A DNA stretch of 64,000 nt, from positions 231,001-295,000 of the forward strand of contig NZ_CP115465.1 of NCBI RefSeq assembly GCF_027912535.1. The letters are read 5' to 3'. A program made the position numbers and the translations under genes. Source of the DNA: Brevundimonas sp. NIBR11 (lineage in GTDB: Bacteria; Pseudomonadota; Alphaproteobacteria; Caulobacterales; Caulobacteraceae). Under the pieces are notes generated by a model, which was given only the letters and a program-made list of their open reading frames with translations, ran no database searches and was not told the origin of the DNA. Of this stretch, positions 1 to 64,000 are shown one piece after another; within the stretch, counting starts at the first letter, position 1; each line of letters starts with the position of its first letter.

Positions 1-1
1 G

Positions 2-460
2 CATTTCAACACGCTAACCAACCGCCTGAGAGACAAAGCTCCATTCAGCCCGTTTTCTACCGGTGGCGTTGAAATCAAGGCGACTTGTGGATCTGTCCCC
101 ACACCCGCCGCGCTGATGAAGCGCGGTTTGACTAAACCTGATATTGGCCAGCAGAGAGTAAAAATGTTGGTTGGATATGATTGGAAAGCTCACCATCAAG
201 ACACAAACAACTTGATGTCTTTATTTTGGGATTTCATCGACGGTGCCCCGCGAATCGTCGCCGTCTTTTACTGCGAAAGCCTGACGCGTGACGACTGGGG
301 CAAGATTGTTCAGCCCAAGGAGGGCGGGGGCCGGACAACTTCTGTTTCTATCATGACGCGTGCGGGAGTGCGGAAGATGTTCGATAATTGGGTGATCATG
401 CTAGACGACGCGGAATACAAAGCCTTCTTTGAGAAGCGAAACGCATCAAAATTCGTCTAA
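2..460 (+). CDS. C-terminal part of a probable type II restriction endonuclease (cut by window edge)
   Basis: The reading frame is open from the window edge to the TAA at 458-460, so the first ATG inside it (116) need not be the start; the gene most likely begins outside the window. Near the visible N-terminus is G-V-E-I-K-A-T, a good match to the (D/E)-x-K half of a PD-(D/E)xK nuclease site, followed by a basic region and a C-terminus rich in aromatic residues. It runs tail-to-tail into a C5-cytosine methyltransferase with a 4-bp overlap (457-460), a classic restriction-modification layout. Codon use is AT-rich compared with genes further right, suggesting horizontal acquisition. The nuclease role is inferred from the short motif and the partner gene; no family can be named from this fragment. 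Confidence 0.6.
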   Translation, partial: HFNTLTNRLRDKAPFSPFSTGGVEIKATCGSVPTPAALMKRGLTKPDIGQQRVKMLVGYDWKAHHQDTNNLMSLFWDFIDGAPRIVAVFYCESLTRDDWGKIVQPKEGGGRTTSVSIMTRAGVRKMFDNWVIMLDDAEYKAFFEKRNASKFV

Positions 461-1767
461 GCCGCAGCGCGCATCGTATCCATCTGCACAACACGCAGAA
501 TGTGACTAAAGATAACCTCTAGTCCAAGCGGGGGTATACTTTCGCCTATGACTTCACGGATCAACTTGTCGGAAACACGACCACCATCCGACCGTCGCCA
601 TACATAATGATCTTGATCGATAGTATGGATCAGGCAGGCCTCATGCAGCGACAAGACTCGGTGCTGCGTTGGGTGCAACTTCTGGTCGCTACAAGCATAC
701 GACAGATTTCTCGTCAGGGCGCTGGCGGGAAGGTCCCCCCGCATTCGCTTGTAAGCTGAGGTGAAACCGGACATCAGCCGATGCTCGCCGCCTCTCACGA
801 CCCACGGACGAGGAAGCAGCGTCCCGCATTTCCCACATCGTACGGGCGTAGTTTTGCTGGCCTGATTGATCCCCTCTTTGCTGCGAAGGTTGCCATGCGT
901 GGGGTTACCGTCGTAACCGCATTCTGGGTTGACGCATTGGTTGTCAAAAGCGCCTCCACCGGGAGGTGTGTTCGAAACCCAAAAATATTTGCTCTCATCC
1001 AACAAAGGCACGCGATGCAGGGGGATGTCTGAGACGGCGGTCTCCGGCTTGCCAGCGTCCAGCGCAGGCAGGTGACCAATCGTCTGCTCGACTGTAATCC
1101 AGGGTTTTTCAAGCAAGCTGGGGCGCCTAGCGTGGCTTGGTTCGGGAAGCCAGCGGTTGGCTAGAAGAGCGGCTTGAACATTCAATACGCGCGAGAAGAG
1201 GGTGATCAGGCGTTGCCGTCTTTGAGGTACGCCATAGTCCGCGAACTCGACGACGGCCGAACGACCCAGATATCCAAGTGGCGCGAGAGTTTCCTCGATC
1301 AACTCAAGCAGCCCAATGTAGCGGCCATCGGCTGAGCGAACGATCGTTTGCTCCATCTCCGGAACATTTTCCACCACCAGAACCTTGGGCAGAAGGGCAA
1401 CGACGACGTCGAGCATTGGCAGAACTAGCTGATTTCGGACATCAAGCTCGGGTTTCAGTCCAGCACGAACGCCCTGAAGCAACTTGCCGCGCCCATTCTT
1501 CGACATCCCCTGACACGGTGGCGTGGCAAACACGATGTCGAGCTCCCGCCCATTGAGCCGGTCGGTCGTCGTTGAGACGATTTGGTCTCTGACCTTCCAG
1601 ATATCGCCCTTTATGAGCGTCGCCGCCGGAAAGTTCGTCTCAAAAAGCGCCGCGCGTTCGCTCAGGATTTCATTGGCAACAATGGTCTGTGCACCGGCGG
1701 CGTGAAGCGCGATATCGCCGATTCCCCCAGAGCAAAACAGGCTTACGGCGGTCAGCGATTCGGTCAT
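457..1767 (-). CDS. DNA (cytosine-5)-methyltransferase with zinc-ribbon-like insertion
   Basis: A 436-residue C5-cytosine DNA methyltransferase, which transfers a methyl group from S-adenosylmethionine to cytosine in a specific site and would protect DNA from the convergent nuclease. Visible motifs: motif I F-C-S-G-G-I-G-D (residues 11-18), catalytic loop T-P-P-C-Q-G with Cys85, E-N-V at 133-135, Q-R-R-Q-R at 182-186, and a C-terminal motif X-like segment (about 404-424). Between motif VIII and motif X, where the target recognition domain lies, there is Cys278-x4-Cys283-x27-Cys311-x2-Cys314, a probable zinc ribbon. The ATG at 1767 sits about 7 nt downstream of a promoter-like -10, so the mRNA may be leaderless. 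Composition is less GC-rich than the neighbours. The target sequence cannot be predicted. Confidence 0.9.
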   Translation of the reverse strand: MTESLTAVSLFCSGGIGDIALHAAGAQTIVANEILSERAALFETNFPAATLIKGDIWKVRDQIVSTTTDRLNGRELDIVFATPPCQGMSKNGRGKLLQGVRAGLKPELDVRNQLVLPMLDVVVALLPKVLVVENVPEMEQTIVRSADGRYIGLLELIEETLAPLGYLGRSAVVEFADYGVPQRRQRLITLFSRVLNVQAALLANRWLPEPSHARRPSLLEKPWITVEQTIGHLPALDAGKPETAVSDIPLHRVPLLDESKYFWVSNTPPGGGAFDNQCVNPECGYDGNPTHGNLRSKEGINQASKTTPVRCGKCGTLLPRPWVVRGGEHRLMSGFTSAYKRMRGDLPASALTRNLSYACSDQKLHPTQHRVLSLHEACLIHTIDQDHYVWRRSDGGRVSDKLIREVIGESIPPLGLEVIFSHILRVVQMDTMRAAA

Positions 1768-1773
1768 CGCTGT

Positions 1774-1801
1774 AGAATATATCCTGCAACGCGAGTGTCA
1801 A
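1774..1801 (-). promoter_or_regulatory. Candidate promoter of the C5 methyltransferase, within an imperfect inverted repeat
   Basis: On the minus strand a perfect -35 TTGACA (1796-1801) is followed after 16 nt by TATTCT (1774-1779). Initiation would fall at about 1767, the A of the methyltransferase ATG. The same 42-bp gap between uvrB and the methyltransferase carries an imperfect inverted repeat: GTAGAATATATCC at 1772-1784 against GGATACTCTAC at 1802-1812. It could be an operator for autoregulation or a weak transcript end for uvrB. Confidence 0.45.
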
Positions 1802-1809
1802 CGGATACT

Positions 1810-4167
1810 CTACCGCCCCTTCCTAAACCGCTCCTGCGCCTCCGCCTGAGCCTCCTTCCGCCACCGCTTCGGCGCTGACGCATCCACGTCCTGCCCATCC
1901 CCGGTCAGCACCTCGTTGGCAAACTCCAGGTCGAGCAGTTTCAGCCGTTTGATCTCGTCGCGGAGGCGACCGGCTTCCTCGAACTCGAGGTTGGAGGCGG
2001 CCTCGCGCATCTTGGCCTCCATGTCGCGCAGGGCGGCCTGGAAATTGTTGCCGATGAAGGGGCGGCTCTCTTCCTTGACGCCCGTGGGGATCAGGACGCG
2101 GTCCTTCTCGTAGGGGCTGTCGAGGATTTCCTTGATGTCGCGCTTCACGCTCTCGGGCGTGATGCCGTGTTCGGCGTTGTACGCCTCCTGCCGTTCGCGG
2201 CGTCGGTTGGTCTCGGCGATGGCGCGCTCCATCGAGCCGGTCATGCGGTCGGCGTAGAGGATGACGCGGCCGTCGACGTTGCGGGCCGCGCGGCCGATGG
2301 TCTGGATCAGCGAGGTCTCGGAGCGCAGGAAGCCCTCCTTGTCCGCATCGAGGATGGCGACCAGGCCGCACTCGGGGATGTCCAGACCCTCGCGCAGCAG
2401 GTTGATGCCGATCAGGACGTCGAACGTGCCCAGGCGCAGGTCGCGGATGATCTCGATCCGCTCCATGGTGTCGACGTCGGAGTGCATGTAGCGGACGCGG
2501 ACGCCCTGTTCGTGCATGTATTCGGTCAGGTCCTCGGCCATCTTCTTGGTCAGGACGGTGACCAGCGAACGGTAGCCGTTGCGGGCCGTCTGTTTGACCT
2601 CGTCGATGACGTCGTCGACCTGGTTGCGGGTCGTGCCGCTAACGGGGCGGATCTCGACCGGGGGGTCGATCAGGCCGGTCGGGCGGATGACCTGTTCGAC
2701 GAAGACGCCGCCCGCCTGTTCCATCTCCCAGGTCTGGGGCGTGGCCGAGACGTGGATGGTCTGGGGCCGCATCGCCTCCCATTCGTCGAACTTGAGCGGG
2801 CGGTTGTCGATGCAGGACGGCAGGCGGAAGCCGTATTCCGCCAGGGTCGACTTGCGGCGGTAGTCGCCCCGGAACATGCCGTTGATCTGGCCGATGGTGA
2901 CGTGGCTCTCGTCCACGAACAGCAGGGCGTTGTCGGGGATGTATTCGAAGAAGGTCGGCGGCGGCTCGCCCGGCGCGCGGCCGGTCAGCCAGCGGGAATA
3001 GTTCTCGATCCCGGCGCAGGAGCCGGTCGCCTCCATCATCTCCAGGTCGAAGCGGACGCGTTGCTCCAGCCGCTGGGCCTCCAGCAGCTTGCCGTTCTCG
3101 ACCATCCAGTCGAGCGTCTCCTTGAGCTCGGCGCGGATGCCGTGGAGGGCCTGGTTCAGCGTCGGCCGGGGCGTGACGTAGTGGGAGGCGGCGTAGACGG
3201 TGATCTCCTTCAGATCGTTCGTCTTCTTGCCGGTGAGGGGGTCGAACTCCTGGATGGACTCGATCTCGTCGCCGAACAGGCTGACGCGCCAGGCCCGGTC
3301 CTCTTGGTGCACGGGGAAGATTTCGACCGTGTCGCCGCGCTTCCGGAACATGCCCCGCTCGAACGCCGCATCGTTCCGCTTGTACTGCAGCGCGATCAGA
3401 TCGGCCCTGAGTTTGCCCTCATCGATCTGGTCCCCGACCTTCAGGTCGAAGGTCATCGCCGTATAGGTCTCCACCGACCCGATGCCGTAGATGCAGCTGA
3501 CCGACGCGATCACGATCACATCGTCCCGCTCCAGAATCGACCGCGTCGCCGAATGCCGCATCCGGTCGATCTGCTCGTTTATGCTGGAGTCCTTCTCTAT
3601 ATATGTATCAGTTCTAGGAACGTATGCTTCAGGCTGGTAGTAATCATAGTAGCTTACGAAGTATTCGACCGCATTATCGGGAAAGAACGATTTAAATTCG
3701 GAGTATAGTTGCGCCGCTAGTGTTTTGTTTGGGGCAAGTATAAGTGCGGGCCGCTGGGTCTGTTCGATGACCTTGGCCATGGTGAAGGTCTTGCCCGAGC
3801 CGGTGACGCCCAGCAGAACCTGGTCCCTGTCGCCGGCCTCGGCCTGGGCGACCAGTTCGGCGATGGCGGCGGGCTGGTCGCCGGCGGGGGTGTAGCTGGT
3901 CTCCAGCCGGAACTTGCCGCTCTTCTTCTTGCCGTCGTGCGACGGGCGGTGCGGGACCCAGTCGTCGGGCTTGCCGGGGGCCTCCTCAGGCGTCAGGCGC
4001 GGGCCGGTGACGGGGGCGAACATGGGCATGTTCGCCATGGCCTTGGGCAGGGGGGCGTTATCGTCGCGCAGGAAGGCGGACGGGGCCTCCGCCACCCCCT
4101 GGTTGGGAATGTGGACCGGCTTCTTGATGACGGGGGCCGAGCCCTTCGGCGTGGAGGAACGGTTCAT
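1810..4167 (-). CDS. uvrB: UvrABC excision repair protein B
   Basis: UvrB, the damage-verifying helicase-like subunit of nucleotide excision repair; UvrA loads it on DNA and it then recruits UvrC for incision. At 785 residues it is longer than the usual 670 or so because of an N-terminal extension of about 90 residues before the conserved core. Seen: Walker A G-V-T-G-S-G-K-T-F (about residues 118-126), the tyrosine-rich beta-hairpin Y-Y-D-Y-Y-Q-P-E (about 170-177), the helicase motifs, and a C-terminal UVR domain that binds UvrC. An SOS box overlaps the first ATG. Codons for residues 138-191 are strikingly AT-rich although the protein sequence is fully conserved (see findings). The gene lies between two restriction-modification loci. 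Confidence 0.97.
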   Translation of the reverse strand: MNRSSTPKGSAPVIKKPVHIPNQGVAEAPSAFLRDDNAPLPKAMANMPMFAPVTGPRLTPEEAPGKPDDWVPHRPSHDGKKKSGKFRLETSYTPAGDQPAAIAELVAQAEAGDRDQVLLGVTGSGKTFTMAKVIEQTQRPALILAPNKTLAAQLYSEFKSFFPDNAVEYFVSYYDYYQPEAYVPRTDTYIEKDSSINEQIDRMRHSATRSILERDDVIVIASVSCIYGIGSVETYTAMTFDLKVGDQIDEGKLRADLIALQYKRNDAAFERGMFRKRGDTVEIFPVHQEDRAWRVSLFGDEIESIQEFDPLTGKKTNDLKEITVYAASHYVTPRPTLNQALHGIRAELKETLDWMVENGKLLEAQRLEQRVRFDLEMMEATGSCAGIENYSRWLTGRAPGEPPPTFFEYIPDNALLFVDESHVTIGQINGMFRGDYRRKSTLAEYGFRLPSCIDNRPLKFDEWEAMRPQTIHVSATPQTWEMEQAGGVFVEQVIRPTGLIDPPVEIRPVSGTTRNQVDDVIDEVKQTARNGYRSLVTVLTKKMAEDLTEYMHEQGVRVRYMHSDVDTMERIEIIRDLRLGTFDVLIGINLLREGLDIPECGLVAILDADKEGFLRSETSLIQTIGRAARNVDGRVILYADRMTGSMERAIAETNRRRERQEAYNAEHGITPESVKRDIKEILDSPYEKDRVLIPTGVKEESRPFIGNNFQAALRDMEAKMREAASNLEFEEAGRLRDEIKRLKLLDLEFANEVLTGDGQDVDASAPKRWRKEAQAEAQERFRKGR
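3596..3755 (-). other. Low-GC codon island inside uvrB
   Basis: Counting by eye, 3601-3740 is about 41% G+C, while 3781-3840 of the same gene is about 70%. The segment encodes the part after Walker A and the beta-hairpin. It uses codons nearly absent elsewhere in the gene, for example CTT ATA CTT, AAA ACA CTA, and AGA ACT GAT ACA TAT ATA. The protein sequence is normal for UvrB, so only synonymous positions are unusual. Confidence 0.85.
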
Positions 4168-4171
4168 GAAC
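4157..4171 (-). promoter_or_regulatory. Alphaproteobacterial SOS (LexA) box overlapping the uvrB start
   Basis: On the minus strand the sequence is GTTC-ATGAACC-GTTC, an exact match to the GTTC-N7-GTTC box that LexA binds in alphaproteobacteria. The uvrB ATG (4165-4167) lies inside the spacer. uvrB is a classic SOS gene, so location supports function. A match by chance is possible in 64 kb, since about two are expected over both strands at even composition. Confidence 0.7.
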
Positions 4172-4261
4172 GGAAGATAGGTCGCGCGCGGCGGGGACGC
4201 CAGATCAACGCGCGGCCGGGCGGGTGCGGATGCTGACAGCAGGGTGGCGGGAAGTCTGTCC

Positions 4262-7200
4262 CTAGGCGGCCTTCTTGACAGCGTGAGCGGGCGACGCGGG
4301 CCGGCGCTGGATCTGCTCCTCGTTCGCCTGAACCCGATTCAGCGCGATCAAGGCGGCCAGGATTTCGGCGTCACTCTGGGCAGGAGGCCAGCCATAGGCC
4401 TGGGCTGCGAGCCGGTCGATCGTGTCGTGGAGATGGCGTAACCGCAGGAGATGCGCGCGTCGAGCCGTATCGTTCTGCTCGGCGGTGAAAACCCGGCCGC
4501 TCCGCTGCGCCCCCAGGAGATTGTAGAGCCCGGTCAGCGTCAGGGTCGGGTTCTCCTCCAGGGCGCGTCGCCGGTACTCCTCCAACCTCTCGCCCGCGTC
4601 CCGAAGCGCGGCTCGCGTCGGCTCGTCAGGCGCGGGGAACGGGAAGGGGTCGAAGCAGGCGGTCTTGGTGTAGCGCGGGCGATCTTCCAGCCGGCCGCCA
4701 CGCGCTGCGGACCAGACGGCATGGGGTCTGCTGGAGAGAAGGGCGAGCGTCGCGGCATCCTCGTCCGCTATGCAGATCAAGGTGTTGTCCGGCGCGATGT
4801 CGGCGTCCAGGAACCGGAACGTGCGATGCTTGGCCGTCTCCGAGGTGACGATATAGCGGGACAGGCCTTTGAGCGCGGCTCTGAGTTCCGGGCGGGGCTT
4901 TCCGAACAGCCACCAGCGATCTGCGTAGGCTCGGGCGTCCGCTGTCGGGGAAGCGTCGCGCTGTGTGAGACGCGCCTCCAGGACGGTGCTCGCGAGATGT
5001 TCGTAAATTTCCGGGAACCGCTCAGCCACCTCGTCGAGTTCGAGCCCGTGCAGGTCGATGACCCAGGCATCGCGCGAACGACCATTCAGGTCGCGACCGC
5101 TGCGATAGCGGCGCAGTTGGTCGGAGAGTTTCGGTCGTCTTCCCTGACCCAAAGCCTCCTTCTGCGCCTCCGTGATCACGAAGCCCGAGCCGTGTAGTTT
5201 CATGCCCGGGAAGCAGCGTCCCTTGTTTCCGCGAAGAGGAGCGGCCTCGGCGCAACCTTCGTTCAGGGTCAAATCGGCGCCGATCCGACCCTGGGTCGAA
5301 ACGGTGGTCACGATGGGCGTATCGGTTTCGAGATCGGCTTCGCTCGCCACGGTCGTCAGCACGCCATCCTTGCGACCCGACTCGGCGACCGTGACGGCGA
5401 TGCGCACCGCCGCGCTGTCTCGGGTCGCCCTCGTCCACGGGTGGTCCGGTATGGCGTGCACGAGGCTGATCGGTCGATCGCCGATCAGCCGTCTTTCCAC
5501 TGTGCGCCGCTGAAAGATCTGGCCGATCGAGTTGGTGGTGACGAAGCCAAACCGCTTCAGACGGGTCCGTGGCCGGGCCAGGATTTCGGCGGCGCGATCC
5601 CACCAGTACATGACCAGATCGGCGCTCCGGTCGATGTGTGGGTTCACCGACCAGAGTGCGTCAGCATATCCGGGGTCGAGTCGCGAGCGGAGCTCCTTGC
5701 CGCCCATGAAGGGCGGATTGCTTATGATGAAGTCCGCCTTGGGCCAATCCGGTCGGTGGGGATTGGGCCAGTGAAAATCGGCTCCGTTCGCCGTGCGTCC
5801 GAACCGGGCGACGGGCGCGCCATCCCAGCCCAGGACAGCGTCCTGATGAAGAATATTGGCTCGTGACGCTAGCGCCCTGTCATTGGGAGGGTCGTCTCGG
5901 AGCCTGTAATGCTGCTGCAGCCAGCCGATCCAAAGCATCAGCTTCGCGATGCCGACGGCCTGTGGGTTCTTGTCCAGGCCAAAAAACTGCCGGGGATCGA
6001 CCGAGATCGCGGTGTCTGCAATGGGCGCGCCGAGTTGGCCCAGGGTCTCAGCGACCTCGGCCTCCAACCGCTTCATGCGCTCGAGGCAGACATAGAGGAA
6101 GTTGCCCGTTCCACACGCCGGGTCCAGTACGCGGATCCGGCACAATTTCGAGTGAAAGGTCCTGGCCATGCGGATGGCCTTGTCGCGGTCGGTGTCACGC
6201 GCGGCGTCGATCCTGGTCCTGACCGCTTCCCACGACTCCCAAAGCGGCTCCATGACCGTCTTCTCGACCACAGTCTCGACATAACGTCGCGGTGTGTAGT
6301 GTGCGCCCAGTCGCCGGCGCTCATCCGGGCTGAGCGCCTGTTCCAGAAGCGACCCGAAAATCGCCGGCTCTACCTGGCTCCACTTGGCCTTCGCTGCCTT
6401 GATCAAAAGTCGCAACTCGCTTGCTTCCAGCGGCAAGGCTTCTCGAAACTCCTGCGCGCCGCCGTCGATGTGCGGGAGAGGATGCGTGAATGATCCCGCG
6501 TGCCTCTGCCAAGGTTCACTCATGTCGAGCCGCTTCCAGAGGTCCGTCAGCATGGACGGAAACCGCCTCGGCGAATGGACGCTGTCTTCGAGAAGTTCGA
6601 TGAGGTCGCTCTTGGATATGAGGCCCACATCGGCGGCGAACATCGTGAAAATGCAGCGAAGGATGAACTGGGCGGCCTCTTCGGGAGAATGACCATCGCC
6701 CTCTAGGCGACGTGAGATTTCCGACAGGTCTTTGGCGATGATCCGCGTGACCCGAGCGGCCTCCCGGCTTGGATCAAGCGTCCGGGGTCTGGTCCAGATG
6801 GCGTGAAGACGCGCCTGGATATCGGCGCCCGCCAGGTCCTCGTGAGCGAAGCGATAATGCTCGCGGTCTGGAAACGGGGCGTAACCCCGGCCGGTGCCCG
6901 AGAAATCCGCCCAGACCTCGAAACCATGGGCGAGGTCGCAGATCAGAAGGAAGGGCGGGGCGGCGTGCTCCGGGGGCAACTGGAAGACGTAGCCTTGCGC
7001 CTGCTTGCGCGCCGCCAGCATGTCGGCTTCCCAGCCGCGCTGGATGACCGCCGCGGGTCCGGTAGAGTCTTCGGCGCGTCGCCTGAAAAGATCGAGCGCC
7101 CTCCGGTGGTCTCCCGTCGCCTTCGCTTCCAGGATGAAGCAATCGCGTTTGTAGAGATCGATGCGCTTGGTCTGGCCCGGCCCATCGAATGCCGACCGAA

Positions 7201-7360
7201 CGGTGTGCTCGAACCCGAAGTCTTCGGCTTGTGCCCCGCGCAGGGGCGGACGCGGAGCGTCGACGCCGAGGAAACCCATCAGGTCTTTCAGGTACGACTG
7301 CGCATGGCTCTGCTCGGTTACACCCCTACGCGCGCTCCACTCACCCACGAAGTCGGTCAT
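4262..7360 (-). CDS. MmeI-like type IIL restriction-modification enzyme (nuclease and adenine methyltransferase in one chain)
   Basis: A 1032-residue protein with the layout of MmeI-family (type IIL) enzymes, which cut and N6-adenine-methylate DNA with one polypeptide. An N-terminal nuclease motif Asp68-x9-Glu78-Ala-Lys80 has the same D-x9-ExK spacing described for MmeI. A helical spacer follows (about 200-340), then methyltransferase motif X G-A-H-Y-T-P (352-357), motif I D-P-A-C-G-T-G-N (413-420) and motif IV N-P-P-F (548-551). The C-terminal 400 residues should hold the target recognition domain. The ATG at 7360 was chosen because the conserved N-terminus begins there; the frame remains open upstream to 7594 without similarity. 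No separate modification or specificity gene is adjacent. The recognition site is unknown. Confidence 0.85.
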   Translation of the reverse strand: MTDFVGEWSARRGVTEQSHAQSYLKDLMGFLGVDAPRPPLRGAQAEDFGFEHTVRSAFDGPGQTKRIDLYKRDCFILEAKATGDHRRALDLFRRRAEDSTGPAAVIQRGWEADMLAARKQAQGYVFQLPPEHAAPPFLLICDLAHGFEVWADFSGTGRGYAPFPDREHYRFAHEDLAGADIQARLHAIWTRPRTLDPSREAARVTRIIAKDLSEISRRLEGDGHSPEEAAQFILRCIFTMFAADVGLISKSDLIELLEDSVHSPRRFPSMLTDLWKRLDMSEPWQRHAGSFTHPLPHIDGGAQEFREALPLEASELRLLIKAAKAKWSQVEPAIFGSLLEQALSPDERRRLGAHYTPRRYVETVVEKTVMEPLWESWEAVRTRIDAARDTDRDKAIRMARTFHSKLCRIRVLDPACGTGNFLYVCLERMKRLEAEVAETLGQLGAPIADTAISVDPRQFFGLDKNPQAVGIAKLMLWIGWLQQHYRLRDDPPNDRALASRANILHQDAVLGWDGAPVARFGRTANGADFHWPNPHRPDWPKADFIISNPPFMGGKELRSRLDPGYADALWSVNPHIDRSADLVMYWWDRAAEILARPRTRLKRFGFVTTNSIGQIFQRRTVERRLIGDRPISLVHAIPDHPWTRATRDSAAVRIAVTVAESGRKDGVLTTVASEADLETDTPIVTTVSTQGRIGADLTLNEGCAEAAPLRGNKGRCFPGMKLHGSGFVITEAQKEALGQGRRPKLSDQLRRYRSGRDLNGRSRDAWVIDLHGLELDEVAERFPEIYEHLASTVLEARLTQRDASPTADARAYADRWWLFGKPRPELRAALKGLSRYIVTSETAKHRTFRFLDADIAPDNTLICIADEDAATLALLSSRPHAVWSAARGGRLEDRPRYTKTACFDPFPFPAPDEPTRAALRDAGERLEEYRRRALEENPTLTLTGLYNLLGAQRSGRVFTAEQNDTARRAHLLRLRHLHDTIDRLAAQAYGWPPAQSDAEILAALIALNRVQANEEQIQRRPASPAHAVKKAA

Positions 7361-7508
7361 CCGATTTCCCCGTAAAGATGTATATTGGGAATTCAAACAC
7401 AACCCAAGGGTGTTGCCAAGCCGACTTTCGCAAGGGTCGACCAGGGTTGCGATGATTGCTCGGGAGGGGTCGGTTAGGATCGGGCGGAGAAACCCCGGCG
7501 ATTCGGCG

Positions 7509-8294
7509 ATGAACCCCAAGCGCGCGCAGTTTGTGATGGTCTTGACGGCGGCTCTGCTCGCTGTCCCCGCCTGCGGCCGCCTGATCCCCAACACCGCGCC
7601 GCCGCCCGGCTATACGCCCTACTATCCGACGCCCGCGCCCCAGCCTCGGCCACCTGCGCCGGGCCCCAGCGCCTATGTCGCCCCCGGCTCGGGCGTGATC
7701 GACCAACGTATCGACAGCGGGACGCTCGGCCGTGTTCAGCGGGCCACGCGGACGCTGGCGCAGTGCGAGGCGGAGCTGGCGTCGGCGCGGGTGACGTTTT
7801 CGCCGACGCCGGACCGGGTGAACTCGGCGACCTGCGGGTTGACGGCGGCGGGAGTGCTGGGGCCGGATATGGGAACCGTGGCGCGGATGGCGCCGGGCGA
7901 TGTGACCATGACCTGCGCGCTCGCGGCGGCGGTCAGCGTTTGGCGACGGCAGTCGGTCGAGCCGGCGGCGCGTGAGCTGCTGGGGTCGGACGTGGTCCAG
8001 ATCGATCACATGGGGGTCTATGCCTGCCGGGCGGTGAACAACGGACGGCCGAACATCCGGCCCAGCGCCCACTCACGCGCGGCGGCGCTGGATTTCTCGG
8101 GCGTGAGGCTGCGGGACGGGCGGCGGATCACGGTCGCCGGCGACTGGAACGACGGCGGGCCGGAGGCGGCGTTCCTGCGGCGGATTCGCGACGACGCCTG
8201 CAAGATCTTCGGCACGACCCTGAGCCCCGACTACAACGCCCAGCATCACGACCACCTGCATCTGGAGGCGGAGAGCGGGCGGCTGTGTCGCTAG
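7509..8294 (+). CDS. Extensin-like family lipoprotein
   Basis: A 261-residue exported protein with a C-terminal extensin-like domain. The N-terminus has a short basic segment, a hydrophobic core and a lipobox-like V-P-A-C-G, so it is probably a lipoprotein. A proline-rich linker (about residues 30-60) follows. The C-terminal domain shows the usual pattern: H-S-R-A-A-A-L-D-F-S-G, an R-x-R-D-x-A-C segment, and H-H-D-H-L-H-L-E near the end. The family is common in alphaproteobacteria and its histidine/aspartate pattern resembles metal-dependent peptidoglycan peptidases, but activity is not established. The ATG at 7509 was chosen because the signal sequence starts there. It is divergent from the restriction enzyme gene. 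Confidence 0.8.
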   Translation: MNPKRAQFVMVLTAALLAVPACGRLIPNTAPPPGYTPYYPTPAPQPRPPAPGPSAYVAPGSGVIDQRIDSGTLGRVQRATRTLAQCEAELASARVTFSPTPDRVNSATCGLTAAGVLGPDMGTVARMAPGDVTMTCALAAAVSVWRRQSVEPAARELLGSDVVQIDHMGVYACRAVNNGRPNIRPSAHSRAAALDFSGVRLRDGRRITVAGDWNDGGPEAAFLRRIRDDACKIFGTTLSPDYNAQHHDHLHLEAESGRLCR

Positions 8295-8306
8295 CCTCCT
8301 GACAAG

Positions 8307-8326
8307 AAAAACCCCGCCCGGCGGGG
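8307..8326 (-). terminator. Rho-independent terminator of the 8362-9273 gene
   Basis: On the minus strand a CCCCGC/GCGGGG stem with a 3-nt loop is followed by TTTTT (8307-8311 on the plus strand reads AAAAA). It lies 36 bp past the stop of the minus-strand gene and 13 bp past the stop of the convergent extensin-like gene. Confidence 0.75.
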
Positions 8327-8361
8327 CCGGACGGGGCTGATCGATCTCGGCTGTCGAACCT

Positions 8362-9273
8362 CTAGCGGCGAATGCGCGCCTGCACTTCAAGTTCGCCGAT
8401 ACGGCGCTCCAGGTAGGCGGTGTCGTCGCTGGACGGGCGGGTTCGCGAATAGGCGGCTTCCAGTCGCGTGAGGTCCTCGAACTGGACGCGGATCGCATCT
8501 TGCTGGCCGCGCGGCAGAGAATAAAGGGCGCGCTCAATCGCGGTCAGTCGATCACGGGGCGTCTGCTGCCACCCGCCGTTGGCGCCGCCGGTCGGCCCAC
8601 CCGGCACCCGGGCGTCGATGGCGTCGAGACGGGCCTCGATGTCCTGGCGCTCGCGGGCGCTGAGTCCGTCGCGCTGGAACTGGGCCTCGGCCGTCACGAT
8701 AGCGGCGTAGTCCGAGCGAAGGCGGGTGGCCTCCGTGCGGGTCAGGGTGCGGGCGTTAACAGCGGCGGTGACGCGAGCCTCGAAGTCCGCGCGGCCGTCG
8801 GCGGCGGACTGGTAGCCGCCGATGTCGTCGCCGTATCCGCCGTCGTTCAGCGCCGAGGTCAGGGCGTTGTAGCGGTTGGTCAGCTCCGACCGCTCCTGCG
8901 TCGTGAACCGGCCGTCCTGGGCGTACTGGGCTTCCAGCCGGACCAGGGCGTCATAGTCGGTGCGGATACGGTCCGCCGAATAGGACGACAGGGCGCCTGA
9001 GCGGACCTGGGCGTCAAGGCGGCCATTGAAGGTCGTCTGCTGTGCGCCGAGAGCCCGGCGGCCGCGGGCCCATTCTGCGTCCAGCGAGCCCATGGTCTGG
9101 CCGCCGAACAGATTCTGCAGAATCTGGCCGAAGACCTCCTGGCCGGTCGGCTGCTGGTTGTAGGTCGAGCTGGAGCTGGACTGGCCGTAGGGCGTCTGGG
9201 CCGAGGCCAAGGGGGCCATCGAGAGCACGACGGCGCCGGCCGCGAGGGCCGTGAAGGTCTTGAGAGATGTCAT
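8362..9273 (-). CDS. Secreted protein with three repeats of about 60 residues
   Basis: A 303-residue protein not assigned to a known family. It begins with a clear signal peptide (hydrophobic residues 8-22, probable cleavage after A-S-A), then a Ser/Gln-rich linker. Two similar units of about 60 residues are visible, each with the pattern R-x-D-Y-x-A-(L/I)-V-x-x-E-A-Q followed by an acidic D-G and an E-R turn; a third, weaker unit lies at the C-terminus (L-E-A-A-Y). The units are predicted helical and may form a periplasmic bundle. The ATG at 9273 is preceded by GGAGAA, an adequate ribosome binding site; the longer open frame upstream lacks a plausible start. Function unknown. Confidence 0.75.
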   Translation of the reverse strand: MTSLKTFTALAAGAVVLSMAPLASAQTPYGQSSSSSTYNQQPTGQEVFGQILQNLFGGQTMGSLDAEWARGRRALGAQQTTFNGRLDAQVRSGALSSYSADRIRTDYDALVRLEAQYAQDGRFTTQERSELTNRYNALTSALNDGGYGDDIGGYQSAADGRADFEARVTAAVNARTLTRTEATRLRSDYAAIVTAEAQFQRDGLSARERQDIEARLDAIDARVPGGPTGGANGGWQQTPRDRLTAIERALYSLPRGQQDAIRVQFEDLTRLEAAYSRTRPSSDDTAYLERRIGELEVQARIRR

Positions 9274-9422
9274 GGGAAGTTCTCCGGCGTTGTTCGCCCT
9301 GTCGGGGTCCAGAGAACGGAGTGCGGCCGCGATGGTTGCCGTCAGGGCCGCGAGGGAAACTCCGGTTACCGGCTGTGCTCGAAGTGCGGGCTTCGGTGAG
9401 CCGCCCGTGCTAAGTTCGATGG

Positions 9423-9617
9423 ATGACCGATCAGCCCGATCCGACCGAAGCGCCCGCGACCCAAGGTCCGGCCGGAGAAACCCCCGCCCAGAAGGCGTTG
9501 CGGCTAAAGAATGCGAAGCTGGACGCGCGGCCCAAGCCGCCGCGCGGCGGCCGCTTTCAGCGCGAGCAGGCGGCCGGGATCGCGGCCGGCGCCAACCGGC
9601 CCTGGACACACAAATAG
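9423..9617 (+). CDS. Small conserved-looking basic protein
   Basis: A 64-residue protein: acidic and proline-rich at the N-terminus, then basic (K-A-L-R-L-K-N-A-K-L, then R-P-K-P-P-R-G-G-R-F), ending G-A-N-R-P-W-T-H-K. This architecture resembles short alphaproteobacterial proteins of unknown function, and codon use fits a coding region. There is no signal peptide or membrane segment. The ribosome binding site is weak. It is divergent from the repeat protein. No function can be proposed. Confidence 0.6.
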   Translation: MTDQPDPTEAPATQGPAGETPAQKALRLKNAKLDARPKPPRGGRFQREQAAGIAAGANRPWTHK

Positions 9618-9778
9618 GCCGTTCGCGGCTGCGATGGCGCGGTCTGTTTCCCGCCAGACTTCTGCGGGCTGCGAGGGCGGGCGGACGCGCGGCGTGTCGT
9701 CAGGCGAGGAGCTGAAGCGGAGGGTGGCGCGACAATATACTGGCGTGGCTCTGCCAAGGGGACTGCTGATCTGACCGC

Positions 9779-9824
9779 TTGACGTCGTGTAACCTATAGG
9801 TGATATGTAACCCCAAGGTGACAT
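9779..9824 (+). promoter_or_regulatory. Promoter with tandem operator-like repeats
   Basis: TTGACG (9779-9784) and GATATG (9802-9807) are separated by 17 nt, a reasonable promoter. Two 19-bp copies of TGTAACC-N5-GGTGA-N-AT start at 9788 and 9806 (period 18, with a one-base overlap). The first contains the perfect palindrome ACCTATAGGT in the promoter spacer; the second overlaps the expected start of transcription. This geometry suits repression, probably by the XRE regulator encoded downstream. Confidence 0.55.
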
Positions 9825-9839
9825 GAACCGGAGGCGGAG

Positions 9840-10532
9840 ATGACGGCCATGGACGACAGGGAACTGCAGAAGGAAGCGCGGGCGCGGCGGCGGAAATTCG
9901 TCGGGTCGTTGTCTCTGGCAGGGCTGGGCGCCCTGATGGCCGGCGTCGGTTTCGCCATCGGATCGGCGCGGACGGGCGATGAGGCGACCGGCTGGGGCGT
10001 TCTGGCCGGGATCGGCGCGGGGCTGGTCTTCGCCGGCGCCTTGATGGCCTTCTTCACGCGGCCGGGCGCGAACGGATGGCGGACGGAGACCGAGCTCCTG
10101 AAGCGCGATCGGCTCCAGGCCCAGCGCGCGAACCAGCTGTGGCTTTTCCCGATCGTGACGCTGATCTTCCTGATCCAGTCGACGCTCGCGGTTCAGGACA
10201 TCCTGGCCGGAGAGGGCTCGTTCGGCGACTACGCCGGCGCCGCCCTGCCGGTCATCTACGCCTGGGTGGTGGCCTCGATCACCATGGGCTGGGATCATCA
10301 GACCCGGACCAACAAGCGGTTTCTTGAAGATGAACTGACGAGCGTCCTGCGGGCGCGGGCCGTCGGTGCGGCCTTCATCGTCCTGATGCTGGGAGCCACC
10401 GTCGCTTTCGGCCTGGGCCTGTGGCGAACCGAGCTGGGCATCGCGGCCATGCCGTTCGTTCTGGCCATCGCCGGGGCGACGGCGGGCATCCGGTTCGCCT
10501 GGCTGGACCGGGAGTACGGCAAGGATGGGTGA
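9840..10532 (+). CDS. Multispanning inner-membrane protein paired with an XRE regulator
   Basis: A 230-residue membrane protein with about six hydrophobic segments (roughly residues 21-41, 51-71, 100-118, 130-150, 172-192 and 198-216) and a basic N-terminus that should be cytoplasmic. No catalytic motif was recognised. Its last 8 nt overlap the start of a 69-residue Cro/C1-type regulator. Pairs of a small membrane protein and a compact XRE regulator are common in bacteria, usually of unknown role. The ATG at 9840 is preceded by GGAGGCGGAG, a strong ribosome binding site. The tandem operator just upstream suggests the pair is autoregulated. Confidence 0.75.
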
Positions 10533-10734
10533 CGCCCGACTGGGCTCTCGCCTGAAAGAGGTGCGCACCGCCGCCGGTCTGACCCAGGCCGAGCTGGCGG
10601 AGCGCGCCGGCGTGTCGCGTAAGACGATCAACACAGTGGAGAATGGGGTCTTCATTCCCTCGACGCTGTTGGCGCTGATGCTCGCGCGAGCTCTGGGCAC
10701 GACGGTGGAGGCGTTGTTCCACCTCGTCGACTGA
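10525..10734 (+). CDS. Compact XRE/Cro-C1 family transcriptional regulator
   Basis: A 69-residue protein consisting almost wholly of a helix-turn-helix domain of the HTH_3 type: [17 protein letters not shown], then N-x-V-E-N-G, I-P-S-T and L-A-L-M-L-A-R-A-L. There is no ligand-binding domain. It overlaps the preceding membrane protein gene by 8 nt, so translation is probably coupled. The paired palindromic sites at the upstream promoter (9788-9824) are the natural candidate binding sites. A rho-independent terminator follows 20 bp later, so the operon is two genes. Confidence 0.9.
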
Positions 10735-10753
10735 CCAATCCAGCACGATGAAA

Positions 10754-10782
10754 GGCCGGGGAGGGCGCCTCTCCGGCCTTTT
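10754..10782 (+). terminator. Rho-independent terminator after the XRE gene
   Basis: GGCCGGGGAGG (10754-10764) pairs with CCTCTCCGGCC (10768-10778) across a GCG loop with one mismatch, then TTTT. It separates the XRE operon from the PadR operon. Confidence 0.85.
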
Positions 10783-10794
10783 GCTTGACTCCCT

Positions 10795-10837
10795 CACACA
10801 GTATGTCGCATACACTGTGTGTCACACACTATGTGAC
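10795..10837 (+). promoter_or_regulatory. Palindromic operator cluster upstream of the PadR gene
   Basis: CACACAGT (10795-10802) and ACTGTGTG (10814-10821) form a perfect 8-bp inverted repeat around ATG-TCG-CAT. An overlapping second repeat follows, GTCACA (10821-10826) with TGTGAC (10832-10837). A TTGACT at 10785-10790 is a possible -35, which would put the -10 inside the first palindrome. PadR proteins typically autoregulate through such dyads. Confidence 0.6.
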
Positions 10838-10852
10838 GTGAGGGGCGAAACC

Positions 10853-11182
10853 GTGACGGTCGACGTCGAACTGTTCGAGAGCATGCGGCTGGAGCTGCGG
10901 CGCGGATCGCTGGTGCTGGCGGTGCTCGCCTGTCTGCGGACCGAACGCTACGGCTACACCCTGCGTCAGGCCCTGGCGGCCGACGGGCTGGAGATTGAGG
11001 AATCGACCCTCTATCCGCTGCTCCGCCGATTGGAGTCGCAGGGCCTTCTCCTCAGCGAATGGCGCGAGGAAGAGAAGCGCAAGAAGCGCTTCTATGTCCT
11101 GTCGCCGATGGGCGTCGCGATGCTGGACCAGCTGGCCGGCGAATGGCGGGGCATCAACGCCTCGCTCGACAAGATTCTCTAA
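10853..11182 (+). CDS. PadR family transcriptional regulator
   Basis: A 109-residue winged-helix regulator of the PadR type. The hallmark pattern is clear: L-R-R-G-S-L-V-L-A-V-L-A near the N-terminus, Y-G-Y-T-L-R-Q-A-L, then E-S-T-L-Y-P-L-L-R-R-L-E-S-Q-G-L-L and a K-R-x-Y-x-L-S-P-x-G wing. The GTG at 10853 is favoured because AGGGGCG lies 4-5 nt before it; an ATG at 10883 is the alternative and would remove ten residues. The next gene encodes a HAAS-domain membrane protein, and PadR/HAAS pairs usually form a regulatory unit. The palindromes in its own promoter suggest autoregulation. Confidence 0.9.
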   Translation: MTVDVELFESMRLELRRGSLVLAVLACLRTERYGYTLRQALAADGLEIEESTLYPLLRRLESQGLLLSEWREEEKRKKRFYVLSPMGVAMLDQLAGEWRGINASLDKIL

Positions 11183-11206
11183 CATTTCGAGTTGAGGGGC
11201 ATGACC

Positions 11207-12331
11207 ATGGATATGGTGGAACGCTATCTGGAGGCCGTCGCGGCCCAGCTGTCGGCGGACGAGCGCGAGGACATCGTCGCCGAACTGCGCGACCTGATCC
11301 TGTCGCGGTTAGAGGCGAAGGAGGAGACGCTGGGCCGGTCGCTGACAGACGACGAGCGGGAGGCGATCCTGCGCGAGATGGGGCATCCGCTGGTGGTCGC
11401 GGCCCGATATCGCAAGGGCCCAGACAGCCTGATCGGGCCGGAGCTATTTCCCTACTGGCTCTATGGGGTGAAGGCGGGGCTGCTGGTCCTGCTGGCCGTT
11501 CACGCCCTTGGCCTGTTCGTGACTTTGATCAGCGGGTCCCACGATGGGGGGCGTGCGATCGGCCCGGCCTTCCACGGCTTCTTCGGCGCGGGGCTGACCC
11601 TGATCGGGGCGCTGACGCTGGCGGGCGCCCTCATGGAGCACTACGAGATCAAGCCGAAATGGATGACGCAGTGGAGGGTGAAGGACCTGTCCGCCTTCCA
11701 GCTTTCAGACCCGAGCCAGTGGGGCGCCGCGGCGGGAGCTGCGACCCCGCGCCGCGACAAATGGACGCCCCGTCCGGCGCGCGGGTCCAATGCGATGGCG
11801 GAGGCGGCCTTCTCTTTCCTGGCGCTCGGCATGTTCGTCCTGTGGTGGGTCGGCCTCGTGCATTTCCCGGGGCTGGCGGCGATGCGGATCGACGGCGAAG
11901 TGGCGATGGTCGCGGCCGCGCCGGTTTGGGCGACCCTGTTCACCCCGATCCTGGTCTATGCGATCGCGCAGATGGGCGTGGACCTGTTCACCCTGACCCA
12001 GCCTCGCGCCCAGAGAATCCGGGCCATTCTGCAGATCCTGATGGCCGGCGTCGGTCTGTGGCTGACCTGGATGATCTTCCAGGCGGGCCACTGGTTCACC
12101 CTGAGCGTCGGCGCGGAACAGGCGCGGATCGCGGGCGACTGGGTCATGCTGGACGTCGGTCGGCTGCGGGCGCTGGGCGATGGGCCGCGCGATCTGATTG
12201 GGGTGGCCTCGACGATGTCGCTGATCTTCAGCTGGTTCCTGATGATCCAAGCGGTCACCCTGGTCTGGAAGATCGCCGCCAACCTCTGGCGCGTCGTGCA
12301 GCCGGGCGTTGCGTCAAACGACGGTCGGTGA
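11207..12331 (+). CDS. HAAS-domain integral membrane protein
   Basis: A 374-residue protein with an N-terminal cytoplasmic HAAS-type helical domain (Y-L-E-A-V-A-A-Q-L, then E-D-I-V-A-E-L-R-D-L-I, and R-E-M-G-H-P). About six membrane segments follow: near residues 87-105, 112-135, 203-225, 237-257, 270-290 and 340-362. Proteins of this kind are usually encoded behind PadR regulators, as here, and are thought to take part in signalling across the membrane; no enzyme motif is seen. Three ATGs cluster at 11201, 11207 and 11213. GAGGGG at 11194-11199 has best spacing (7 nt) to 11207, so that start is chosen. Confidence 0.8.
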   Translation: MDMVERYLEAVAAQLSADEREDIVAELRDLILSRLEAKEETLGRSLTDDEREAILREMGHPLVVAARYRKGPDSLIGPELFPYWLYGVKAGLLVLLAVHALGLFVTLISGSHDGGRAIGPAFHGFFGAGLTLIGALTLAGALMEHYEIKPKWMTQWRVKDLSAFQLSDPSQWGAAAGAATPRRDKWTPRPARGSNAMAEAAFSFLALGMFVLWWVGLVHFPGLAAMRIDGEVAMVAAAPVWATLFTPILVYAIAQMGVDLFTLTQPRAQRIRAILQILMAGVGLWLTWMIFQAGHWFTLSVGAEQARIAGDWVMLDVGRLRALGDGPRDLIGVASTMSLIFSWFLMIQAVTLVWKIAANLWRVVQPGVASNDGR

Positions 12332-12365
12332 GAGGTTGGCGGTCCAACAGGCGCTGGAGGCCGGA

Positions 12366-12656
12366 ATGCTTCGGACCGCACTCATCATCACCGCGCTTCT
12401 GGCCGCCGCGCCTGCCTTGGCGCAGACGACTCGCTCTCCGTCGGGGACGGGCCAACGCGCAGACCCTTCGCGCGAAGTCATCTGCCGCAATCAGGCGGTG
12501 ACCGGCAGCCGCTTCACCCACCGCCGCTGCCGGACACGCGAGCAGGAGGCCATCGCTCAGCGTGAGGCCCAGCGCTTCGTCAGCGATTCCACCCGCAGCG
12601 GCCCCTCTGTCGAGGAGCTGGTCAACCCGATGGAACGCTCCTGGGTCCCTCAGTAA
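12366..12656 (+). CDS. Small secreted protein, first of a tandem paralogous pair
   Basis: A 96-residue exported protein. Residues 1-19 form a signal peptide (L-R-T-A-L-I-I-T-A-L-L-A-A-A-P-A-L-A, cleavage after A-L-A). The mature part contains E-V-I-C-R-N-Q-A-V-T-G-S-R-F followed by R-R-C-R-T-R-E-Q, with two cysteines that could form a disulfide. The next gene encodes the same core, so the two arose by duplication. Function unknown; small periplasmic proteins with this core look lineage-specific. It lies 34 bp after the HAAS gene, possibly in the same transcript. Confidence 0.7.
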   Translation: MLRTALIITALLAAAPALAQTTRSPSGTGQRADPSREVICRNQAVTGSRFTHRRCRTREQEAIAQREAQRFVSDSTRSGPSVEELVNPMERSWVPQ

Positions 12657-12669
12657 GTCGGAGGTCGGT

Positions 12670-13002
12670 ATGTTCTGGACTGGATTGATCGTCGCGGCCC
12701 TCGTGGTCGGCCAGACCACGCCGGCGACGCCGCAGACGGCGCCGACGAGCGACGTCGCCCCTGTGACCGTAGAAGGCGCGCGGCTCGAGAGCGGAGCCAA
12801 CACCCGGGCCAGCGACCCGCAGCAGGAAGTCATCTGCCGCGACCAGCCGGTGACGGGCAGCCGCTTCAACCGTCGTCGATGCCGGACGCGCCAGCAGGCC
12901 AATATACAGGCGGCCGAGGCGCGCAGCGCGGTCGCAGCCATGCAGGGCAGCGGCCCGTCCACCGACGCGGCCCTCGGCGGCCTGAGGCCGATCGGGCCGT
13001 AG
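12670..13002 (+). CDS. Small secreted protein, second of a tandem paralogous pair
   Basis: A 110-residue protein with a short hydrophobic N-terminus (W-T-G-L-I-V-A-A-L-V-V-G), a Thr/Pro-rich linker, and the core E-V-I-C-R-D-Q-P-V-T-G-S-R-F then R-R-C-R-T-R-Q-Q, matching the preceding gene almost residue for residue. Outside the core the two proteins differ, so the conserved 25 or so residues are the likely functional part. It starts 13 bp after its paralogue, with GGAGGTCGG as a strong ribosome binding site. No function is known. Confidence 0.7.
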   Translation: MFWTGLIVAALVVGQTTPATPQTAPTSDVAPVTVEGARLESGANTRASDPQQEVICRDQPVTGSRFNRRRCRTRQQANIQAAEARSAVAAMQGSGPSTDAALGGLRPIGP

Positions 13003-13067
13003 AGCCTCCACACGCCAATGTCCGAAAACCGCGAGACTTCCCGGCCGGGAAGGCTCATCTTAGCGGC

Positions 13068-14174
13068 ATGGAAACGACGGCGAACACCCTCGATCAGGAG
13101 GCCTGCTACCGGGCCGTTCTGACGCGCGACGCCCGGTTCGACGGGCGGTTCTTCGGCTGCGTGAAGACGACGGGCATCTACTGCCGCCCGATCTGTCCGG
13201 CGCGGACGCCCAGGCGCGACAACATGATCTTCGTCATCACGGCGGCGGCGGCGCAAGACGCGGGTTTCCGCGCCTGTCTGCGCTGCCGGCCCGAGACGGC
13301 CCCCGATATGGGGGCTTGGCGCGGCACCTCCAACACCGTCAGCCGGGCCCTGGCCCTGATCGAAACGGGCGCTCTGGACGAGGGCGACGTCGACGCCCTG
13401 GCCGGACGGCTGGGGGTCGGCGAGCGCCAGCTGCGGCGGCTGTTCAAACAGCATCTGGGCGCGGCCCCGGTCAGCGTGGCCCAGACGCGGCGTGTGCTGC
13501 TTGCCAAGGCCCTGATCCACGAGACCGACCTGTCGATGGCCCAGGTGGCCCATGCCTCGGGCTTCGGCTCGGTGCGGCGCTTCAACGAGACCTTCCAGGC
13601 CCTGTATCGCCGCGCGCCGTCGGAGCTGCGTCGCAGGGCCGAGCGGGCTCCGGGCGAGGGGGTGAAGCTCAGCATGCCCTATCGTCCGCCCTATGACTGG
13701 GAGGCGATGTTCGCGGCCCTGATCGCGCGGGGGGATCGGGTCGAGGATCGGGTCTGGTCGCGCGACCTGACCAAGGCCGTGGACGGCGCCGACGGCTTCG
13801 TGACGGCGACGCCGGGCAAGCCCGGGCGGCTGGAGGTCTGCGTCGAGGCTTCGGACCTGAAGGCTCTGCCGGGCGTGCTGGCGCGGGTGCGGCGGGTGTT
13901 CGACCTGTCGGCGGATCCCGACGCCATCGGTCGCGACCTGTCGGCCGATCCCGTGCTCAAGCCTATGGTCGAGGCGCGGCCGGGTCTGCGTCTGCCGGGC
14001 GACTGGATCGACGCGGGAGAGGATGCGCCCAGCGACCGACTGAACGATGCGACGCTCGCGCGCCGGGCGGAGCGGTGGCGGCCCTGGCGGGCCTATGGCG
14101 TGCTGCACCTGCGGATCGCGGGGCTGACGGCGGCCGATCTGATGGAGAAGGACGATGCGAAACGTGCAGCCTGA
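13068..14174 (+). CDS. Ada/AlkA-like fusion with the glycosylase catalytic core deleted
   Basis: A 368-residue protein. Residues 1-80 are an Ada zinc domain with Cys39-x3-Cys43-x26-Cys70-x2-Cys73, the same spacing as in E. coli Ada (Cys38/42/69/72), which accepts methyl groups from phosphotriesters. Residues 85-190 are an AraC-type DNA-binding domain. Residues 205-310 are an AlkA N-terminal domain (starting Y-R-P-P-Y-D-W). The chain then jumps from R-P-G-L-R-L-P-G (304-311) to the terminal R-A-E-R-W-R-P-W-R-A-Y-G-V-L-H-L (333-348), omitting the roughly 120 residues that carry the helix-hairpin-helix of a working AlkA glycosylase. It overlaps the methyltransferase gene by 20 nt. It may act only as an alkylation sensor and activator. 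Confidence 0.85.
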   Translation: METTANTLDQEACYRAVLTRDARFDGRFFGCVKTTGIYCRPICPARTPRRDNMIFVITAAAAQDAGFRACLRCRPETAPDMGAWRGTSNTVSRALALIETGALDEGDVDALAGRLGVGERQLRRLFKQHLGAAPVSVAQTRRVLLAKALIHETDLSMAQVAHASGFGSVRRFNETFQALYRRAPSELRRRAERAPGEGVKLSMPYRPPYDWEAMFAALIARGDRVEDRVWSRDLTKAVDGADGFVTATPGKPGRLEVCVEASDLKALPGVLARVRRVFDLSADPDAIGRDLSADPVLKPMVEARPGLRLPGDWIDAGEDAPSDRLNDATLARRAERWRPWRAYGVLHLRIAGLTAADLMEKDDAKRAA

Positions 14175-14682
14175 GCCTGAGACCTTGACGCTCGACCGGA
14201 TCGCGACCCCGGTCGGCGAGGTTCTTCTGGTCACGGACAAGGACGGCGCCGTCCGGGCGCTGGACTTCTCCGACTACGAGGCGCGCATGATGCGACTGCT
14301 GGGTCGCCACGCACCGGATGCGCAACTGGTCTCGGGCCGCGCGCCTGAACCGGTTAGGAAAGCGGTCGAGGCCTATTTCGCGGGCGACGCGAAGGCTCTC
14401 GATGGTGTCATCGTGAAGACCAATGGCACGGCGTTCCAGAAGTCTGTCTGGGCGGCGCTTCGCGCCATTCCGGCCGGCGAGACGCGCAGCTATGGCCAGC
14501 TTGCGGCGGCGGTGGGATCGCCGAAGGCGGTGCGGGCGACGGGTCTGGCGAACGGCCAGAACCCCATCGCGGTCATCGTGCCCTGCCACCGGGTCATCGG
14601 CGCGAACGGGACGCTGACTGGCTATGCGGGTGGGCTGGAGCGCAAGAAGTGGCTGCTGGAGCACGAAGGCGCAGCAGTGTGA
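14155..14682 (+). CDS. ogt: Methylated-DNA-[protein]-cysteine S-methyltransferase
   Basis: A 175-residue suicide enzyme that moves the methyl group of O6-methylguanine to its own cysteine. The active site P-C-H-R-V is at residues 143-147 (Cys144). Upstream are the DNA-binding helix motif (S-Y-G-Q-L-A-A-A-V-G and A-V-R-A-T-G-L-A-N, with the arginine finger) and the downstream G-Y-A-G-G-L-x-R-K. Its 5' end overlaps the Ada/AlkA-like gene by 20 nt, so the two form one alkylation-repair unit. In E. coli Ada this domain is fused to the zinc/AraC part; here it is separate. The symbol could equally be ada-C or mgt. Confidence 0.92.
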   Translation: MRNVQPEPETLTLDRIATPVGEVLLVTDKDGAVRALDFSDYEARMMRLLGRHAPDAQLVSGRAPEPVRKAVEAYFAGDAKALDGVIVKTNGTAFQKSVWAALRAIPAGETRSYGQLAAAVGSPKAVRATGLANGQNPIAVIVPCHRVIGANGTLTGYAGGLERKKWLLEHEGAAV

Positions 14683-15158
14683 TCGGCCGGACCCTCGCCC
14701 CCGTCGGGGTCGCGCTGGCTCTTGCGGGTTGCACGTGGCCGGAGGACCGGATCGCGGACCGCATCGAAAACCTGCTCATGACGCCGGCCTCCCCGGAGGT
14801 CCCCGCCATCACGACCTGGCCGCCGGACGCCGCGCCCCTCGCGACCTACGTTCGTTTCTACCAGCCGGCCGGGGGCTACGATGATCCGACCCTGCCGCTG
14901 ACCACGATCGCGGGACCGATGCCGGACTGGCCCGATGAGTCCACACGCCGGGTGGTGGTCGCCGTCTATGTGCGGGAGAACGGCTACGGATCCGAAGGAC
15001 GGCCGGCAGGACGCGTCCACGTCAAGGCGGGCGAACTGCCAGCGATTTTCCATGGCGGATGCGAGGTCGTGAACGTCATCTACGACCCGAAGGCGGACGC
15101 GATCCTCGGGGTTTGGTGCAATTACGACGACACGGTTCGGCCTCCGCTTGAGGCCTGA
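14679..15158 (+). CDS. Predicted lipoprotein of unknown function
   Basis: A 159-residue protein starting at GTG 14679, which overlaps the preceding TGA (GTGA), indicating translational coupling. Residues 1-18 are a lipoprotein signal ending in the lipobox L-A-G-C. The mature part has an acidic/proline-rich start, then beta-strand-like segments (R-V-V-V-A-V-Y-V; V-V-N-V-I-Y-D; V-W-C-N-Y-D). One mature cysteine pair (G-G-C-E and W-C-N) may form a disulfide. No family recognised. An upstream in-frame GTG at 14649 is possible but would spoil the signal sequence. Confidence 0.7.
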   Translation: MIGRTLAPVGVALALAGCTWPEDRIADRIENLLMTPASPEVPAITTWPPDAAPLATYVRFYQPAGGYDDPTLPLTTIAGPMPDWPDESTRRVVVAVYVRENGYGSEGRPAGRVHVKAGELPAIFHGGCEVVNVIYDPKADAILGVWCNYDDTVRPPLEA

Positions 15159-15528
15159 CATTCGCGGTTTCGTCCGTTTCGTCATGACGCGGAGTAGCAT
15201 GACGAAACATGACCAAACGGGACGAAGCAGCTAGTCGGCGATGTAAAATCAAAGACTTCTGGGCGAATGGAGTGTCCGGCGACGAAAGTCGGGGTGGTTC
15301 TGGCGAAAATGTCAAAGACCTGAGCGGGAGGTGGGGAGCGCCTCCGGCGAACACAAGACTTTAATAAGAAAATATTCTTACTCGCCACTTTTCTCCGTGC
15401 ACTCCAGTGAAGGCTGGGGTCCAGATCACGAAACTCAGGCGGCCTGGTTCTCGCACCGGCCTTCTGGTCTGACCGCCGGTGTCTTCCATCTGCATCCCAG
15501 CCTCCGCTGGGGTGCACGGTGGCGAGGA
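15159..15528. other. 370-bp intergenic region with hairpins and a REP-like element
   Basis: No convincing gene. Just after the lipoprotein stop there is a 10-bp inverted repeat, TTTCGTCATG with CATGACGAAA (about 15178-15210), which may end the transcript. A short AT-rich stretch (15358-15382) follows, then a REP-like palindromic element described separately. No tRNA or ribosomal signature was found. Confidence 0.5.
15397..15517. repeat. REP-like palindromic intergenic repeat
   Basis: Two arms in inverted orientation share GTGCAC(T/C)CCAG then GGCTGGG (15397-15428, and 15487-15517 read on the minus strand). An inner pair, CACCGGC (15454-15460) and GCCGGTG (15475-15481), lies between them. The CCAGCG-GAGGCTGGG style of arm resembles dispersed intergenic repeats of Caulobacterales and sphingomonads. 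Only one copy is present in this window, so dispersal cannot be shown here. Confidence 0.55.
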
Positions 15529-18066
<2,538 letters not shown>

Positions 18067-18120
18067 ACGCCATCCTAGACGCCCGAATGTTTCGCAAGCT
18101 TTAGCGGTGGAAGAGAATCG

Positions 18121-19644
18121 TTACGCGCCGTCGAGGAACAGCCGGCTGGCCGGATTGTCGGTCTCGTCGACGTAAGGATAGCCGAGGGTGGCGAGGGCGG
18201 CGGCGAGCGCGGTCTGCTCCGGGGGCGGGACCGAGATGCCGGCCAGCACCCGCCCGACGTCATCGCCATGGTTGCGATAGTGGAACAGGGTGAGGGCCCA
18301 GGCGGGCTTCAGGCTGTTGAGGAACCTCAGGAAAGCGCCGGGACGCTCCGGGAACTCGAACCTCAGGATCCGTTCGTGCGGCAAGCCCGTCGTGCGGCCG
18401 CCGACCATGTAACGGACGTGCAGCTTGGCCGTCTCGTTGTCGCTCATGTCTTCGACCGCATAGCCGTCGGCGCGCAGGGCGGCGATCAGGTCGTCCTTTT
18501 CATGTACGCCCTGTTTGATGGCGACGCCGACGAAGATGTGGGCCGTGCCCTCCCCGGACCAGCGGTAGTTGAACTCGGTCACCGAGCGGCCGTCCAGCGC
18601 GTTGAGGAAGCGGCTGTAGACGGCGCGGTCGTCGGCCATGGCCACGGCCAGCAGGGCCTCGGTCCCCTCGCCGATCTCGGCCCGTTCGGCGATGTGGCGC
18701 AGCCGGTCGAAATTGACGTTGGAGCCGGAGTTGACGGCGATCAGGGCGCCGGCCTCGGCGGTCCCCGGACGGACGGAGGCCCAGGCCTTGAGGCCGGCGA
18801 GGGCGAGGGCGCCCGACGGTTCGGCCACCGCGCGGCTGTCGTCGAAGATGTCCTTGACGGCGGCGCAGATGGCGTCGTTGTCGACGGTGACGATCTCGTC
18901 CAGCAGGTCCTTGCACAGGCGAAAGGTCTCGGTCCCCGCCCGGCGCACGGCGACGCCGTCGCAGAACAGTCCGACCTGATCGAGCGTGACCACCTCGCCC
19001 GCCTCGACGGCGGCCTTCATAGAGGCGGCGTCGACGGGTTCGACTCCGATAACCTTCGTGTGGGGACGCAGGAACTTCACGATGGCCGCGACGCCCGCCG
19101 CCAGACCGCCGCCGCCGACGGGGACGAAGACGGCGGCGATGGGCTCGGAATGCTGGCGTGTGATTTCCAGCCCGACCGTGCCCTGGCCCGCGATGACGTC
19201 GGGATCGTCGAAGGGGTGGATGAAGACCGCGCCGGTGTCCGCCGCGCGGCGGGTCGCTTCGGCGAAGGCCTCGTCGAAGGCGTCGCCATGCAGGACGACG
19301 GTCCCGCCGAGCGCGCGGACGGCCTCCACCTTGATGGGCGGGGTGGTGACCGGCATGACGATGGTCGAGATCGCGCCGCGCTTTCGAGCCGAATAGGCGA
19401 CGCCCTGGGCATGGTTGCCGGCGGAGGCGCAGATGACGCCACGCGCCAGCTGGTCTGGCGTGAGCGAGGCGATCTTGTTGTAGGCCCCCCGGATCTTGAA
19501 GGAGAAGATCGGCTGCAGGTCCTCGCGCTTCTGCAGCACGGGACGGCCCATGCGCGCAGTGAGCCGGGGCAGGGGGTCCAGCGGGGTCTCGATCGCCACG
19601 TCATAGACGCGAGCGGTCAGGATGCGGCGGAGAGTTTCTTGCAT
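18121..19644 (-). CDS. ilvA: Threonine ammonia-lyase, biosynthetic
   Basis: A 507-residue PLP enzyme that deaminates threonine to 2-oxobutanoate, the first step specific to isoleucine. The PLP lysine lies in F-S-F-K-I-R-G-A-Y-N-K (about residue 50); S-A-G-N-H-A-Q-G binds the phosphate side, and the glycine-rich V-G-G-G-G-L (about 178-183) cradles PLP. The length and the C-terminal third (from about residue 330) fit the biosynthetic form with two ACT-like regulatory domains that bind isoleucine and valine. The shorter catabolic type would end near 330-400. It is divergent from nadA across about 230 bp. Confidence 0.95.
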   Translation of the reverse strand: MQETLRRILTARVYDVAIETPLDPLPRLTARMGRPVLQKREDLQPIFSFKIRGAYNKIASLTPDQLARGVICASAGNHAQGVAYSARKRGAISTIVMPVTTPPIKVEAVRALGGTVVLHGDAFDEAFAEATRRAADTGAVFIHPFDDPDVIAGQGTVGLEITRQHSEPIAAVFVPVGGGGLAAGVAAIVKFLRPHTKVIGVEPVDAASMKAAVEAGEVVTLDQVGLFCDGVAVRRAGTETFRLCKDLLDEIVTVDNDAICAAVKDIFDDSRAVAEPSGALALAGLKAWASVRPGTAEAGALIAVNSGSNVNFDRLRHIAERAEIGEGTEALLAVAMADDRAVYSRFLNALDGRSVTEFNYRWSGEGTAHIFVGVAIKQGVHEKDDLIAALRADGYAVEDMSDNETAKLHVRYMVGGRTTGLPHERILRFEFPERPGAFLRFLNSLKPAWALTLFHYRNHGDDVGRVLAGISVPPPEQTALAAALATLGYPYVDETDNPASRLFLDGA

Positions 19645-19778
19645 GAAAAGGCGGTAGACAGGCAGATTGGGGAGGATGTGACCTCATCTATAGGCGCCCG
19701 CGCAAAAAAGTCCCGCGAACTTTGCAGCCTTTGGCGCGTCGCCACCTTGCTCCAGTGCGAGATTTGATCGCGGGGGCC

Positions 19779-19836
19779 TTGCATCGCCCCGTCACAGGCC
19801 TATCTTGTCCCCACTTATGCTAATGTTGAGCATAAG
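19779..19836 (+). promoter_or_regulatory. nadA promoter and inverted-repeat operator (NadQ-type)
   Basis: TTGCAT (19779-19784) and TATCTT (19801-19806), 16 nt apart, form a plausible promoter. Immediately downstream, over the expected transcription start, is a perfect 8-bp dyad, CTTATGCT (19814-19821) and AGCATAAG (19829-19836), with a 7-nt spacer. From memory this resembles the operator assigned to NadQ, the repressor of NAD synthesis in alphaproteobacteria. No nadQ gene is in the window. Confidence 0.65.
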
Positions 19837-19872
19837 GGTGAGCGGCGCAGACCGCCCGAGGAGATAACGTCG

Positions 19873-20946
19873 ATGGCGCACGCCGCCCTTGCACCGGATA
19901 TCGAGCGTGAGACCGCGGCCGTCTGGGAGAAGGTCAAGGATTTCGTCACCCCGATGGAGTGGCCCGAACAGGCGCGGCTGATCCACGAGATCAATCAGCT
20001 CAAGAAGGACCGGGACGCCGTCATCCTGGCCCACAACTATATGACGCCCGACATCTTCCACGGGGTGGGCGACTATGTCGGCGACAGCCTGGGTCTGGCG
20101 AAAGAGGCCGCCAAGTCGAAGGCCAAGGTGATCGTCCAGGCGGGCGTGCACTTCATGGCCGAGACGTCGAAGATCCTGTCGCCGGACAAGACCGTTCTGA
20201 TCCCCGACCTCAAGGCTGGCTGTAGCCTCGCCGAAGCGATCACGGGGGCGGACGTGAGGCTGATCAAGCAGAAATACCCGGGCCTGCCCGTCGTCACCTA
20301 TGTGAACACGACCGCCGACGTGAAGGCCGAGACCGACATCTGCTGCACCTCGGCCAACGCGGTCCAGGTGGTGGAGTGGGCGGCTAAGCAATGGGGCGTC
20401 GACCGCGTCATCCTGATCCCCGACGAGTTCCTGGCGCGCAACGTCGCGGCCCAGACCCACATCGGCATCATCGCCTGGAAGGGCCGCTGCATCGTCCACG
20501 AGCGGTTCACCGCCGACGACGTCGCCGACATGCGCGAGGCCTATCCGGGCGCCCAGATTCTGGCCCATCCGGAGTGCCCGGAAGAGATCCTGGCGGCCGC
20601 CGACTTCGCCGGATCGACGGCGGCCATGACCGACTATGTCATGGCCAAGAAGCCGAAGCAGGTGGTGCTGATCACCGAATGCTCGATGGCGTCCAACATC
20701 AAGGGCGACGTGCCCGAGGTGAACTTCATCGGGCCGTGCAACATGTGCCCCTACATGAAGCGGATCACCCTTCTGAACATCCGCGACTGCCTGCGCGACA
20801 TGACGTTCGAAGTCACGGTGCCGGAAGAGATGATCGCCAAGGCGGCGCTGGCGGTTCAGCGCATGATCGACCTGCCGCCGCCTGCTGTACCCGCGCGGTA
20901 CGATCTGGTGAAGGCCAGGCACCACGTCGCGGTGGAGCTGATCTGA
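19873..20946 (+). CDS. nadA: Quinolinate synthase A
   Basis: A 357-residue [4Fe-4S] enzyme that condenses iminoaspartate with dihydroxyacetone phosphate to quinolinate. Typical blocks are present: A-H-N-Y (about residues 53-56), the first cluster cysteine in D-L-K-A-G-C-S-L, the second in E-C-S-M-A-S-N, and G-P-C-N-M-C-P-Y-M near the C-terminus carrying the third. It is the first gene of the NAD cluster nadA-M50 protease-nadB-nadC, all on the plus strand with little or no spacing. The ATG at 19873 is preceded by GAGGAGA. Repression by NAD status through the upstream dyad is inferred. Confidence 0.96.
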   Translation: MAHAALAPDIERETAAVWEKVKDFVTPMEWPEQARLIHEINQLKKDRDAVILAHNYMTPDIFHGVGDYVGDSLGLAKEAAKSKAKVIVQAGVHFMAETSKILSPDKTVLIPDLKAGCSLAEAITGADVRLIKQKYPGLPVVTYVNTTADVKAETDICCTSANAVQVVEWAAKQWGVDRVILIPDEFLARNVAAQTHIGIIAWKGRCIVHERFTADDVADMREAYPGAQILAHPECPEEILAAADFAGSTAAMTDYVMAKKPKQVVLITECSMASNIKGDVPEVNFIGPCNMCPYMKRITLLNIRDCLRDMTFEVTVPEEMIAKAALAVQRMIDLPPPAVPARYDLVKARHHVAVELI

Positions 20947-21023
20947 TGCGCTATGTGGCGCCCCACGGCCGCGGGATCGGCGGCTTCGTCGTCCTGCCGA
21001 TCCAGCCCAAGGCCGCCAAGTGA
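20946..21023 (+). CDS. Candidate 25-residue coupling peptide between nadA and the M50 gene
   Basis: A 25-codon frame whose ATG overlaps the nadA stop (TGATG) and whose TGA overlaps the GTG of the next gene (GTGA). The peptide is M-R-Y-V-A-P-H-G-R-G-I-G-G-F and so on, ending P-K-A-A-K. It could be translated mainly to carry ribosomes from nadA to the protease gene. It may also be a chance frame; there is no independent evidence that the peptide matters. Confidence 0.35.
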   Translation: MRYVAPHGRGIGGFVVLPIQPKAAK

Positions 21024-21859
21024 CCCACGGTCCCTGGGGCTCTCGCGACGGCGCGCCGCCGCCCGCTGGCGCCCAGACCGTCGTGCCCGAAACCCGGACG
21101 CCCGGCGCGCCGGTGATCGACAAGGGTCAGAGCCTGCCCTGGGCCATCGCCTCGACGGCCCTGCTGGGCGGCTTCCTGTGGCTCGCGACCGGCAGCTGGG
21201 TCGTGGCGGTCGCCGCCATCTTCGGGCTGTTCGTGCATGAGTATGGCCACGTCCTGGCGATGAACCGGCTCGGCATGGGGCCGGCGAAGATCTACATCAT
21301 TCCCTTTCTCGGCGGGCTCGCACGCGGCCAGCGCAATCCCGACAGCGAGTGGCACGGGGTGCTGGTGTCGCTGGCCGGGCCCGCCTTCGGCCTGCTGGCC
21401 GTGATCCCCGCCGTGGGCCTGTGGTACGCGACCGGCGACCCGGCCTGGATGGAGGGGGCCTTCTTCATCGCCATGATCAATCTGGTGAACCTGGCGCCCG
21501 CGCCGCCGCTGGATGGGTCCAAGGCCCTGGGGCCCGTGCTGGCCCGGATCGATCCGATGGTCGAGAAGGCCGCTCTGATCCTGATGGGCGCACTCGCTGT
21601 CTGGTGGGGCGTGTCGACGGGGCGCTATATCCTGGCCGTCTTCCTCGCCATCGCCGTGCTCGGTTCGCTGCGCCGAGGCGCGTGGCGGCCGGGCGAGAAG
21701 ACCCTGACCTGGCCCGAGGCGGGCAAGTCGCTGGTCCTGTTTCTCCTGACCGCCGCCCTCTGCGCCGCCGCCGCCATCGGCGTCCTTCTGCCGCTGGCGC
21801 AGGGGTCGCTCTGGGTCGCGCTCGGCATCGCAGCCCGCTTCATCGGAATCAGCCCATGA
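21020..21859 (+). CDS. M50-family site-2-protease-like membrane metallopeptidase
   Basis: A 279-residue membrane protein with the zinc-protease motif H-E-Y-G-H at about residues 74-78 within a hydrophobic helix, and a second motif P-P-L-D-G-S-K (about 158-164) corresponding to the N/P-x-D-G motif that supplies the third metal ligand. About six hydrophobic segments are visible, after a 35-residue Pro/Ala-rich N-terminus. Such proteases cut within or next to membrane helices. It sits inside the NAD operon, starting at a GTG that overlaps the stop of a 25-codon frame and ending in an ATGA overlap with nadB. A role in NAD synthesis is not established. The GTG start is a choice by coupling; later starts would shorten the N-terminus only. 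Confidence 0.85.
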   Translation: MTHGPWGSRDGAPPPAGAQTVVPETRTPGAPVIDKGQSLPWAIASTALLGGFLWLATGSWVVAVAAIFGLFVHEYGHVLAMNRLGMGPAKIYIIPFLGGLARGQRNPDSEWHGVLVSLAGPAFGLLAVIPAVGLWYATGDPAWMEGAFFIAMINLVNLAPAPPLDGSKALGPVLARIDPMVEKAALILMGALAVWWGVSTGRYILAVFLAIAVLGSLRRGAWRPGEKTLTWPEAGKSLVLFLLTAALCAAAAIGVLLPLAQGSLWVALGIAARFIGISP

Positions 21860-23418
21860 TCCGCATTCAACATGACGGCCCGCTGATCATCGGGGGCGGT
21901 CTCGCGGGCCTGTCCACGGCGCTGTCGGCCGCGCCGGCTCCCGTGCTCGTCGTCAGCCCCACACCTCTTCTGGAAGCGGCATCGTCCGCCTGGGCCCAAG
22001 GCGGCGTGGCCGCGGCCCTGTCGTCTGACGACGCCCCGGCCTTGCACCTGAGGGACACGGAGGCCGCCGGCGCGGGTCTGGTCGATCACCATGCGGCCGA
22101 GGTCCTGACCGACGACGGCAAGGCCACGGTCGAGTGGCTGGCTTCGCTCGGCGCGCCGTTCGACCGCCAGCCGGACGGAGGCTTCGCCGTGTCGCGCGAG
22201 GCGGCCCACTCCTTGGCCCGTGTCGCCCGCGTCGGCGGCGACGGGGCGGGTAGGGCGATCCTGTCAGCACTCGCGGTCGCGGCGCGGGCGGCGGAACATG
22301 TCGAGGTCTGGGAGGACGGCCGCCTGACCGGCCTGATCCAGTCCGGCGATGGCCGGGTGATCGGCGCCGTCATCGACCGCGCCGGAGAGCGGATCGAGGT
22401 CCTGGCCCCCGCCGTAGTCCTGGCGACCGGCGGCGCCGGCGGCCTGTTCGGCGAGACCACCACGCCCCGCGCCTTGCTGGGCGAAGGCCTCGCCCTGGCC
22501 TGGATGGCGGGGGCGGAAATCCTCGACCCCGAGTTCGTCCAGTTCCATCCAACCGCCATCGACGTCGGTCTCGACCCCATGCCGCTGGCGACCGAGGCCT
22601 TGCGCGGCGATGGGGCCCGCCTGATCGATCGGAACGGCGACTACATCCTCGGCTCCGCGCCCGACGCCGACCTGAAGCCCCGCGACATCGTCGCCCGCGC
22701 CGTCCACCGCGCCCGCGCCGAGGGTCGCGGCGCCTTCCTCGACGCCCGCACCGCCATGGGCGCCCACTTCCCCGAGGCCTTCCCGGCCGTCTTCGCCAGC
22801 TGCATGAAGGCCGGGCTCGACCCGCGCATCCAGCCGATCCCGGTGGCCCCGGCGGCCCACTATCACATGGGCGGTATCGCGGCCCGGACGGACGGAAGGA
22901 CGACGCTGAAGGGCCTCTATGCCGTCGGCGAATGCGCCGCGACGGGGGTGCACGGCGCCAACCGCCTGGCCTCCAACTCCCTGCTCGAAGCCGCCGCCTT
23001 CGGCCGTCGCACCGGCGAGGCCGCCGCGCGCGAAGGGGTGAAGGACCGCAAGGTCGCCCGCATCGTCGAAGGCTCCGCGCCTCTCACCGACGGCGCCCTG
23101 CAGCGGCTACGCGACGGCATGAGCGCCGATTGCGGCGTCATCCGCGACGCCGAGGGGCTGAAGCGGCTGCTGACCCTGATCGGCGACATCGAGGCGGCCC
23201 AGAAGGACGCCCTGCCTCTGGTTGCCTGCCGCCTGATCGCGGAGGCGGCGCTGGCCCGGCATGAGAGCCGGGGCGGCCACTATCGCTCGGACTATCCGGA
23301 GACGGCGAACAAGGCCGTTCATACCCGCCTGACCCGCTCCGACCCGGCGGTCGCCGCCATGATCGCGACCACGGCCGCCACGACCGCGGTCATCGCCGCC
23401 GTGATCGCCTCGACCTAA
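21856..23418 (+). CDS. nadB: L-aspartate oxidase
   Basis: A 520-residue flavoprotein that oxidises L-aspartate to iminoaspartate, the substrate of NadA. The FAD-binding G-G-G-L-A-G-L-S is near the N-terminus. A-W-A-Q-G-G-V-A, L-A-T-G-G-A-G (about 190-196), Q-F-H-P-T and the H-Y-x-M-G-G-I with V-H-G-A-N-R-L-A-S-N-S-L-L-E block are all conserved. The ATG at 21856 overlaps the protease stop (ATGA). The last 20 residues are an unusual Ala/Thr/Val/Ile-rich tail, hydrophobic enough to be noted. nadC follows after 9 bp. Confidence 0.95.
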   Translation: MIRIQHDGPLIIGGGLAGLSTALSAAPAPVLVVSPTPLLEAASSAWAQGGVAAALSSDDAPALHLRDTEAAGAGLVDHHAAEVLTDDGKATVEWLASLGAPFDRQPDGGFAVSREAAHSLARVARVGGDGAGRAILSALAVAARAAEHVEVWEDGRLTGLIQSGDGRVIGAVIDRAGERIEVLAPAVVLATGGAGGLFGETTTPRALLGEGLALAWMAGAEILDPEFVQFHPTAIDVGLDPMPLATEALRGDGARLIDRNGDYILGSAPDADLKPRDIVARAVHRARAEGRGAFLDARTAMGAHFPEAFPAVFASCMKAGLDPRIQPIPVAPAAHYHMGGIAARTDGRTTLKGLYAVGECAATGVHGANRLASNSLLEAAAFGRRTGEAAAREGVKDRKVARIVEGSAPLTDGALQRLRDGMSADCGVIRDAEGLKRLLTLIGDIEAAQKDALPLVACRLIAEAALARHESRGGHYRSDYPETANKAVHTRLTRSDPAVAAMIATTAATTAVIAAVIAST

Positions 23419-23427
23419 GGTCCCGCC

Positions 23428-24282
23428 ATGCTGCCCGACACCCTGATCCTGCCCGTCATCCGCGCCGCCCTCGCCGAGGATCTCGGTCGCGCCGGAGACG
23501 TGACGGCGGCCGCCTGTATCCCCGAGGGCGCGCGCATGCGGGCCCGGTTCGCGGCGCGCAAGCCCGGCGTGCTGGCCGGCATCGACTGCGTCCGCCTGAC
23601 GGTGCTGGAAATGGACCCGAAGGCGTCGATCACTCTGCGCATGAAGGACGGCGACCCATTCGAGGCGGGCGCGATCCTGGCCGAGGTTGAGGCGGATGCG
23701 CGGGCCTTCCTGTCGGCCGAACGGACGGCGCTGAACCTGTTGGGACGGCTGTGCGGTATCGCGACCCTGACCCAGTCCTATGTCGAGGCCGTCGCCGGGA
23801 CGCGCGCGCGGATCGCGGATACGAGGAAGACCACGCCCGGCCTGCGGGCGCTGGAAAAACACGCCGTCCGCCGCGGCGGCGGGGTCAATCACCGCTTCGG
23901 TCTGGATGACGCCATTCTGATCAAGGACAACCACGTCGTGGTCTGCGGAGGCGTCGTCGAGGCGGTGACGGCCGCCCGCGCCCATGTCGGTCACCTGATG
24001 AAGATCGAGTTGGAGGTCGATGGCCTCAACCAGTTCGATCAGGCGCTGCGGATGGTCGCCGAGGGCCGGGGTCCCGACGTCATCATGCTCGACAATTTCG
24101 ACAACGCCGAACTGACCGAGGCGGTGAAACGCCGGGGGGACCACAAGGTGGTTCTGGAGGCGTCCGGCGGGGTCAATCTTCAGACCGTGCGCGGCATCGC
24201 CGAGACCGGCGTGGATGTGATTTCCGTCGGCGCTCTGACCCATTCCGCGCCGGTGCTGGACATCGGACTGGACGCTTTCTGA
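23428..24282 (+). CDS. nadC: Nicotinate-nucleotide pyrophosphorylase (carboxylating)
   Basis: A 284-residue quinolinate phosphoribosyltransferase, which converts quinolinate and PRPP to nicotinate mononucleotide and CO2. Conserved blocks: E-R-T-A-L-N-L-L-G-R-L-C-G-I-A-T, D-T-R-K-T-T-P-G-L-R, K-H-A-V-R-R-G-G-G-V-N-H-R, I-K-D-N-H, and E-A-S-G-G-V near the C-terminus. It ends the nadA-nadB-nadC cluster. The operon thus encodes the whole path from aspartate to nicotinate mononucleotide. Confidence 0.96.
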   Translation: MLPDTLILPVIRAALAEDLGRAGDVTAAACIPEGARMRARFAARKPGVLAGIDCVRLTVLEMDPKASITLRMKDGDPFEAGAILAEVEADARAFLSAERTALNLLGRLCGIATLTQSYVEAVAGTRARIADTRKTTPGLRALEKHAVRRGGGVNHRFGLDDAILIKDNHVVVCGGVVEAVTAARAHVGHLMKIELEVDGLNQFDQALRMVAEGRGPDVIMLDNFDNAELTEAVKRRGDHKVVLEASGGVNLQTVRGIAETGVDVISVGALTHSAPVLDIGLDAF

Positions 24283-24335
24283 GGAACGGGCGGCGCCCGG
24301 AGGGGTTTTCACCTTCAGATCAGAAGGAGATCGCC

Positions 24336-24551
24336 ATGGCCTCGGCCCCGAAGATTCCCAAGGAACAACGCAGCTTCGCCGACCACGGCGCGGCCACTGT
24401 CGATGAAGCCGCCCTGTCCGATCGGCGCGACCGCGAGACGGGCGCGCAGTCCGGCCAGCCGGGCGACGCCGACGTCAATCTGAAGGAGCAGGGCCGGTTC
24501 GGAAACCTGAATCAGAACCTGACGACCATCCGCAACGTGCAGGAACGTTAG
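24336..24551 (+). CDS. Small hydrophilic protein of unknown function
   Basis: A 71-residue protein, highly hydrophilic and probably disordered: A-P-K-I-P-K-E-Q-R-S-F-A-D-H-G at the start, a stretch rich in Asp/Arg/Gly, and N-L-N-Q-N-L-T-T at the end. It has a near-ideal ribosome binding site (AAGGAG, 7-8 nt before ATG 24336), which argues that it is translated. It is convergent with the cell-wall hydrolase gene: the two stops are 1 bp apart. Function unknown. Confidence 0.7.
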   Translation: MASAPKIPKEQRSFADHGAATVDEAALSDRRDRETGAQSGQPGDADVNLKEQGRFGNLNQNLTTIRNVQER

Positions 24552-24552
24552 A

Positions 24553-25674
24553 CTAGGCCTGAGGCGCGCTGATGGCGGCGGCGTCCACGACGGCCGGCTG
24601 CGCCGGAGCCGAGACGGGCGTGACCAGTGGCGCGGGCGCGACGGTCGGGGCGGGACCGGGAGCCTCGGTCGACGTCGCCGGAGCGTTCGACGCGGCTTCC
24701 TGGGCCAGCAGGGCGGTGTAGGCGATGGCCTGGCCCGCCTGACGCACGGTCTCGGTCGGGTCGATGCCCGCATAGACGGCGCGCTGGATATCCGAACCCG
24801 TCGAGCCGCGCGCGGCGTAGCTGAAGGCGTTGGCCGACCCGGCGCGACCGCCGAAACGATAGAAGACGTGGTTGCCGACCTGGCTGACACGCAGGAAGCT
24901 GCTTCGCCAGGCGGGCGCGACGGCCGTAGTGTGGAAGAAGGTGGCGTTGCCGACGCCGGCGTAGACCGCGCCGGACAGGGCGGCCGAAGCGATGGTGCGG
25001 GCCCGGTTCCAGGCCGCACGGTTGACTGCGCCGCGCATGGAGCCGTCACAGGTGAAGCTGAATTGGCAACCGACGCGGCGGCCCGAGCCCTGGAAGACGA
25101 CGCCGCAAACGCTGCGCGGGAAGGCGGGATGGCGGGCGCGGTTCAGGACGACCTGCACCACGGCGCGCATGCCGTCGGCGCCTTCGCCACGCGCTTCGTA
25201 GTAGGCGGCCTGGGTCAGGCATTCGAGATCGCGCGAGGCGTCCAGGGCGTTCGAGATGCGGAACGGACGGGCGGCGGCGGAGATGTCGGTCAGGCTGGCG
25301 CGGCGCAGATCGCTGCGGGTGGTCTCGGGACGAAGTTGTTCCAGACGGGCGGTCAGCAGTTCCGCCTGGCGGTCGCGCTGCGCGGCGCCCGCGACGGTGT
25401 ATGGATCGTGGCGGCGGGCGATCGACAGGGCGCTGGCGTCCAGACCCCCGGCGGCGGCGGCGAGCGCCTCTTCGGTGAAGCCGGCGGCCGTGGCGCCTTC
25501 CAGACGTTCGGCCTGGGCGCGGACGGTCGTCGCCTTGGCGACGGTCCCGCCCAGATAGGCGCAGCCGATTCCCAATCCCACCACCGCGCCGAACACAGCC
25601 GCCGCCTGCACCGGCCCGAGGCGGGCCGCGCGGTCGGCATGCGAAGCCGCACGCTGTTGCGAGGAATGGATCAA
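24553..25674 (-). CDS. SleB-type cell-wall hydrolase (paralogue 1)
   Basis: A 373-residue protein with a membrane segment (about residues 18-42) and a Hydrolase_2/SleB domain in the middle: L-T-Q-A-A-Y-Y-E-A-R-G-E-G, with the likely catalytic glutamate, V-V-Q-V-V-L-N-R, V-C-G-V-V-F, C-Q-F-S-F-T-C-D-G, and H-V-F-Y-R-F-G-G. A long Ala/Pro-rich tail follows. SleB domains act as lytic transglycosylases on peptidoglycan. TTG 25674 is chosen because AGGACGA lies 4-5 nt upstream; the open frame extends to 25782 but lacks a good site there. A second paralogue lies at 31033-32250. Confidence 0.82.
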   Translation of the reverse strand: MIHSSQQRAASHADRAARLGPVQAAAVFGAVVGLGIGCAYLGGTVAKATTVRAQAERLEGATAAGFTEEALAAAAGGLDASALSIARRHDPYTVAGAAQRDRQAELLTARLEQLRPETTRSDLRRASLTDISAAARPFRISNALDASRDLECLTQAAYYEARGEGADGMRAVVQVVLNRARHPAFPRSVCGVVFQGSGRRVGCQFSFTCDGSMRGAVNRAAWNRARTIASAALSGAVYAGVGNATFFHTTAVAPAWRSSFLRVSQVGNHVFYRFGGRAGSANAFSYAARGSTGSDIQRAVYAGIDPTETVRQAGQAIAYTALLAQEAASNAPATSTEAPGPAPTVAPAPLVTPVSAPAQPAVVDAAAISAPQA

Positions 25675-26129
25675 AGGCGTCGTCCTATTCAGCAGGGCGG
25701 ATAGGTCGCCCCCGGGTCGTCTGCAGAACCAGGCGACATGGGAGGTCGCGATCCGGTTTGCGAATCGGAGGTCGGTGAACACCTGACCGCCGAAGGATGG
25801 GCCTTAAGCCATCCGTTTATGGCCTCAATGTGTTTGATTCGCAAGTTCTCGCTGCAACGCAGCAATTGTGAAGGAGTCCCGGGTTTTCACGAGATCAGCT
25901 GCGCCACTACCCGGTCCTGGCGCAGCGTTGTACCCCCGAATGCTGTATCGATTTGCATAGACCAGTCTCTGGAAGCGACGGCGCGGGCGCTCCCCTGCTT
26001 ATGGCTCCTCTCTGTATTGCATTGATCAGCCGGGAGTGTCAGCGCTCGACTGTGACGCGGGCTGGCAAGGGAACGGCGCGGCAGGGCCGGCGTTGAAGCG
26101 TGACCTTAACCGAGCTCAGGACCTGTCTC
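25675..26129. other. 455-bp region without a convincing gene; contains two hairpins
   Basis: This stretch is less GC-rich than its surroundings. It contains GGATGG...CCATCC (25795-25814) and a perfect 8-bp hairpin CTGCGCCA/TGGCGCAG (25899-25906 and 25918-25925) with an 11-nt loop. A 95-codon frame at 25738-26025 lacks protein-like features. A small RNA gene is possible; no tRNA, 6S or tmRNA signature could be identified by eye. Confidence 0.4.
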
Positions 26130-26312
26130 ATGCGCCGTTCGTCTGTCTCCATTCTCACCGTGGCCGTTCTCGCCCTGGGCGCGACCGCCCTTTCGGCCTG
26201 TGGCCACACCACGGAACAACGCGCAGCGACGGGCGCGATCGCGGGCGCCGTCGTCGCCGGTCCGGTGGGCGCGGCGGTGGGCGGCGCGGCCGGCGCGGCT
26301 CGCCCGGACTAG
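26130..26312 (+). CDS. Small lipoprotein with glycine-zipper tail
   Basis: A 60-residue lipoprotein. The signal peptide ends with the lipobox L-S-A-C (cysteine about residue 24). The mature part is a short polar segment (H-T-T-E-Q-R-A), then a small-residue stretch T-G-A-I-A-G-A-V-V-A-G-P-V-G-A-A-V-G-G with the G-x3-G spacing of glycine zippers, which can insert into membranes. Such proteins resemble the SlyB/YMGG type but are much shorter. ATG 26130 is preceded by CAGGA. Role unknown, probably in the envelope. Confidence 0.7.
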   Translation: MRRSSVSILTVAVLALGATALSACGHTTEQRAATGAIAGAVVAGPVGAAVGGAAGAARPD

Positions 26313-26527
26313 TATCGGCGCCGCCGAGGTCCTATCTGGGGACAGCCCGGCGAGTGCGTCCCGGCGATGACGGTTGGCCGAAGAACGGCCCCGTTCGTCG
26401 ATTAAAGGGCTCGTCCGCTTGATTTACTGCCCGGTTTCGGCTTTGCCGACGGCCGGACGCCGTGGCGATCCCCGTTCTCGCGACTGACGCGACGAACCCA
26501 TCCATCGAAGGACGACCGACCGACCGC

Positions 26528-26890
26528 ATGAGAGACCTCAAACAGACCGGCTTCAACGACCGCCTCAGCGCCCAGCAGGAGGCCAAGAAGGCCCTCCTTG
26601 CCAAGTTCAAGCCGAAAGCCGCCGCTCCTGACCCCGAGTTCGAGAAGCTGGCCGAGAAGCGCGCTGCCGAGAAAGAGGCCCTACGTCAGCAGCACGAGCT
26701 GGCCAAGGCCGAGCAGCGCCGCGAGCGGGCCGAGAAGGAAGCGGCTCGGCTCGCCGCCGAGATGGCCGCACAAGAAGCCATTGAGGCCGAGAAGCGTGCG
26801 AACCGCAAGGAACGCAAGCAGTTGACCAAGGAAGAGCAGAAGGCGGCCCGCGACGCCAAATACGCCGCCCGCAAGGCGCGCCAGCGCTAA
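26528..26890 (+). CDS. DUF6481-like charged helical protein
   Basis: A 120-residue, lysine-, glutamate- and alanine-rich protein. It opens with F-N-D-R-L-S-A-Q-Q-E-A-K-K-A-L-L-A-K-F and continues as a long charged helix or coiled coil (about residues 35-118). The N-terminal pattern resembles the DUF6481 family common in alphaproteobacteria; its function is unknown. ATG 26528 fits the family N-terminus; an upstream GTG at 26462 would add 22 unrelated residues. A strong terminator follows directly. Confidence 0.65.
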   Translation: MRDLKQTGFNDRLSAQQEAKKALLAKFKPKAAAPDPEFEKLAEKRAAEKEALRQQHELAKAEQRRERAEKEAARLAAEMAAQEAIEAEKRANRKERKQLTKEEQKAARDAKYAARKARQR

Positions 26891-26912
26891 GCGTCCGGTG
26901 TGACCGTCCAAG

Positions 26913-26940
26913 GCCCGCCGCGACATCGCGGCGGGCTTTT
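26913..26940 (+). terminator. Rho-independent terminator after the DUF6481-like gene
   Basis: GCCCGCCGCG (26913-26922) pairs with CGCGGCGGGC (26927-26936) around a 4-nt loop, followed by TTTT. It lies 22 bp after the stop codon and before the convergent kinase gene. Confidence 0.88.
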
Positions 26941-26951
26941 GCTTGTCCGGA

Positions 26952-29900
26952 CTACCGCTGGCCCGCCGCTGGCGTAGTGATCAACAGATCGGCCAGAGCT
27001 TCGCGAAGCTCCTCGGCCGAGTAGGGTTTCCGCAGAAAGGGCCACGGGGCGTCCGCCAGGGCCAGGTCCACGTCGTCGCCCGCATAGCCCGAGGTCAAAA
27101 GGATCGACATCTCCGGCCACCGGTCCGCGCTGGTCCGCGCCAGATCGATCCCTGTCATACCGCCGGGCATGACGATGTCCGACAGCATGATGTCGAACCG
27201 GCGCTGATCCAGCAGGGCGAGCGCCTGAGGCCCGGTCTCCGCCGCCGCGACCTCCAGCCCCATCCCCTTGAGCAGGTCCATGGCGATGGCGGCTACGCCG
27301 GCGTCATCCTCGACCAGGAGCACCGTCTGGCCGGCCTTCATGGCGCCCGGTGCGCGACGGGGCGCCTCGACCGCCTCCTCCTCGACGGGGGCGGGCGGCA
27401 GGTAGACGCGGATTTCCGTGCCCTCGCCGACGGTCGAGGTGATCTTCACTCCGCCGCCCGACTGGCGTGCGAAACCATAGACCTGGCTGAGGCCCAGGCC
27501 CGTGCCCTTGCCGACCGCCTTGGTGGTGAAGAAGGGCTCGAACACCCGGCGCATGGTCACCGCGTCCATGCCGGCGCCCGTGTCCGACACGGTGACGCAG
27601 ATGTAGTCGCCGGGGGGCAGGTCCAGCACCTCGCCAGGCGCCACTTCGCAAGCCTGGGTCTGGACGCTGATCGTCGCGCCTTCCGCCCGACCGCCCTCCG
27701 CCACGGCGTCGCGCGCGTTGACGATGAGGTTCAGCAGGGCCGCTTCGAACTGGGCCGGGTCGACGATGACCCGCGCCCCGCCGCGACGGAGCTTCAGCTT
27801 GTAGGCGACCGCCTCGCCCACGGCCCGCCGCAGCAGAGGGTCGCTCTCGCGGATCAGGGCGTTGATGTCGACGGCTTCCGGCCGCAGGGCCTGGCGACGC
27901 GAGAAGGCCAGCAGCTGGTGCGTCAGACGCTCGCCGCGCCGCGCCGCCGACAGGGCCGCCTCCCCAAGCTTCTGGCGTCGCGCCGCATCCTCGGGCGACT
28001 TCAGGATAAGATCCAGGGCGCCGATGACCACGGTCAGCAGGTTGTTGAAGTCGTGCGCCACCCCGCCGGTCAGACGGCCTACCGCCTCCATCCGCTGGGC
28101 ATGCATCAGGTCCGCCTCGGCCTTGGCCTTCTCCGCCAGGGCGTCTCCGACCCGCTCTTCCAGCAACTCGTTGATCCGCTTCAGGTCCTGCTCGACCCGG
28201 CGCGCGTCGGTCACGTCGAAGGCCACCCCGACGAAGCCGATGATGTCACCGGCCGGCCCGAACCGGGGGCGCGAGAAGGATTTCAGCCAGCGGTATTCGC
28301 CGTCGCGGTTCTTGTACCGGGCCTCGAGCGCGAAGGGCTGACGCGTCGCCTCGCCCGCGATCGACTCCTGCACGACCCGATCCTGGTCGTCGGGATGGAT
28401 GTAGGTCCGCCAGTCCGCCAGCCGGACGGTCTCATAGTCGCCGCCCATGTATTCGACATAGGCCTGGTTGACGAAGGCGCGGGTCCGATCCTGGCTCGTC
28501 ACCCAGATCAGCACCGGGGCGGTGTCGGCGATGTCGCGGAAACGGGCCTCGGATTCGAGCACCTCGGCCTGGGCGCGGGTGCGTTCGACCTCGGACCAGG
28601 CGCGATCGGCCACGTCCTCCACCAGCTTAATCTCGGCGAGCGTCCAGGTCCGCGGGCTCGCACTGTGGACATTGATGAAGCCGCGCAGCAGGCCCGCGCG
28701 AAACAGGGGCACGACGACGAACGCTCCGATGTCGATGGCCAGGTAGTCGGCGGCATTGTCGGCAGTTCGCAGGTCGGTCGCCGTATCGTCGACGGCGACG
28801 GTGACGCCGGAGAGCAGGCTTTCGCTGACCGCCTGCCCGAAGCTTTCAATCCGGGTCGTACCGACGATGCTGGACACCCGCTCGGTCCAGTCGCGGCGCA
28901 TGTGATAGACCCCCGCTTCCACATCCATCTCGCCAAAGCCGACCCGCGAGACGTTCAACATGCGCCCCAAGACGCTTTGGGCATGGTCGATGACATCGTC
29001 GGGATCGTTCAGGTCGCGGACCCCATCGGACAGTTCCAGCAGGAACCTCTGGCGGCGTTCCTGCTGGGCCAGGGCGTCGAGGGCCTCCCTTTGCGCTGTC
29101 ACGTCGAACGACAGGCCGACATAGCCCTGGAACGCGCCCTCGCCGTCGAAGCGCGGGTTTACCGACACCCGCATCCAGCGCCAGGCTCCGTCATGGCGCA
29201 TGAACCGGCACTCGAAGCCGTAGGGCAGGAAGCGGGCGCGCGCCTCGGCCTGGGTGGCGTTGACGTCGGCGATGTCGTCGGGGTGGATCGAGGCCTTCCA
29301 GGCGTGGCCCATGAAGGTTTCACCGGGCTTGCCATAGAAGTCGACCAGGGCCTTGTTGACGAACTCCACCTCGCCCTCGGCATTGGTAAGCCAGACGGGG
29401 GAGGGGGCCGTATCGGCCATCAGGCGGAAGCGCATCTCGCTTTCGCGCAGCGCGCTCTCGGCCGCCTTGGCGTCGGTGATGTCGACGATGACGGCGATAT
29501 AGCCGGACTGGGCGCCGTCCTCGTCGCGTAGGGCGCGCAGGCTGGTCAGGCCCCAGACGACCGCGCCGTCGGGCCGGATGTAGCGTTTCTCGACCTGATC
29601 GCCGTCGCCCTGGCCTTCCCGAATGCGGTCCAGAAGGTGCAGGGTCGCCTGCACGTCGTCCGGATGGGTGACGTCGCGGGTGCGAATGCCGATGACCGCG
29701 TCCGGCGTATAGCCCAGCAGTTCGGCGAACCGGGCATTGGAGCTGACCACCGCGCCGCTCAGATCAACGCGCGCGATCCCGGCCGAGGCCTGATCGACCA
29801 TCGCGGCCAGTTCCGCCTCGTTGCGCCGGACCTCGTCCTGGGTCGTCTCGAGCACCGCGATGGCCTCGCCTAGCCGGGCCAGGCTCTTGCGAAGCGATGC

Positions 29901-30281
29901 CGCCACCACGGTCACGAAGCCGCCCACCGCCAGGAAGTTGAAGGTCGCGACCCGGCCCGTCAGGCTGGTGATGCCGACGCCCATCGCATCAGGTCCGGCG
30001 ATCGCCCAGGTGCCCAGCAGCGAAGCGACGGTGGCCACGAACCCCGCCGTCCGCCCGGCCATCAGCGCGGCCAGGACCACTCCGGGGAAGAGGATGGTCG
30101 AGCCGGCGATGCCGCTGCCGCTATAGAGGCCGGACAGGGCTGCGCGCAGCAACAGCGACGCCGCCGACCAGGCCAGACCGATCAGGACGGTGCGCCACAG
30201 AGGCTGCGGTCGCACGGCCGCAAGGCGCGCCAACCAGGCGTCGATCCCACTAACGCCGCTCGGGAACGCGGATGCGCTCAA
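26952..30281 (-). CDS. Large PAS/GAF hybrid sensor histidine kinase
   Basis: An 1109-residue membrane-linked sensor. Residues 30-130 hold about four hydrophobic segments like a DUF4118/MASE-type module. Then come PAS 1 (about 155-270), PAS 2 (about 280-398), a GAF-like domain (about 415-565), and PAS 3 (about 578-695). A coiled coil follows, with HisKA G-G-V-A-H-D-F-N-N-L-L (His743), HATPase_c (N box N-L-I-V-N-A-R-D around 851-858; G-T-G-L-G-L), and a C-terminal receiver with Asp1035 in M-L-S-D-I-V-M-P. The H-D-F-N-N type is typical of soluble multi-PAS kinases. The start is TTG 30281 with GGGGGGA upstream. Inputs and partner are unknown. Confidence 0.92.
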   Translation of the reverse strand: MSASAFPSGVSGIDAWLARLAAVRPQPLWRTVLIGLAWSAASLLLRAALSGLYSGSGIAGSTILFPGVVLAALMAGRTAGFVATVASLLGTWAIAGPDAMGVGITSLTGRVATFNFLAVGGFVTVVAASLRKSLARLGEAIAVLETTQDEVRRNEAELAAMVDQASAGIARVDLSGAVVSSNARFAELLGYTPDAVIGIRTRDVTHPDDVQATLHLLDRIREGQGDGDQVEKRYIRPDGAVVWGLTSLRALRDEDGAQSGYIAVIVDITDAKAAESALRESEMRFRLMADTAPSPVWLTNAEGEVEFVNKALVDFYGKPGETFMGHAWKASIHPDDIADVNATQAEARARFLPYGFECRFMRHDGAWRWMRVSVNPRFDGEGAFQGYVGLSFDVTAQREALDALAQQERRQRFLLELSDGVRDLNDPDDVIDHAQSVLGRMLNVSRVGFGEMDVEAGVYHMRRDWTERVSSIVGTTRIESFGQAVSESLLSGVTVAVDDTATDLRTADNAADYLAIDIGAFVVVPLFRAGLLRGFINVHSASPRTWTLAEIKLVEDVADRAWSEVERTRAQAEVLESEARFRDIADTAPVLIWVTSQDRTRAFVNQAYVEYMGGDYETVRLADWRTYIHPDDQDRVVQESIAGEATRQPFALEARYKNRDGEYRWLKSFSRPRFGPAGDIIGFVGVAFDVTDARRVEQDLKRINELLEERVGDALAEKAKAEADLMHAQRMEAVGRLTGGVAHDFNNLLTVVIGALDLILKSPEDAARRQKLGEAALSAARRGERLTHQLLAFSRRQALRPEAVDINALIRESDPLLRRAVGEAVAYKLKLRRGGARVIVDPAQFEAALLNLIVNARDAVAEGGRAEGATISVQTQACEVAPGEVLDLPPGDYICVTVSDTGAGMDAVTMRRVFEPFFTTKAVGKGTGLGLSQVYGFARQSGGGVKITSTVGEGTEIRVYLPPAPVEEEAVEAPRRAPGAMKAGQTVLLVEDDAGVAAIAMDLLKGMGLEVAAAETGPQALALLDQRRFDIMLSDIVMPGGMTGIDLARTSADRWPEMSILLTSGYAGDDVDLALADAPWPFLRKPYSAEELREALADLLITTPAAGQR

Positions 30282-30463
30282 TCAAATCCCCCCGGTTCGC
30301 GCCGTTGCGCGAAAAACGGCAACGCTTTCCCACGGTTTGCGTTCCAAGACCCTCGAACGCCCGTCCCGTCTGGGTTTCAGGCCTTGGCGGGGCGGTCCGG
30401 AACGCCTACCTCGGCAAAGGACTACAGCGCAGACGCTTAACGAGCATCACCGAAGGAGCAAGC

Positions 30464-30943
30464 ATGACCGCAACGATCGACACGGGCCTGACCAAGGCTG
30501 AACGCAACGACGTGGTGCAGGAACTCTCCAAGGTCCTGGCCGACAGCTTCGCCCTGTATCTGAAGACGCACGGCTACCACTGGAACGTCCGGGGGCCAGA
30601 GTTCTTCAGCTATCACACCCTGCTGGAAGAACAGTACCGCGAGATCTGGGCGGCGCTGGACACCATCGCCGAACGCATCCGCGCCCTGGGCGAGTTCGCG
30701 CCCCAGGCCCATTCGGCCTTCGCCAACCTGACCTCCATCAAGGACGGCGATCCGGAGAACGACGCCCCGACCATGCTGAAGGAACTGATGAAGGACCACG
30801 AGACGGTCATCGCCACCTGCCGGGCGGCCCTGACCGTGGCGGACGACGACGGCGACGACGTCTCGGTCGATCTCCTGACCCAGCGTCTGTCGGCCCACGA
30901 GAAGGCCGCCTGGATGCTGCGTTCGACGCTGGGCGGTCGCTAA
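30464..30943 (+). CDS. dps: Dps-family DNA protection and ferritin-like protein
   Basis: A 159-residue ferritin-like protein that stores iron and protects DNA against peroxide in stationary phase. The ferroxidase ligands of the family are visible: H-G-Y-H-W-N-V-R-G-P-E-F-F (helix A, with two histidines), then H-x-L-L-E-E-Q-Y-x-E-I-W-A-A-L-D-x-I-A-E-R-I-R (helix B, with acidic ligands). GAAGGAG precedes the ATG at 30464 by 6-7 nt. It is divergent from the PAS kinase with 182 bp between; no regulator site could be assigned. Confidence 0.93.
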   Translation: MTATIDTGLTKAERNDVVQELSKVLADSFALYLKTHGYHWNVRGPEFFSYHTLLEEQYREIWAALDTIAERIRALGEFAPQAHSAFANLTSIKDGDPENDAPTMLKELMKDHETVIATCRAALTVADDDGDDVSVDLLTQRLSAHEKAAWMLRSTLGGR

Positions 30944-31032
30944 ATCCGCCGTAATCTCCGGCCCGAAAAGCGCCGTGATGCGGGACCATAGAGCCCCCTT
31001 CCGGCGTTCCGGCGTCGCTCTCGCAGAACCGA

Positions 31033-32250
31033 ATGTCGCTTCCATCCATCCCCTCCGTCGATTGGGCCAAGGTGAAGACACTGGTCCGGCGCTATGCCGC
31101 CGCCGCTCCTGCGGCGCTGGCGGCGCTCGGCGTGGCGATGGCGGCCTCATCGACGGTGCGGCCGGATGGCGACCGGACGGCCGAGGCCGTGGCCCGGATC
31201 ACCGAGGGCGATCTGTCGGCGCGCGGTCTGGCCGCCCTCAGCGCCCGGATGGATCCGGCCCAGCTGGCCCTAGCCATCCGCTTTGATCCCAACGAGAACC
31301 GCGCCGCTCTGCTGGGCCTGACGCCGGGCTGGGAAAGCCTGACCCTGGCCGGCCGTCCGACGCTGGAGCTCGGCGTCAGCGGCCTGGACGCCCAGAAGCG
31401 CAACGCCGCCATGCCCGCGGCCATCGGCGCCCTGCGTCCGGCCGCCCCCTTCGTCTTCAATGCCGCCACCCCGGCCGACCGCGCCCGCGCCCTGCGCTGC
31501 CTGACCCAGGGCGTCTATTACGAGGCGGCCCTGGAAAGCACCGAGGGACAGGAGGCCGTGGCCCAGGTCATCCTGAACCGGGTGCGCGATCCCAACTATC
31601 CCAACACCGTCTGCGGCGTGGTCTTCGAGGGCGCGGAACGAAACACCGGCTGCCAGTTCTCCTTCACCTGCGACGGCGCGTTGTCGCAGGCGCCGGTCGC
31701 ATGGGCCTGGAACCGCGCGCGCCTGGTGGCCGAGAAGGCCCTGTCGGGCTACGTGGCGACCAAGGTCGGCACCGCGACCCACTATCACGCCGACTACGTC
31801 CACCCCTGGTGGGCGCCGACGCTCGGCAAGATCACCCAGATCGGCGCTCATATCTTCTATCGCTGGAAGGGTCTGGCCGGCGAAAGCGCCGCCTTCAAAC
31901 AGGTCTATTCGGGTCGTGAGCCGACCATCGACGAAGCCCGTTTCGCTCGTCCGCGCCTGATCGTCGCCTCGACCGGCGAAGGCGCGACCGTGGTGGGGCC
32001 GAGTGACGCGGCCGTCCTGGCCGACGGCGGGATGAACCTGCGCACCGTCGAGATCAACGGCCAGACGCGCGTCGTCGGTGTCGCCAGCCTGGGCGGCCGT
32101 CGCCAGGCCACCGCCGCCGACATCGCCGCCATCAACGCCCGCCTTCAGGCCTTCGAGGACCCGCCGCTGGCCGCCCCGGCTCCCGCCGCGCCCGCGCCGG
32201 CCGGGGTCACGGCCATGGATGTCGAAGAAGTCGGCAAGCCCGCCAGCTAG
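31033..32250 (+). CDS. SleB-type cell-wall hydrolase (paralogue 2)
   Basis: A 405-residue protein with an N-terminal hydrophobic segment (about residues 22-38), a linker, and a Hydrolase_2/SleB domain at about 150-285: L-T-Q-G-V-Y-Y-E-A-A-L-E-S with the likely catalytic glutamate, V-A-Q-V-I-L-N-R-V-R, V-C-G-V-V-F-E-G, C-Q-F-S-F-T-C-D-G, and H-Y-H-A-D-Y-V-x-P-W-W. It is clearly paralogous to the protein at 24553-25674, but keeps H-Y-H-A-D-Y where the other has F-F-H-T-T-A. A Pro/Ala-rich tail follows. A role in peptidoglycan remodelling is expected. Confidence 0.85.
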   Translation: MSLPSIPSVDWAKVKTLVRRYAAAAPAALAALGVAMAASSTVRPDGDRTAEAVARITEGDLSARGLAALSARMDPAQLALAIRFDPNENRAALLGLTPGWESLTLAGRPTLELGVSGLDAQKRNAAMPAAIGALRPAAPFVFNAATPADRARALRCLTQGVYYEAALESTEGQEAVAQVILNRVRDPNYPNTVCGVVFEGAERNTGCQFSFTCDGALSQAPVAWAWNRARLVAEKALSGYVATKVGTATHYHADYVHPWWAPTLGKITQIGAHIFYRWKGLAGESAAFKQVYSGREPTIDEARFARPRLIVASTGEGATVVGPSDAAVLADGGMNLRTVEINGQTRVVGVASLGGRRQATAADIAAINARLQAFEDPPLAAPAPAAPAPAGVTAMDVEEVGKPAS

Positions 32251-32339
32251 GCCAAGCGTCGCCATGGCGCGTGCAACGGGGTGCGTGATCAGGCATTTAG
32301 TGTCCGACACGGGCCTGCGGCTCAGCTTGGAACAACGCC

Positions 32340-33893
32340 TTGGACGCCGATCCCCCCTGGACTGAGGCTGATCGCCTCGCCGCCCTCCACGCCTACGGTG
32401 TCCTGCACACCGCGCCTGAGGCGGGGTTCGACGATCTCGTCGGGCTCGCCGCGAGCATCTGCGATACCCCGACGGCGCTCATCAGCCTGGTCGACGCCGA
32501 TACCCAGTGGTTCAAGGCCCGCGTCGGCCTGGACGCTTCCGAGACGGGTCGCGACGTGTCGTTTTGCGACCATGCGATGCGCGAGCATGACGTCATGGTC
32601 GTGCCTGACGCGACGCTGGACGCCCGGTTCGCCGCGAACGGCCTGGTCACCGGCGAGCCTCACATCCGCTTCTACGCCGGCGCGCCGCTGGTGTCCGCCT
32701 CGGGGTTCCCGCTCGGATCCCTGTGCGTCATCGACTACCGGCCGCGCCCCGAGGGTCTCACGCCGCTTCAGTCCCGCACCCTCACGGTGCTGGCGGCTCA
32801 GGTCGTCAACCAGTTCGAGCTGCGCCGGGCCCTGGCTCAGGGGGCGATCGACGAGAGCAATCTGGCCAGCGCCGGCGTCGCCCTCTCCGAAAGCGAAGCC
32901 AAGTTCCGCGCCATCGCCGACTCCATGCCCCAGATGGTCTGGTCGACCCAGCCGGACGGGTTCCACGACTACTACAACGCCCGCTGGTACGAGTTCACCG
33001 GTGTGCCGACGGGCTCGACGGACGGCGAAGGCTGGAACGGCATGTTCCACCCCGACGACCAGGAACGGGCCTGGAAGGCGTGGCGACATTCGCTGGAGAC
33101 AGGCGACCTTTACGAGATCGAATACCGGCTGCGTCGTCACGACGGCGTCTATCGCTGGACGCTGGGCCGGGCCACGCCGATCCGCAACGAGGCCGGCGAA
33201 ATCACTCGCTGGTTCGGCACCTGCACCGACATCGAGGACCTCAAACGGTCCGAGGAAGGCAAGGACCTGCTGAGCCAGGAGCTCAGTCACCGGATCAAGA
33301 ATATCTTCGCCGTGGTCTCGTCCCTGATCGCCCTGTCCGCCCGCGAGCACCCGGAAGCCAAGGCCTTCGCCGGCTCGGTGCGCGACCGGATCAACGCCCT
33401 CGCTCGCGCCCACGAGTTCGTCCGCCCCCACTCCGAGGTGTCGCGGCCCACGATCGGCGATACGACCCTGCACACCTTCCTCGCCGCCCTCTTCCGCCCT
33501 TATGTCGATGCGAGAGGCGCATCGCGCGTGGTCGTCGAGGGCGATGACGCGACATTCGATGACCAGGCGGCGACCTCGGTCGCGCTTCTCTTCCACGAAC
33601 TGGCGACCAATGCGGCCAAGTACGGCGCCCTGTCCGCCGCCGGCGGCTCGGTGCTGTTGCGCACCCGCAACGCAGGCGACCGATTCATCCTCACCTGGAC
33701 CGAGCGGGGCGGCCCTCCGATCACCGGAAAGCCCGCTAGGCAAGGATTTGGCTCGGCTTTGTCGAGTCTGTCGGTCGAAGGTCAACTGGGCGGAAAGTTG
33801 GAACGAAGATGGGAGAGCGGGGGTTTGGTCCTCGAAGCGGATCTGCCGGCGACCGCGCTTTCGCGCCGTCGCGCCGCCCTGAAGCAAAGCTGA
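32340..33893 (+). CDS. GAF-PAS HWE-type sensor histidine kinase
   Basis: A 517-residue soluble kinase. A GAF domain (about residues 15-165), a PAS domain (about 188-300), and an HWE/HisKA_2 kinase region follow, with L-S-H-R-I-K-N (His317), the N-box F-H-E-L-A-T-N-A-A-K-Y-G-A-L, and W-T-E-R-G-G. The H and W-x-E residues define the HWE family. No membrane segment, so input is cytosolic (GAF/PAS ligands unknown; light is one possibility but the PAS lacks an obvious flavin-binding cysteine motif). TTG 32340 is the start; an ATG alternative lies far downstream. A receiver-only protein follows 51 bp later. Confidence 0.88.
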   Translation: MDADPPWTEADRLAALHAYGVLHTAPEAGFDDLVGLAASICDTPTALISLVDADTQWFKARVGLDASETGRDVSFCDHAMREHDVMVVPDATLDARFAANGLVTGEPHIRFYAGAPLVSASGFPLGSLCVIDYRPRPEGLTPLQSRTLTVLAAQVVNQFELRRALAQGAIDESNLASAGVALSESEAKFRAIADSMPQMVWSTQPDGFHDYYNARWYEFTGVPTGSTDGEGWNGMFHPDDQERAWKAWRHSLETGDLYEIEYRLRRHDGVYRWTLGRATPIRNEAGEITRWFGTCTDIEDLKRSEEGKDLLSQELSHRIKNIFAVVSSLIALSAREHPEAKAFAGSVRDRINALARAHEFVRPHSEVSRPTIGDTTLHTFLAALFRPYVDARGASRVVVEGDDATFDDQAATSVALLFHELATNAAKYGALSAAGGSVLLRTRNAGDRFILTWTERGGPPITGKPARQGFGSALSSLSVEGQLGGKLERRWESGGLVLEADLPATALSRRRAALKQS

Positions 33894-33944
33894 AACCCAA
33901 ACCAACGTTCTGCGTTACGGGCGTCTGGTAGATGACACTGAACA

Positions 33945-34352
33945 ATGACCGCGCGTATCCTGATCATTGAAGACGAAGCCCTGGTGGCCATGGAGCTCCG
34001 CTTCGTGCTGGAAGACCTCGGTCATGACGTCGTGGCGACCGCCGCCGATGCCAGAAGCGCACGCTCGATCTCTGCTGAGAACGACGTGGATCTGGCCCTG
34101 GTCGATATTCACCTGTCCGATGGGCCGACAGGGATCGAACTGGGCCGCGACCTGGCCGACGACGGCGTGACGGTCGTGTTCATGACCGCCAACCCGGGCA
34201 TGGTGCGCGACGGGGTCAAGGGTGCGTTGGGCGTCCTGTCCAAGCCTACCGACGAACGCGCCGTCCAGACCGCCGTCGACTACGCGCTCAAGCGCCGTGA
34301 GGGCCGGCCGGTCGATTACGCCCCGCCGGAACTCCAGCTCTTCGGCGCCTGA
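33945..34352 (+). CDS. Single-domain response regulator
   Basis: A 135-residue receiver protein without an output domain. Acidic residues E-D-E (9-11) near the N-terminus, phosphoacceptor Asp54 in L-V-D-I-H-L-S, the T-A-N switch segment and the K-P-T lysine are all present. It follows the HWE kinase gene directly, and HWE kinases often pair with such stand-alone receivers, so they probably form a two-component pair. What it controls is not shown. A terminator ends the unit. Confidence 0.9.
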   Translation: MTARILIIEDEALVAMELRFVLEDLGHDVVATAADARSARSISAENDVDLALVDIHLSDGPTGIELGRDLADDGVTVVFMTANPGMVRDGVKGALGVLSKPTDERAVQTAVDYALKRREGRPVDYAPPELQLFGA

Positions 34353-34387
34353 TCGGTTGCGGTCGTCCCGCCCTCTGACCATCTTAA

Positions 34388-34413
34388 GGGCTCCCCGAAA
34401 CGGAGCCCTTTTT
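34388..34413 (+). terminator. Rho-independent terminator whose 3' arm carries the next gene's ribosome binding site
   Basis: GGGCTCC (34388-34394) pairs with GGAGCCC (34402-34408), followed by TTTTT. The following ATG is at 34415, and the only Shine-Dalgarno-like sequence before it is GGAG (34402-34405) in the 3' arm, 9 nt from the ATG. Confidence 0.85.
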
Positions 34414-34414
34414 C

Positions 34415-35383
34415 ATGCCCGCCTCGAAGAAACGCGCCCTCGGCAAGAGCGGCCTTGCGACCGCGCCTCTGGTCTTCGGCGGGAACGTCTTCGGCTGGAC
34501 CATCGACAAGGACCGGTCGTTCGAGATCCTCGACGCCTATGTCGGCGCAGGCTTCAACGCCGTCGACACGGCCGACGCCTATTCGACCTGGGTCCCCGGC
34601 AACAAGGGCGGCGAGAGCGAGACCATCATCGGCGAGTGGCTCAAGGCGCGGCGTCGTCGAGACGACGTCCTGATCCTGACCAAGGTCGGTTCGCCGATGG
34701 GCCAGCATCCGGACGACCGCAAGGACCTGTCCCCGGCCTGGATCGAGCGCGCGATCGAGGACAGTCTGCGCCGGCTCCAGACCGACCATGTCGATCTCTA
34801 CCAGTCCCACTGGATGGACCCGGACACCCCGCACGACGCGACGCTGGAGGCCTATGACCGCCTGATCAAGGCCGGCAAGGTCCGCGCCGTCGGGGCCTCG
34901 AACTTCGACGCCGCCAGTCTGAAACAGGCTCTGGATGTTTCGGCGTCCAAGGGTTTGCCGCGCTACGAGACGCTCCAGCCCCACTACAACCTCTACAGCC
35001 GCTCGACCTTCGAAGGCCCGCTTCAGGACCTGGCCGTTGCCGAAGGCATGGGCGTCATCACCTATTTCAGTCTCGAAAGCGGCTTCCTGACCGGCAAGTA
35101 CAATTCTGTCGCCGACCTCGAAGGCTCGGCGCGCGGCGGCGGCATGAAGTCGAAGTTCGACGAACGGGGGGTGCGGATCCTGCGTGTCCTCGACGCCGTC
35201 GCACAGCGCAACGAAGCCACCTCGGCCCAGGTCGCCCTTGCCTGGCTGCTGACGCGTCCGGGCGTCACGGCGCCGATCGTCAGCGCGACGTCGGTGGGTC
35301 AGTTGAACGACACGTTGAAGGCTGCGACCCTGACTCTGTCGTCGGAGGACCTCAAGGACCTGACCGAGGCGAGCGACGCCTGA
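34415..35383 (+). CDS. Aldo/keto reductase
   Basis: A 322-residue NADPH-dependent oxidoreductase with the TIM-barrel aldo/keto reductase signature. The catalytic tetrad is readable: Asp and Tyr in D-T-A-D-A-Y, Lys in L-T-K-V-G, and His in Y-Q-S-H-W. The C-terminal N-D-T-L-K-A cofactor loop is conserved. The sequence resembles the YajO/YghZ subgroup with broad carbonyl substrates; the true substrate is unknown. Its ribosome binding site lies in the 3' arm of the upstream terminator hairpin, so expression may depend on readthrough or hairpin melting. Confidence 0.9.
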   Translation: MPASKKRALGKSGLATAPLVFGGNVFGWTIDKDRSFEILDAYVGAGFNAVDTADAYSTWVPGNKGGESETIIGEWLKARRRRDDVLILTKVGSPMGQHPDDRKDLSPAWIERAIEDSLRRLQTDHVDLYQSHWMDPDTPHDATLEAYDRLIKAGKVRAVGASNFDAASLKQALDVSASKGLPRYETLQPHYNLYSRSTFEGPLQDLAVAEGMGVITYFSLESGFLTGKYNSVADLEGSARGGGMKSKFDERGVRILRVLDAVAQRNEATSAQVALAWLLTRPGVTAPIVSATSVGQLNDTLKAATLTLSSEDLKDLTEASDA

Positions 35384-35417
35384 TTTCCCTCCTCCCCGAA
35401 GGGCGCAGGACAACCGG

Positions 35418-36425
35418 CTACCAGACCCCGATCTTCTCCGCCTCATGATGGCTGATGGGGTGGTGGGCCTTGGCGTGGTCTTCCTCGGCGAGGAACCGCA
35501 CCGCCTCCAGCGCCGCCATGCAGCCCATGCCGGCGGCCGTTACGGCCTGGCGATAGACGTCGTCGGTGACGTCGCCGGCCGCGTAGCAGCCCTCGACATT
35601 GGTCGAGGTCGTCCCCGGCTTCACCACCAGATAGCCGCCCTGTTTCGTCTCCAGCTGTCCCTGGAAAAGCTCCGAAGACGGCGCATGACCGATGGCGATG
35701 AAGACGCCGTCGGCCTGAACCTCCTGCGTCGCACCCGTCTGTGCGTGTCTCAGCCGCACGCCCGTGACGTTGGACGCGATCCCGTCCGACTGGCCCAGGA
35801 CCTCGTCCACCGCGTGGTTCCAGATCACCTCGACCTTGGGATTGGCGAACAGCCGGTCCTGCAGGATCCTCTCGGCGCGGAACTCGTCCTTCCGGTGCAC
35901 CACCGTCACCTTGGCGGCGAAATTCGTCAGGAACAGCGCCTCTTCCACCGCCGTATTGCCCCCGCCGACGACGATCACGTTCTTGCCGCGATAGAAGAAG
36001 CCGTCGCAGGTCGCACAGGCCGAGACGCCGAAGCCCTGATATTTCGCCTCCGATTCCAGCCCCAGCCACTTGGCCTGGGCGCCGGTGGAGATGATGACCG
36101 TCTCGGCCAGCAGTTCCGTGCCGCTGTCCAGCTTCAGCCGAAACGGCCGCTGCGACAGGTCGCAGGACACGACGATGTCCTCGATCACCTCGGTGCCGAC
36201 GTGCAGGGCCTGGGCCTTCATCTGCTCCATCAGCCAGGGACCCTGGATGGTCTCGGCGAAGCCCGGATAGTTCTCGACGTCCGTGGTGATGGTCAGCTGG
36301 CCGCCCGGCTGTATGCCGGCGATGACCGCCGGGTTCAGGTTGGCGCGGGCCGCGTAGATGGCGGCGGTCCAGCCGGCAGGGCCGGAGCCGATGATGGCGA
36401 CACGAAGCGTTCTGGGAGTGCTCAT
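35418..36425 (-). CDS. trxB: Thioredoxin-disulfide reductase
   Basis: A 335-residue FAD/NADPH enzyme that reduces thioredoxin. The FAD-binding G-S-G-P-A-G (13-18), redox-active C-A-T-C (Cys137, Cys140), NADPH-binding G-G-G-N-T-A-V-E-E-A (about 155-164) and the terminal A-A-G-D-V segment are all conserved. The ATG is at 36425. It is divergent from a small membrane protein gene with 73 bp between. Confidence 0.96.
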   Translation of the reverse strand: MSTPRTLRVAIIGSGPAGWTAAIYAARANLNPAVIAGIQPGGQLTITTDVENYPGFAETIQGPWLMEQMKAQALHVGTEVIEDIVVSCDLSQRPFRLKLDSGTELLAETVIISTGAQAKWLGLESEAKYQGFGVSACATCDGFFYRGKNVIVVGGGNTAVEEALFLTNFAAKVTVVHRKDEFRAERILQDRLFANPKVEVIWNHAVDEVLGQSDGIASNVTGVRLRHAQTGATQEVQADGVFIAIGHAPSSELFQGQLETKQGGYLVVKPGTTSTNVEGCYAAGDVTDDVYRQAVTAAGMGCMAALEAVRFLAEEDHAKAHHPISHHEAEKIGVW

Positions 36426-36498
36426 GGATGCTATCTAGTCGCTGATTCCGCTCCGTGCGATGTCGGGCGCGACGGAAATCCGTGGAAGGACGCAGAGA

Positions 36499-36795
36499 AT
36501 GGCCACCCAACCGCAGCGCAGCTTCATCGGCATCGGCCTGGCCCTGGGGGTCGCCATCGGCTCGGCCATCGGCGTAGCCATGGGCAATATCGCCCTCGGC
36601 ATTCCCATCGGCATCGGCGTGGGCGTGGCGATCGGGGCTGGTCTGGACGCGGCAGACAAGAAAAAGCGCAAGGACCGGGACGGCGACGGCGGAACCCACG
36701 CCGCGAGTTCGGTCTTCGTCGGCGACCACGGCGGCCCATCCAAGCCGTCCCACGCCGACAACGACGGCGGCGGCTCCGATGCGGGCGGTGACTGA
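36499..36795 (+). CDS. Glycine-zipper membrane protein with acidic/Gly tail
   Basis: A 98-residue protein. Residues 8-50 are hydrophobic and glycine-rich with repeated G-x3-G and G-I-G-V patterns (G-I-G-L-A-L-G-V-A-I-G-S, G-I-P-I-G-I-G-V-G-V), enough for two membrane passes. A basic K-K-K-R-K-D-R-D segment and a soluble, histidine- and Asp/Gly-rich tail follow. AAGGA lies upstream of ATG 36499. Its stop is 3 bp from that of the convergent ELM1-like gene. Unknown function. Confidence 0.65.
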   Translation: MATQPQRSFIGIGLALGVAIGSAIGVAMGNIALGIPIGIGVGVAIGAGLDAADKKKRKDRDGDGGTHAASSVFVGDHGGPSKPSHADNDGGGSDAGGD

Positions 36796-36798
36796 GCC

Positions 36799-37788
36799 CT
36801 ATCGCCCCATCGCTGCCAATACGGCCCGGGCCGCCCGGTCCGTCTCCGCCAACGGTTCGTAGCTCCAGCTTTCAAGCCCGCTGTCGAAAAGCCGCGCCGC
36901 GCCCCGTTCTCTCAGATCGGCGTGCAGCCGCGCGAACTTGCCCGCCGGCTTCAGCGCCACCATCGGCAGGACGTGCACGGGCTTGCCGGTCGAGGCCGCC
37001 TCGGCCGCCATGTTGGCGCTGTCCTCGGTGACCAACACATGGTCCGCCGCCTGCAGGAAGGCGAACAGCGGGTTCGGCCCCTGGCCGTCCCAGATCCAGC
37101 CGGGCAGGGGGGCCAGCCGCGCGGTCATCGCCGCCTTGGCCGCCTCCGGCGTTCGGCGCGAGAAGCTCAGCATCAGCGACCCGCCCGCCGTCGTCACGGC
37201 GCCGGCGATCCTGTCAGCCAGATGGGCGGCATGCCCGGGGGTCAGGTCGAAGGCCTTGGACCGGCCCCCGATCAGCACCGCCACGCGCGGCCGGGGCAGG
37301 GGGTCGATCCGGTCGGCAAAGGCGGGCGCCGCCTCGGTCAGCCGCTCCGCCGTCACCCGATGCGGCGACCCAGTGATCGAGACGACGTTGGCCCCGCCGA
37401 GGCCGTCATGCGACGGAGCCACGACCATATCGAACAGGGCCGGGTCCAGCCGGGGATCCTGGGTCTGGACGACGAAGGTCTTTCCGCCGCTCTTGCGTCG
37501 CGCCGCGATGGACAGGGGCAGGGTCGCGCGGCCGGTGGCGATCCACAGGTCGGGCCACGCCTCGCCCGCCTTCGGGAAGGGGGCGTCGGACGCCGGGTCC
37601 AGCATCCATGTCGCTTTCAGGGAGGCAGGCAGCCAGTCGAACGCGGGCTTCCACCGCACCCGCTTCACGGCGATGTCGGACGGCGTCAGGCGCCCGACCG
37701 CTTCCGCCAGTCCGAGCGCCTGATTTTCCATGCCGACACGGCCGTCCGAGACGACCGCGATACCAAGGGGCTTTCGCCCTACTTCCAC
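36799..37788 (-). CDS. ELM1/DUF1022-family protein (glycosyltransferase-like fold)
   Basis: A 329-residue protein resembling the mitochondrial fission ELM1/DUF1022 family, which is widespread in alphaproteobacteria. Visible blocks: [18 protein letters not shown] near the N-terminus, [26 protein letters not shown], and [12 protein letters not shown] near the C-terminus. The last block looks like a nucleotide-sugar binding motif of GT-B enzymes. The bacterial role is not established. Its GTG start overlaps the greA stop by 10 nt, so the two are co-transcribed. Confidence 0.8.
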
Positions 37789-38252
37789 TCGACCTTGAGG
37801 ATTTCGTAGGCCTTTACGCCGCCGGGAGTGTTCACCTCGACGGTGTCGCCGACGACCTTGCCGATCATGGCGCGTGCGATCGGGGAGGAGATCGAGATCT
37901 TGCCCTGTTTCACATCGGCTTCATGCTCGCCGACGATCTGATAGCGACCCTCGTCCTCGGTGTCCTCGTCGACGACCGTCACCGTGGCGCCGAACTTGAC
38001 CTGGTCGCCCGAAAGTTTGGAGACGTCGATCACCTGCGCCCGGGACAGCTTGTCCTCGATGTCGGCGATAGAGCCCTCGATCCAGCCTTGGCGTTCCTTG
38101 GCTGCGTGATATTCGGCGTTTTCCGACAGGTCGCCGTGTTCGCGGGCCTCGGAGATCGCCGCGATGACGCTGGGACGTTCCACCGACTTCAATTGCTTAA
38201 GCTGATCGTCGAGGGAGCGGTAACCCTCGGCCGTCATCGGCACTTTTTCCAT
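37779..38252 (-). CDS. greA: Transcription elongation factor GreA
   Basis: A 157-residue factor that stimulates cleavage of backtracked RNA in RNA polymerase. The N-terminal coiled coil holds the tip motif [18 protein letters not shown], with the acidic pair that reaches into the active site. The C-terminal domain (about 80-157) has [10 protein letters not shown] and the terminal Y-E-I-L-K-V. Length and motifs are standard. It is followed by the ELM1-like gene with a 10-nt overlap. Confidence 0.96.
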
Positions 38253-38408
38253 GTGGTCGTGATTTTCTGACTTGTCGCCCGGTAAACCCGAGAGGGACTT
38301 AGAAGGAGTTCTGGCGGCTATTCTGGTCGCTGGGCGCGCGCGACCGGCCGAAGAAGCTAGGGCGCCTGACGCGAAAACTCAAGGTCAGGCGGACTGTGGC
38401 TCCTCCGC

Positions 38409-38624
38409 CTATCGCACGGAGGGTGGCAGGGGGCGATGACGGGCGTGCGCCAACCTGCGGTCCAGCAGCGATTTCGCCACTCCATAGGCGATCCAGGCGA
38501 TCAGTGCGGCGCCGATGAGGGCGAACGCCAGAGACGCCAGCATGGCCCCCGCCGCCATGAACGCGAGGATGAAGGCGATGGCCGCGCCCAGCGCGGCCGC
38601 GATCTGAATGGTTTTCAAGCGCAT
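38409..38624 (-). CDS. Small two-helix membrane protein
   Basis: A 71-residue protein with two hydrophobic segments (about residues 5-25 and 28-50) separated by a very short turn, then a basic tail (R-R-L-A-H-A-R-H-R-P). ATG 38624 fits the beginning of the hydrophobic part. The ribosome binding site is weak. The longer open frame upstream is antisense to no feature and overlaps the GST gene in another frame, so only the last 72 codons are taken. No function can be suggested. Confidence 0.5.
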   Translation of the reverse strand: MRLKTIQIAAALGAAIAFILAFMAAGAMLASLAFALIGAALIAWIAYGVAKSLLDRRLAHARHRPLPPSVR

Positions 38625-38674
38625 AGGCGGGTTAACGCGGCCGCCGCTGGCCGGTTGCGCCGCGTCAGCCCGCA

Positions 38675-39340
38675 TCAGGCGTAGGCATAGGGGCCGCCTC
38701 GCCCGAGCGCGCGCTGATAGGCCGGCCGCGCGTGGATCGCCTTCAGGAAGGCTTTCAGCTTCGGCTTGTCCGCGCCGTAGGGCGCGCGCGAGGCCCCGGC
38801 TTCGAGCGGGAAGCTCATCATGACATCGGCGGCGGAGAAGGCGTCGCCAGCGAACCATTCGGACTTCGACAGCTCGCCCTCCCAATAGGCGGTGTGAGCG
38901 GCGATCTGGGGATCGATGAAGCTCGCCTGCGCCTTGTTCGCGATGGCCTTCACCAGCGGCCGCACCAGAGCCGGCGACCGGATCGGCAAGGCGGAAAACA
39001 CCAGCTTCAGCAACAGGGGCGTCATCGCCGACCCCTCGGCGTAGTGCAGCCAGTAGGTGAAGCGCCGCCCCGCCTCCGTCCCCGGCGTCGGCTTCAGCCC
39101 ATGGCCGGGATACGCAGCCAGCAGATATTCCACGATCGCCCCCGTCTCGGCGACGATGATGTCTCCGTCCTGGATCACCGGCGATTTGCCCAGCGGATGG
39201 ATGGCGCGCAGCTCGGGCGGCGCCAGCATGGTCTCGGCGTTCCGCTCGTAGCGCTTCACCTCGTACTCCAGCCCCATCTCCTCCAGCAGCCACAGCACGC
39301 GCTGCGAGCGGGAGTTGTTCAGGTGGTGGACGATGATCAT
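38675..39340 (-). CDS. Glutathione S-transferase family protein
   Basis: A 221-residue enzyme with a thioredoxin-like N-terminal domain (I-I-V-H-H-L-N-N-S-R-S-Q-R-V-L-W-L-L-E-E, then N-P/H-P-L-G-K-S-P-V and E-T-G-A-I-V-E-Y-L, the glutathione-binding block) and an alpha-helical C-terminal domain (A-G-D-x-F-S-A-A-D-V-M-M-S). The N-terminal pattern S-R-S-Q-R-V-L-W suggests a beta-like class with a serine in the active-site area. Substrates are unknown. Confidence 0.9.
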   Translation of the reverse strand: MIIVHHLNNSRSQRVLWLLEEMGLEYEVKRYERNAETMLAPPELRAIHPLGKSPVIQDGDIIVAETGAIVEYLLAAYPGHGLKPTPGTEAGRRFTYWLHYAEGSAMTPLLLKLVFSALPIRSPALVRPLVKAIANKAQASFIDPQIAAHTAYWEGELSKSEWFAGDAFSAADVMMSFPLEAGASRAPYGADKPKLKAFLKAIHARPAYQRALGRGGPYAYA

Positions 39341-39400
39341 GGCGACGCTCCCCGATTTTGGCTCAGCTTAACCGGGTTGACGCCGGGGAGGGCAAGACCT

Positions 39401-39628
39401 TCAGGCGCGCCCGCTCCAGCGCCGACGCGGATGAGCCCGCGTCTGATCCTGACGCTGCGACTGCCGCCCCCGGTTCAGGTTCGGCGAGACCCCGCTCCGA
39501 CGGCTCTGCCACAGCTCATAGGCCAGGGTGGCCAGCGCCAGCTTGCCGGCGTGACGCCCGGCGAAGCCGCGCCCGCCTTTGGACAGCAGCAGACCGCCGA
39601 GAACAGTGGCGATACGGGACAGGGCCAT
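39401..39628 (-). CDS. Small protein of unknown function
   Basis: A 75-residue protein with an amphipathic N-terminal half ([20 protein letters not shown]) followed by [10 protein letters not shown] and an Arg/Gln-rich, probably disordered C-terminus. The start ATG 39628 has a strong ribosome binding site (AGGAG, 9 nt upstream), which supports translation. It is divergent from selD across 94 bp. No family recognised. Confidence 0.6.
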
Positions 39629-39722
39629 GATCAATTCTCCTAGAGTTCCCGACAGCAACGAGCAGGCACGGCTCAGGTTCACCGCTGTTGAATGCCTGCG
39701 CGCTTTCGCCCACACCAGAGCC

Positions 39723-40763
39723 ATGACCGCACCCGAACCCCGGCTGACCTCTCTCGCCCACGGCGGCGGCTGCGGCTGCAAGCTTTCGCCCGGCGTGCTC
39801 CGCGATATCCTGTCGAAGACGCCGCAGGCCGCCGCCTTCCCTAATCTGATGGTCGGCACGGAAACCTCGGACGACGCCGCCGTTTGGCGGTTGAACGACC
39901 AGCAGGCCCTCGTCGCCACGACCGACTTCTTCATGCCGGTGGTCGACGATCCGTTCGACTTCGGCCGCATCGCCGCGACCAACGCCCTGTCCGACGTCTA
40001 CGCCATGGGCGGAAAGCCCATCTTCGCCCTCGCCTTGGTCGGCATGCCGGTGAACGTCCTGTCGACAGAGACCATCGGCCGGATCCTCGCGGGCGGAGCC
40101 AGCGTCTGCGCCGAGGCCCGCATCCCCGTCGCCGGCGGCCATTCCATCGACAGCGTCGAGCCCATCTACGGCCTCGTCGCCCTCGGCCTCGTCCATCCCG
40201 ACCGGGTCCTGACCAACAAGGGCGCCCGTGCGGGCGACGTCCTGATCCTGACCAAGGGGCTCGGCGTCGGCATTCTCTCGGCCGCCCTGAAACAGGAACG
40301 GCTGGATGAGGCGGGCTATGCGGCCCTGATCGCCTCGACGACGCGGCTCAACACGGTCGGCGATCTGGCGGGCATGGACGGCGTTCACGCCATGACGGAC
40401 GTGACCGGTTTCGGCCTCCTGGGTCACGCGCTGGAGATGGCGCGCGGATGCGGGCTGGGCGTCGAGCTCGACGCTGCCGGTGTCCCGCTGCTGGACGGGG
40501 TGGAGGCCCTGGCCGGCGCCGGGGTCCGCACCGGCGCCTCGGGCCGTAACTGGACCGCCTATGGCGACGAGATCACCGTGCCGTCCGCCTTCACCGACTG
40601 GCGGCGCGATCTTCTGACGGACCCTCAGACGTCCGGCGGCCTTCTCGTCGCCGTCTCGGCCGAGGCCGCGCCCGCGGTCCTCGCCGCCATCCGCGCCGCC
40701 GGCTTCGACCGCGCCGCCGTGGTGGGCCGGGTCGTCGAGGGCGCCGGAGTGCGGGTCGTTTGA
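39723..40763 (+). CDS. selD: Selenide, water dikinase
   Basis: A 346-residue enzyme that makes selenophosphate from selenide and ATP. The N-terminal [10 protein letters not shown] contains Cys17, Cys19 and Lys20 at exactly the positions known in E. coli Sel[18 protein letters not shown] (metal and ATP binding), [22 protein letters not shown] and D-P-Q-T-S-G-G-L follow. The adjacent selU gene shows that selenophosphate here serves tRNA selenation; there is no selA/selB in the window. Confidence 0.96.
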
Positions 40764-41815
40764 TCCGTCGCACCACCGACCTGTCGCCCGCCGCCCGCGC
40801 CGGCTTCGACGCCATCATCGATGTCCGCAGTCCATCGGAGTTCGCCGAGGATCACATTCCCGGCGCGATCAACCTGCCGGTCCTCGACGACGCCGAACGC
40901 GCCGAGATCGGGACGATCTACGTCCAGCAGTCGAAATTCCTCGCCCGCCGGCTGGGCGCCGCCAAGGTCGCCCGCAACATCGCCGCCCATCTCGACGGCG
41001 CGCTGAAGGATCGCGACGGCAGCTTCCGCCCCCTGGTCCACTGCTGGCGCGGCGGCCAGCGGTCGGGCGCCATGGTCGCGGTCATGGACCAGATCGGCTG
41101 GCCGGTGACGGTCCTCGACGGCGGCTACCAGACCTGGCGGCGGCGGGTGCAGACGACCCTCTACGGCGAGCCCCGATGGTCCGTCATCCTGCTCGACGGC
41201 GGCACCGGCTCAGGCAAGACGGCGCTTCTCAGCAAGCTCGCCGAAAGGGGCGTCCAGACCCTCGATCTCGAAGCCCTCGCCGACCATCGCGGCTCCCTGT
41301 TCGGCGCGACCGGCCGCCCCCAGCCGCCGCAGAAGCTGTTCGAAAGCCGGCTCTACGCCGCCCTCGAAACCCTCGACTCGAGCCGCCCGGTCGTCGTCGA
41401 GGCCGAGTCCAGCCGCGTCGGCGCTCGAACCATCCCGCCGGCCCTCTGGTCCGGCATGGGGCAGGCCGCGGTCATCGAACTGGACGCCCCCGTCGCCGCC
41501 CGCGCCGCCTTCTCGGCCCGCGTCTATGCCGACATCGCCTCGGATGCGGCGGCGCTGGAAGACGCGCTGAACCGCCTGCCGCCGCATCTGTCCAAGGCCG
41601 TCATCGCCGAATGGAAGACCATGGCCCGCGATGGCCAGACCCTCGCACTCGCCGAGGCCCTGATCGTGGAGCATTACGATCCCGCCTACCGCCGAATGTC
41701 GGCGCGACGGGATCGCCTGCTGCTCGGTCGCATCATGATGACCGACCTGTCCGATGCCGAGTTGGACAAGGCCGCCGACCAAATCGTCACCGTCTCCCAG
41801 AGGGAGAAGGCTTGA
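40760..41815 (+). CDS. selU: tRNA 2-selenouridine synthase
   Basis: A 351-residue enzyme (also called MnmH or YbbB) that converts 2-thiouridine to 2-selenouridine at the wobble position of certain tRNAs, with selenophosphate as donor. An N-terminal rhodanese domain has its cysteine in [10 protein letters not shown] (Cys95, E. coli Cys97). A P-loop, G-G-T-G-S-G-K-T (147-154), follows, and a C-terminal helical region. The TTG start at 40760 overlaps the selD stop (TTGA), so the two are translationally coupled. Confidence 0.95.
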
Positions 41816-41928
41816 GGCCCGCAGAGCGAAGCGATGTGTCTCGGCAGACAGGGTGAGGGCCGTGCGTTTCCGGTAGGGTCCAACCTTCGCCTTTTGCGCG
41901 GGTCCGATCGGCTGCGCCTCTCAGGCGC

Positions 41929-43224
41929 TCAAGCCCTCTGCGAACGGGAGAGAGCGGCAAGAATGCGGTCCGCCGCCGCGCCTGCCCCATCCTCCTGCAT
42001 CGCCACCACGCCCAGCCGCCGCGCCGTCTCCAACACGCCTGCGTCCCCCAGCAGCCCGCCCAGCCCTTCCGCCACCCGTTCCGCCCGATACCGCCCGCGC
42101 GTCACGACCGCCCCACACCCCAGCCGGGCCACGCGCGCGCCGTTGTCGAACTGATCTCCCAGATGCGGTACGACCAGCTGCGGCCGCCCGGCGCGCAACG
42201 CCTGCTGCGTCGTCCCGACCCCGCCCTGATGCACGACCGCCGCCGCTCTCGGGAACAACTGCGAGAACGGCGCATAGGCCACGGCTATCGCATCGCGCCC
42301 GTCCGCCACCCTGAGGTCCCCCTCCGGCCCGACCAGAAGCACCGCCCGCCGCCCGATCCGTCGCGCCGCCTTCAGGCTTTCGACGTAGAAGCCGCCGGGG
42401 ATGTGCACCGCCGCCGAGCCCAGGGTGAACACCACCGGCTCAGATCCATCCGCCAGGAACCGCTCCAGCGCGGGCGGCATCACGGACGCCCCACCGGCTT
42501 CGGAATCATAGGCGGCGTATCCCGTGACCGCGAACCCGGGCGGCGCATCCGGCTGCGGCCATGCCAGTAGCGGAGAGTAGAGACCGAGCGACACGGGGCG
42601 GCTCTTCAAGCCATCGAGCAAGAGGTTCTCGTAGCGCGGCGGCAAACCCAGCCTGGCCCGCACCGCGTCGATGGGCCGGGTCCATCGTCCCGTCGCGGCC
42701 CGCGCGAGAGCCACCGTGGCGCGATTGACCGCCAGCTGGAGACCGCCCGTCGCCGGCCTCATCCAGGGCGTCTTCGGCAGGAGCGGCGGATCGTAGGGCG
42801 AGAAGACCACGGACGGCTGCAACGCTGCCGGTATGAAAGGAACGCCCAGCACATCCGCCGCCATCCCCGCGCCCGCCGCGAAGGTCGAACCGACGATCGC
42901 GACCGAGCCCTCCGCCGCCGCGGTGACGGCCCGGGCGCCATCCTCAAGATTAGGCAGCAGCATCTTCTCGAACAGGAAGGTGTTCGACTTCGCCACCCGT
43001 TCGGTCAGTTCGGCCTTATCCATGCCGAAGCGGCGCTCCAGCTCGGCCAGCCCCGGTCCTATGGAATGAAAGATCAGACCTTCGGCGAGGATCTTGCCTC
43101 CGTAGTCGACCGAGGTCGCGATCTCCGCCTGCACCCCGCGCGCCTTCAGGGCGAGACCCAGAGCGATGAACGGATGCAGGTCGCCGAGCGAGCCTGCGGT
43201 GCAGAGGACGATGCGGAGAGCCAT
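41929..43224 (-). CDS. GT1-family glycosyltransferase (UGT-like)
   Basis: A 431-residue GT-B glycosyltransferase related to macrolide and sterol UDP-glycosyltransferases. The N-terminal domain begins I-V-L-C-T-A-G-S-L-G-D-L-H-P-F (acceptor side). The C-terminal donor site contains P-V-V-F-T-L-G-S-A, then H-Q-G-G-V-G-T-T-Q-Q-A-L-R-A-G-R-P-Q-L and P-H-L-G-D-Q-F-D-N-G-x-R, the nucleotide-sugar motif of the family. The ATG at 43224 matches the start of the family fold; the frame upstream overlaps the neighbouring gene. The acceptor is unknown: lipid or small metabolite. Confidence 0.85.
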   Translation of the reverse strand: MALRIVLCTAGSLGDLHPFIALGLALKARGVQAEIATSVDYGGKILAEGLIFHSIGPGLAELERRFGMDKAELTERVAKSNTFLFEKMLLPNLEDGARAVTAAAEGSVAIVGSTFAAGAGMAADVLGVPFIPAALQPSVVFSPYDPPLLPKTPWMRPATGGLQLAVNRATVALARAATGRWTRPIDAVRARLGLPPRYENLLLDGLKSRPVSLGLYSPLLAWPQPDAPPGFAVTGYAAYDSEAGGASVMPPALERFLADGSEPVVFTLGSAAVHIPGGFYVESLKAARRIGRRAVLLVGPEGDLRVADGRDAIAVAYAPFSQLFPRAAAVVHQGGVGTTQQALRAGRPQLVVPHLGDQFDNGARVARLGCGAVVTRGRYRAERVAEGLGGLLGDAGVLETARRLGVVAMQEDGAGAAADRILAALSRSQRA

Positions 43225-43258
43225 GGCGAACCCTAGCACCGCAAGGTGACGCCTCGAA

Positions 43259-45061
43259 CTAGCCCCGCGCTCGCGTGAGCGCCTGCCGCGCCGCCGTCCA
43301 CTGCGGCGCCCGTTCCAGCGCGGCCTCGTACCGGCGCGCCGCCCCCCGCGCATCGTTCTTCGCCATCAGCACGTCGCCCCAGCCCTTCAGCGGATCGGCC
43401 CAGTTCGGGCTCCGGCGGCTGGCCTCGCGGAAATCGGCCTCGGCGCCGTCCAGGTCGCCCCGCGCCAGCTTCACCCGGCCCCATTCCGCGTGCGCGAAGG
43501 GCAGGGAGGGCGATTGACGCACAGCCTCGGCGAACCACCGGTCGGCCCTGGCCCGGTCGCCGGCCTCTTCGGCGATGACCGCGCGGGCGATGACGCACTG
43601 GTAGCAGTCGGTCCGGGTCGCTGCGATCACGCGGGCCGCCCGCTCCGTGTCTCCGGTCCGCGCCATGGCCATGGCCAGATACGGGTAGATGACGACGCGC
43701 CATCGCGTGTCTCCGAACGCGCGATTGTCCGGGTCCACGGCGCCCAGATGGCGGACGACCCCGCGCCAGTCCTCCGCCTCCCAGGCCAGCTGCGCCTGGA
43801 GCGCGGCATTGATCGCACCCGCCGCCTCCAGGATCTCGGGCGGCGCGTCGGCGGGCGGCGAGGACAGTCGATCCAGGGTGGCCCGGGCGCCATCGAGATC
43901 GTGCGACGCGACCTGCATCGAGAAGATCGAGCCGATCATCTGCTCATCGTCGGGGCGGCTCTCCAGCGCCCGTCGATAGCCTTCGATCGCGGTGCGCGCA
44001 TCGCCGATCTCCTCGGCGGCGATGGCCGCGGAGGAGTCCCGCATGTAGGCCAGCCCTTCCTCGCGCAGGAAGCGATGACCGTCCGACCGCGCCAGTCGCG
44101 CCGCCAGAACAGCGCTTTGGTAGGCGTCCTCCGCATGGTCCATGCCGGAAAGCGCCCCCCATCGGTTAGAGTAGGCGAGGGCGAATTTCGGCTCCACCGC
44201 CAGGGCCGCGTCGGCCTCACGCACTGCCCCGTACCAATCGCCCCTGTTCTGCAGGACCAGATTCAGCGCCGAATGGGCCCACATCCGGTCGGCCTTGTCG
44301 CCGGATTTGATGAGGGCGCGCAGCGCCGCTTCGGATTTGGCCGCGCCCTCGGCGTCGCCCCGCCGGTTGAGATAGATGGCGTAGCGATAGGGCTGGGTCG
44401 CCGCATAGACCTGTTCGGCCGCCGCCTGGATCATGGCGTCCAGATCGCCTTCGCCGGCGCCCGTCTGGGGCGTCGCCGTCGCCGTGCCCGTGCGGGCGGT
44501 CAGGGCCAGGCCGGTCGGCGTGCGGTACAGCTCACCGCCGATGGTCGTCTGTTTCCCCAGCCACTCCACCAGATACCGCCGCAGCTCCCCGACCGAGACC
44601 CCGGTCTGAGGGATCTGCACCTTGATGTCGCCGTTCCAGTTGTTGGCGTAGGTCGAGGGCGCGCGGACCGAAACCGTCTGGTCGCTCATCTCGCTGAGCC
44701 GGTCCAGCAGTCGGCTGGCGATCACCTGGCCTGTCACCCCGCGCTCGGCGAACTCGGGCGGGACCGAGAAGGGTTCGATCACCAGACCCCGCTCCTGCGA
44801 CGCCTCCCAGATCAGCGACCCGACCAGCAGGGCCGCCACCACCCCGACGACCCCGGTCAGGACTCGCAGCCCGAACCCGGCCCGCTCCTTCAGGATCTGC
44901 CAGCCCAGCAGCTGTTCGTGCTTGAGCAGGACCCGCCGCGCCGGACTGTCCTCGCCCCCCTCGCCGTTCGCCTCGGCCTCCATGGCGATCTCGATGGGGT
45001 CCGGCGTGGTGGGCGCGGGCGCGCGGCGGCGCGAACGCCCCGTCTTCGGCTGGTCGGTCAT
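43259..45061 (-). CDS. Membrane-anchored TPR protein
   Basis: A 600-residue protein. An N-terminal cytoplasmic segment of about 65 residues (basic, then acidic) precedes a single membrane helix (about residues 68-86). The rest, mostly outside the membrane, has a mixed alpha/beta part (about 90-205) and then tetratricopeptide-like helical repeats (about 210-600), clearest at G-D-W-Y-G-A-V-R-E-A-D-A-A-L-A-V-E-P and at the C-terminus. The C-Y-Q-C pair (about 485-488) may form a disulfide. ATG 45061 has AAGGGGA upstream. Probably a scaffold protein; the partner is unknown. Confidence 0.75.
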   Translation of the reverse strand: MTDQPKTGRSRRRAPAPTTPDPIEIAMEAEANGEGGEDSPARRVLLKHEQLLGWQILKERAGFGLRVLTGVVGVVAALLVGSLIWEASQERGLVIEPFSVPPEFAERGVTGQVIASRLLDRLSEMSDQTVSVRAPSTYANNWNGDIKVQIPQTGVSVGELRRYLVEWLGKQTTIGGELYRTPTGLALTARTGTATATPQTGAGEGDLDAMIQAAAEQVYAATQPYRYAIYLNRRGDAEGAAKSEAALRALIKSGDKADRMWAHSALNLVLQNRGDWYGAVREADAALAVEPKFALAYSNRWGALSGMDHAEDAYQSAVLAARLARSDGHRFLREEGLAYMRDSSAAIAAEEIGDARTAIEGYRRALESRPDDEQMIGSIFSMQVASHDLDGARATLDRLSSPPADAPPEILEAAGAINAALQAQLAWEAEDWRGVVRHLGAVDPDNRAFGDTRWRVVIYPYLAMAMARTGDTERAARVIAATRTDCYQCVIARAVIAEEAGDRARADRWFAEAVRQSPSLPFAHAEWGRVKLARGDLDGAEADFREASRRSPNWADPLKGWGDVLMAKNDARGAARRYEAALERAPQWTAARQALTRARG

Positions 45062-45188
45062 TGAACGGATCCCCTTCGGGAAACGACGGTTACTCAAAAA
45101 GCCCGAGAGGTCAAACGGTTACAGGCATCGCAACGCGATCGCGCAAAACGCCTCCCGTTTTGCCGGCTGAGGCCTTAGCGTCGTCGCC

Positions 45189-46490
45189 ATGACCCGATCA
45201 CGCACGCGCGCCATCTTCACCTCGCTCAGCCTCTGGGTCATGGTCGCCCTGGTCGGAGGCCTGGCGGCGGGCGCGGCGGCGCAAGCGTATGGCCTCCCCG
45301 GCGGCCACGGGACGGTCGCCGTTATCGACGCCCTGGGCCAACTCTGGCTCAACGCCTTGCGCATGACGATCATCCCCCTGGTCTTCAGCCTGCTGGTCAC
45401 AGGCATCGCCTCGATCGCCGACGCGGCCGCGACGGGGCGACTGGCTCTGAAGGCCGTCATCGTCTTCGCCGTCCTGCTGGTCGGGGCGGTGATCTACGCC
45501 TTCGCCTCGTCGCTCGGTCTCCATGCGCTGTGGCCCATCGGCGCAGAGGGCTCCGCCGCCCTTCTGGCCGGCGCTCCGCCGGAGGCCGCGCGCGAGGTGG
45601 CCGCCAATGTCGGAGGCGGCGGCTTCGGCGCCTTCCTGACCAGCCTGGCTCCCGCCAATCCCATCCGCGCCGCCGCCGACGACGCCATCCTGGCCATCGT
45701 CGTCTTCGCCATCGCCTTCGGTTTCGCCAACACCCGGCTGGAGGCCCGCCTGCGCCAGCCCATCGCCACCTTCTTCGAGGCCGTCTCCAACACCATGATC
45801 GTCATCGTCCAGTGGGTGCTGGCGGTGGCGCCGTTCGGCGTCTTCACCCTGGCCTTCGGCGTGGGCCTGCGCGCCGGCCTCGGCGCCGCAGGGGTGCTGG
45901 GCCACTATATCGCCCTGGTCTGCCTCAGCCTGATCGGCCTGATCCTTCTGACCTACGGGGTCGCCACCCTGGCCGGCCGCATCGGCCTCGGCCGCTTCGC
46001 GCAAGGGATCGCCCCGGCCCAGGTCGTCGCCTTCTCGACCCAGTCCTCGCTCGCCTGCCTGCCCATCATGGTGGAGCGCGCCGTGGGCCGCCTCGGCGTC
46101 TCCAGCGCCACCGCCGGCCTCGTCCTGCCGCTGGCGGTCGCCGTCTTCCGCATCACCAGTCCCGTCGCGAACCTCGCCGTCGTCATCTACGTCGCCCGGC
46201 TGACGGGCACGGAGATCACCACCGCCTCCATGCTGGCCGGAGGCTTTGCCGCCCTCGCCGTCAGCGTCGGCACCGTGGGCCTGCCGGGACAGGTCAGCTT
46301 CTTCGCCTCCATCGCCCCCATCTGCCTGGCCATGGGCGTCCCGCTGGAGGTCCTGCCCCTGTTGCTGGCGGTGGAGGTGGTGCCCGACATCTTCCGCACC
46401 GTCGGCAACGTCACCGCCGACCTCGCCGCCGCCCGCATCGTCGAGGGCCGCGACGCCGCCGCCGATCCCGAGGCCGCGGCGGGGATCTGA
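45189..46490 (+). CDS. Dicarboxylate/amino acid:cation symporter (DAACS family)
   Basis: A 433-residue membrane transporter of the GltP/DctA fold, with eight predicted membrane helices and two re-entrant loops. Characteristic pieces: R-M-T-I-I-P-L-V-F-S-L-L (TM2), A-F-S-T-Q-S-S-L-A-C-L-P (hairpin 1, normally serine-rich), and V-G-T-V-G-L-P-G-Q-V-S-F-F-A-S (hairpin 2 region). Substrate is likely a dicarboxylate or acidic/neutral amino acid taken up with Na+ or H+. The usual N-M-D-G-T of TM7 appears replaced by F-R-I-T-S-P-V-A-N, so substrate preference may differ. Confidence 0.85.
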   Translation: MTRSRTRAIFTSLSLWVMVALVGGLAAGAAAQAYGLPGGHGTVAVIDALGQLWLNALRMTIIPLVFSLLVTGIASIADAAATGRLALKAVIVFAVLLVGAVIYAFASSLGLHALWPIGAEGSAALLAGAPPEAAREVAANVGGGGFGAFLTSLAPANPIRAAADDAILAIVVFAIAFGFANTRLEARLRQPIATFFEAVSNTMIVIVQWVLAVAPFGVFTLAFGVGLRAGLGAAGVLGHYIALVCLSLIGLILLTYGVATLAGRIGLGRFAQGIAPAQVVAFSTQSSLACLPIMVERAVGRLGVSSATAGLVLPLAVAVFRITSPVANLAVVIYVARLTGTEITTASMLAGGFAALAVSVGTVGLPGQVSFFASIAPICLAMGVPLEVLPLLLAVEVVPDIFRTVGNVTADLAAARIVEGRDAAADPEAAAGI

Positions 46491-46617
46491 AACAAAAGCG
46501 GCCCGCCCCGGAGCCAGCCAAGGTTCGGAACGAGCCGCGCCGGCGCGGTTGGGGCCAAGGCCGGCAATCCTTGGACGGCGCCAGACCGGCGCCACCTCAA
46601 ACGAAATCGCGCATCCC

Positions 46618-47004
46618 TTAGCGCGCCACGAACTTCAGCTTTTCCAAGGCGGTGGCGGCGCGCAACAGGGCGGTCGCCTCCGCCGTCCGGCCCTGGCTCA
46701 ACAGGCCGGCCGCCCGGCGCACCGCCTCGCTCAGCGCCTGAAACGGATCCATGGCCGGAGCGTCCATGAGGTCTTCCAGGTCAGGCCCCGGACCCTCGAC
46801 CCCGCCCCGGATCGGCTTCAGGTCGATGCGCGCCGCATGGGCCTTGCGCGTCCAGCCTTCGGCCATGGCCCGGCGTCGGAGGTTCGCATAGCCGACGTCG
46901 AACCGCCGCACGAGCGAGGGCGCGGACTCTCCCGCGATATAGGCCTGCCGGACCTGCGCCCAGGTCTCCGGCCCCCGATATTTGCGCAGACGATGGTGCT
47001 CCAT
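46618..47004 (-). CDS. Conserved-looking HTH-containing protein of unknown function
   Basis: A 128-residue protein. The N-terminal part, R-G-P-E-T-W-A-Q-V-R-Q-A-Y-I-A-G-E-S-A, followed by R-R-F-D-V-G-Y-A-N-L-R-R-R-A-M-A-E-G-W, fits a helix-turn-helix like those of small terminase subunits and some regulators. The C-terminal half has A-L-S-E-A-V-R-R-A-A-G-L-L and A-L-L-R-A-A-T-A-L-E-K-L, two helices. A diverged repeat copy lies upstream (47051-47178). ATG 47004 is chosen because the HTH part begins there. Its DNA target is unknown. Confidence 0.65.
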   Translation of the reverse strand: MEHHRLRKYRGPETWAQVRQAYIAGESAPSLVRRFDVGYANLRRRAMAEGWTRKAHAARIDLKPIRGGVEGPGPDLEDLMDAPAMDPFQALSEAVRRAAGLLSQGRTAEATALLRAATALEKLKFVAR

Positions 47005-47050
47005 GCGAACACCCTGCCACGCGCCTGCGTCGAAAACGGTCGCAGGCGGG

Positions 47051-47178
47051 TCTGCACAATCGGCGGGGTTCTGCAGCATTTTGCGCAAGTCGCCGCAACC
47101 GAACCGGTCGGCTTCTGCGGTCGATGCCTGCCGAAACACCGGGAGCGGATCCGAGACCGCACGCAACGCCTGCAGTCG
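47051..47178 (+). repeat. Diverged direct repeat, copy A
   Basis: This 128-bp segment aligns along its length with 48359-48475, in the same orientation. Shared blocks in order: TCTGCA, AAT, GCGG, TTCTGCA, AACCGAA, CGGCTTCTGC, ATGCCTG, CCGAAA, CACCGGGAG and CCTGCA. Copy A has a 9- to 10-bp insertion relative to copy B and several single-base indels. It lies in the space between the 350-residue protein gene and the HTH gene. Confidence 0.7.
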
Positions 47179-47192
47179 AGCCCCGTTGTCAC

Positions 47193-48245
47193 TCAGGCGT
47201 CTGGCGGCCTGACCGGGCGTTCGTCCTGCCAGCAAGGCTCCAGAACCCGGTCCACGGAGTTCGCCCAGTCAACCCAGGGGCCCCCAAACGATGAGAACTG
47301 AATCTCGTGACCGGTCTGGCCTCGACCGGGCGCCCAGAAGATGTGAGGTCCGGGGCCGTCCGCCATCGGCGGGGGCGGAGGGGCGGTCTCTCGAATTCGC
47401 ATTCGACTGGCCTCGTCCAGCGGCAGGATCAAGATGGGAAGCGCCAGGTCATTGGCGGGCCTGAGCACCTCGGTCAGTCCTGAACAGGTTCGACTGTCCG
47501 CCCACTGGATCTGTTCCTGCACCTCCCAGGAATCGAGCGCGCGCCGAACGAAGATGACCGGCTCGGCCGCCGGGTTCGAGGGCCATGCCCCCATCGAGTA
47601 GAACTCGGACACCCACCGTCCGCCACGATGGGTGGCATAGCCGATGACCAGACCGCCGCCCGGGTTATGCGCATGGCTCGCACTGATCCCGATCCTTGGC
47701 GGATGGGGCTGTTCGGGCTCCCGCGCCTGACGACCCCTTTCTTCTCGGGACACCGGATAGGGCTGTGGCCCGACCAGCCGCGGCGTAACGGCCGTCGGTC
47801 CGGTTTGGATACCATGCGCTTGCAGCAAACCGGAGAGTGTCCGGAACCGGGGGGTGGTCACCGTCTCCGGTCGACAAACCGCATCGGCCTGCTTCTGGCG
47901 TTTCGGATCGATCGCCACGCTGACAAAGACGCCGTCGGGATCCGATGTCCGGATCGGATCCGCCACGCCGCTGTAGGTGTATGACCCTCTGACCAGAAAC
48001 GTCCCGTCGGCGCACCGGAAGGCCAGAAACTCGTCGGTCGACGCGGGCGTGGTCCATCGCGTGGCGGCGGTGCCTTGACGATGTTCGGTGTGGACCGCCG
48101 CGAGGACGTAGTCCTTGCCCTCGGGCACGAAGGCGAACCCGACGTTGACGGCGCTGACCTCGCGGTCGCTCGCCTCCGTGACGACCCAGAAGTCTACGCT
48201 CGATTGGACCGCCAAGAGGCTTGCGAGCAGCAGGGCGATGATCAT
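47193..48245 (-). CDS. Exported protein of unknown function flanked by direct repeats
   Basis: A 350-residue protein with an N-terminal signal peptide (I-I-A-L-L-L-A-S-L-L-A-V-Q-S-S). The mature part has beta-strand-like segments (N-V-G-F-A-F-V-P-E-G; F-V-S-V-A-I-D-P) and a Pro-rich stretch (E-T-A-P-P-P-P-P-M). Two cysteines in the central part (F-R-C-A-D-G and V-C-R-P-E) and two further on (R-T-C-S-G, E-P-C-W-Q) suggest disulfides. No family recognised. It is bracketed by the repeat pair at 47051-47178 and 48359-48475. ATG 48245 begins the signal peptide. Confidence 0.65.
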   Translation of the reverse strand: MIIALLLASLLAVQSSVDFWVVTEASDREVSAVNVGFAFVPEGKDYVLAAVHTEHRQGTAATRWTTPASTDEFLAFRCADGTFLVRGSYTYSGVADPIRTSDPDGVFVSVAIDPKRQKQADAVCRPETVTTPRFRTLSGLLQAHGIQTGPTAVTPRLVGPQPYPVSREERGRQAREPEQPHPPRIGISASHAHNPGGGLVIGYATHRGGRWVSEFYSMGAWPSNPAAEPVIFVRRALDSWEVQEQIQWADSRTCSGLTEVLRPANDLALPILILPLDEASRMRIRETAPPPPPMADGPGPHIFWAPGRGQTGHEIQFSSFGGPWVDWANSVDRVLEPCWQDERPVRPPDA

Positions 48246-48358
48246 GCGCACACACCACCACAACGCAGGTCCGCACGCCAGCGTTGAAACGATCCGACGA
48301 CCCGGTCTGCCATCGACAGGCCGACCGTGGTCTCTCCGATGTCAGGGCCAATGCACGA

Positions 48359-48475
48359 TCTGCAGGAATGTGCGGAATTCTGCATGACCGGCCTAACCGA
48401 ATTCACCGGCTTCTGCAGTCAATGCCTGGCCGAAATCACCGGGAGTTGGTCGGTGACTGCAAAGCCTGCAAATCG
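48359..48475 (+). repeat. Diverged direct repeat, copy B (may encode a Cys-rich mini-protein)
   Basis: Partner of 47051-47178. On the plus strand the frame 48351-48542 reads M-H-D-L-Q-E-C-A-E-F-C-M-T-G and then T-G-F-C-S-Q-C-L-A-E-I-T, with four cysteines in a zinc-finger-like arrangement. In copy A the matching reading is broken by frameshifts but G-F-C-G-R-C-L is still readable. The end of copy B overlaps the last dozen codons of the DUF1294 gene on the other strand. Confidence 0.65.
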
Positions 48476-48771
48476 CTTGGCATCCACCCGCTCAGCAACC
48501 ACCAGACGATCCCCGCGACCGCCGCCAGATGGATCAGGATGACAAGCCCCAGCTCGGTCCGGAATGGTTCCTTGCGCGTCTTGTGACGCAACAGGTGCTG
48601 ACCTAGCCACGCGCCGAAACCGCCAAACAGGGCCGCCGTCAGCAGCGTCGCCTCGGGCGTGCGTCGGTGACCGGCCTTAGCCGCCCGCTTGTCCTGCCAG
48701 AACCGCACGAAAGCATGCAGGTTGGCGAGGGCCAGACCGATCAGAAACAGATCGATCCGGCTCATCGGCAT
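48436..48771 (-). CDS. DUF1294 family membrane protein
   Basis: A 111-residue protein with three hydrophobic segments (about residues 7-24, 45-60 and 74-95). The family hallmark W-Q-D-K-R-A-A-K-A-G followed by R-x-P-E-x-T-L-L-x-x-A-L-F-G-G, then L-x-R-H-K-T-R-K-x-x-F-R, is clear. Function is unknown in all species. Its ATG overlaps the carB stop (TGATG), so it is translationally coupled to carB. Its 3' end lies in repeat copy B. Confidence 0.8.
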   Translation of the reverse strand: MPMSRIDLFLIGLALANLHAFVRFWQDKRAAKAGHRRTPEATLLTAALFGGFGAWLGQHLLRHKTRKEPFRTELGLVILIHLAAVAGIVWWLLSGWMPSDLQALQSPTNSR

Positions 48772-51700
48772 CAGTGCGCGAAGGCCTGGATCGGCTTCAC
48801 ATCCAGCGCGTCCGCCCGGATCGCGCCGATCCCCTGCGCCGCCGCGAGGGCGCCGGCCGCCGTTGTATAGTAGGGGATCTTCGACATCAGGGCCGAGCGA
48901 CGCAGGCTGAAGCTGTCCTGCAGCGACTGCTTGCCCTCGGTGGTGTTGATGACCAGCTGGACGTCGCCGTTCTTGATCGCATCGACGATGTTCGGGCGGC
49001 CTTCCAACACCTTCTTCACATAGCCGACCTTCAGCCCCTGGGCCTCCAGATAGGCGTGGGTGCCGCCGGTGGCGATGACCTCGAAGCCTTGGGCCAGCAG
49101 CAGTTTCACCGCCTCGACGATGAAAGGCTTGTCGTCGTCCTTGACCGAGACGAAGGCGCAGCCGGACGTCGGCAGGGTGGTGCCGCCGCCGATCTGGGAC
49201 TTGGCGAAGGCGCGGGCGAAGGCGGGGGCCATGTCGGTCTCGCCCGGACGCTTGAAGTCCAGGCCCATGACCTCGCCGGTCGAACGCATTTCAGGGCCCA
49301 GAATGGTGTCGACCCCGGCGAAACGGGCGAACGGGAAGACCGCCTCCTTGACCGCGATATGGTCGTAGGGCTTGTCGGTCAGGCCGAAGGATTTCAGCGG
49401 CACGCCGGCCATGACCTTGGCGGCGATGGCGGCCACGGGCTGGCCGATGGTCTTGGCGACGAAGGGCGCCGTGCGGCTGGCGCGCGGGTTCACCTCCAGC
49501 ACGAAGATACGCGGTTCTTCGCCGTGCGGCTCTTCGATGGCGAACTGGACGTTCATCAATCCGCGCACCTTCAGCGCCCGCGCCATGGCCTCGGTTTGGC
49601 GCTTCAGTTCGGCGACAGTTTCGGGCTTCAGCGACCACGGCGGCATCGAGCACGCACTGTCGCCCGAGTGGACGCCGGCTTCCTCGATGTGCTCGAGCAC
49701 CCCGGCCACGAAGACCGTCTCGTCGTCGCACAGGGCGTCGACGTCCACCTCGGTGGCGCGGTTCAGATAGTGGTCGATCAGGACCGGATCGTCGCCCGAG
49801 ACCTTCATCGCCTCGCCGACGTAGCGGTCCAGTCCCTCGCGGTCGTGGACGATCATCATCCCGCGTCCGCCCAGAACGTAGGAGGGGCGCAGCACGACCG
49901 GATAGCCGACGCGATCGGCCTCGCGCGCGGCCTCCTCGGCCGAGCGGGCCAGGCCGTTCGGCGGCTGCTTCAGGCCGATGTCGTTCAGCATCTGCTGGAA
50001 CCGCTCGCGGTCCTCGGCCAGGTCGATGGAGTCCAGCGACGTGCCCAGGATCGGAATGCCGTCCTCGTGCAAGGCATGGGCCAGCTTCAGCGGCGTCTGG
50101 CCGCCGAACTGCACCACGACGCCGATCAGTTCGCCGGTCGACCGCTCGACCTCGATCAGCTCCAGCACGTCCTCGGCCGTCAACGGCTCGAAATACAGAC
50201 GGTCGGAGGTGTCGTAGTCGGTTGAAACCGTCTCGGGGTTGCAGTTGACCATGATGCTCTCGACGCCGATGTCCGCAAACGCGAACGCCGCGTGGCAGCA
50301 GCAGTAATCGAACTCGATCCCTTGCCCGATCCGGTTCGGCCCGCCGCCCAGAATTACGGCCTTTTTCAATCCCGTAGGCTCGGATTCGCACACCGGGATC
50401 TGGCCCAGGGCGCCGGTCTCATAGGTCGAATACATGTAGGCGGTGGCCGAGGCGAACTCGGCCGCGCAGGTGTCGATCCGCTTGAAGACGGGACGGACGG
50501 CCAGGCTGCGGCGCGCGGCGCGGACGGCCTTCTCGGTCGAGCCGGTCAGTTGGGCCAGACGGGCGTCGGAGAATCCCTTGGACTTCAGCTTCCTGAACTC
50601 GGTCGGGTCGGTCGGCAGGCCCTGGACCCGGACATGACCCTCGGTGCGGACGATGTCGGCGATCTGGCGCAGGAACCACGGCTCGTAGGAACAGGCGGCG
50701 TTGACCTCCTCGACCGACAGGCCGTGGCGGAAGGCCTGGGCGATGACACGGATGCGGTCGGGCGTCGGCTGGCCCAGCGCCCGCACGACGGCGGCGCGGG
50801 CCGAGGCGTCGTCCTCGACGTCCACCGTGCCGTCGATCTCGATCTCATCGAAGCCCGACAGTCCGGTCTCGAGACCACGCAGGGCCTTCTGCATCGATTC
50901 CTGGAAGGTCCGGCCGATGGCCATGACCTCGCCGACCGACTTCATCGAGGTGCCGAGCAGGGGCTCGGAGCCCGGATATTTCTCGAAGGCGAAGCGGGGG
51001 ATCTTGGTCACCACGTAATCGATCGACGGCTCGAAGCTGGCCGGCGTGACCTGGGTGATGTCGTTCTGCAATTCGTCCAGGGTGTAGCCGACGGCCAGAC
51101 GGGCGGCGACCTTGGCGATGGGAAAGCCGGTGGCCTTGGAGGCCAGGGCGGAGGAGCGCGACACGCGCGGGTTCATCTCGATCACGACCATGCGGCCGTC
51201 GGCCGGATTGATCGCCCACTGCACGTTCGATCCGCCCGTCTCGACGCCGATCTCGCGCAGCACATTGATCGAGCCCGTGCGCATGCGCTGGTACTCTTTA
51301 TCCGTCAGGGTCAGGGCCGGAGCGACCGTGATGCTGTCGCCCGTGTGCACCCCCATCGGATCCACGTTCTCGATGGAGCAGACGATGATGCAGTTGTCCG
51401 CCGTGTCGCGGACCACCTCCATCTCGTACTCCTTCCAGCCCAGCACCGATTCCTCGATCAGCACCTCGGTGGTCGGCGACAGGTCGAGGCCGCGCAGGAC
51501 GATCTCCTCGAACTCCTCGCGGTTATAGGCGATGCCGCCCCCGGTGCCGGCGAGCGTGAACGAGGGGCGGATCACGGCGGGCAGGCCCACGAACTCCAGC
51601 CCGTCCAGCGCCTCTTCCATCGAATGCGCCGCCTTGGAGCGGGGGCTTTCCAGACCCAGCTTGTCCATGGCGTCGCGGAATTTCTGCCGGTCCTCGGCCT

Positions 51701-52073
51701 TGTCGATGACCTCGGCCTTGGCCCCGATCATCTCGACGCCGTACTTGGCCAGGGCGCCCGACGCATCCAGCGCCAGCGCCGTGTTCAGCGCCGTCTGCCC
51801 GCCCATGGTCGGAAGCAGCGCATCCGGCCGCTCCTTGGCGATGATCCGCTCGACGAACTCCGGCGTGATCGGCTCGATATAGGTCGCATCGGCCAGCCCC
51901 GGATCGGTCATGATCGTCGCGGGGTTGGAGTTCACCAGGATGACCCTATATCCCTCGGCCTTCAGCGCCTTGCACGCCTGAACGCCGGAGTAGTCGAACT
52001 CGCAAGCCTGACCGATCACGATCGGCCCCGCCCCGATGATCAGGATGGATTTGATGTCCGTACGTTTCGGCAT
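48771..52073 (-). CDS. carB: Carbamoyl-phosphate synthase large subunit
   Basis: An 1100-residue enzyme that makes carbamoyl phosphate from bicarbonate, two ATP and ammonia delivered by CarA, feeding arginine and pyrimidine synthesis. Two ATP-grasp halves are recognisable by their paired motifs [16 protein letters not shown] and [15 protein letters not shown]. The C-terminal about 140 residues form the allosteric domain (S-V-K-D-D-D-K, G-G-T-H-A-Y-L and I-N-T-T-E-G). Length is standard. GAGGAGG precedes the ATG. It is in one operon with the upstream rraB-like gene (12-bp gap) and the DUF1294 gene. carA lies 7.4 kb away on the other strand. Confidence 0.97.
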
Positions 52074-52085
52074 CTCAGCCTCCTC

Positions 52086-52388
52086 TCAGTTCGTCACGAC
52101 CGCGCATTCCCAGCCATCGTAGTCCAGCTGGAAGGCCGCGGCCCAGGATTGCATCATGGCGCTGACGGGGGCGAAGGACGCCTCGTCGACCGCCATGGTC
52201 GTTTCAAGAATGGTGGCGTCGTCCTGGCCCTTGGTCAGGAAACCGGCCCGCCGCGCGACCTCGTTGAGGTCATCGTGGTCCCCCTCGCCGTAGAAGAAGA
52301 ACAAGGTATGGCGCGGCGTGATTCCCGTATCCCCATGGGTCATCAGGGCCGCGCGAACCGCGGCGTCCCGTTCCTCATGGTTGATCAC
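52086..52388 (-). CDS. RraB-like ribonuclease E inhibitor family protein
   Basis: A 100-residue acidic protein resembling RraB, which binds RNase E and alters RNA decay in gamma-proteobacteria: H-T-L-F-F-F-Y-G-E-G-D-H-D-D-L-N-E-V-A-R, then A-G-F-L-T, the M-A-V-D-E-A-S-F segment and L-D-Y-D-G-W-E at the end. Family membership is by pattern and the target is unproven here. The start is GTG 52388. It lies 12 bp upstream of carB and probably shares its promoter. Confidence 0.7.
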   Translation of the reverse strand: MINHEERDAAVRAALMTHGDTGITPRHTLFFFYGEGDHDDLNEVARRAGFLTKGQDDATILETTMAVDEASFAPVSAMMQSWAAAFQLDYDGWECAVVTN

Positions 52389-52390
52389 AT

Positions 52391-52673
52391 CGTCGTGCAG
52401 GGTCGTCTCTCGCGCGCGAACGCCGGCGACGCGTCTCGGCGGCCGGTGTCGTTCGGGTTGTCGGTTAAGCGGCCCGTTTAGAGACGGCGGCCCCGCTGAG
52501 CAAGCCGGGTCTGAGGTGACTCTCGCACAACACCTCTCCGCGTCATTGCGTCACGCCGGCCCCAGTCGCGACCGAAATATGGCAATTCAGTTGCAAGATT
52601 ACGCGCTCTAGGGGCAAGATCAGGCACTTCCGCCAGCGCAACTGACGGATCCTGATTTCACGGAGTGACTGTC
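52391..52673. other. Intergenic region with the promoters of the carB operon and the TonB receptor
   Basis: About 280 bp between divergent genes. A short AT-richer stretch (52575-52605) may contain promoter elements, but no -35/-10 pair could be fixed. No operator-type dyad and no riboswitch was recognised. Confidence 0.4.
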
Positions 52674-55673
52674 ATGCTTTTTCGCAATCGGCTGCGGCAA
52701 TCGTCGGCCATCGCGACCGGCCTGTTCGCTGCAATGATGTTCGCAGCCCCCGCCTTTGCCCAGAACGCGCCAGCTCCCGCTCAGGATCCCGACGACGAGG
52801 ACGCCACCGAGGTCGAAGAGATCGTCGTCACGGGCTCGCGCATCCCGACCAATGAGTTCACCAGCGCCTCGCCGGTCCAGATCATCAGCGCGGAGCGCGG
52901 AGCCCAGCGCGGCCTGAGCGACACGGTTCAGCTGCTGCAGTCGTCGACCCTGGCGGCGGGCTCGGCCCAGGTGAACTCGACGATCTCCAGCGCCTTCGTC
53001 ACGGACGGCGGCCCCGGTGCGGCGACGATCTCGCTGCGCGGCCTGGGCGCCAACCGCACGCTGGTCCTGCTGAACGGTCGTCGCGCCGGTCCGGCGGGTA
53101 CGCGCGGCGGCGTGTCATCGTTCGACCTCAACGTCATCCCGCAGTCGTCGATCGACCGCATCGACATCCTGAAGGACGGCGCCTCGTCGATCTACGGTTC
53201 GGACGCCGTGGCCGGGGTCGTGAACCTGATCACCGAGCGCGCGCGCGACGGCGGCATCATGAATGTCTTCGCGACCGTGCCGATCGAGGGCGGCGGCGAG
53301 CAGTACAACGCCTCGCTGGCTTGGGGCAAAAACTTCGACCGCGGCTATCTGAACCTGTCGGCGGACTTCTATCGCCAGGAAAAACTGGCCGCCGGCGAGC
53401 GCGACTATCTGGTCTGCCGCAACCAGTATGTGTTCGAGCCGGGCACCCGTAACCGCGCCGACCGAATTGATCCACGCACCGGCGAGCCCCAGTGCACGGA
53501 CCTGGCCTGGGGTCAGATCTACGTGTACGGCCCCGACTTCTCGGGCCGCGCCGGCCGGTTCCAGTTCGATTACGACGGCAACCTCGGCCAGTACATTCCG
53601 CGTCGCCCGACGAATCCGGCTGTCTCCGCCACCTATCCGACCGCGCCGACCGGGTTCTATATCGTCAACTACGACGACCCCTCGCGGGCCGTGGTCAACA
53701 ACCTCAGCGAATACGCCCTGGAAGAGTCGATCGTCCCGGAAACGACCCGCTACACCGTCTTCGCCGAGGGCGCCTATGACATCGGCGGCGGAGTGGAGGC
53801 CTATGCCGAAGTCCTGCTGAACCGCCGCGAGAGCCGCACCGACAGCTATCGCCAGTTCTGGAACTACACCTATACCCGCGACTTCCTCGATCTCGTCTAC
53901 GGCGGCGGCGGCGGGGACCCGGTGACGGGCTTCAGCGGTGCGAACCTGCTCAGCGCCACGCCCATCACCGACCACTTCGACCAGTCGCAGACGGTCGACT
54001 ACACCCGGGTCGTCGGCGGCTTCCGCGGCGCTCTGAGTGGTTGGAGCTGGGATGTCTTCGCCCAGTACAGCCGCTCCGACGGCGAATACACGTCGGACGT
54101 GATCCTGCAGGACGCTGTGGATTCCACCAGCTTCAAGACGGTCTCGTGCGTCGGCACCACCCTGCCGGTCAGCGGCCGCCGCTGCATCGACGTCGACTTC
54201 ACCCGTCCGGACTTCCTGGCCGGTCGCCTGACCGACGCCGAGAAGGCTTTCCTGTTCGATACGGAGACGGGCCAGACGATCTACGAACAGGTCTATCTGG
54301 AAGGGAACATCGGTGGCCAGATCATGGATCTGCCGGCCGGCCCGCTGGGCGCAGCCTTCGGGTTCCACGTCCGTCGCGACGAGATCGAGGACACCCCGGG
54401 CGCGGTGACCCTGGCGGACAACAGCTGGGGCCTGTCGGGCGCCGGCGTGACGGCGGGCACCGAGGAGACGAACGAGGCCTATGCCGAGTTGGCCATCCCG
54501 CTGCTGCGCGACCTGCCGTTCGTCCAGAGCCTGGCCCTGTCCGTTTCGGGCCGCTACACGGACACGAAGACCTCGGGCGACGCCTCGACCTACAAGGTCG
54601 GTCTGAACTGGGCCCTCAACGACGCGGTCCGCATCCGCGCCACGCATGGCACGTCGTTCCGCGCTCCGGCATTGTTCGAACTCTATCTGGCCGACCAGAC
54701 CAGCTTCATCGGCCAGCGTAACATCGATCCCTGCTTGAACCTGGATCAGCGCGTGGCGGAAGGCACCCTGGCCGCGACCGATCCCCTGTACGTCAACTGC
54801 CGCAACCCGGCAGGTCCGGGCGGCGGCGTGCCCGGCAACTACAACGGCGGCGTGTCGTCCTCCGAAGTCGTCACGGGCGGTGGTTTGGGCGTGTTGAACC
54901 CGGAGACGTCCAAGGCGACGGTCGTCGGTGTGATCCTGACGCCGCCCGACAGCAACCTGAGCATCGCGGTCGACTATTTCGAGATCAAGATCGAGGACCA
55001 GGTCGACACCCTGTCGGCGGCCCAGATCCTGTCGGCTTGCTACACCTCGGAAAACTTCCCTGGCGACCCGCTGTGCCGTCAGTTCGACCGGACCGCGGCC
55101 CAGGGCATCACCCAGGTTCGCGCCAGCTTCCTGAACATCGCCGAGCAGAACAATCGTGGCCTGGACTTCACGGGCCGGTGGTATCACGACTTCGACTTCG
55201 GCACCGTGACCCTGGACACTCAGACGACCTGGACGTTCGAAACCAATGAGGCGACCTTCGCCGACTTCGGCACCGACTTCCTGGGCGACGTGGGCAGCCC
55301 GGAACTGGTCGGGAACGTGAATGTCAGCATCGAACGCGGCCCGTGGACGGCGTTCTGGGGCTTCGACTGGATCGGCAACCAGGACAACCGGCCCGATCGC
55401 GTGCGTAACGGTCAGTCGAACTTCCAGGTCATCGACGGCCGCACGACCGAGATCAAGGCCTACGCCGAGTTCACCGGCTTCCACAGCCTGTCGCTGTCCT
55501 ACAAGGCGGAAGGCTGGACCCTGTCGGGTGGTCTGGCGAACCTGTTCGACGAACTGCCGCCCGCAGCGTCGTCGACGGCGATCGGCACGACCGGCAACTC
55601 GATCCTGTCGTCGCAGTACACCGAAGCCTACTACGGCCGCCGCGCCTTCCTGCGGATGTCGAAGTCGTTCTGA
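52674..55673 (+). CDS. TonB-dependent outer-membrane receptor
   Basis: A 999-residue outer-membrane transporter. A signal peptide (residues 1-30, cleavage after A-F-A) is followed by an acidic linker and the plug domain with V-E-E-I-V-V-T-G-S-R-I-P (TonB box and start of the plug), L-R-G-L-G-A-N-R-T-L-V-L-L-N-G-R-R and I-D-R-I-D-I-L-K-D-G-A-S-S-I-Y-G-S-D-A-V-A-G-V. The remaining about 750 residues form the beta-barrel ending in R-M-S-K-S-F with a terminal aromatic. The ligand is unknown. GGAG lies 8 nt before ATG 52674; a GTG at 52665 is a poorer start. A strong terminator follows. Such receptors are numerous in Caulobacteraceae. Confidence 0.93.
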   Translation: MLFRNRLRQSSAIATGLFAAMMFAAPAFAQNAPAPAQDPDDEDATEVEEIVVTGSRIPTNEFTSASPVQIISAERGAQRGLSDTVQLLQSSTLAAGSAQVNSTISSAFVTDGGPGAATISLRGLGANRTLVLLNGRRAGPAGTRGGVSSFDLNVIPQSSIDRIDILKDGASSIYGSDAVAGVVNLITERARDGGIMNVFATVPIEGGGEQYNASLAWGKNFDRGYLNLSADFYRQEKLAAGERDYLVCRNQYVFEPGTRNRADRIDPRTGEPQCTDLAWGQIYVYGPDFSGRAGRFQFDYDGNLGQYIPRRPTNPAVSATYPTAPTGFYIVNYDDPSRAVVNNLSEYALEESIVPETTRYTVFAEGAYDIGGGVEAYAEVLLNRRESRTDSYRQFWNYTYTRDFLDLVYGGGGGDPVTGFSGANLLSATPITDHFDQSQTVDYTRVVGGFRGALSGWSWDVFAQYSRSDGEYTSDVILQDAVDSTSFKTVSCVGTTLPVSGRRCIDVDFTRPDFLAGRLTDAEKAFLFDTETGQTIYEQVYLEGNIGGQIMDLPAGPLGAAFGFHVRRDEIEDTPGAVTLADNSWGLSGAGVTAGTEETNEAYAELAIPLLRDLPFVQSLALSVSGRYTDTKTSGDASTYKVGLNWALNDAVRIRATHGTSFRAPALFELYLADQTSFIGQRNIDPCLNLDQRVAEGTLAATDPLYVNCRNPAGPGGGVPGNYNGGVSSSEVVTGGGLGVLNPETSKATVVGVILTPPDSNLSIAVDYFEIKIEDQVDTLSAAQILSACYTSENFPGDPLCRQFDRTAAQGITQVRASFLNIAEQNNRGLDFTGRWYHDFDFGTVTLDTQTTWTFETNEATFADFGTDFLGDVGSPELVGNVNVSIERGPWTAFWGFDWIGNQDNRPDRVRNGQSNFQVIDGRTTEIKAYAEFTGFHSLSLSYKAEGWTLSGGLANLFDELPPAASSTAIGTTGNSILSSQYTEAYYGRRAFLRMSKSF

Positions 55674-55700
55674 TCCGCATCAGACTGGCTTATGAAACGA

Positions 55701-55729
55701 GGGCGGCGGAACGATCCGCCGCCCTTTTT
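55701..55729 (+). terminator. Rho-independent terminator after the TonB receptor
   Basis: GGGCGGCGGA (55701-55710) pairs with TCCGCCGCCC (55715-55724) around a 4-nt loop, followed by TTTTT. It lies 27 bp past the receptor stop. The sulfotransferase gene starts 26 bp later. Confidence 0.9.
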
Positions 55730-55755
55730 CGTCCGCGTCGCTTTCAAGGAACGCC

Positions 55756-56550
55756 ATGGCCATCATCAAGGGCATGACCGACACTCTGGACGTCGAGGTC
55801 GCGCGGTTCAGCCAGGCCCGGCTGAAGCAGCCCGTGCTCGTCAACAGCATCCCCAAGGGCGGGACCCATCTGTTGCGCAACGTGATGCGGATGTTCGTCC
55901 CGGTCGACCAGCACCACGACCGGGACTTCGTGCAGATCCCCAACATGCACCAACACCTGGACGCCTTCGATCCAAACGCCCCCAGGTTGGCGGCAGCGCA
56001 TCTGCTGTTCAGCGACCAGTCCCTGGCCAACATCCGGTTCGCCAGACACATCCTGCTGGTGCGCGATCCCTATGACTGGGTGCTGGCGCGGGCCCGATTC
56101 TTCGTTTCGGACGAGTTCGAGCAGGACAACATCCAGCACTTGAAGACGCCTGGTCTGTTCTCCGCCGAGGCGTTGCTGAACATGATGATCTTCGGCGTGC
56201 ACCAGAAGTCGCCGGCCCTGATCGACATCTACACCCACAATGCGGCCGCCTGGCTGGGGACCGGCGTGCATCTAATCCGCTACGAGGACCTTGTCGCCGC
56301 TGTGCGCGATATCGAGGCGCCGCAGAGCGAGGCCCTGATCGCCGGCTTGCTGGCCGCCGCCAACATCGACCGTCCAGACGATTGGCGAGACCGGGTCCTC
56401 GCCGGAGCCGACCGCAAGAAGAGCCGCACCGCCCGCGAGAACCTGAAGCTGCCCGAGGGGCTGGTCTTTCCCGATGTGCTGCCGGACGTCCAGAAGGCTC
56501 TAGTGGACTTCCACGCGCCCGGCCTGCGAGCGCTGCTCGGCTACGCCTGA
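55756..56550 (+). CDS. Sulfotransferase-domain protein
   Basis: A 264-residue protein with the two PAPS-binding elements of sulfotransferases: S-I-P-K-G-G-T-H-L-L-R (5'-phosphosulfate loop, about residues 31-41) and I-L-L-V-R-D-P-Y-D-W-V-L-A (3'-phosphate element, about 98-110). It would transfer sulfate from PAPS to a hydroxyl or amine. The C-terminal half is shorter than in eukaryotic enzymes. Its acceptor is unknown. The ATG at 55756 has AAGGA upstream. Its stop is 6 bp from that of the convergent HAD gene. Confidence 0.8.
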   Translation: MAIIKGMTDTLDVEVARFSQARLKQPVLVNSIPKGGTHLLRNVMRMFVPVDQHHDRDFVQIPNMHQHLDAFDPNAPRLAAAHLLFSDQSLANIRFARHILLVRDPYDWVLARARFFVSDEFEQDNIQHLKTPGLFSAEALLNMMIFGVHQKSPALIDIYTHNAAAWLGTGVHLIRYEDLVAAVRDIEAPQSEALIAGLLAAANIDRPDDWRDRVLAGADRKKSRTARENLKLPEGLVFPDVLPDVQKALVDFHAPGLRALLGYA

Positions 56551-56556
56551 GGGCCG

Positions 56557-57252
56557 TCAGGCCCGTTCGGCGATCCAGGCAGGCAAGGCTGCGATCGTGT
56601 CAAGGAGGCCGAAACGCGGGTGATCGACGGGCGGCTCCGCGATCTCGTGCGCCCAGGTGACGTGGTAGGGGATGTGGACGGCGAAGGCGCCGGCCTCGAT
56701 GGCCGGGATGACGTCCGACTTGACCGAGTTGCCGGCCATGACGGCCTCCTCGGCGCCCGTGCCGTGGCGGGCGAAGACGCGGTCGTAGGTTCCGCGATCC
56801 TTCTCCGAGACGATCTCGACGGCCGCGAACAGGTCGCCGAGACCCGAGGCGGCGACCTTCCGCTCCTGATCCATCAGGTCGCCCTTGGTGATCAGGACCA
56901 GACGGAATTTCTCCGACAGGGCGGCCAGGGCCTCGTCGACGCCGGGCAGGGTCTCGACGGGATGAGCCAGCATATCGCGGCCGGCGGCCAGGATCTCGCG
57001 CACGACCTCCGGCGGGGCGCCGCCGTCACACAGTTCCATCGCAGTCTCGATCATCGACAGGGTGAATCCCTTCACCCCATAGCCGTAGAGGCGAAGGTTG
57101 CGCCGCTCGGTGTCCGCCATCCGCGCTTCGATGGTCGCCTCGTCGCCGTGATCGGCCAGAAGGTCTACGAACCGCGCATGGGTCAGGCGGAAGATGGTCT
57201 CGTTGTGCCAAAGGGTGTCGTCGGCATCGAGCCCGACGGTGGTGATGGTCAT
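56557..57252 (-). CDS. HAD-family hydrolase
   Basis: A 231-residue haloacid-dehalogenase-like phosphatase. Motif I is G-L-D-A-D-D-T-L-W (nucleophile and general acid aspartates), motif II L-I-T-K-G-D, motif III lysine around S-E-K-D-R-G-T-Y-D, and motif IV A-G-N-S-V-K-S-D. The helical cap lies at about residues 15-85. The substrate is unknown; the sequence resembles small-phosphate-ester phosphatases. ATG 57252 begins at the conserved N-terminus; the frame is open further upstream but overlaps the next gene's promoter. Confidence 0.9.
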   Translation of the reverse strand: MTITTVGLDADDTLWHNETIFRLTHARFVDLLADHGDEATIEARMADTERRNLRLYGYGVKGFTLSMIETAMELCDGGAPPEVVREILAAGRDMLAHPVETLPGVDEALAALSEKFRLVLITKGDLMDQERKVAASGLGDLFAAVEIVSEKDRGTYDRVFARHGTGAEEAVMAGNSVKSDVIPAIEAGAFAVHIPYHVTWAHEIAEPPVDHPRFGLLDTIAALPAWIAERA

Positions 57253-57349
57253 GGGAGGCGTCCGGTTGAGCGCCCACCTCCTCGCTTGCGTCGATCCCGG
57301 GGTCAACGATCGTGTTGCAGGGGCCCTGCAGACTCGCCATTCAGGCGAG

Positions 57350-58060
57350 ATGGACAGGATGCAAGACGAAGGCTCGGCGGTGGTCATCGGCGCGTCCGGC
57401 GGCGTCGGCGCGGCGCTGGCGCAGGCTCTCGAGGGCTCGGGGCGGTTTGCCGAGGTTCATCGCTTCGCCCGTTCGTTTTCAGGTAAAGCGCATCTCGACC
57501 TGGAGGACGAAGCCAGTATCCGCGCCGCTGCCTCGCGTGTCGCCGAGGGGCCTGCCGCCACAGTGGTGATCGTCGCGACAGGCGTGCTCCACAGTGGTCG
57601 CCAGCCTGAGCGTTCCTACAAGGCGCTGGAGGCCGAACATCTTCTGCGGGACTATCGGGTCAACACGGTCGGTCCCGCGATGGTCGCCAAACATTTCCTT
57701 GCGGGGATGCCAAGGGATCGAAGGGCGGTCTTCGCCGCCTTGTCGGCGCGTGTCGGATCGATCAGCGACAACAGACTGGGCGGTTGGCACAGCTACCGCT
57801 CGTCGAAGGCCGGACTGAACATGGTGATTCGCAACCTGGCCATCGAACTGGCCCGATCCCATCCGCAGATGATCGTCACCGGGCTGCATCCGGGCACGGT
57901 GCGGACGGGATTGAGCGAACCCTTTCAGAAGGGCGTTCCGCCCGAGAAACTCTTCACGCCGACCCAGTCGGCCGCCCAATTGATGACTGTGATCGAAAGT
58001 CTGACGCCCGGCGACAGCGGAGGCGTTTTCGCCTGGGACGGCGCGCGCATTCCGGCATAG
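57350..58060 (+). CDS. Short-chain dehydrogenase/reductase
   Basis: A 236-residue SDR. The cofactor loop G-A-S-G-G-V-G is near the N-terminus, and the active site shows S-A-R-V-G-S and Y-R-S-S-K (catalytic serine, Tyr-x3-Lys). N-T-V-G-P around residue 105 provides the structural asparagine. The substrate is unknown; it resembles the CsgA/YciK-like group. ATG 57350 was chosen; ATG 57359 is also possible. The APC transporter gene follows after 9 bp, so the two may share a transcript. Confidence 0.88.
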   Translation: MDRMQDEGSAVVIGASGGVGAALAQALEGSGRFAEVHRFARSFSGKAHLDLEDEASIRAAASRVAEGPAATVVIVATGVLHSGRQPERSYKALEAEHLLRDYRVNTVGPAMVAKHFLAGMPRDRRAVFAALSARVGSISDNRLGGWHSYRSSKAGLNMVIRNLAIELARSHPQMIVTGLHPGTVRTGLSEPFQKGVPPEKLFTPTQSAAQLMTVIESLTPGDSGGVFAWDGARIPA

Positions 58061-58069
58061 CGTTGCGTC

Positions 58070-59407
58070 ATGAGCCAGACCGAAACCATCCCCCTCGAAG
58101 CCCAGCACAGCGGACGCAAGCTCGGCTGGGGCCTGGCGGCGCTCGTCGTGGCCGGCAACATGATCGGCTCGGGCGTCTATCTGGCGCCTGTGGCCCTGGC
58201 GTCGACAGGATCGTCCAGCCTGATCGGATGGCTGGTCTGCGGGGCGGGCGCCATGGTCCTGGCGGCGGTGTTCGCGGGCCTGGGGCGGTCCCAGCCGGAC
58301 GCGGACGGGCTGACGGACTTCACGCGCCGGGGGCTGGGCCGGTTCATCGGCTATCAGACGGCCATCGCCTACTGGGGCGTCTGCCTAACGGGGAACGTCG
58401 CGGTGGCCCTGGCTGGCACCGGCTATCTGGCCTTCTTCTTCCCGGCCCTGGCCCAGCCCGGTCCGGCCGCCCTGTGCAATCTGCTGCTGATCGGAGCGAC
58501 GACGGCGGCCTATGCGGCGGGGGCGCGGGTGGCCGCGCGGTTGGGCGCGGCGACCCTGATCATCGGACTTCTGCCCTTGCTGCTCGCCATCGTGGCCGGC
58601 GCCCTCGCCTTCAGCCCGCAGACCTTCTCCGCGTCGTGGAGCCCGGAAGGTCTGCCGCTGGCCCGGAGCGTGCCCGCCTCGCTGGTGGTCATCTTCTGGT
58701 CCTTCCTGGGGCTGGAGAGCGCGGCGGCCCTGTCGCGTCTGGTGCGCAATCCGGCGCAGGACGTGGGGCGGGCCAGCGTCGCGGGCGTCGGTCTGGCGCT
58801 GGTCGTCTACGTCGCCGCCAGCGTGGCGGTGTTCGGCGTCATCCCGGCTGGAGAGCTCGCGTCCTCGACCAGCCCGTTCGCCGATCTGGCGGCGCGGGTC
58901 TTCGGCGCCTCGGTCGCCGGCCTCGTCGCGGCCTGCGCGGTGGTCAAGGCGGTCGGCACCATCGCCGGCTGGACCATCCTGGGCGGCGAGACGGCGCGAA
59001 GTGCGGCCGAGCAGGGCTATCTGCCGCGCTGGTTCGGCTCGGCGGAGACGCCGGGCCGGCTGCCGCTGGCCAACCCCCTGATCAACGGAGCGATCATGGC
59101 CGGACTGGTGGTCATGACCTCCCAGCCGACGCTGGCGGGCCAGTTCGGTCTGCTGATCGGGGCCTGCACCGTCCTCACCGTCTGCCTCTACGCCCTGTGC
59201 TGCATCAGCCTGTTCCGGGCCAGCCGGGCGCCGGGGTGGAGGATTCTGTCGGTCGTGGGGCTGGTCTTTTCGGTCGGCGCCGTCGCGGCGGCCGCGCCGG
59301 GGAACATCGTGCCGGCCATCTTGCTGTTCGTCGTGGCCTCGGTCGGGTGGCTGTTCGTGCGGAGCAAGGCAGGCGGTCGCGTTGACCCCGGCTCGGCATC
59401 CCTTTAG
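58070..59407 (+). CDS. APC-superfamily amino acid permease
   Basis: A 445-residue membrane protein with about twelve membrane segments. The opening G-W-G-L-A-A-L-V-V-A-G-N-M-I-G-S-G-V-Y-L (TM1 with the G-S-G unwound site) is typical of amino acid/polyamine antiporters such as AdiC, CadB and PotE. The substrate cannot be read from sequence. It lies 9 bp after the SDR gene and 45 bp before carA. Confidence 0.88.
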   Translation: MSQTETIPLEAQHSGRKLGWGLAALVVAGNMIGSGVYLAPVALASTGSSSLIGWLVCGAGAMVLAAVFAGLGRSQPDADGLTDFTRRGLGRFIGYQTAIAYWGVCLTGNVAVALAGTGYLAFFFPALAQPGPAALCNLLLIGATTAAYAAGARVAARLGAATLIIGLLPLLLAIVAGALAFSPQTFSASWSPEGLPLARSVPASLVVIFWSFLGLESAAALSRLVRNPAQDVGRASVAGVGLALVVYVAASVAVFGVIPAGELASSTSPFADLAARVFGASVAGLVAACAVVKAVGTIAGWTILGGETARSAAEQGYLPRWFGSAETPGRLPLANPLINGAIMAGLVVMTSQPTLAGQFGLLIGACTVLTVCLYALCCISLFRASRAPGWRILSVVGLVFSVGAVAAAAPGNIVPAILLFVVASVGWLFVRSKAGGRVDPGSASL

Positions 59408-59452
59408 TCACGCGGCCGTTTGTTCGCCGGGATTCGGTGTAAGGGGACGGCC

Positions 59453-60610
59453 ATGACCGCACAGCTTCTTCCCGGCGCCACCGGCGTTCTTGCCCTCGCC
59501 GACGGCACGATCTTCCAGGGTATCGGGGTCGGGGCGACCGGCTCGGCGCTGGGCGAGGTGGTCTTCAACACGGCCATGACCGGGTATCAGGAGATCCTGA
59601 CCGACCCCTCGTACATGAGCCAGATCCTGGCCTTCACCTTCCCGCACGTCGGCAACGTCGGCACAAACGTGGAAGACATCGAGCAGATGGGCGGCGGATC
59701 CGATACTTCGGCGCGGGGCGCGATCTTCCGCGACCTGCCGACCGATCCGGCCAACTATCGGTCCGACTCGACCTTCGACGCCTGGATGAAGCGGCGTGGC
59801 GTGGTCGGTCTGGCAGGCATCGACACCCGCGCCTTGACCCAGCGCATTCGCGACCACGGCGCGCCCCACGCGGTCATCGCCCACAATCCGGACGGCCAGT
59901 TCGACCTGGAGGCTCTGGTCGCCCAGGCGCGGGTCTGGACCGGTCTGGAAGGCCTCGACCTCGCCAAGCCCGCCTCGACCCTGCAGGCGTTCGAGTGGGA
60001 CGAGGGTCTGTGGGCCTGGCCGGAAGGTCACCCGAAGACCGAGGGCCGCAAGACCGTCGTGGTCGTCGACTATGGCGTGAAGCGGAACATCCTGCGGGCC
60101 CTGGCTTCCACCGGCGCGAAGATCACCGTGGTGCCTGCGACGACGACCGCCGAGGAAATCCTGTCCCGCTCGCCTGACGGCGTGGTCCTGTCCAACGGCC
60201 CGGGCGATCCGGCGGCGACGGGCGAGTATGCGGTGCCCGAGATCAGGAAGCTGGTGGAGAGCGGCAAGCCGGTCTTCGGCATCTGCCTCGGCCACCAGAT
60301 GCTGGCCCTGGCGCTTGGGGCCAAGACCGTGAAGATGGATCAGGGCCACCACGGCGCCAACCATCCGGTCAAGGATCTGACGACCGGCAAGGTCGAGATC
60401 GTCTCGATGAACCACGGCTTCACGGTCGATCGCGACAGTCTGCCCGACGCGGTCGAGGAGACCCACGTCAGCCTGTTCGACGGCACCAACTGCGGCATCA
60501 AGCTGAAGGACCGCCCGGTGTTCAGCGTACAGCACCATCCCGAGGCCTCGCCCGGGCCGACCGACAGCCTGTATCTGTTCGATCGCTTCAGCGACCTGAT
60601 GAAGGTCTGA
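59453..60610 (+). CDS. carA: Carbamoyl-phosphate synthase small subunit
   Basis: A 385-residue glutamine amidotransferase that supplies ammonia to CarB. The N-terminal domain has [17 protein letters not shown] and related blocks. The class I amidotransferase domain has the nucleophile in F-G-I-C-L-G-H-Q-M (Cys278) and the His/Glu pair in H-H-P-E-A-S-P-G-P near the C-terminus. AAGGGGA lies 6 nt before ATG 59453. It lies 1 bp before the next gene, not next to carB. Confidence 0.96.
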
Positions 60611-60611
60611 C

Positions 60612-61571
60612 ATGAGCGGTTCGGCGGCGTCATCGGCCTATCTGGGCTGGCTGGGCGCCGCACTGGCCGCCCGCGTCGACGACGCCGGGTCCGGGTCCGA
60701 GGGCGGGTCCATCGACGCCGTGCTGGGCTACGCCACCGGCTATGACGCCCACGACATCGCCCCCTTCGTGCGGTCGCTGAGGGCCGTGTTCGACGGCGAG
60801 ATCGCCCTGGTGGTCGACGATCGCAACGACATCCGCGCCCTCTTCGACCTGCACCGGGTCCGGCTGTTGACGCCGGCGAAGATCGACGGGTGGGAGCCTC
60901 ACGCCGTCATGGCCCGGTTCGCGGCCTTCGATCGCCATCTGTCGGGCCGGACCGATATCCGCAGCGTCCTGATCACCGACGTGCGCGACGTGCTCTTCCA
61001 GAAGTCGCCCTTCGCGCCGCAGCCGACGGGGCTGGAGGCCTTCGTCGAGGGCGACCGGCTGGGCGACCACGCCTTCAACATGAAATACCTGCGCGCCCTG
61101 ATCGGCGAGGCGATGGCCGAGGCCTTGGCGACCGCGCCGTCCGTCTGCGTCGGCACGGTGATGGGCCCGCGCGCCGAGATCATCCGCTTCTGCCGCTTGG
61201 TCCTGATGCTGGCTGCCATTCCGCGTTCGGAGTTCGGCGGGGCGTTCGGGGCCGATCAGGCGGCCTGCAACATCGCGATCCACATGGGGCTGCTGAAGGC
61301 TGAGGTAAACGACAACTACGGCCGGGTCGCCACCATCGGCCTGACGCCTGGCGAGACCCTGGGCCTGAAGGATGGGCAGGTGGTCAACCCAGACGGCACG
61401 ATCAGCGCCATCGTCCACCAGCATGACCGCCATCCGCAGCTGGCCGAGGCGATGCACCAGCGTTGGGGCGAGGGCCTAGAGGTTCGCGAACGGGTCCGAC
61501 CCAAGAGCGCGGCCGAGCGTCGGCGCAAGATGCGCGACTCGTTCATGCGCCGCCTGCCGGAGCTGCGCTGA
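60612..61571 (+). CDS. Putative GT-A-type glycosyltransferase-like protein
   Basis: A 319-residue protein starting 1 bp after the carA stop, so translationally linked. The middle contains V-L-I-T-D-V-R-D-V-L-F-Q-K-S-P-F, a D-x-x-D-x-x-F-Q pattern like that of nucleotide-diphospho-sugar transferases acting on glycans. E-F-G-G-A-F-G-A-D-Q-A-A-C-N and I-V-H-Q-H-D-R-H-P further match the class. There is no signal peptide. The sugar and acceptor are unknown; the assignment rests on these two motifs. Confidence 0.6.
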   Translation: MSGSAASSAYLGWLGAALAARVDDAGSGSEGGSIDAVLGYATGYDAHDIAPFVRSLRAVFDGEIALVVDDRNDIRALFDLHRVRLLTPAKIDGWEPHAVMARFAAFDRHLSGRTDIRSVLITDVRDVLFQKSPFAPQPTGLEAFVEGDRLGDHAFNMKYLRALIGEAMAEALATAPSVCVGTVMGPRAEIIRFCRLVLMLAAIPRSEFGGAFGADQAACNIAIHMGLLKAEVNDNYGRVATIGLTPGETLGLKDGQVVNPDGTISAIVHQHDRHPQLAEAMHQRWGEGLEVRERVRPKSAAERRRKMRDSFMRRLPELR

Positions 61572-61642
61572 CGCTATTCGGATCCGTCGAAGTGATCTTT
61601 TATCTTCGACAGGACCTCGATTTCTAAGGCCAGGTCGCTGGC

Positions 61643-61909
61643 TTAGGGCAAGGGCGCGAAGCTGCGTTCTTCGCGCAGAGCACAAGCCTTCTGCACCGCG
61701 ACCGGGGCCGCATGCAGCCAGTAATCGGCGTCCTCTGGCCGATGCGCCCTCTTGCGTTCGAGGCCGCGCAGGCGACGTTGAGCCGCATTGGCGAGCAGGC
61801 GCGCGTGCAAAGCGCGCGGCGTCAGGTCGTGAGCGGTAGGAGCGTAGGGCGTGGCGACGGGATCGGGTCCAATGGGCTCGATCGCCGGCTGGGTTATGGC
61901 GATGAACAT
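61643..61909 (-). CDS. Hypothetical protein (small, basic)
   Basis: An 88-residue protein without signal or membrane segments. The central part, P-R-A-L-H-A-R-L-L-A-N-A-A-Q-R-R-L-R-G-L-E-R-K, is a basic amphipathic helix, and A-D-Y-W-L-H-A-A-P follows. ATG 61909 has only a weak ribosome binding site. Codon use fits coding DNA. It occupies most of the otherwise empty space before dnaG. It could be spurious. Confidence 0.45.
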   Translation of the reverse strand: MFIAITQPAIEPIGPDPVATPYAPTAHDLTPRALHARLLANAAQRRLRGLERKRAHRPEDADYWLHAAPVAVQKACALREERSFAPLP

Positions 61910-62056
61910 GGGAACGGCTCTGGCTGGGAACTGAGATCGGCTCTTCTGCGCCGGAGTAACAGTGGATTAACCCTGTCGTCTGTGGATAGTTCCGCAATCC
62001 GACCGAAAAATGTCCATACAATACATGAGCTTATAGCCGCGCTTTCGCCCGATTGG

Positions 62057-62071
62057 TTAATGACTGGTTAA
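62057..62071 (+). promoter_or_regulatory. CtrA-type box upstream of dnaG
   Basis: TTAA (62057-62060), seven bases, TTAA (62068-62071): an exact match to the TTAA-N7-TTAA site bound by the cell-cycle regulator CtrA. It ends 38 bp before the preferred dnaG start (GTG 62110) and overlaps the alternative ATG 62071. Such a match is rare by chance in this GC-rich DNA. Confidence 0.6.
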
Positions 62072-62109
62072 TGGCGCCGCTCGCCGTCGGGGCGAGGTAT
62101 ACAGGAGAG

Positions 62110-63981
62110 GTGCGTTTCGATGACCGCTTCCTCGATGAACTGAAGGCCCGCCTTCGCCCGTCCGACGTCATCGGGCGGTCCGTCAAGCTGAAGAAACAGG
62201 GTCGCGAATGGGTGGGCTTGAGCCCCTTCTCCAAGGAAAAGTCGCCGTCCTTTTTCGTCAACGACGACAAGGGCTTCTTCCACGACTTCAGCTCGGGCAA
62301 GCACGGCGACGTCATCTCCTTCCTGCAGGAGACGGAGCGGCTGAGCTTCCCGGAAGCCGTCGCGCGGCTGGCCGCCGAAGCTGGGATGCAGATGCCGGCC
62401 GAGGATCCGCAGGCGGCCGAGCGGGAGGCGAAGAAGCAGGGCCTTTCGGACTGGATGGACCTTACGCAGAAATGGTTCGCGGCGAACCTTCGACGCTCGG
62501 TCGGCAAGGCGGCGCGCGACTACCTGGAACGACGCGGCCTGCCCGAGGATCAGTGGGAGCGGTTCGGTCTGGGCTACGCGCCCAACGATCGCGAGGGGTT
62601 GAAGGCGGCCCTGGTCCAGCGCGGCGCAAAACCAGGCGATCTGATCGAGATGGGGATGCTGATCGCGCCGGAGGGCGGAGGGGCCCCCTACGACCGGTTC
62701 CGCGACCGGCTGATGTTCCCGATCCTGGATGCGCGTGGGCGACTGGTCAGCTTTGGCGGCCGCGCCATGAACCCCGACGACCGGGCCAAATATCTGAATG
62801 GTCCGGAGAGCCCGCTCTTCCACAAGGGCTCGACCCTGTACGGCCTGCCCGAGGCGCGGCGCATCCTCGGGGCCGAGTCCAAATCGACCCAGGCGATCAT
62901 CGTCGTCGAGGGATATATGGACGTCATCGCCTGCCAGCGCGCGGGCCTGCCGGCCGTGGCGCCTATGGGTACGGCGCTGACCGAGGAGCAGATGGCCCTG
63001 CTGTGGCGGGTCTCGTCCGAGCCGATCCTGTGTTTTGACGGGGACGGGGCGGGGCAGAGGGCGGCCTATCGCGCCATCGAACGCGCCCTGCCGCTGCTCA
63101 AGCCCGGCCGGTCGTTCCGCTTCGCCCTCTTGGAAGGCGGGCAGGATCCGGACGACATCCTGAGGGACAAGGGCGCCCCGGCCCTGCGTCAGGCGATGCA
63201 GGAGACACGCACCTTCGCCGAGGTCCTGTTCCGCCGCGAGGCCGAGGCCGAGCCGTTGGATACGCCCGAGCGGAAGGCGGGGCTGAAGGGGCGGCTGCGC
63301 ACGGCTGCGGCGGCTATTCAGGACAAGGATCTGGCCGAGCAGTATCGCCGCGACCTGTTCGACCGCTTCGACGCCCTGTTCCCGGGCCGTGCCGCGCCAC
63401 AGCAGCGGCTCCAGCAGGGCGGCGGACGCTGGCGGCCAGGACCGCCGCCGAAGCTGGGGCAGACCGCCGAGGGGGCCTCGGCCATGCAGGCGCTGAGCCG
63501 CTCGATCGAGCCGATCGCGGCGGCTCTCGCCCACGGCGCAATCGAGGACCCGGAGCGGATGGACGACCATCTGGAGGCCATCGCCAGTCACGGCTTTGGC
63601 GATCCGTCGCTGGACGGATTGGCGCAGGAGTTGGTGAGGCTCCGTTTCGGGGGCCAAACGCTTGACAGCGCGGCCCTGCGTCGCCATCTCGCGACTTCCG
63701 GACACGATGCTTTAGTGCGCGAGGTCGAGAAGGCGGCGGCAAAGTCCGGCGCGCCTTTCCTGGCCGCAAATGCGCCCCTCGCCGAAGCAAGGGTCCGGTG
63801 GTCGCAAGGCTTCGACGCCCTGACCCGCGTGGCGGGACTGGACGCGGCGCTGGCGTCAGCGAAGTCGGGGGCGGATCACGCTTTCGACGCATCCGCCTTC
63901 AGTCGTCTGAAGGCGGAGCGCGACGCCTTGCGACGAGCCATCAAGACCGGGACGATTTGGGACGATGGAGCGCGTTCGTAA
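62110..63981 (+). CDS. dnaG: DNA primase, with zinc-binding residues replaced
   Basis: A 623-residue primase that makes RNA primers at the replication fork. The N-terminal domain has the usual K-L-K-K-Q-G and the CHC2 outline, but the four zinc ligands of E. coli (Cys40, His43, Cys61, Cys64) correspond to Ser38, Ser41, Asp59 and Ser62 here. The TOPRIM catalytic core follows: V-V-E-G-Y-M-D-V-I, then F-D-G-D-G-A-G and D-P-D-D. The C-terminal about 130 residues should bind DnaB. GTG 62110 fits the usual N-terminus V/M-R-F-D-D-R-F, with AGGAG just upstream; ATG 62071 is an in-frame alternative that overlaps the CtrA box. Confidence 0.95.
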   Translation: MRFDDRFLDELKARLRPSDVIGRSVKLKKQGREWVGLSPFSKEKSPSFFVNDDKGFFHDFSSGKHGDVISFLQETERLSFPEAVARLAAEAGMQMPAEDPQAAEREAKKQGLSDWMDLTQKWFAANLRRSVGKAARDYLERRGLPEDQWERFGLGYAPNDREGLKAALVQRGAKPGDLIEMGMLIAPEGGGAPYDRFRDRLMFPILDARGRLVSFGGRAMNPDDRAKYLNGPESPLFHKGSTLYGLPEARRILGAESKSTQAIIVVEGYMDVIACQRAGLPAVAPMGTALTEEQMALLWRVSSEPILCFDGDGAGQRAAYRAIERALPLLKPGRSFRFALLEGGQDPDDILRDKGAPALRQAMQETRTFAEVLFRREAEAEPLDTPERKAGLKGRLRTAAAAIQDKDLAEQYRRDLFDRFDALFPGRAAPQQRLQQGGGRWRPGPPPKLGQTAEGASAMQALSRSIEPIAAALAHGAIEDPERMDDHLEAIASHGFGDPSLDGLAQELVRLRFGGQTLDSAALRRHLATSGHDALVREVEKAAAKSGAPFLAANAPLAEARVRWSQGFDALTRVAGLDAALASAKSGADHAFDASAFSRLKAERDALRRAIKTGTIWDDGARS

Positions 63982-64000
63982 CGAACTCGGCCCCGGCGCG

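Follow-up and report, generated by a model that had tools for sequence, protein, structure and literature searches.

When a homing endonuclease of phage T4 cuts the DNA of another phage, the local sequence of the latter is replaced around the site (PMC2988022). The AT-rich tract that we describe here, in the uvrB gene of Brevundimonas sp. NIBR11, resembles the T4 case in that sequence is replaced locally, around a fixed position of a resident gene, with no insert left. It differs in that the T4 endonuclease genes are known and the replacement travels with them, whereas the cutter of uvrB is putative, and in that the changes in uvrB are almost purely synonymous and affect a bacterial core gene. 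Centred tracts of flanking replacement in conserved genes also arise when inteins and group I introns cause exon co-conversion, but the uvrB site has no insert and the mapped UvrB inteins lie in the Walker A motif. Clusters of rare codons, which are thought to aid co-translational folding, resemble the uvrB case in placing rare synonyms at one fixed position in a conserved protein. The uvrB tract, however, is patchy within one genus and is switched between sister species. Finally, resistance alleles to homing gene drives carry silent changes at a conserved cut site and keep the protein. Many silent alleles at a conserved site, with the protein kept, are also found in uvrB, but the case is natural and its drive presumptive.

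Silent sites are usually taken as neutral or as the tuning of codon usage. Here, in about half the genus, a highly conserved repair gene has undergone repeated, nearly silent-only turnover at a single place. Should an invader be responsible, such islands would point to the DNA sequences targeted by homing or integrating elements and could be searched for genome by genome. If the cause is a translational pause or a binding site, a housekeeping gene would hold a lineage-specific silent function that sister species gain and lose.

A recurrent AT-rich tract with a fixed centre

The window, a stretch of 64,000 nucleotides of the NIBR11 chromosome, includes uvrB at positions 1810..4167 of the minus strand (785 aa, with the Pfam domains UvrB_inter, UvrB, Helicase_C and UVR). 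Codons 137-196 (3580..3759, minus strand) form an island of AT-rich synonymous codons with sharp edges in the sliding GC3 profile of the gene: GC3 is 0.47 in the island (28/60) and 0.93 in the remaining 725 codons (677/725; Fisher p = 4.3e-19). An earlier note on this DNA had estimated by eye 41% G+C at 3601-3740 and 70% at 3781-3840, and had placed the island at about codons 138-191. The computed values are 0.414 and 0.700 (0.431 at 3596-3755), the bounds are correct to within a few codons, and, GC3 being abnormal by calculation, the claim stands. The note was also right that the encoded residues are ordinary UvrB and that the synonymous choice alone is abnormal. Between NIBR11 and its sister G034, 39 of the 58 codons at 139-196 differ and no residue does. 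We take the segment to be the beta-hairpin of UvrB. The Walker A motif (GVTGSGKT, codons 120-127, 3787..3810, minus strand) has normal codon usage.

How unusual such an island is can be judged from the same chromosome, of which 864 kb were covered (645 stop-to-stop ORFs with GC3 >=0.8, 243,863 codons). A 58-codon window with GC3 <=0.62 is present in 67 of these ORFs, and in 40 of the 67 a different codon position is rich in GC, as happens when the frame is wrong. Among the 27 remaining ORFs, uvrB has the lowest value (0.45), and in many of the other 26 the window starts at or near the start of the ORF. The island of NIBR11 is also the longest low stretch among the first 30 genomes profiled.

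The tract recurs throughout the genus. Our sample contained 131 Brevundimonas genomes; 124 have a matching uvrB segment and 122 were scored at codons 177-196, after leaving out three second copies (G152, G022, G126) and two genomes with too few codons. GC3 is at most 0.62 in 69 of the 122, intermediate in 4 and at least 0.78 in 49, and no control window of the same genes is as low as 0.62 (0/6,387: 0/5,767 at codons 230-740 and 0/620 at codons 70-129). In the other genera of the family, one of the 29 scored loci (L279), from 28 genomes chosen from 199, has a low tract. Other families have shallower dips (e.g., L145, L150, L176) and may have a mild form of the island. Part of these dips is explained by residue make-up, because Tyr and Glu have reduced GC3 (0.77 and 0.75) even in normal stretches.

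The comparison of 70 low and 54 high copies per codon locates the centre of the tract. The difference in GC3 peaks at codons 180-188 (EAYVPRTDT; 3604..3630, minus strand), hereafter the core, and declines to either side, as far as about codons 153 and 197. Such a pattern, with a single centre and a difference that weakens away from it, would be expected of tracts that differ in length around one site. Across the genus, synonymous divergence is maximal at codons 175-195 (0.507, against a gene median of 0.198), and amino-acid divergence is low there (0.024, against 0.081). The 70 low copies have 68 distinct spellings of 63 nt. The least conserved synonymous stretch of uvrB is 176-197 in low copies and 207-218 in high copies. 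A second bump of the low-high difference occurs at codons 210-216, inside a weaker synonymous-variable stretch (codons 205-219, 3511..3555, minus strand) that varies in genomes with a GC-rich tract too. A further peculiarity concerns the last codon of the island, Ile196 (3580-3582), which most genomes of the AT-rich and GC-rich groups alike spell ATA or ATT: it is GC-ending in proportions of 0.24 and 0.17 in the two groups, against 0.97 expected from Ile elsewhere in the gene.

Turnover and origin of the spellings

The tract changes rapidly between close relatives. We compared, codon by codon, 19 hand-picked pairs of sister or near-sister genomes. The best segment covers the core in 17 of them, and 59-83% of its codons differ, with no amino-acid difference in 16 pairs and a single one in the other (G009/G019). 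The flanks of the same 17 pairs differ at 6-18% of codons, or 29% in G118/G093. In the two remaining pairs the best segment is off the core, at codons 149-163 (G145/G115) and 266-272 (G105/G153). On a FastTree phylogeny built from the gene outside the tract (118 rows, 66 of them low), the low state requires at least 23 changes.

Tract and flanks also conflict. In one clade, flank identity pairs G016 with G029 (0.975) and G004 with G119 (0.972), whereas tract identity pairs G016 with G004 (0.921) and G029 with G119 (0.905), each of the sister pairs being at 0.746 in the tract. These crossed tracts require either exchange or a long-kept polymorphism. Statistics computed over the whole gene do not single out the tract: its distances track the rest of the gene like those of other windows (Mantel r of 0.37 at codons 175-195, gene median 0.36), its haplotype structure, with a variance ratio of 1.59, is no stronger than that of controls (median 1.54), and near-identity between distant low genomes is less frequent in the tract (17 of 2,059 pairs) than in most control windows. 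The case for exchange thus rests on the conflicts in sister pairs, and an ancestral polymorphism may have been kept and sorted instead.

Where did the spellings come from? At residues 139-196, 121 of the 122 genus copies have 0-3 differences to NIBR11 and the other has 5, and all 54 scored loci of other families have at least 2. Three loci of other genera of the family have no residue difference over the 58 codons, yet they are not AT-rich like NIBR11. We scanned 84,980 species with one recurrent AT-rich spelling (spelling b) and obtained 15 stretches. Fourteen are from genomes of the genus (ten named Brevundimonas and the four MAGs G142, G116, G117 and G119), and the last is a Simkaniaceae record matching at 64 of 81 nt only, an unrelated chance match. 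In plasmids and phages, the matches listed are ordinary uvrB or short chance matches, and none is a donor. The residues of genus type and the confinement of spelling b to the genus make a distant low-GC donor unlikely.

In all likelihood, the tract is thus the result neither of ordinary drift nor of distant low-GC DNA; it is a silent hypervariable cassette that is exchanged or sorted within the genus. The earlier note had put forward gene conversion from a low-GC donor, to be recognized as plain conversion by absence of the island from close relatives together with a match to such a donor. Conversion-like replacement is indeed the best description, and G034, the closest sister, has an almost normal GC3 (0.75), but no matching low-GC donor was found and the distant origin is unsupported.

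Candidate causes of the silent turnover

Our comparisons directly show a recurrent AT-rich tract of fixed centre and variable length, near-absent amino-acid change, fast turnover, and conflict between tract and flanks. To explain them we favour, tentatively and at somewhat less than an even chance, a DNA-sequence-specific invader as the most likely origin of the many synonymous spellings around codons 180-188, with respelled copies resisting it and spreading by short homologous exchange. The invader would be a homing-type endonuclease or an integrase, cutting or inserting at these conserved codons. Copies with synonymous respelling would escape it, acting as resistance alleles that keep the protein, and would then spread by short homologous exchange, presumably rather than by sorting. 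If invariant codons are attacked in a sequence-specific way and respelled copies escape and are shared, the expected footprint combines a fixed centre with a variable extent, almost silent change, fast switching and crossed spellings. Our searches of genus, family, class, phages and plasmids found no invader, insertion or donor template. A more specific form of this idea, which we regard as rather unlikely, is a natural counterpart of gene-drive resistance: a hypothetical mobile cutter or integrase would target EAYVPRTDT genus-wide, and hosts would answer with an exchangeable synonymous 'serotype' written only in the silent sites of a core repair gene within a defence-gene hotspot.

If an intron or intein encoding an endonuclease had homed repeatedly into the site, copied its flanking exon and later been lost, the tract would be a scar of exon co-conversion. 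This fits the fixed centre and the decay on both sides, and UvrB is known from our searches to host inteins with a LAGLIDADG domain. However, no contig of the 131 genus genomes (124 matched) has an internal insertion at the site, and none was seen among the matches listed for 199 genomes of the family (185 matched) and 142 of the class (129 matched). Several partial matches in the genus stop at contig ends and one genome (G005) has a deletion; the odd cases of family and class are, where read, contig ends, an N gap or a deletion. An apparent insert at the site in G190, considered as an intron, consists of Ns, and no intron passes the Rfam gathering scores in L194 or L195. The inteins themselves point elsewhere. 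Among the best 120 of 466 long UvrBs listed, 94, counted by eye, carry PF14890, which we take to be the intein splicing domain, mostly with LAGLIDADG_3, and the mapped inteins, all from other bacteria, insert next to residue 127, in the Walker A motif. We rejected the island as the site of the UvrB inteins mapped among these best 120 of 466, which sit at residue 127, where codon usage is normal; a rarer intein site may exist. Moreover, 68 spellings would demand many donors. Altogether, we find exon co-conversion improbable.

Walker A inteins with LAGLIDADG_3 occur in UvrBs of Persephonella, Saccharimonadales, Chloroflexia, Armatimonadota and others (P0134, P0136, P0155, P0186), and a length-filtered search for long UvrBs returned mostly long rhizobial ones. 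In the open PMC literature we found no paper on a UvrB intein, which does not imply absence from print; uvrB, intein and LAGLIDADG together retrieved only a work on GIY-YIG nucleases, and Brevundimonas with uvrB only unrelated works. LAGLIDADG_3 domains are present in 2 of the 131 genus genomes, G018 and G113, both with an AT-rich tract, in open frames of 847 and 841 aa (L328, L329).

Programmed slow translation, in which selection would favour AT-rich rare codons for a ribosome pause during the folding of UvrB, whichever synonym is used, has a similarly low probability in our judgement. It would account for rare codons such as AGA and ATA, for their fixed place in the protein and for the high synonymous diversity among low copies. 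Yet the conservation expected of a rare-codon pause is missing: the tract occurs in 69 of the 122 genus genomes and is absent from about 40% of them (the 49 at GC3 >=0.78), and it occurs in 1 of the 29 scored loci of other genera of the family and is absent from 28. Nor does a pause predict that sisters switch state or spelling in a patchy, crossed pattern.

The tract might instead hide a cis-element, i.e., AT-rich DNA or RNA inside the gene acting as a binding site, promoter or small RNA, as the earlier note had also proposed. The low spellings have AT-richness in common, Ile196 keeps its AT-rich ending in most genomes of both groups, and, in antisense orientation, low tracts fold slightly more stably than their synonymous shuffles (mean z of -0.92 in 25 genomes, against +0.39 in 24 GC-rich ones). 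Against this, the low spellings share no motif beyond AT-richness, consensus folds are weak, no promoter- or terminator-like site was found in the tract, and Rfam gives nothing above its gathering score and one match below it. These searches provide no evidence for the element, which we hold to be quite improbable. Least probable of all is that a low-GC bacterium from beyond the genus donated the tract by plain gene conversion, an idea suggested by the base composition of the tract but contradicted by its genus-type residues, by the practically genus-confined spelling b, by the lack of a donor in plasmids and phages, and by the Leu codons of the NIBR11 tract, which are CTN throughout and never TTA or TTG.

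No second copy of the low spelling was found in the 131 genomes, except for two contigs each in G022 and G126. The GC-rich consensus has short matches outside uvrB, many of which map to the core, one of them, in G117, with 24 of 24 nt. We rejected these as spacers, attachment sites or second copies: the 20 regions read resemble unrelated genes, in several of which one frame or another encodes a short peptide resembling AYVPRTD, and the matches look like chance, except in G152. This genome has a second, distant UvrB-like gene (L080, C1:1401065-1401469), with 62% identity in the searched segment. Among viruses, 23 loci encode the segment within UvrB, several of them ending at a contig end, and one (L204) covers codons 75-311 only; no viral contig matched two back-translations of the core. 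Large serine recombinases (PF07508) are present in 98 of the 131 genus genomes, often several per genome and some close together (L330-L333 among them). None of the matches listed lies beside uvrB, the nearest being about 14 kb away (G069).

A defence-gene hotspot beside uvrB

In NIBR11, uvrB lies between two genes of restriction-modification type. The variable slot downstream of uvrB carries a C5 cytosine methylase (457..1767, minus strand; Pfam PF00145) and the slot upstream an MmeI-like restriction-modification protein (4262..7594, minus strand; Pfam MmeI domains), relatives of which adjoin uvrB in eight further loci of the genus. The first ORF downstream of uvrB, as given by a crude ORF finder, is unique in 18 of 21 genomes. 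We picked by eye 10 of 29 unique downstream proteins, and 9 of them match PADLOC models, including a methylase, a type II restriction enzyme, HNH, AriA/OLD-like, AbiLi-like, TIR-NLR and PDC-S15 (presumably FRG-like) proteins. An HNH and a restriction-type cargo protein are found beside uvrB in G020 and G127. The slots beside uvrB (NIBR11; loci L334-L353) are thus a defence-gene hotspot in Brevundimonas. We found no paper on such a hotspot at uvrB in the open PMC literature, which does not mean that none is in print.

The position of uvrB in this hotspot accounts for the flanking restriction-modification genes, but not by itself for the tract. The earlier note had seen in these neighbours a hint of a mobile-element scar. 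They are real, as confirmed by Pfam, but we rejected them as the cause of the tract, since in the 21 genomes variable cargo adjoins low and high tracts alike.

Two further features of the locus were noticed along the way. Several contigs from MAGs and viruses end within uvrB, many of them between about codons 143 and 220 (L138-L143, L196-L198, L224, L225), perhaps because this stretch is common to co-occurring species. In G267, uvrB (L195 4672-7599) lacks codons 191-224, just after the core, in an otherwise open frame, which may be an assembly error or a real deletion; a guanidine-II and a fluoride riboswitch lie near the gene in the same genome (L195 10503-10549 and 13324-13385, respectively).
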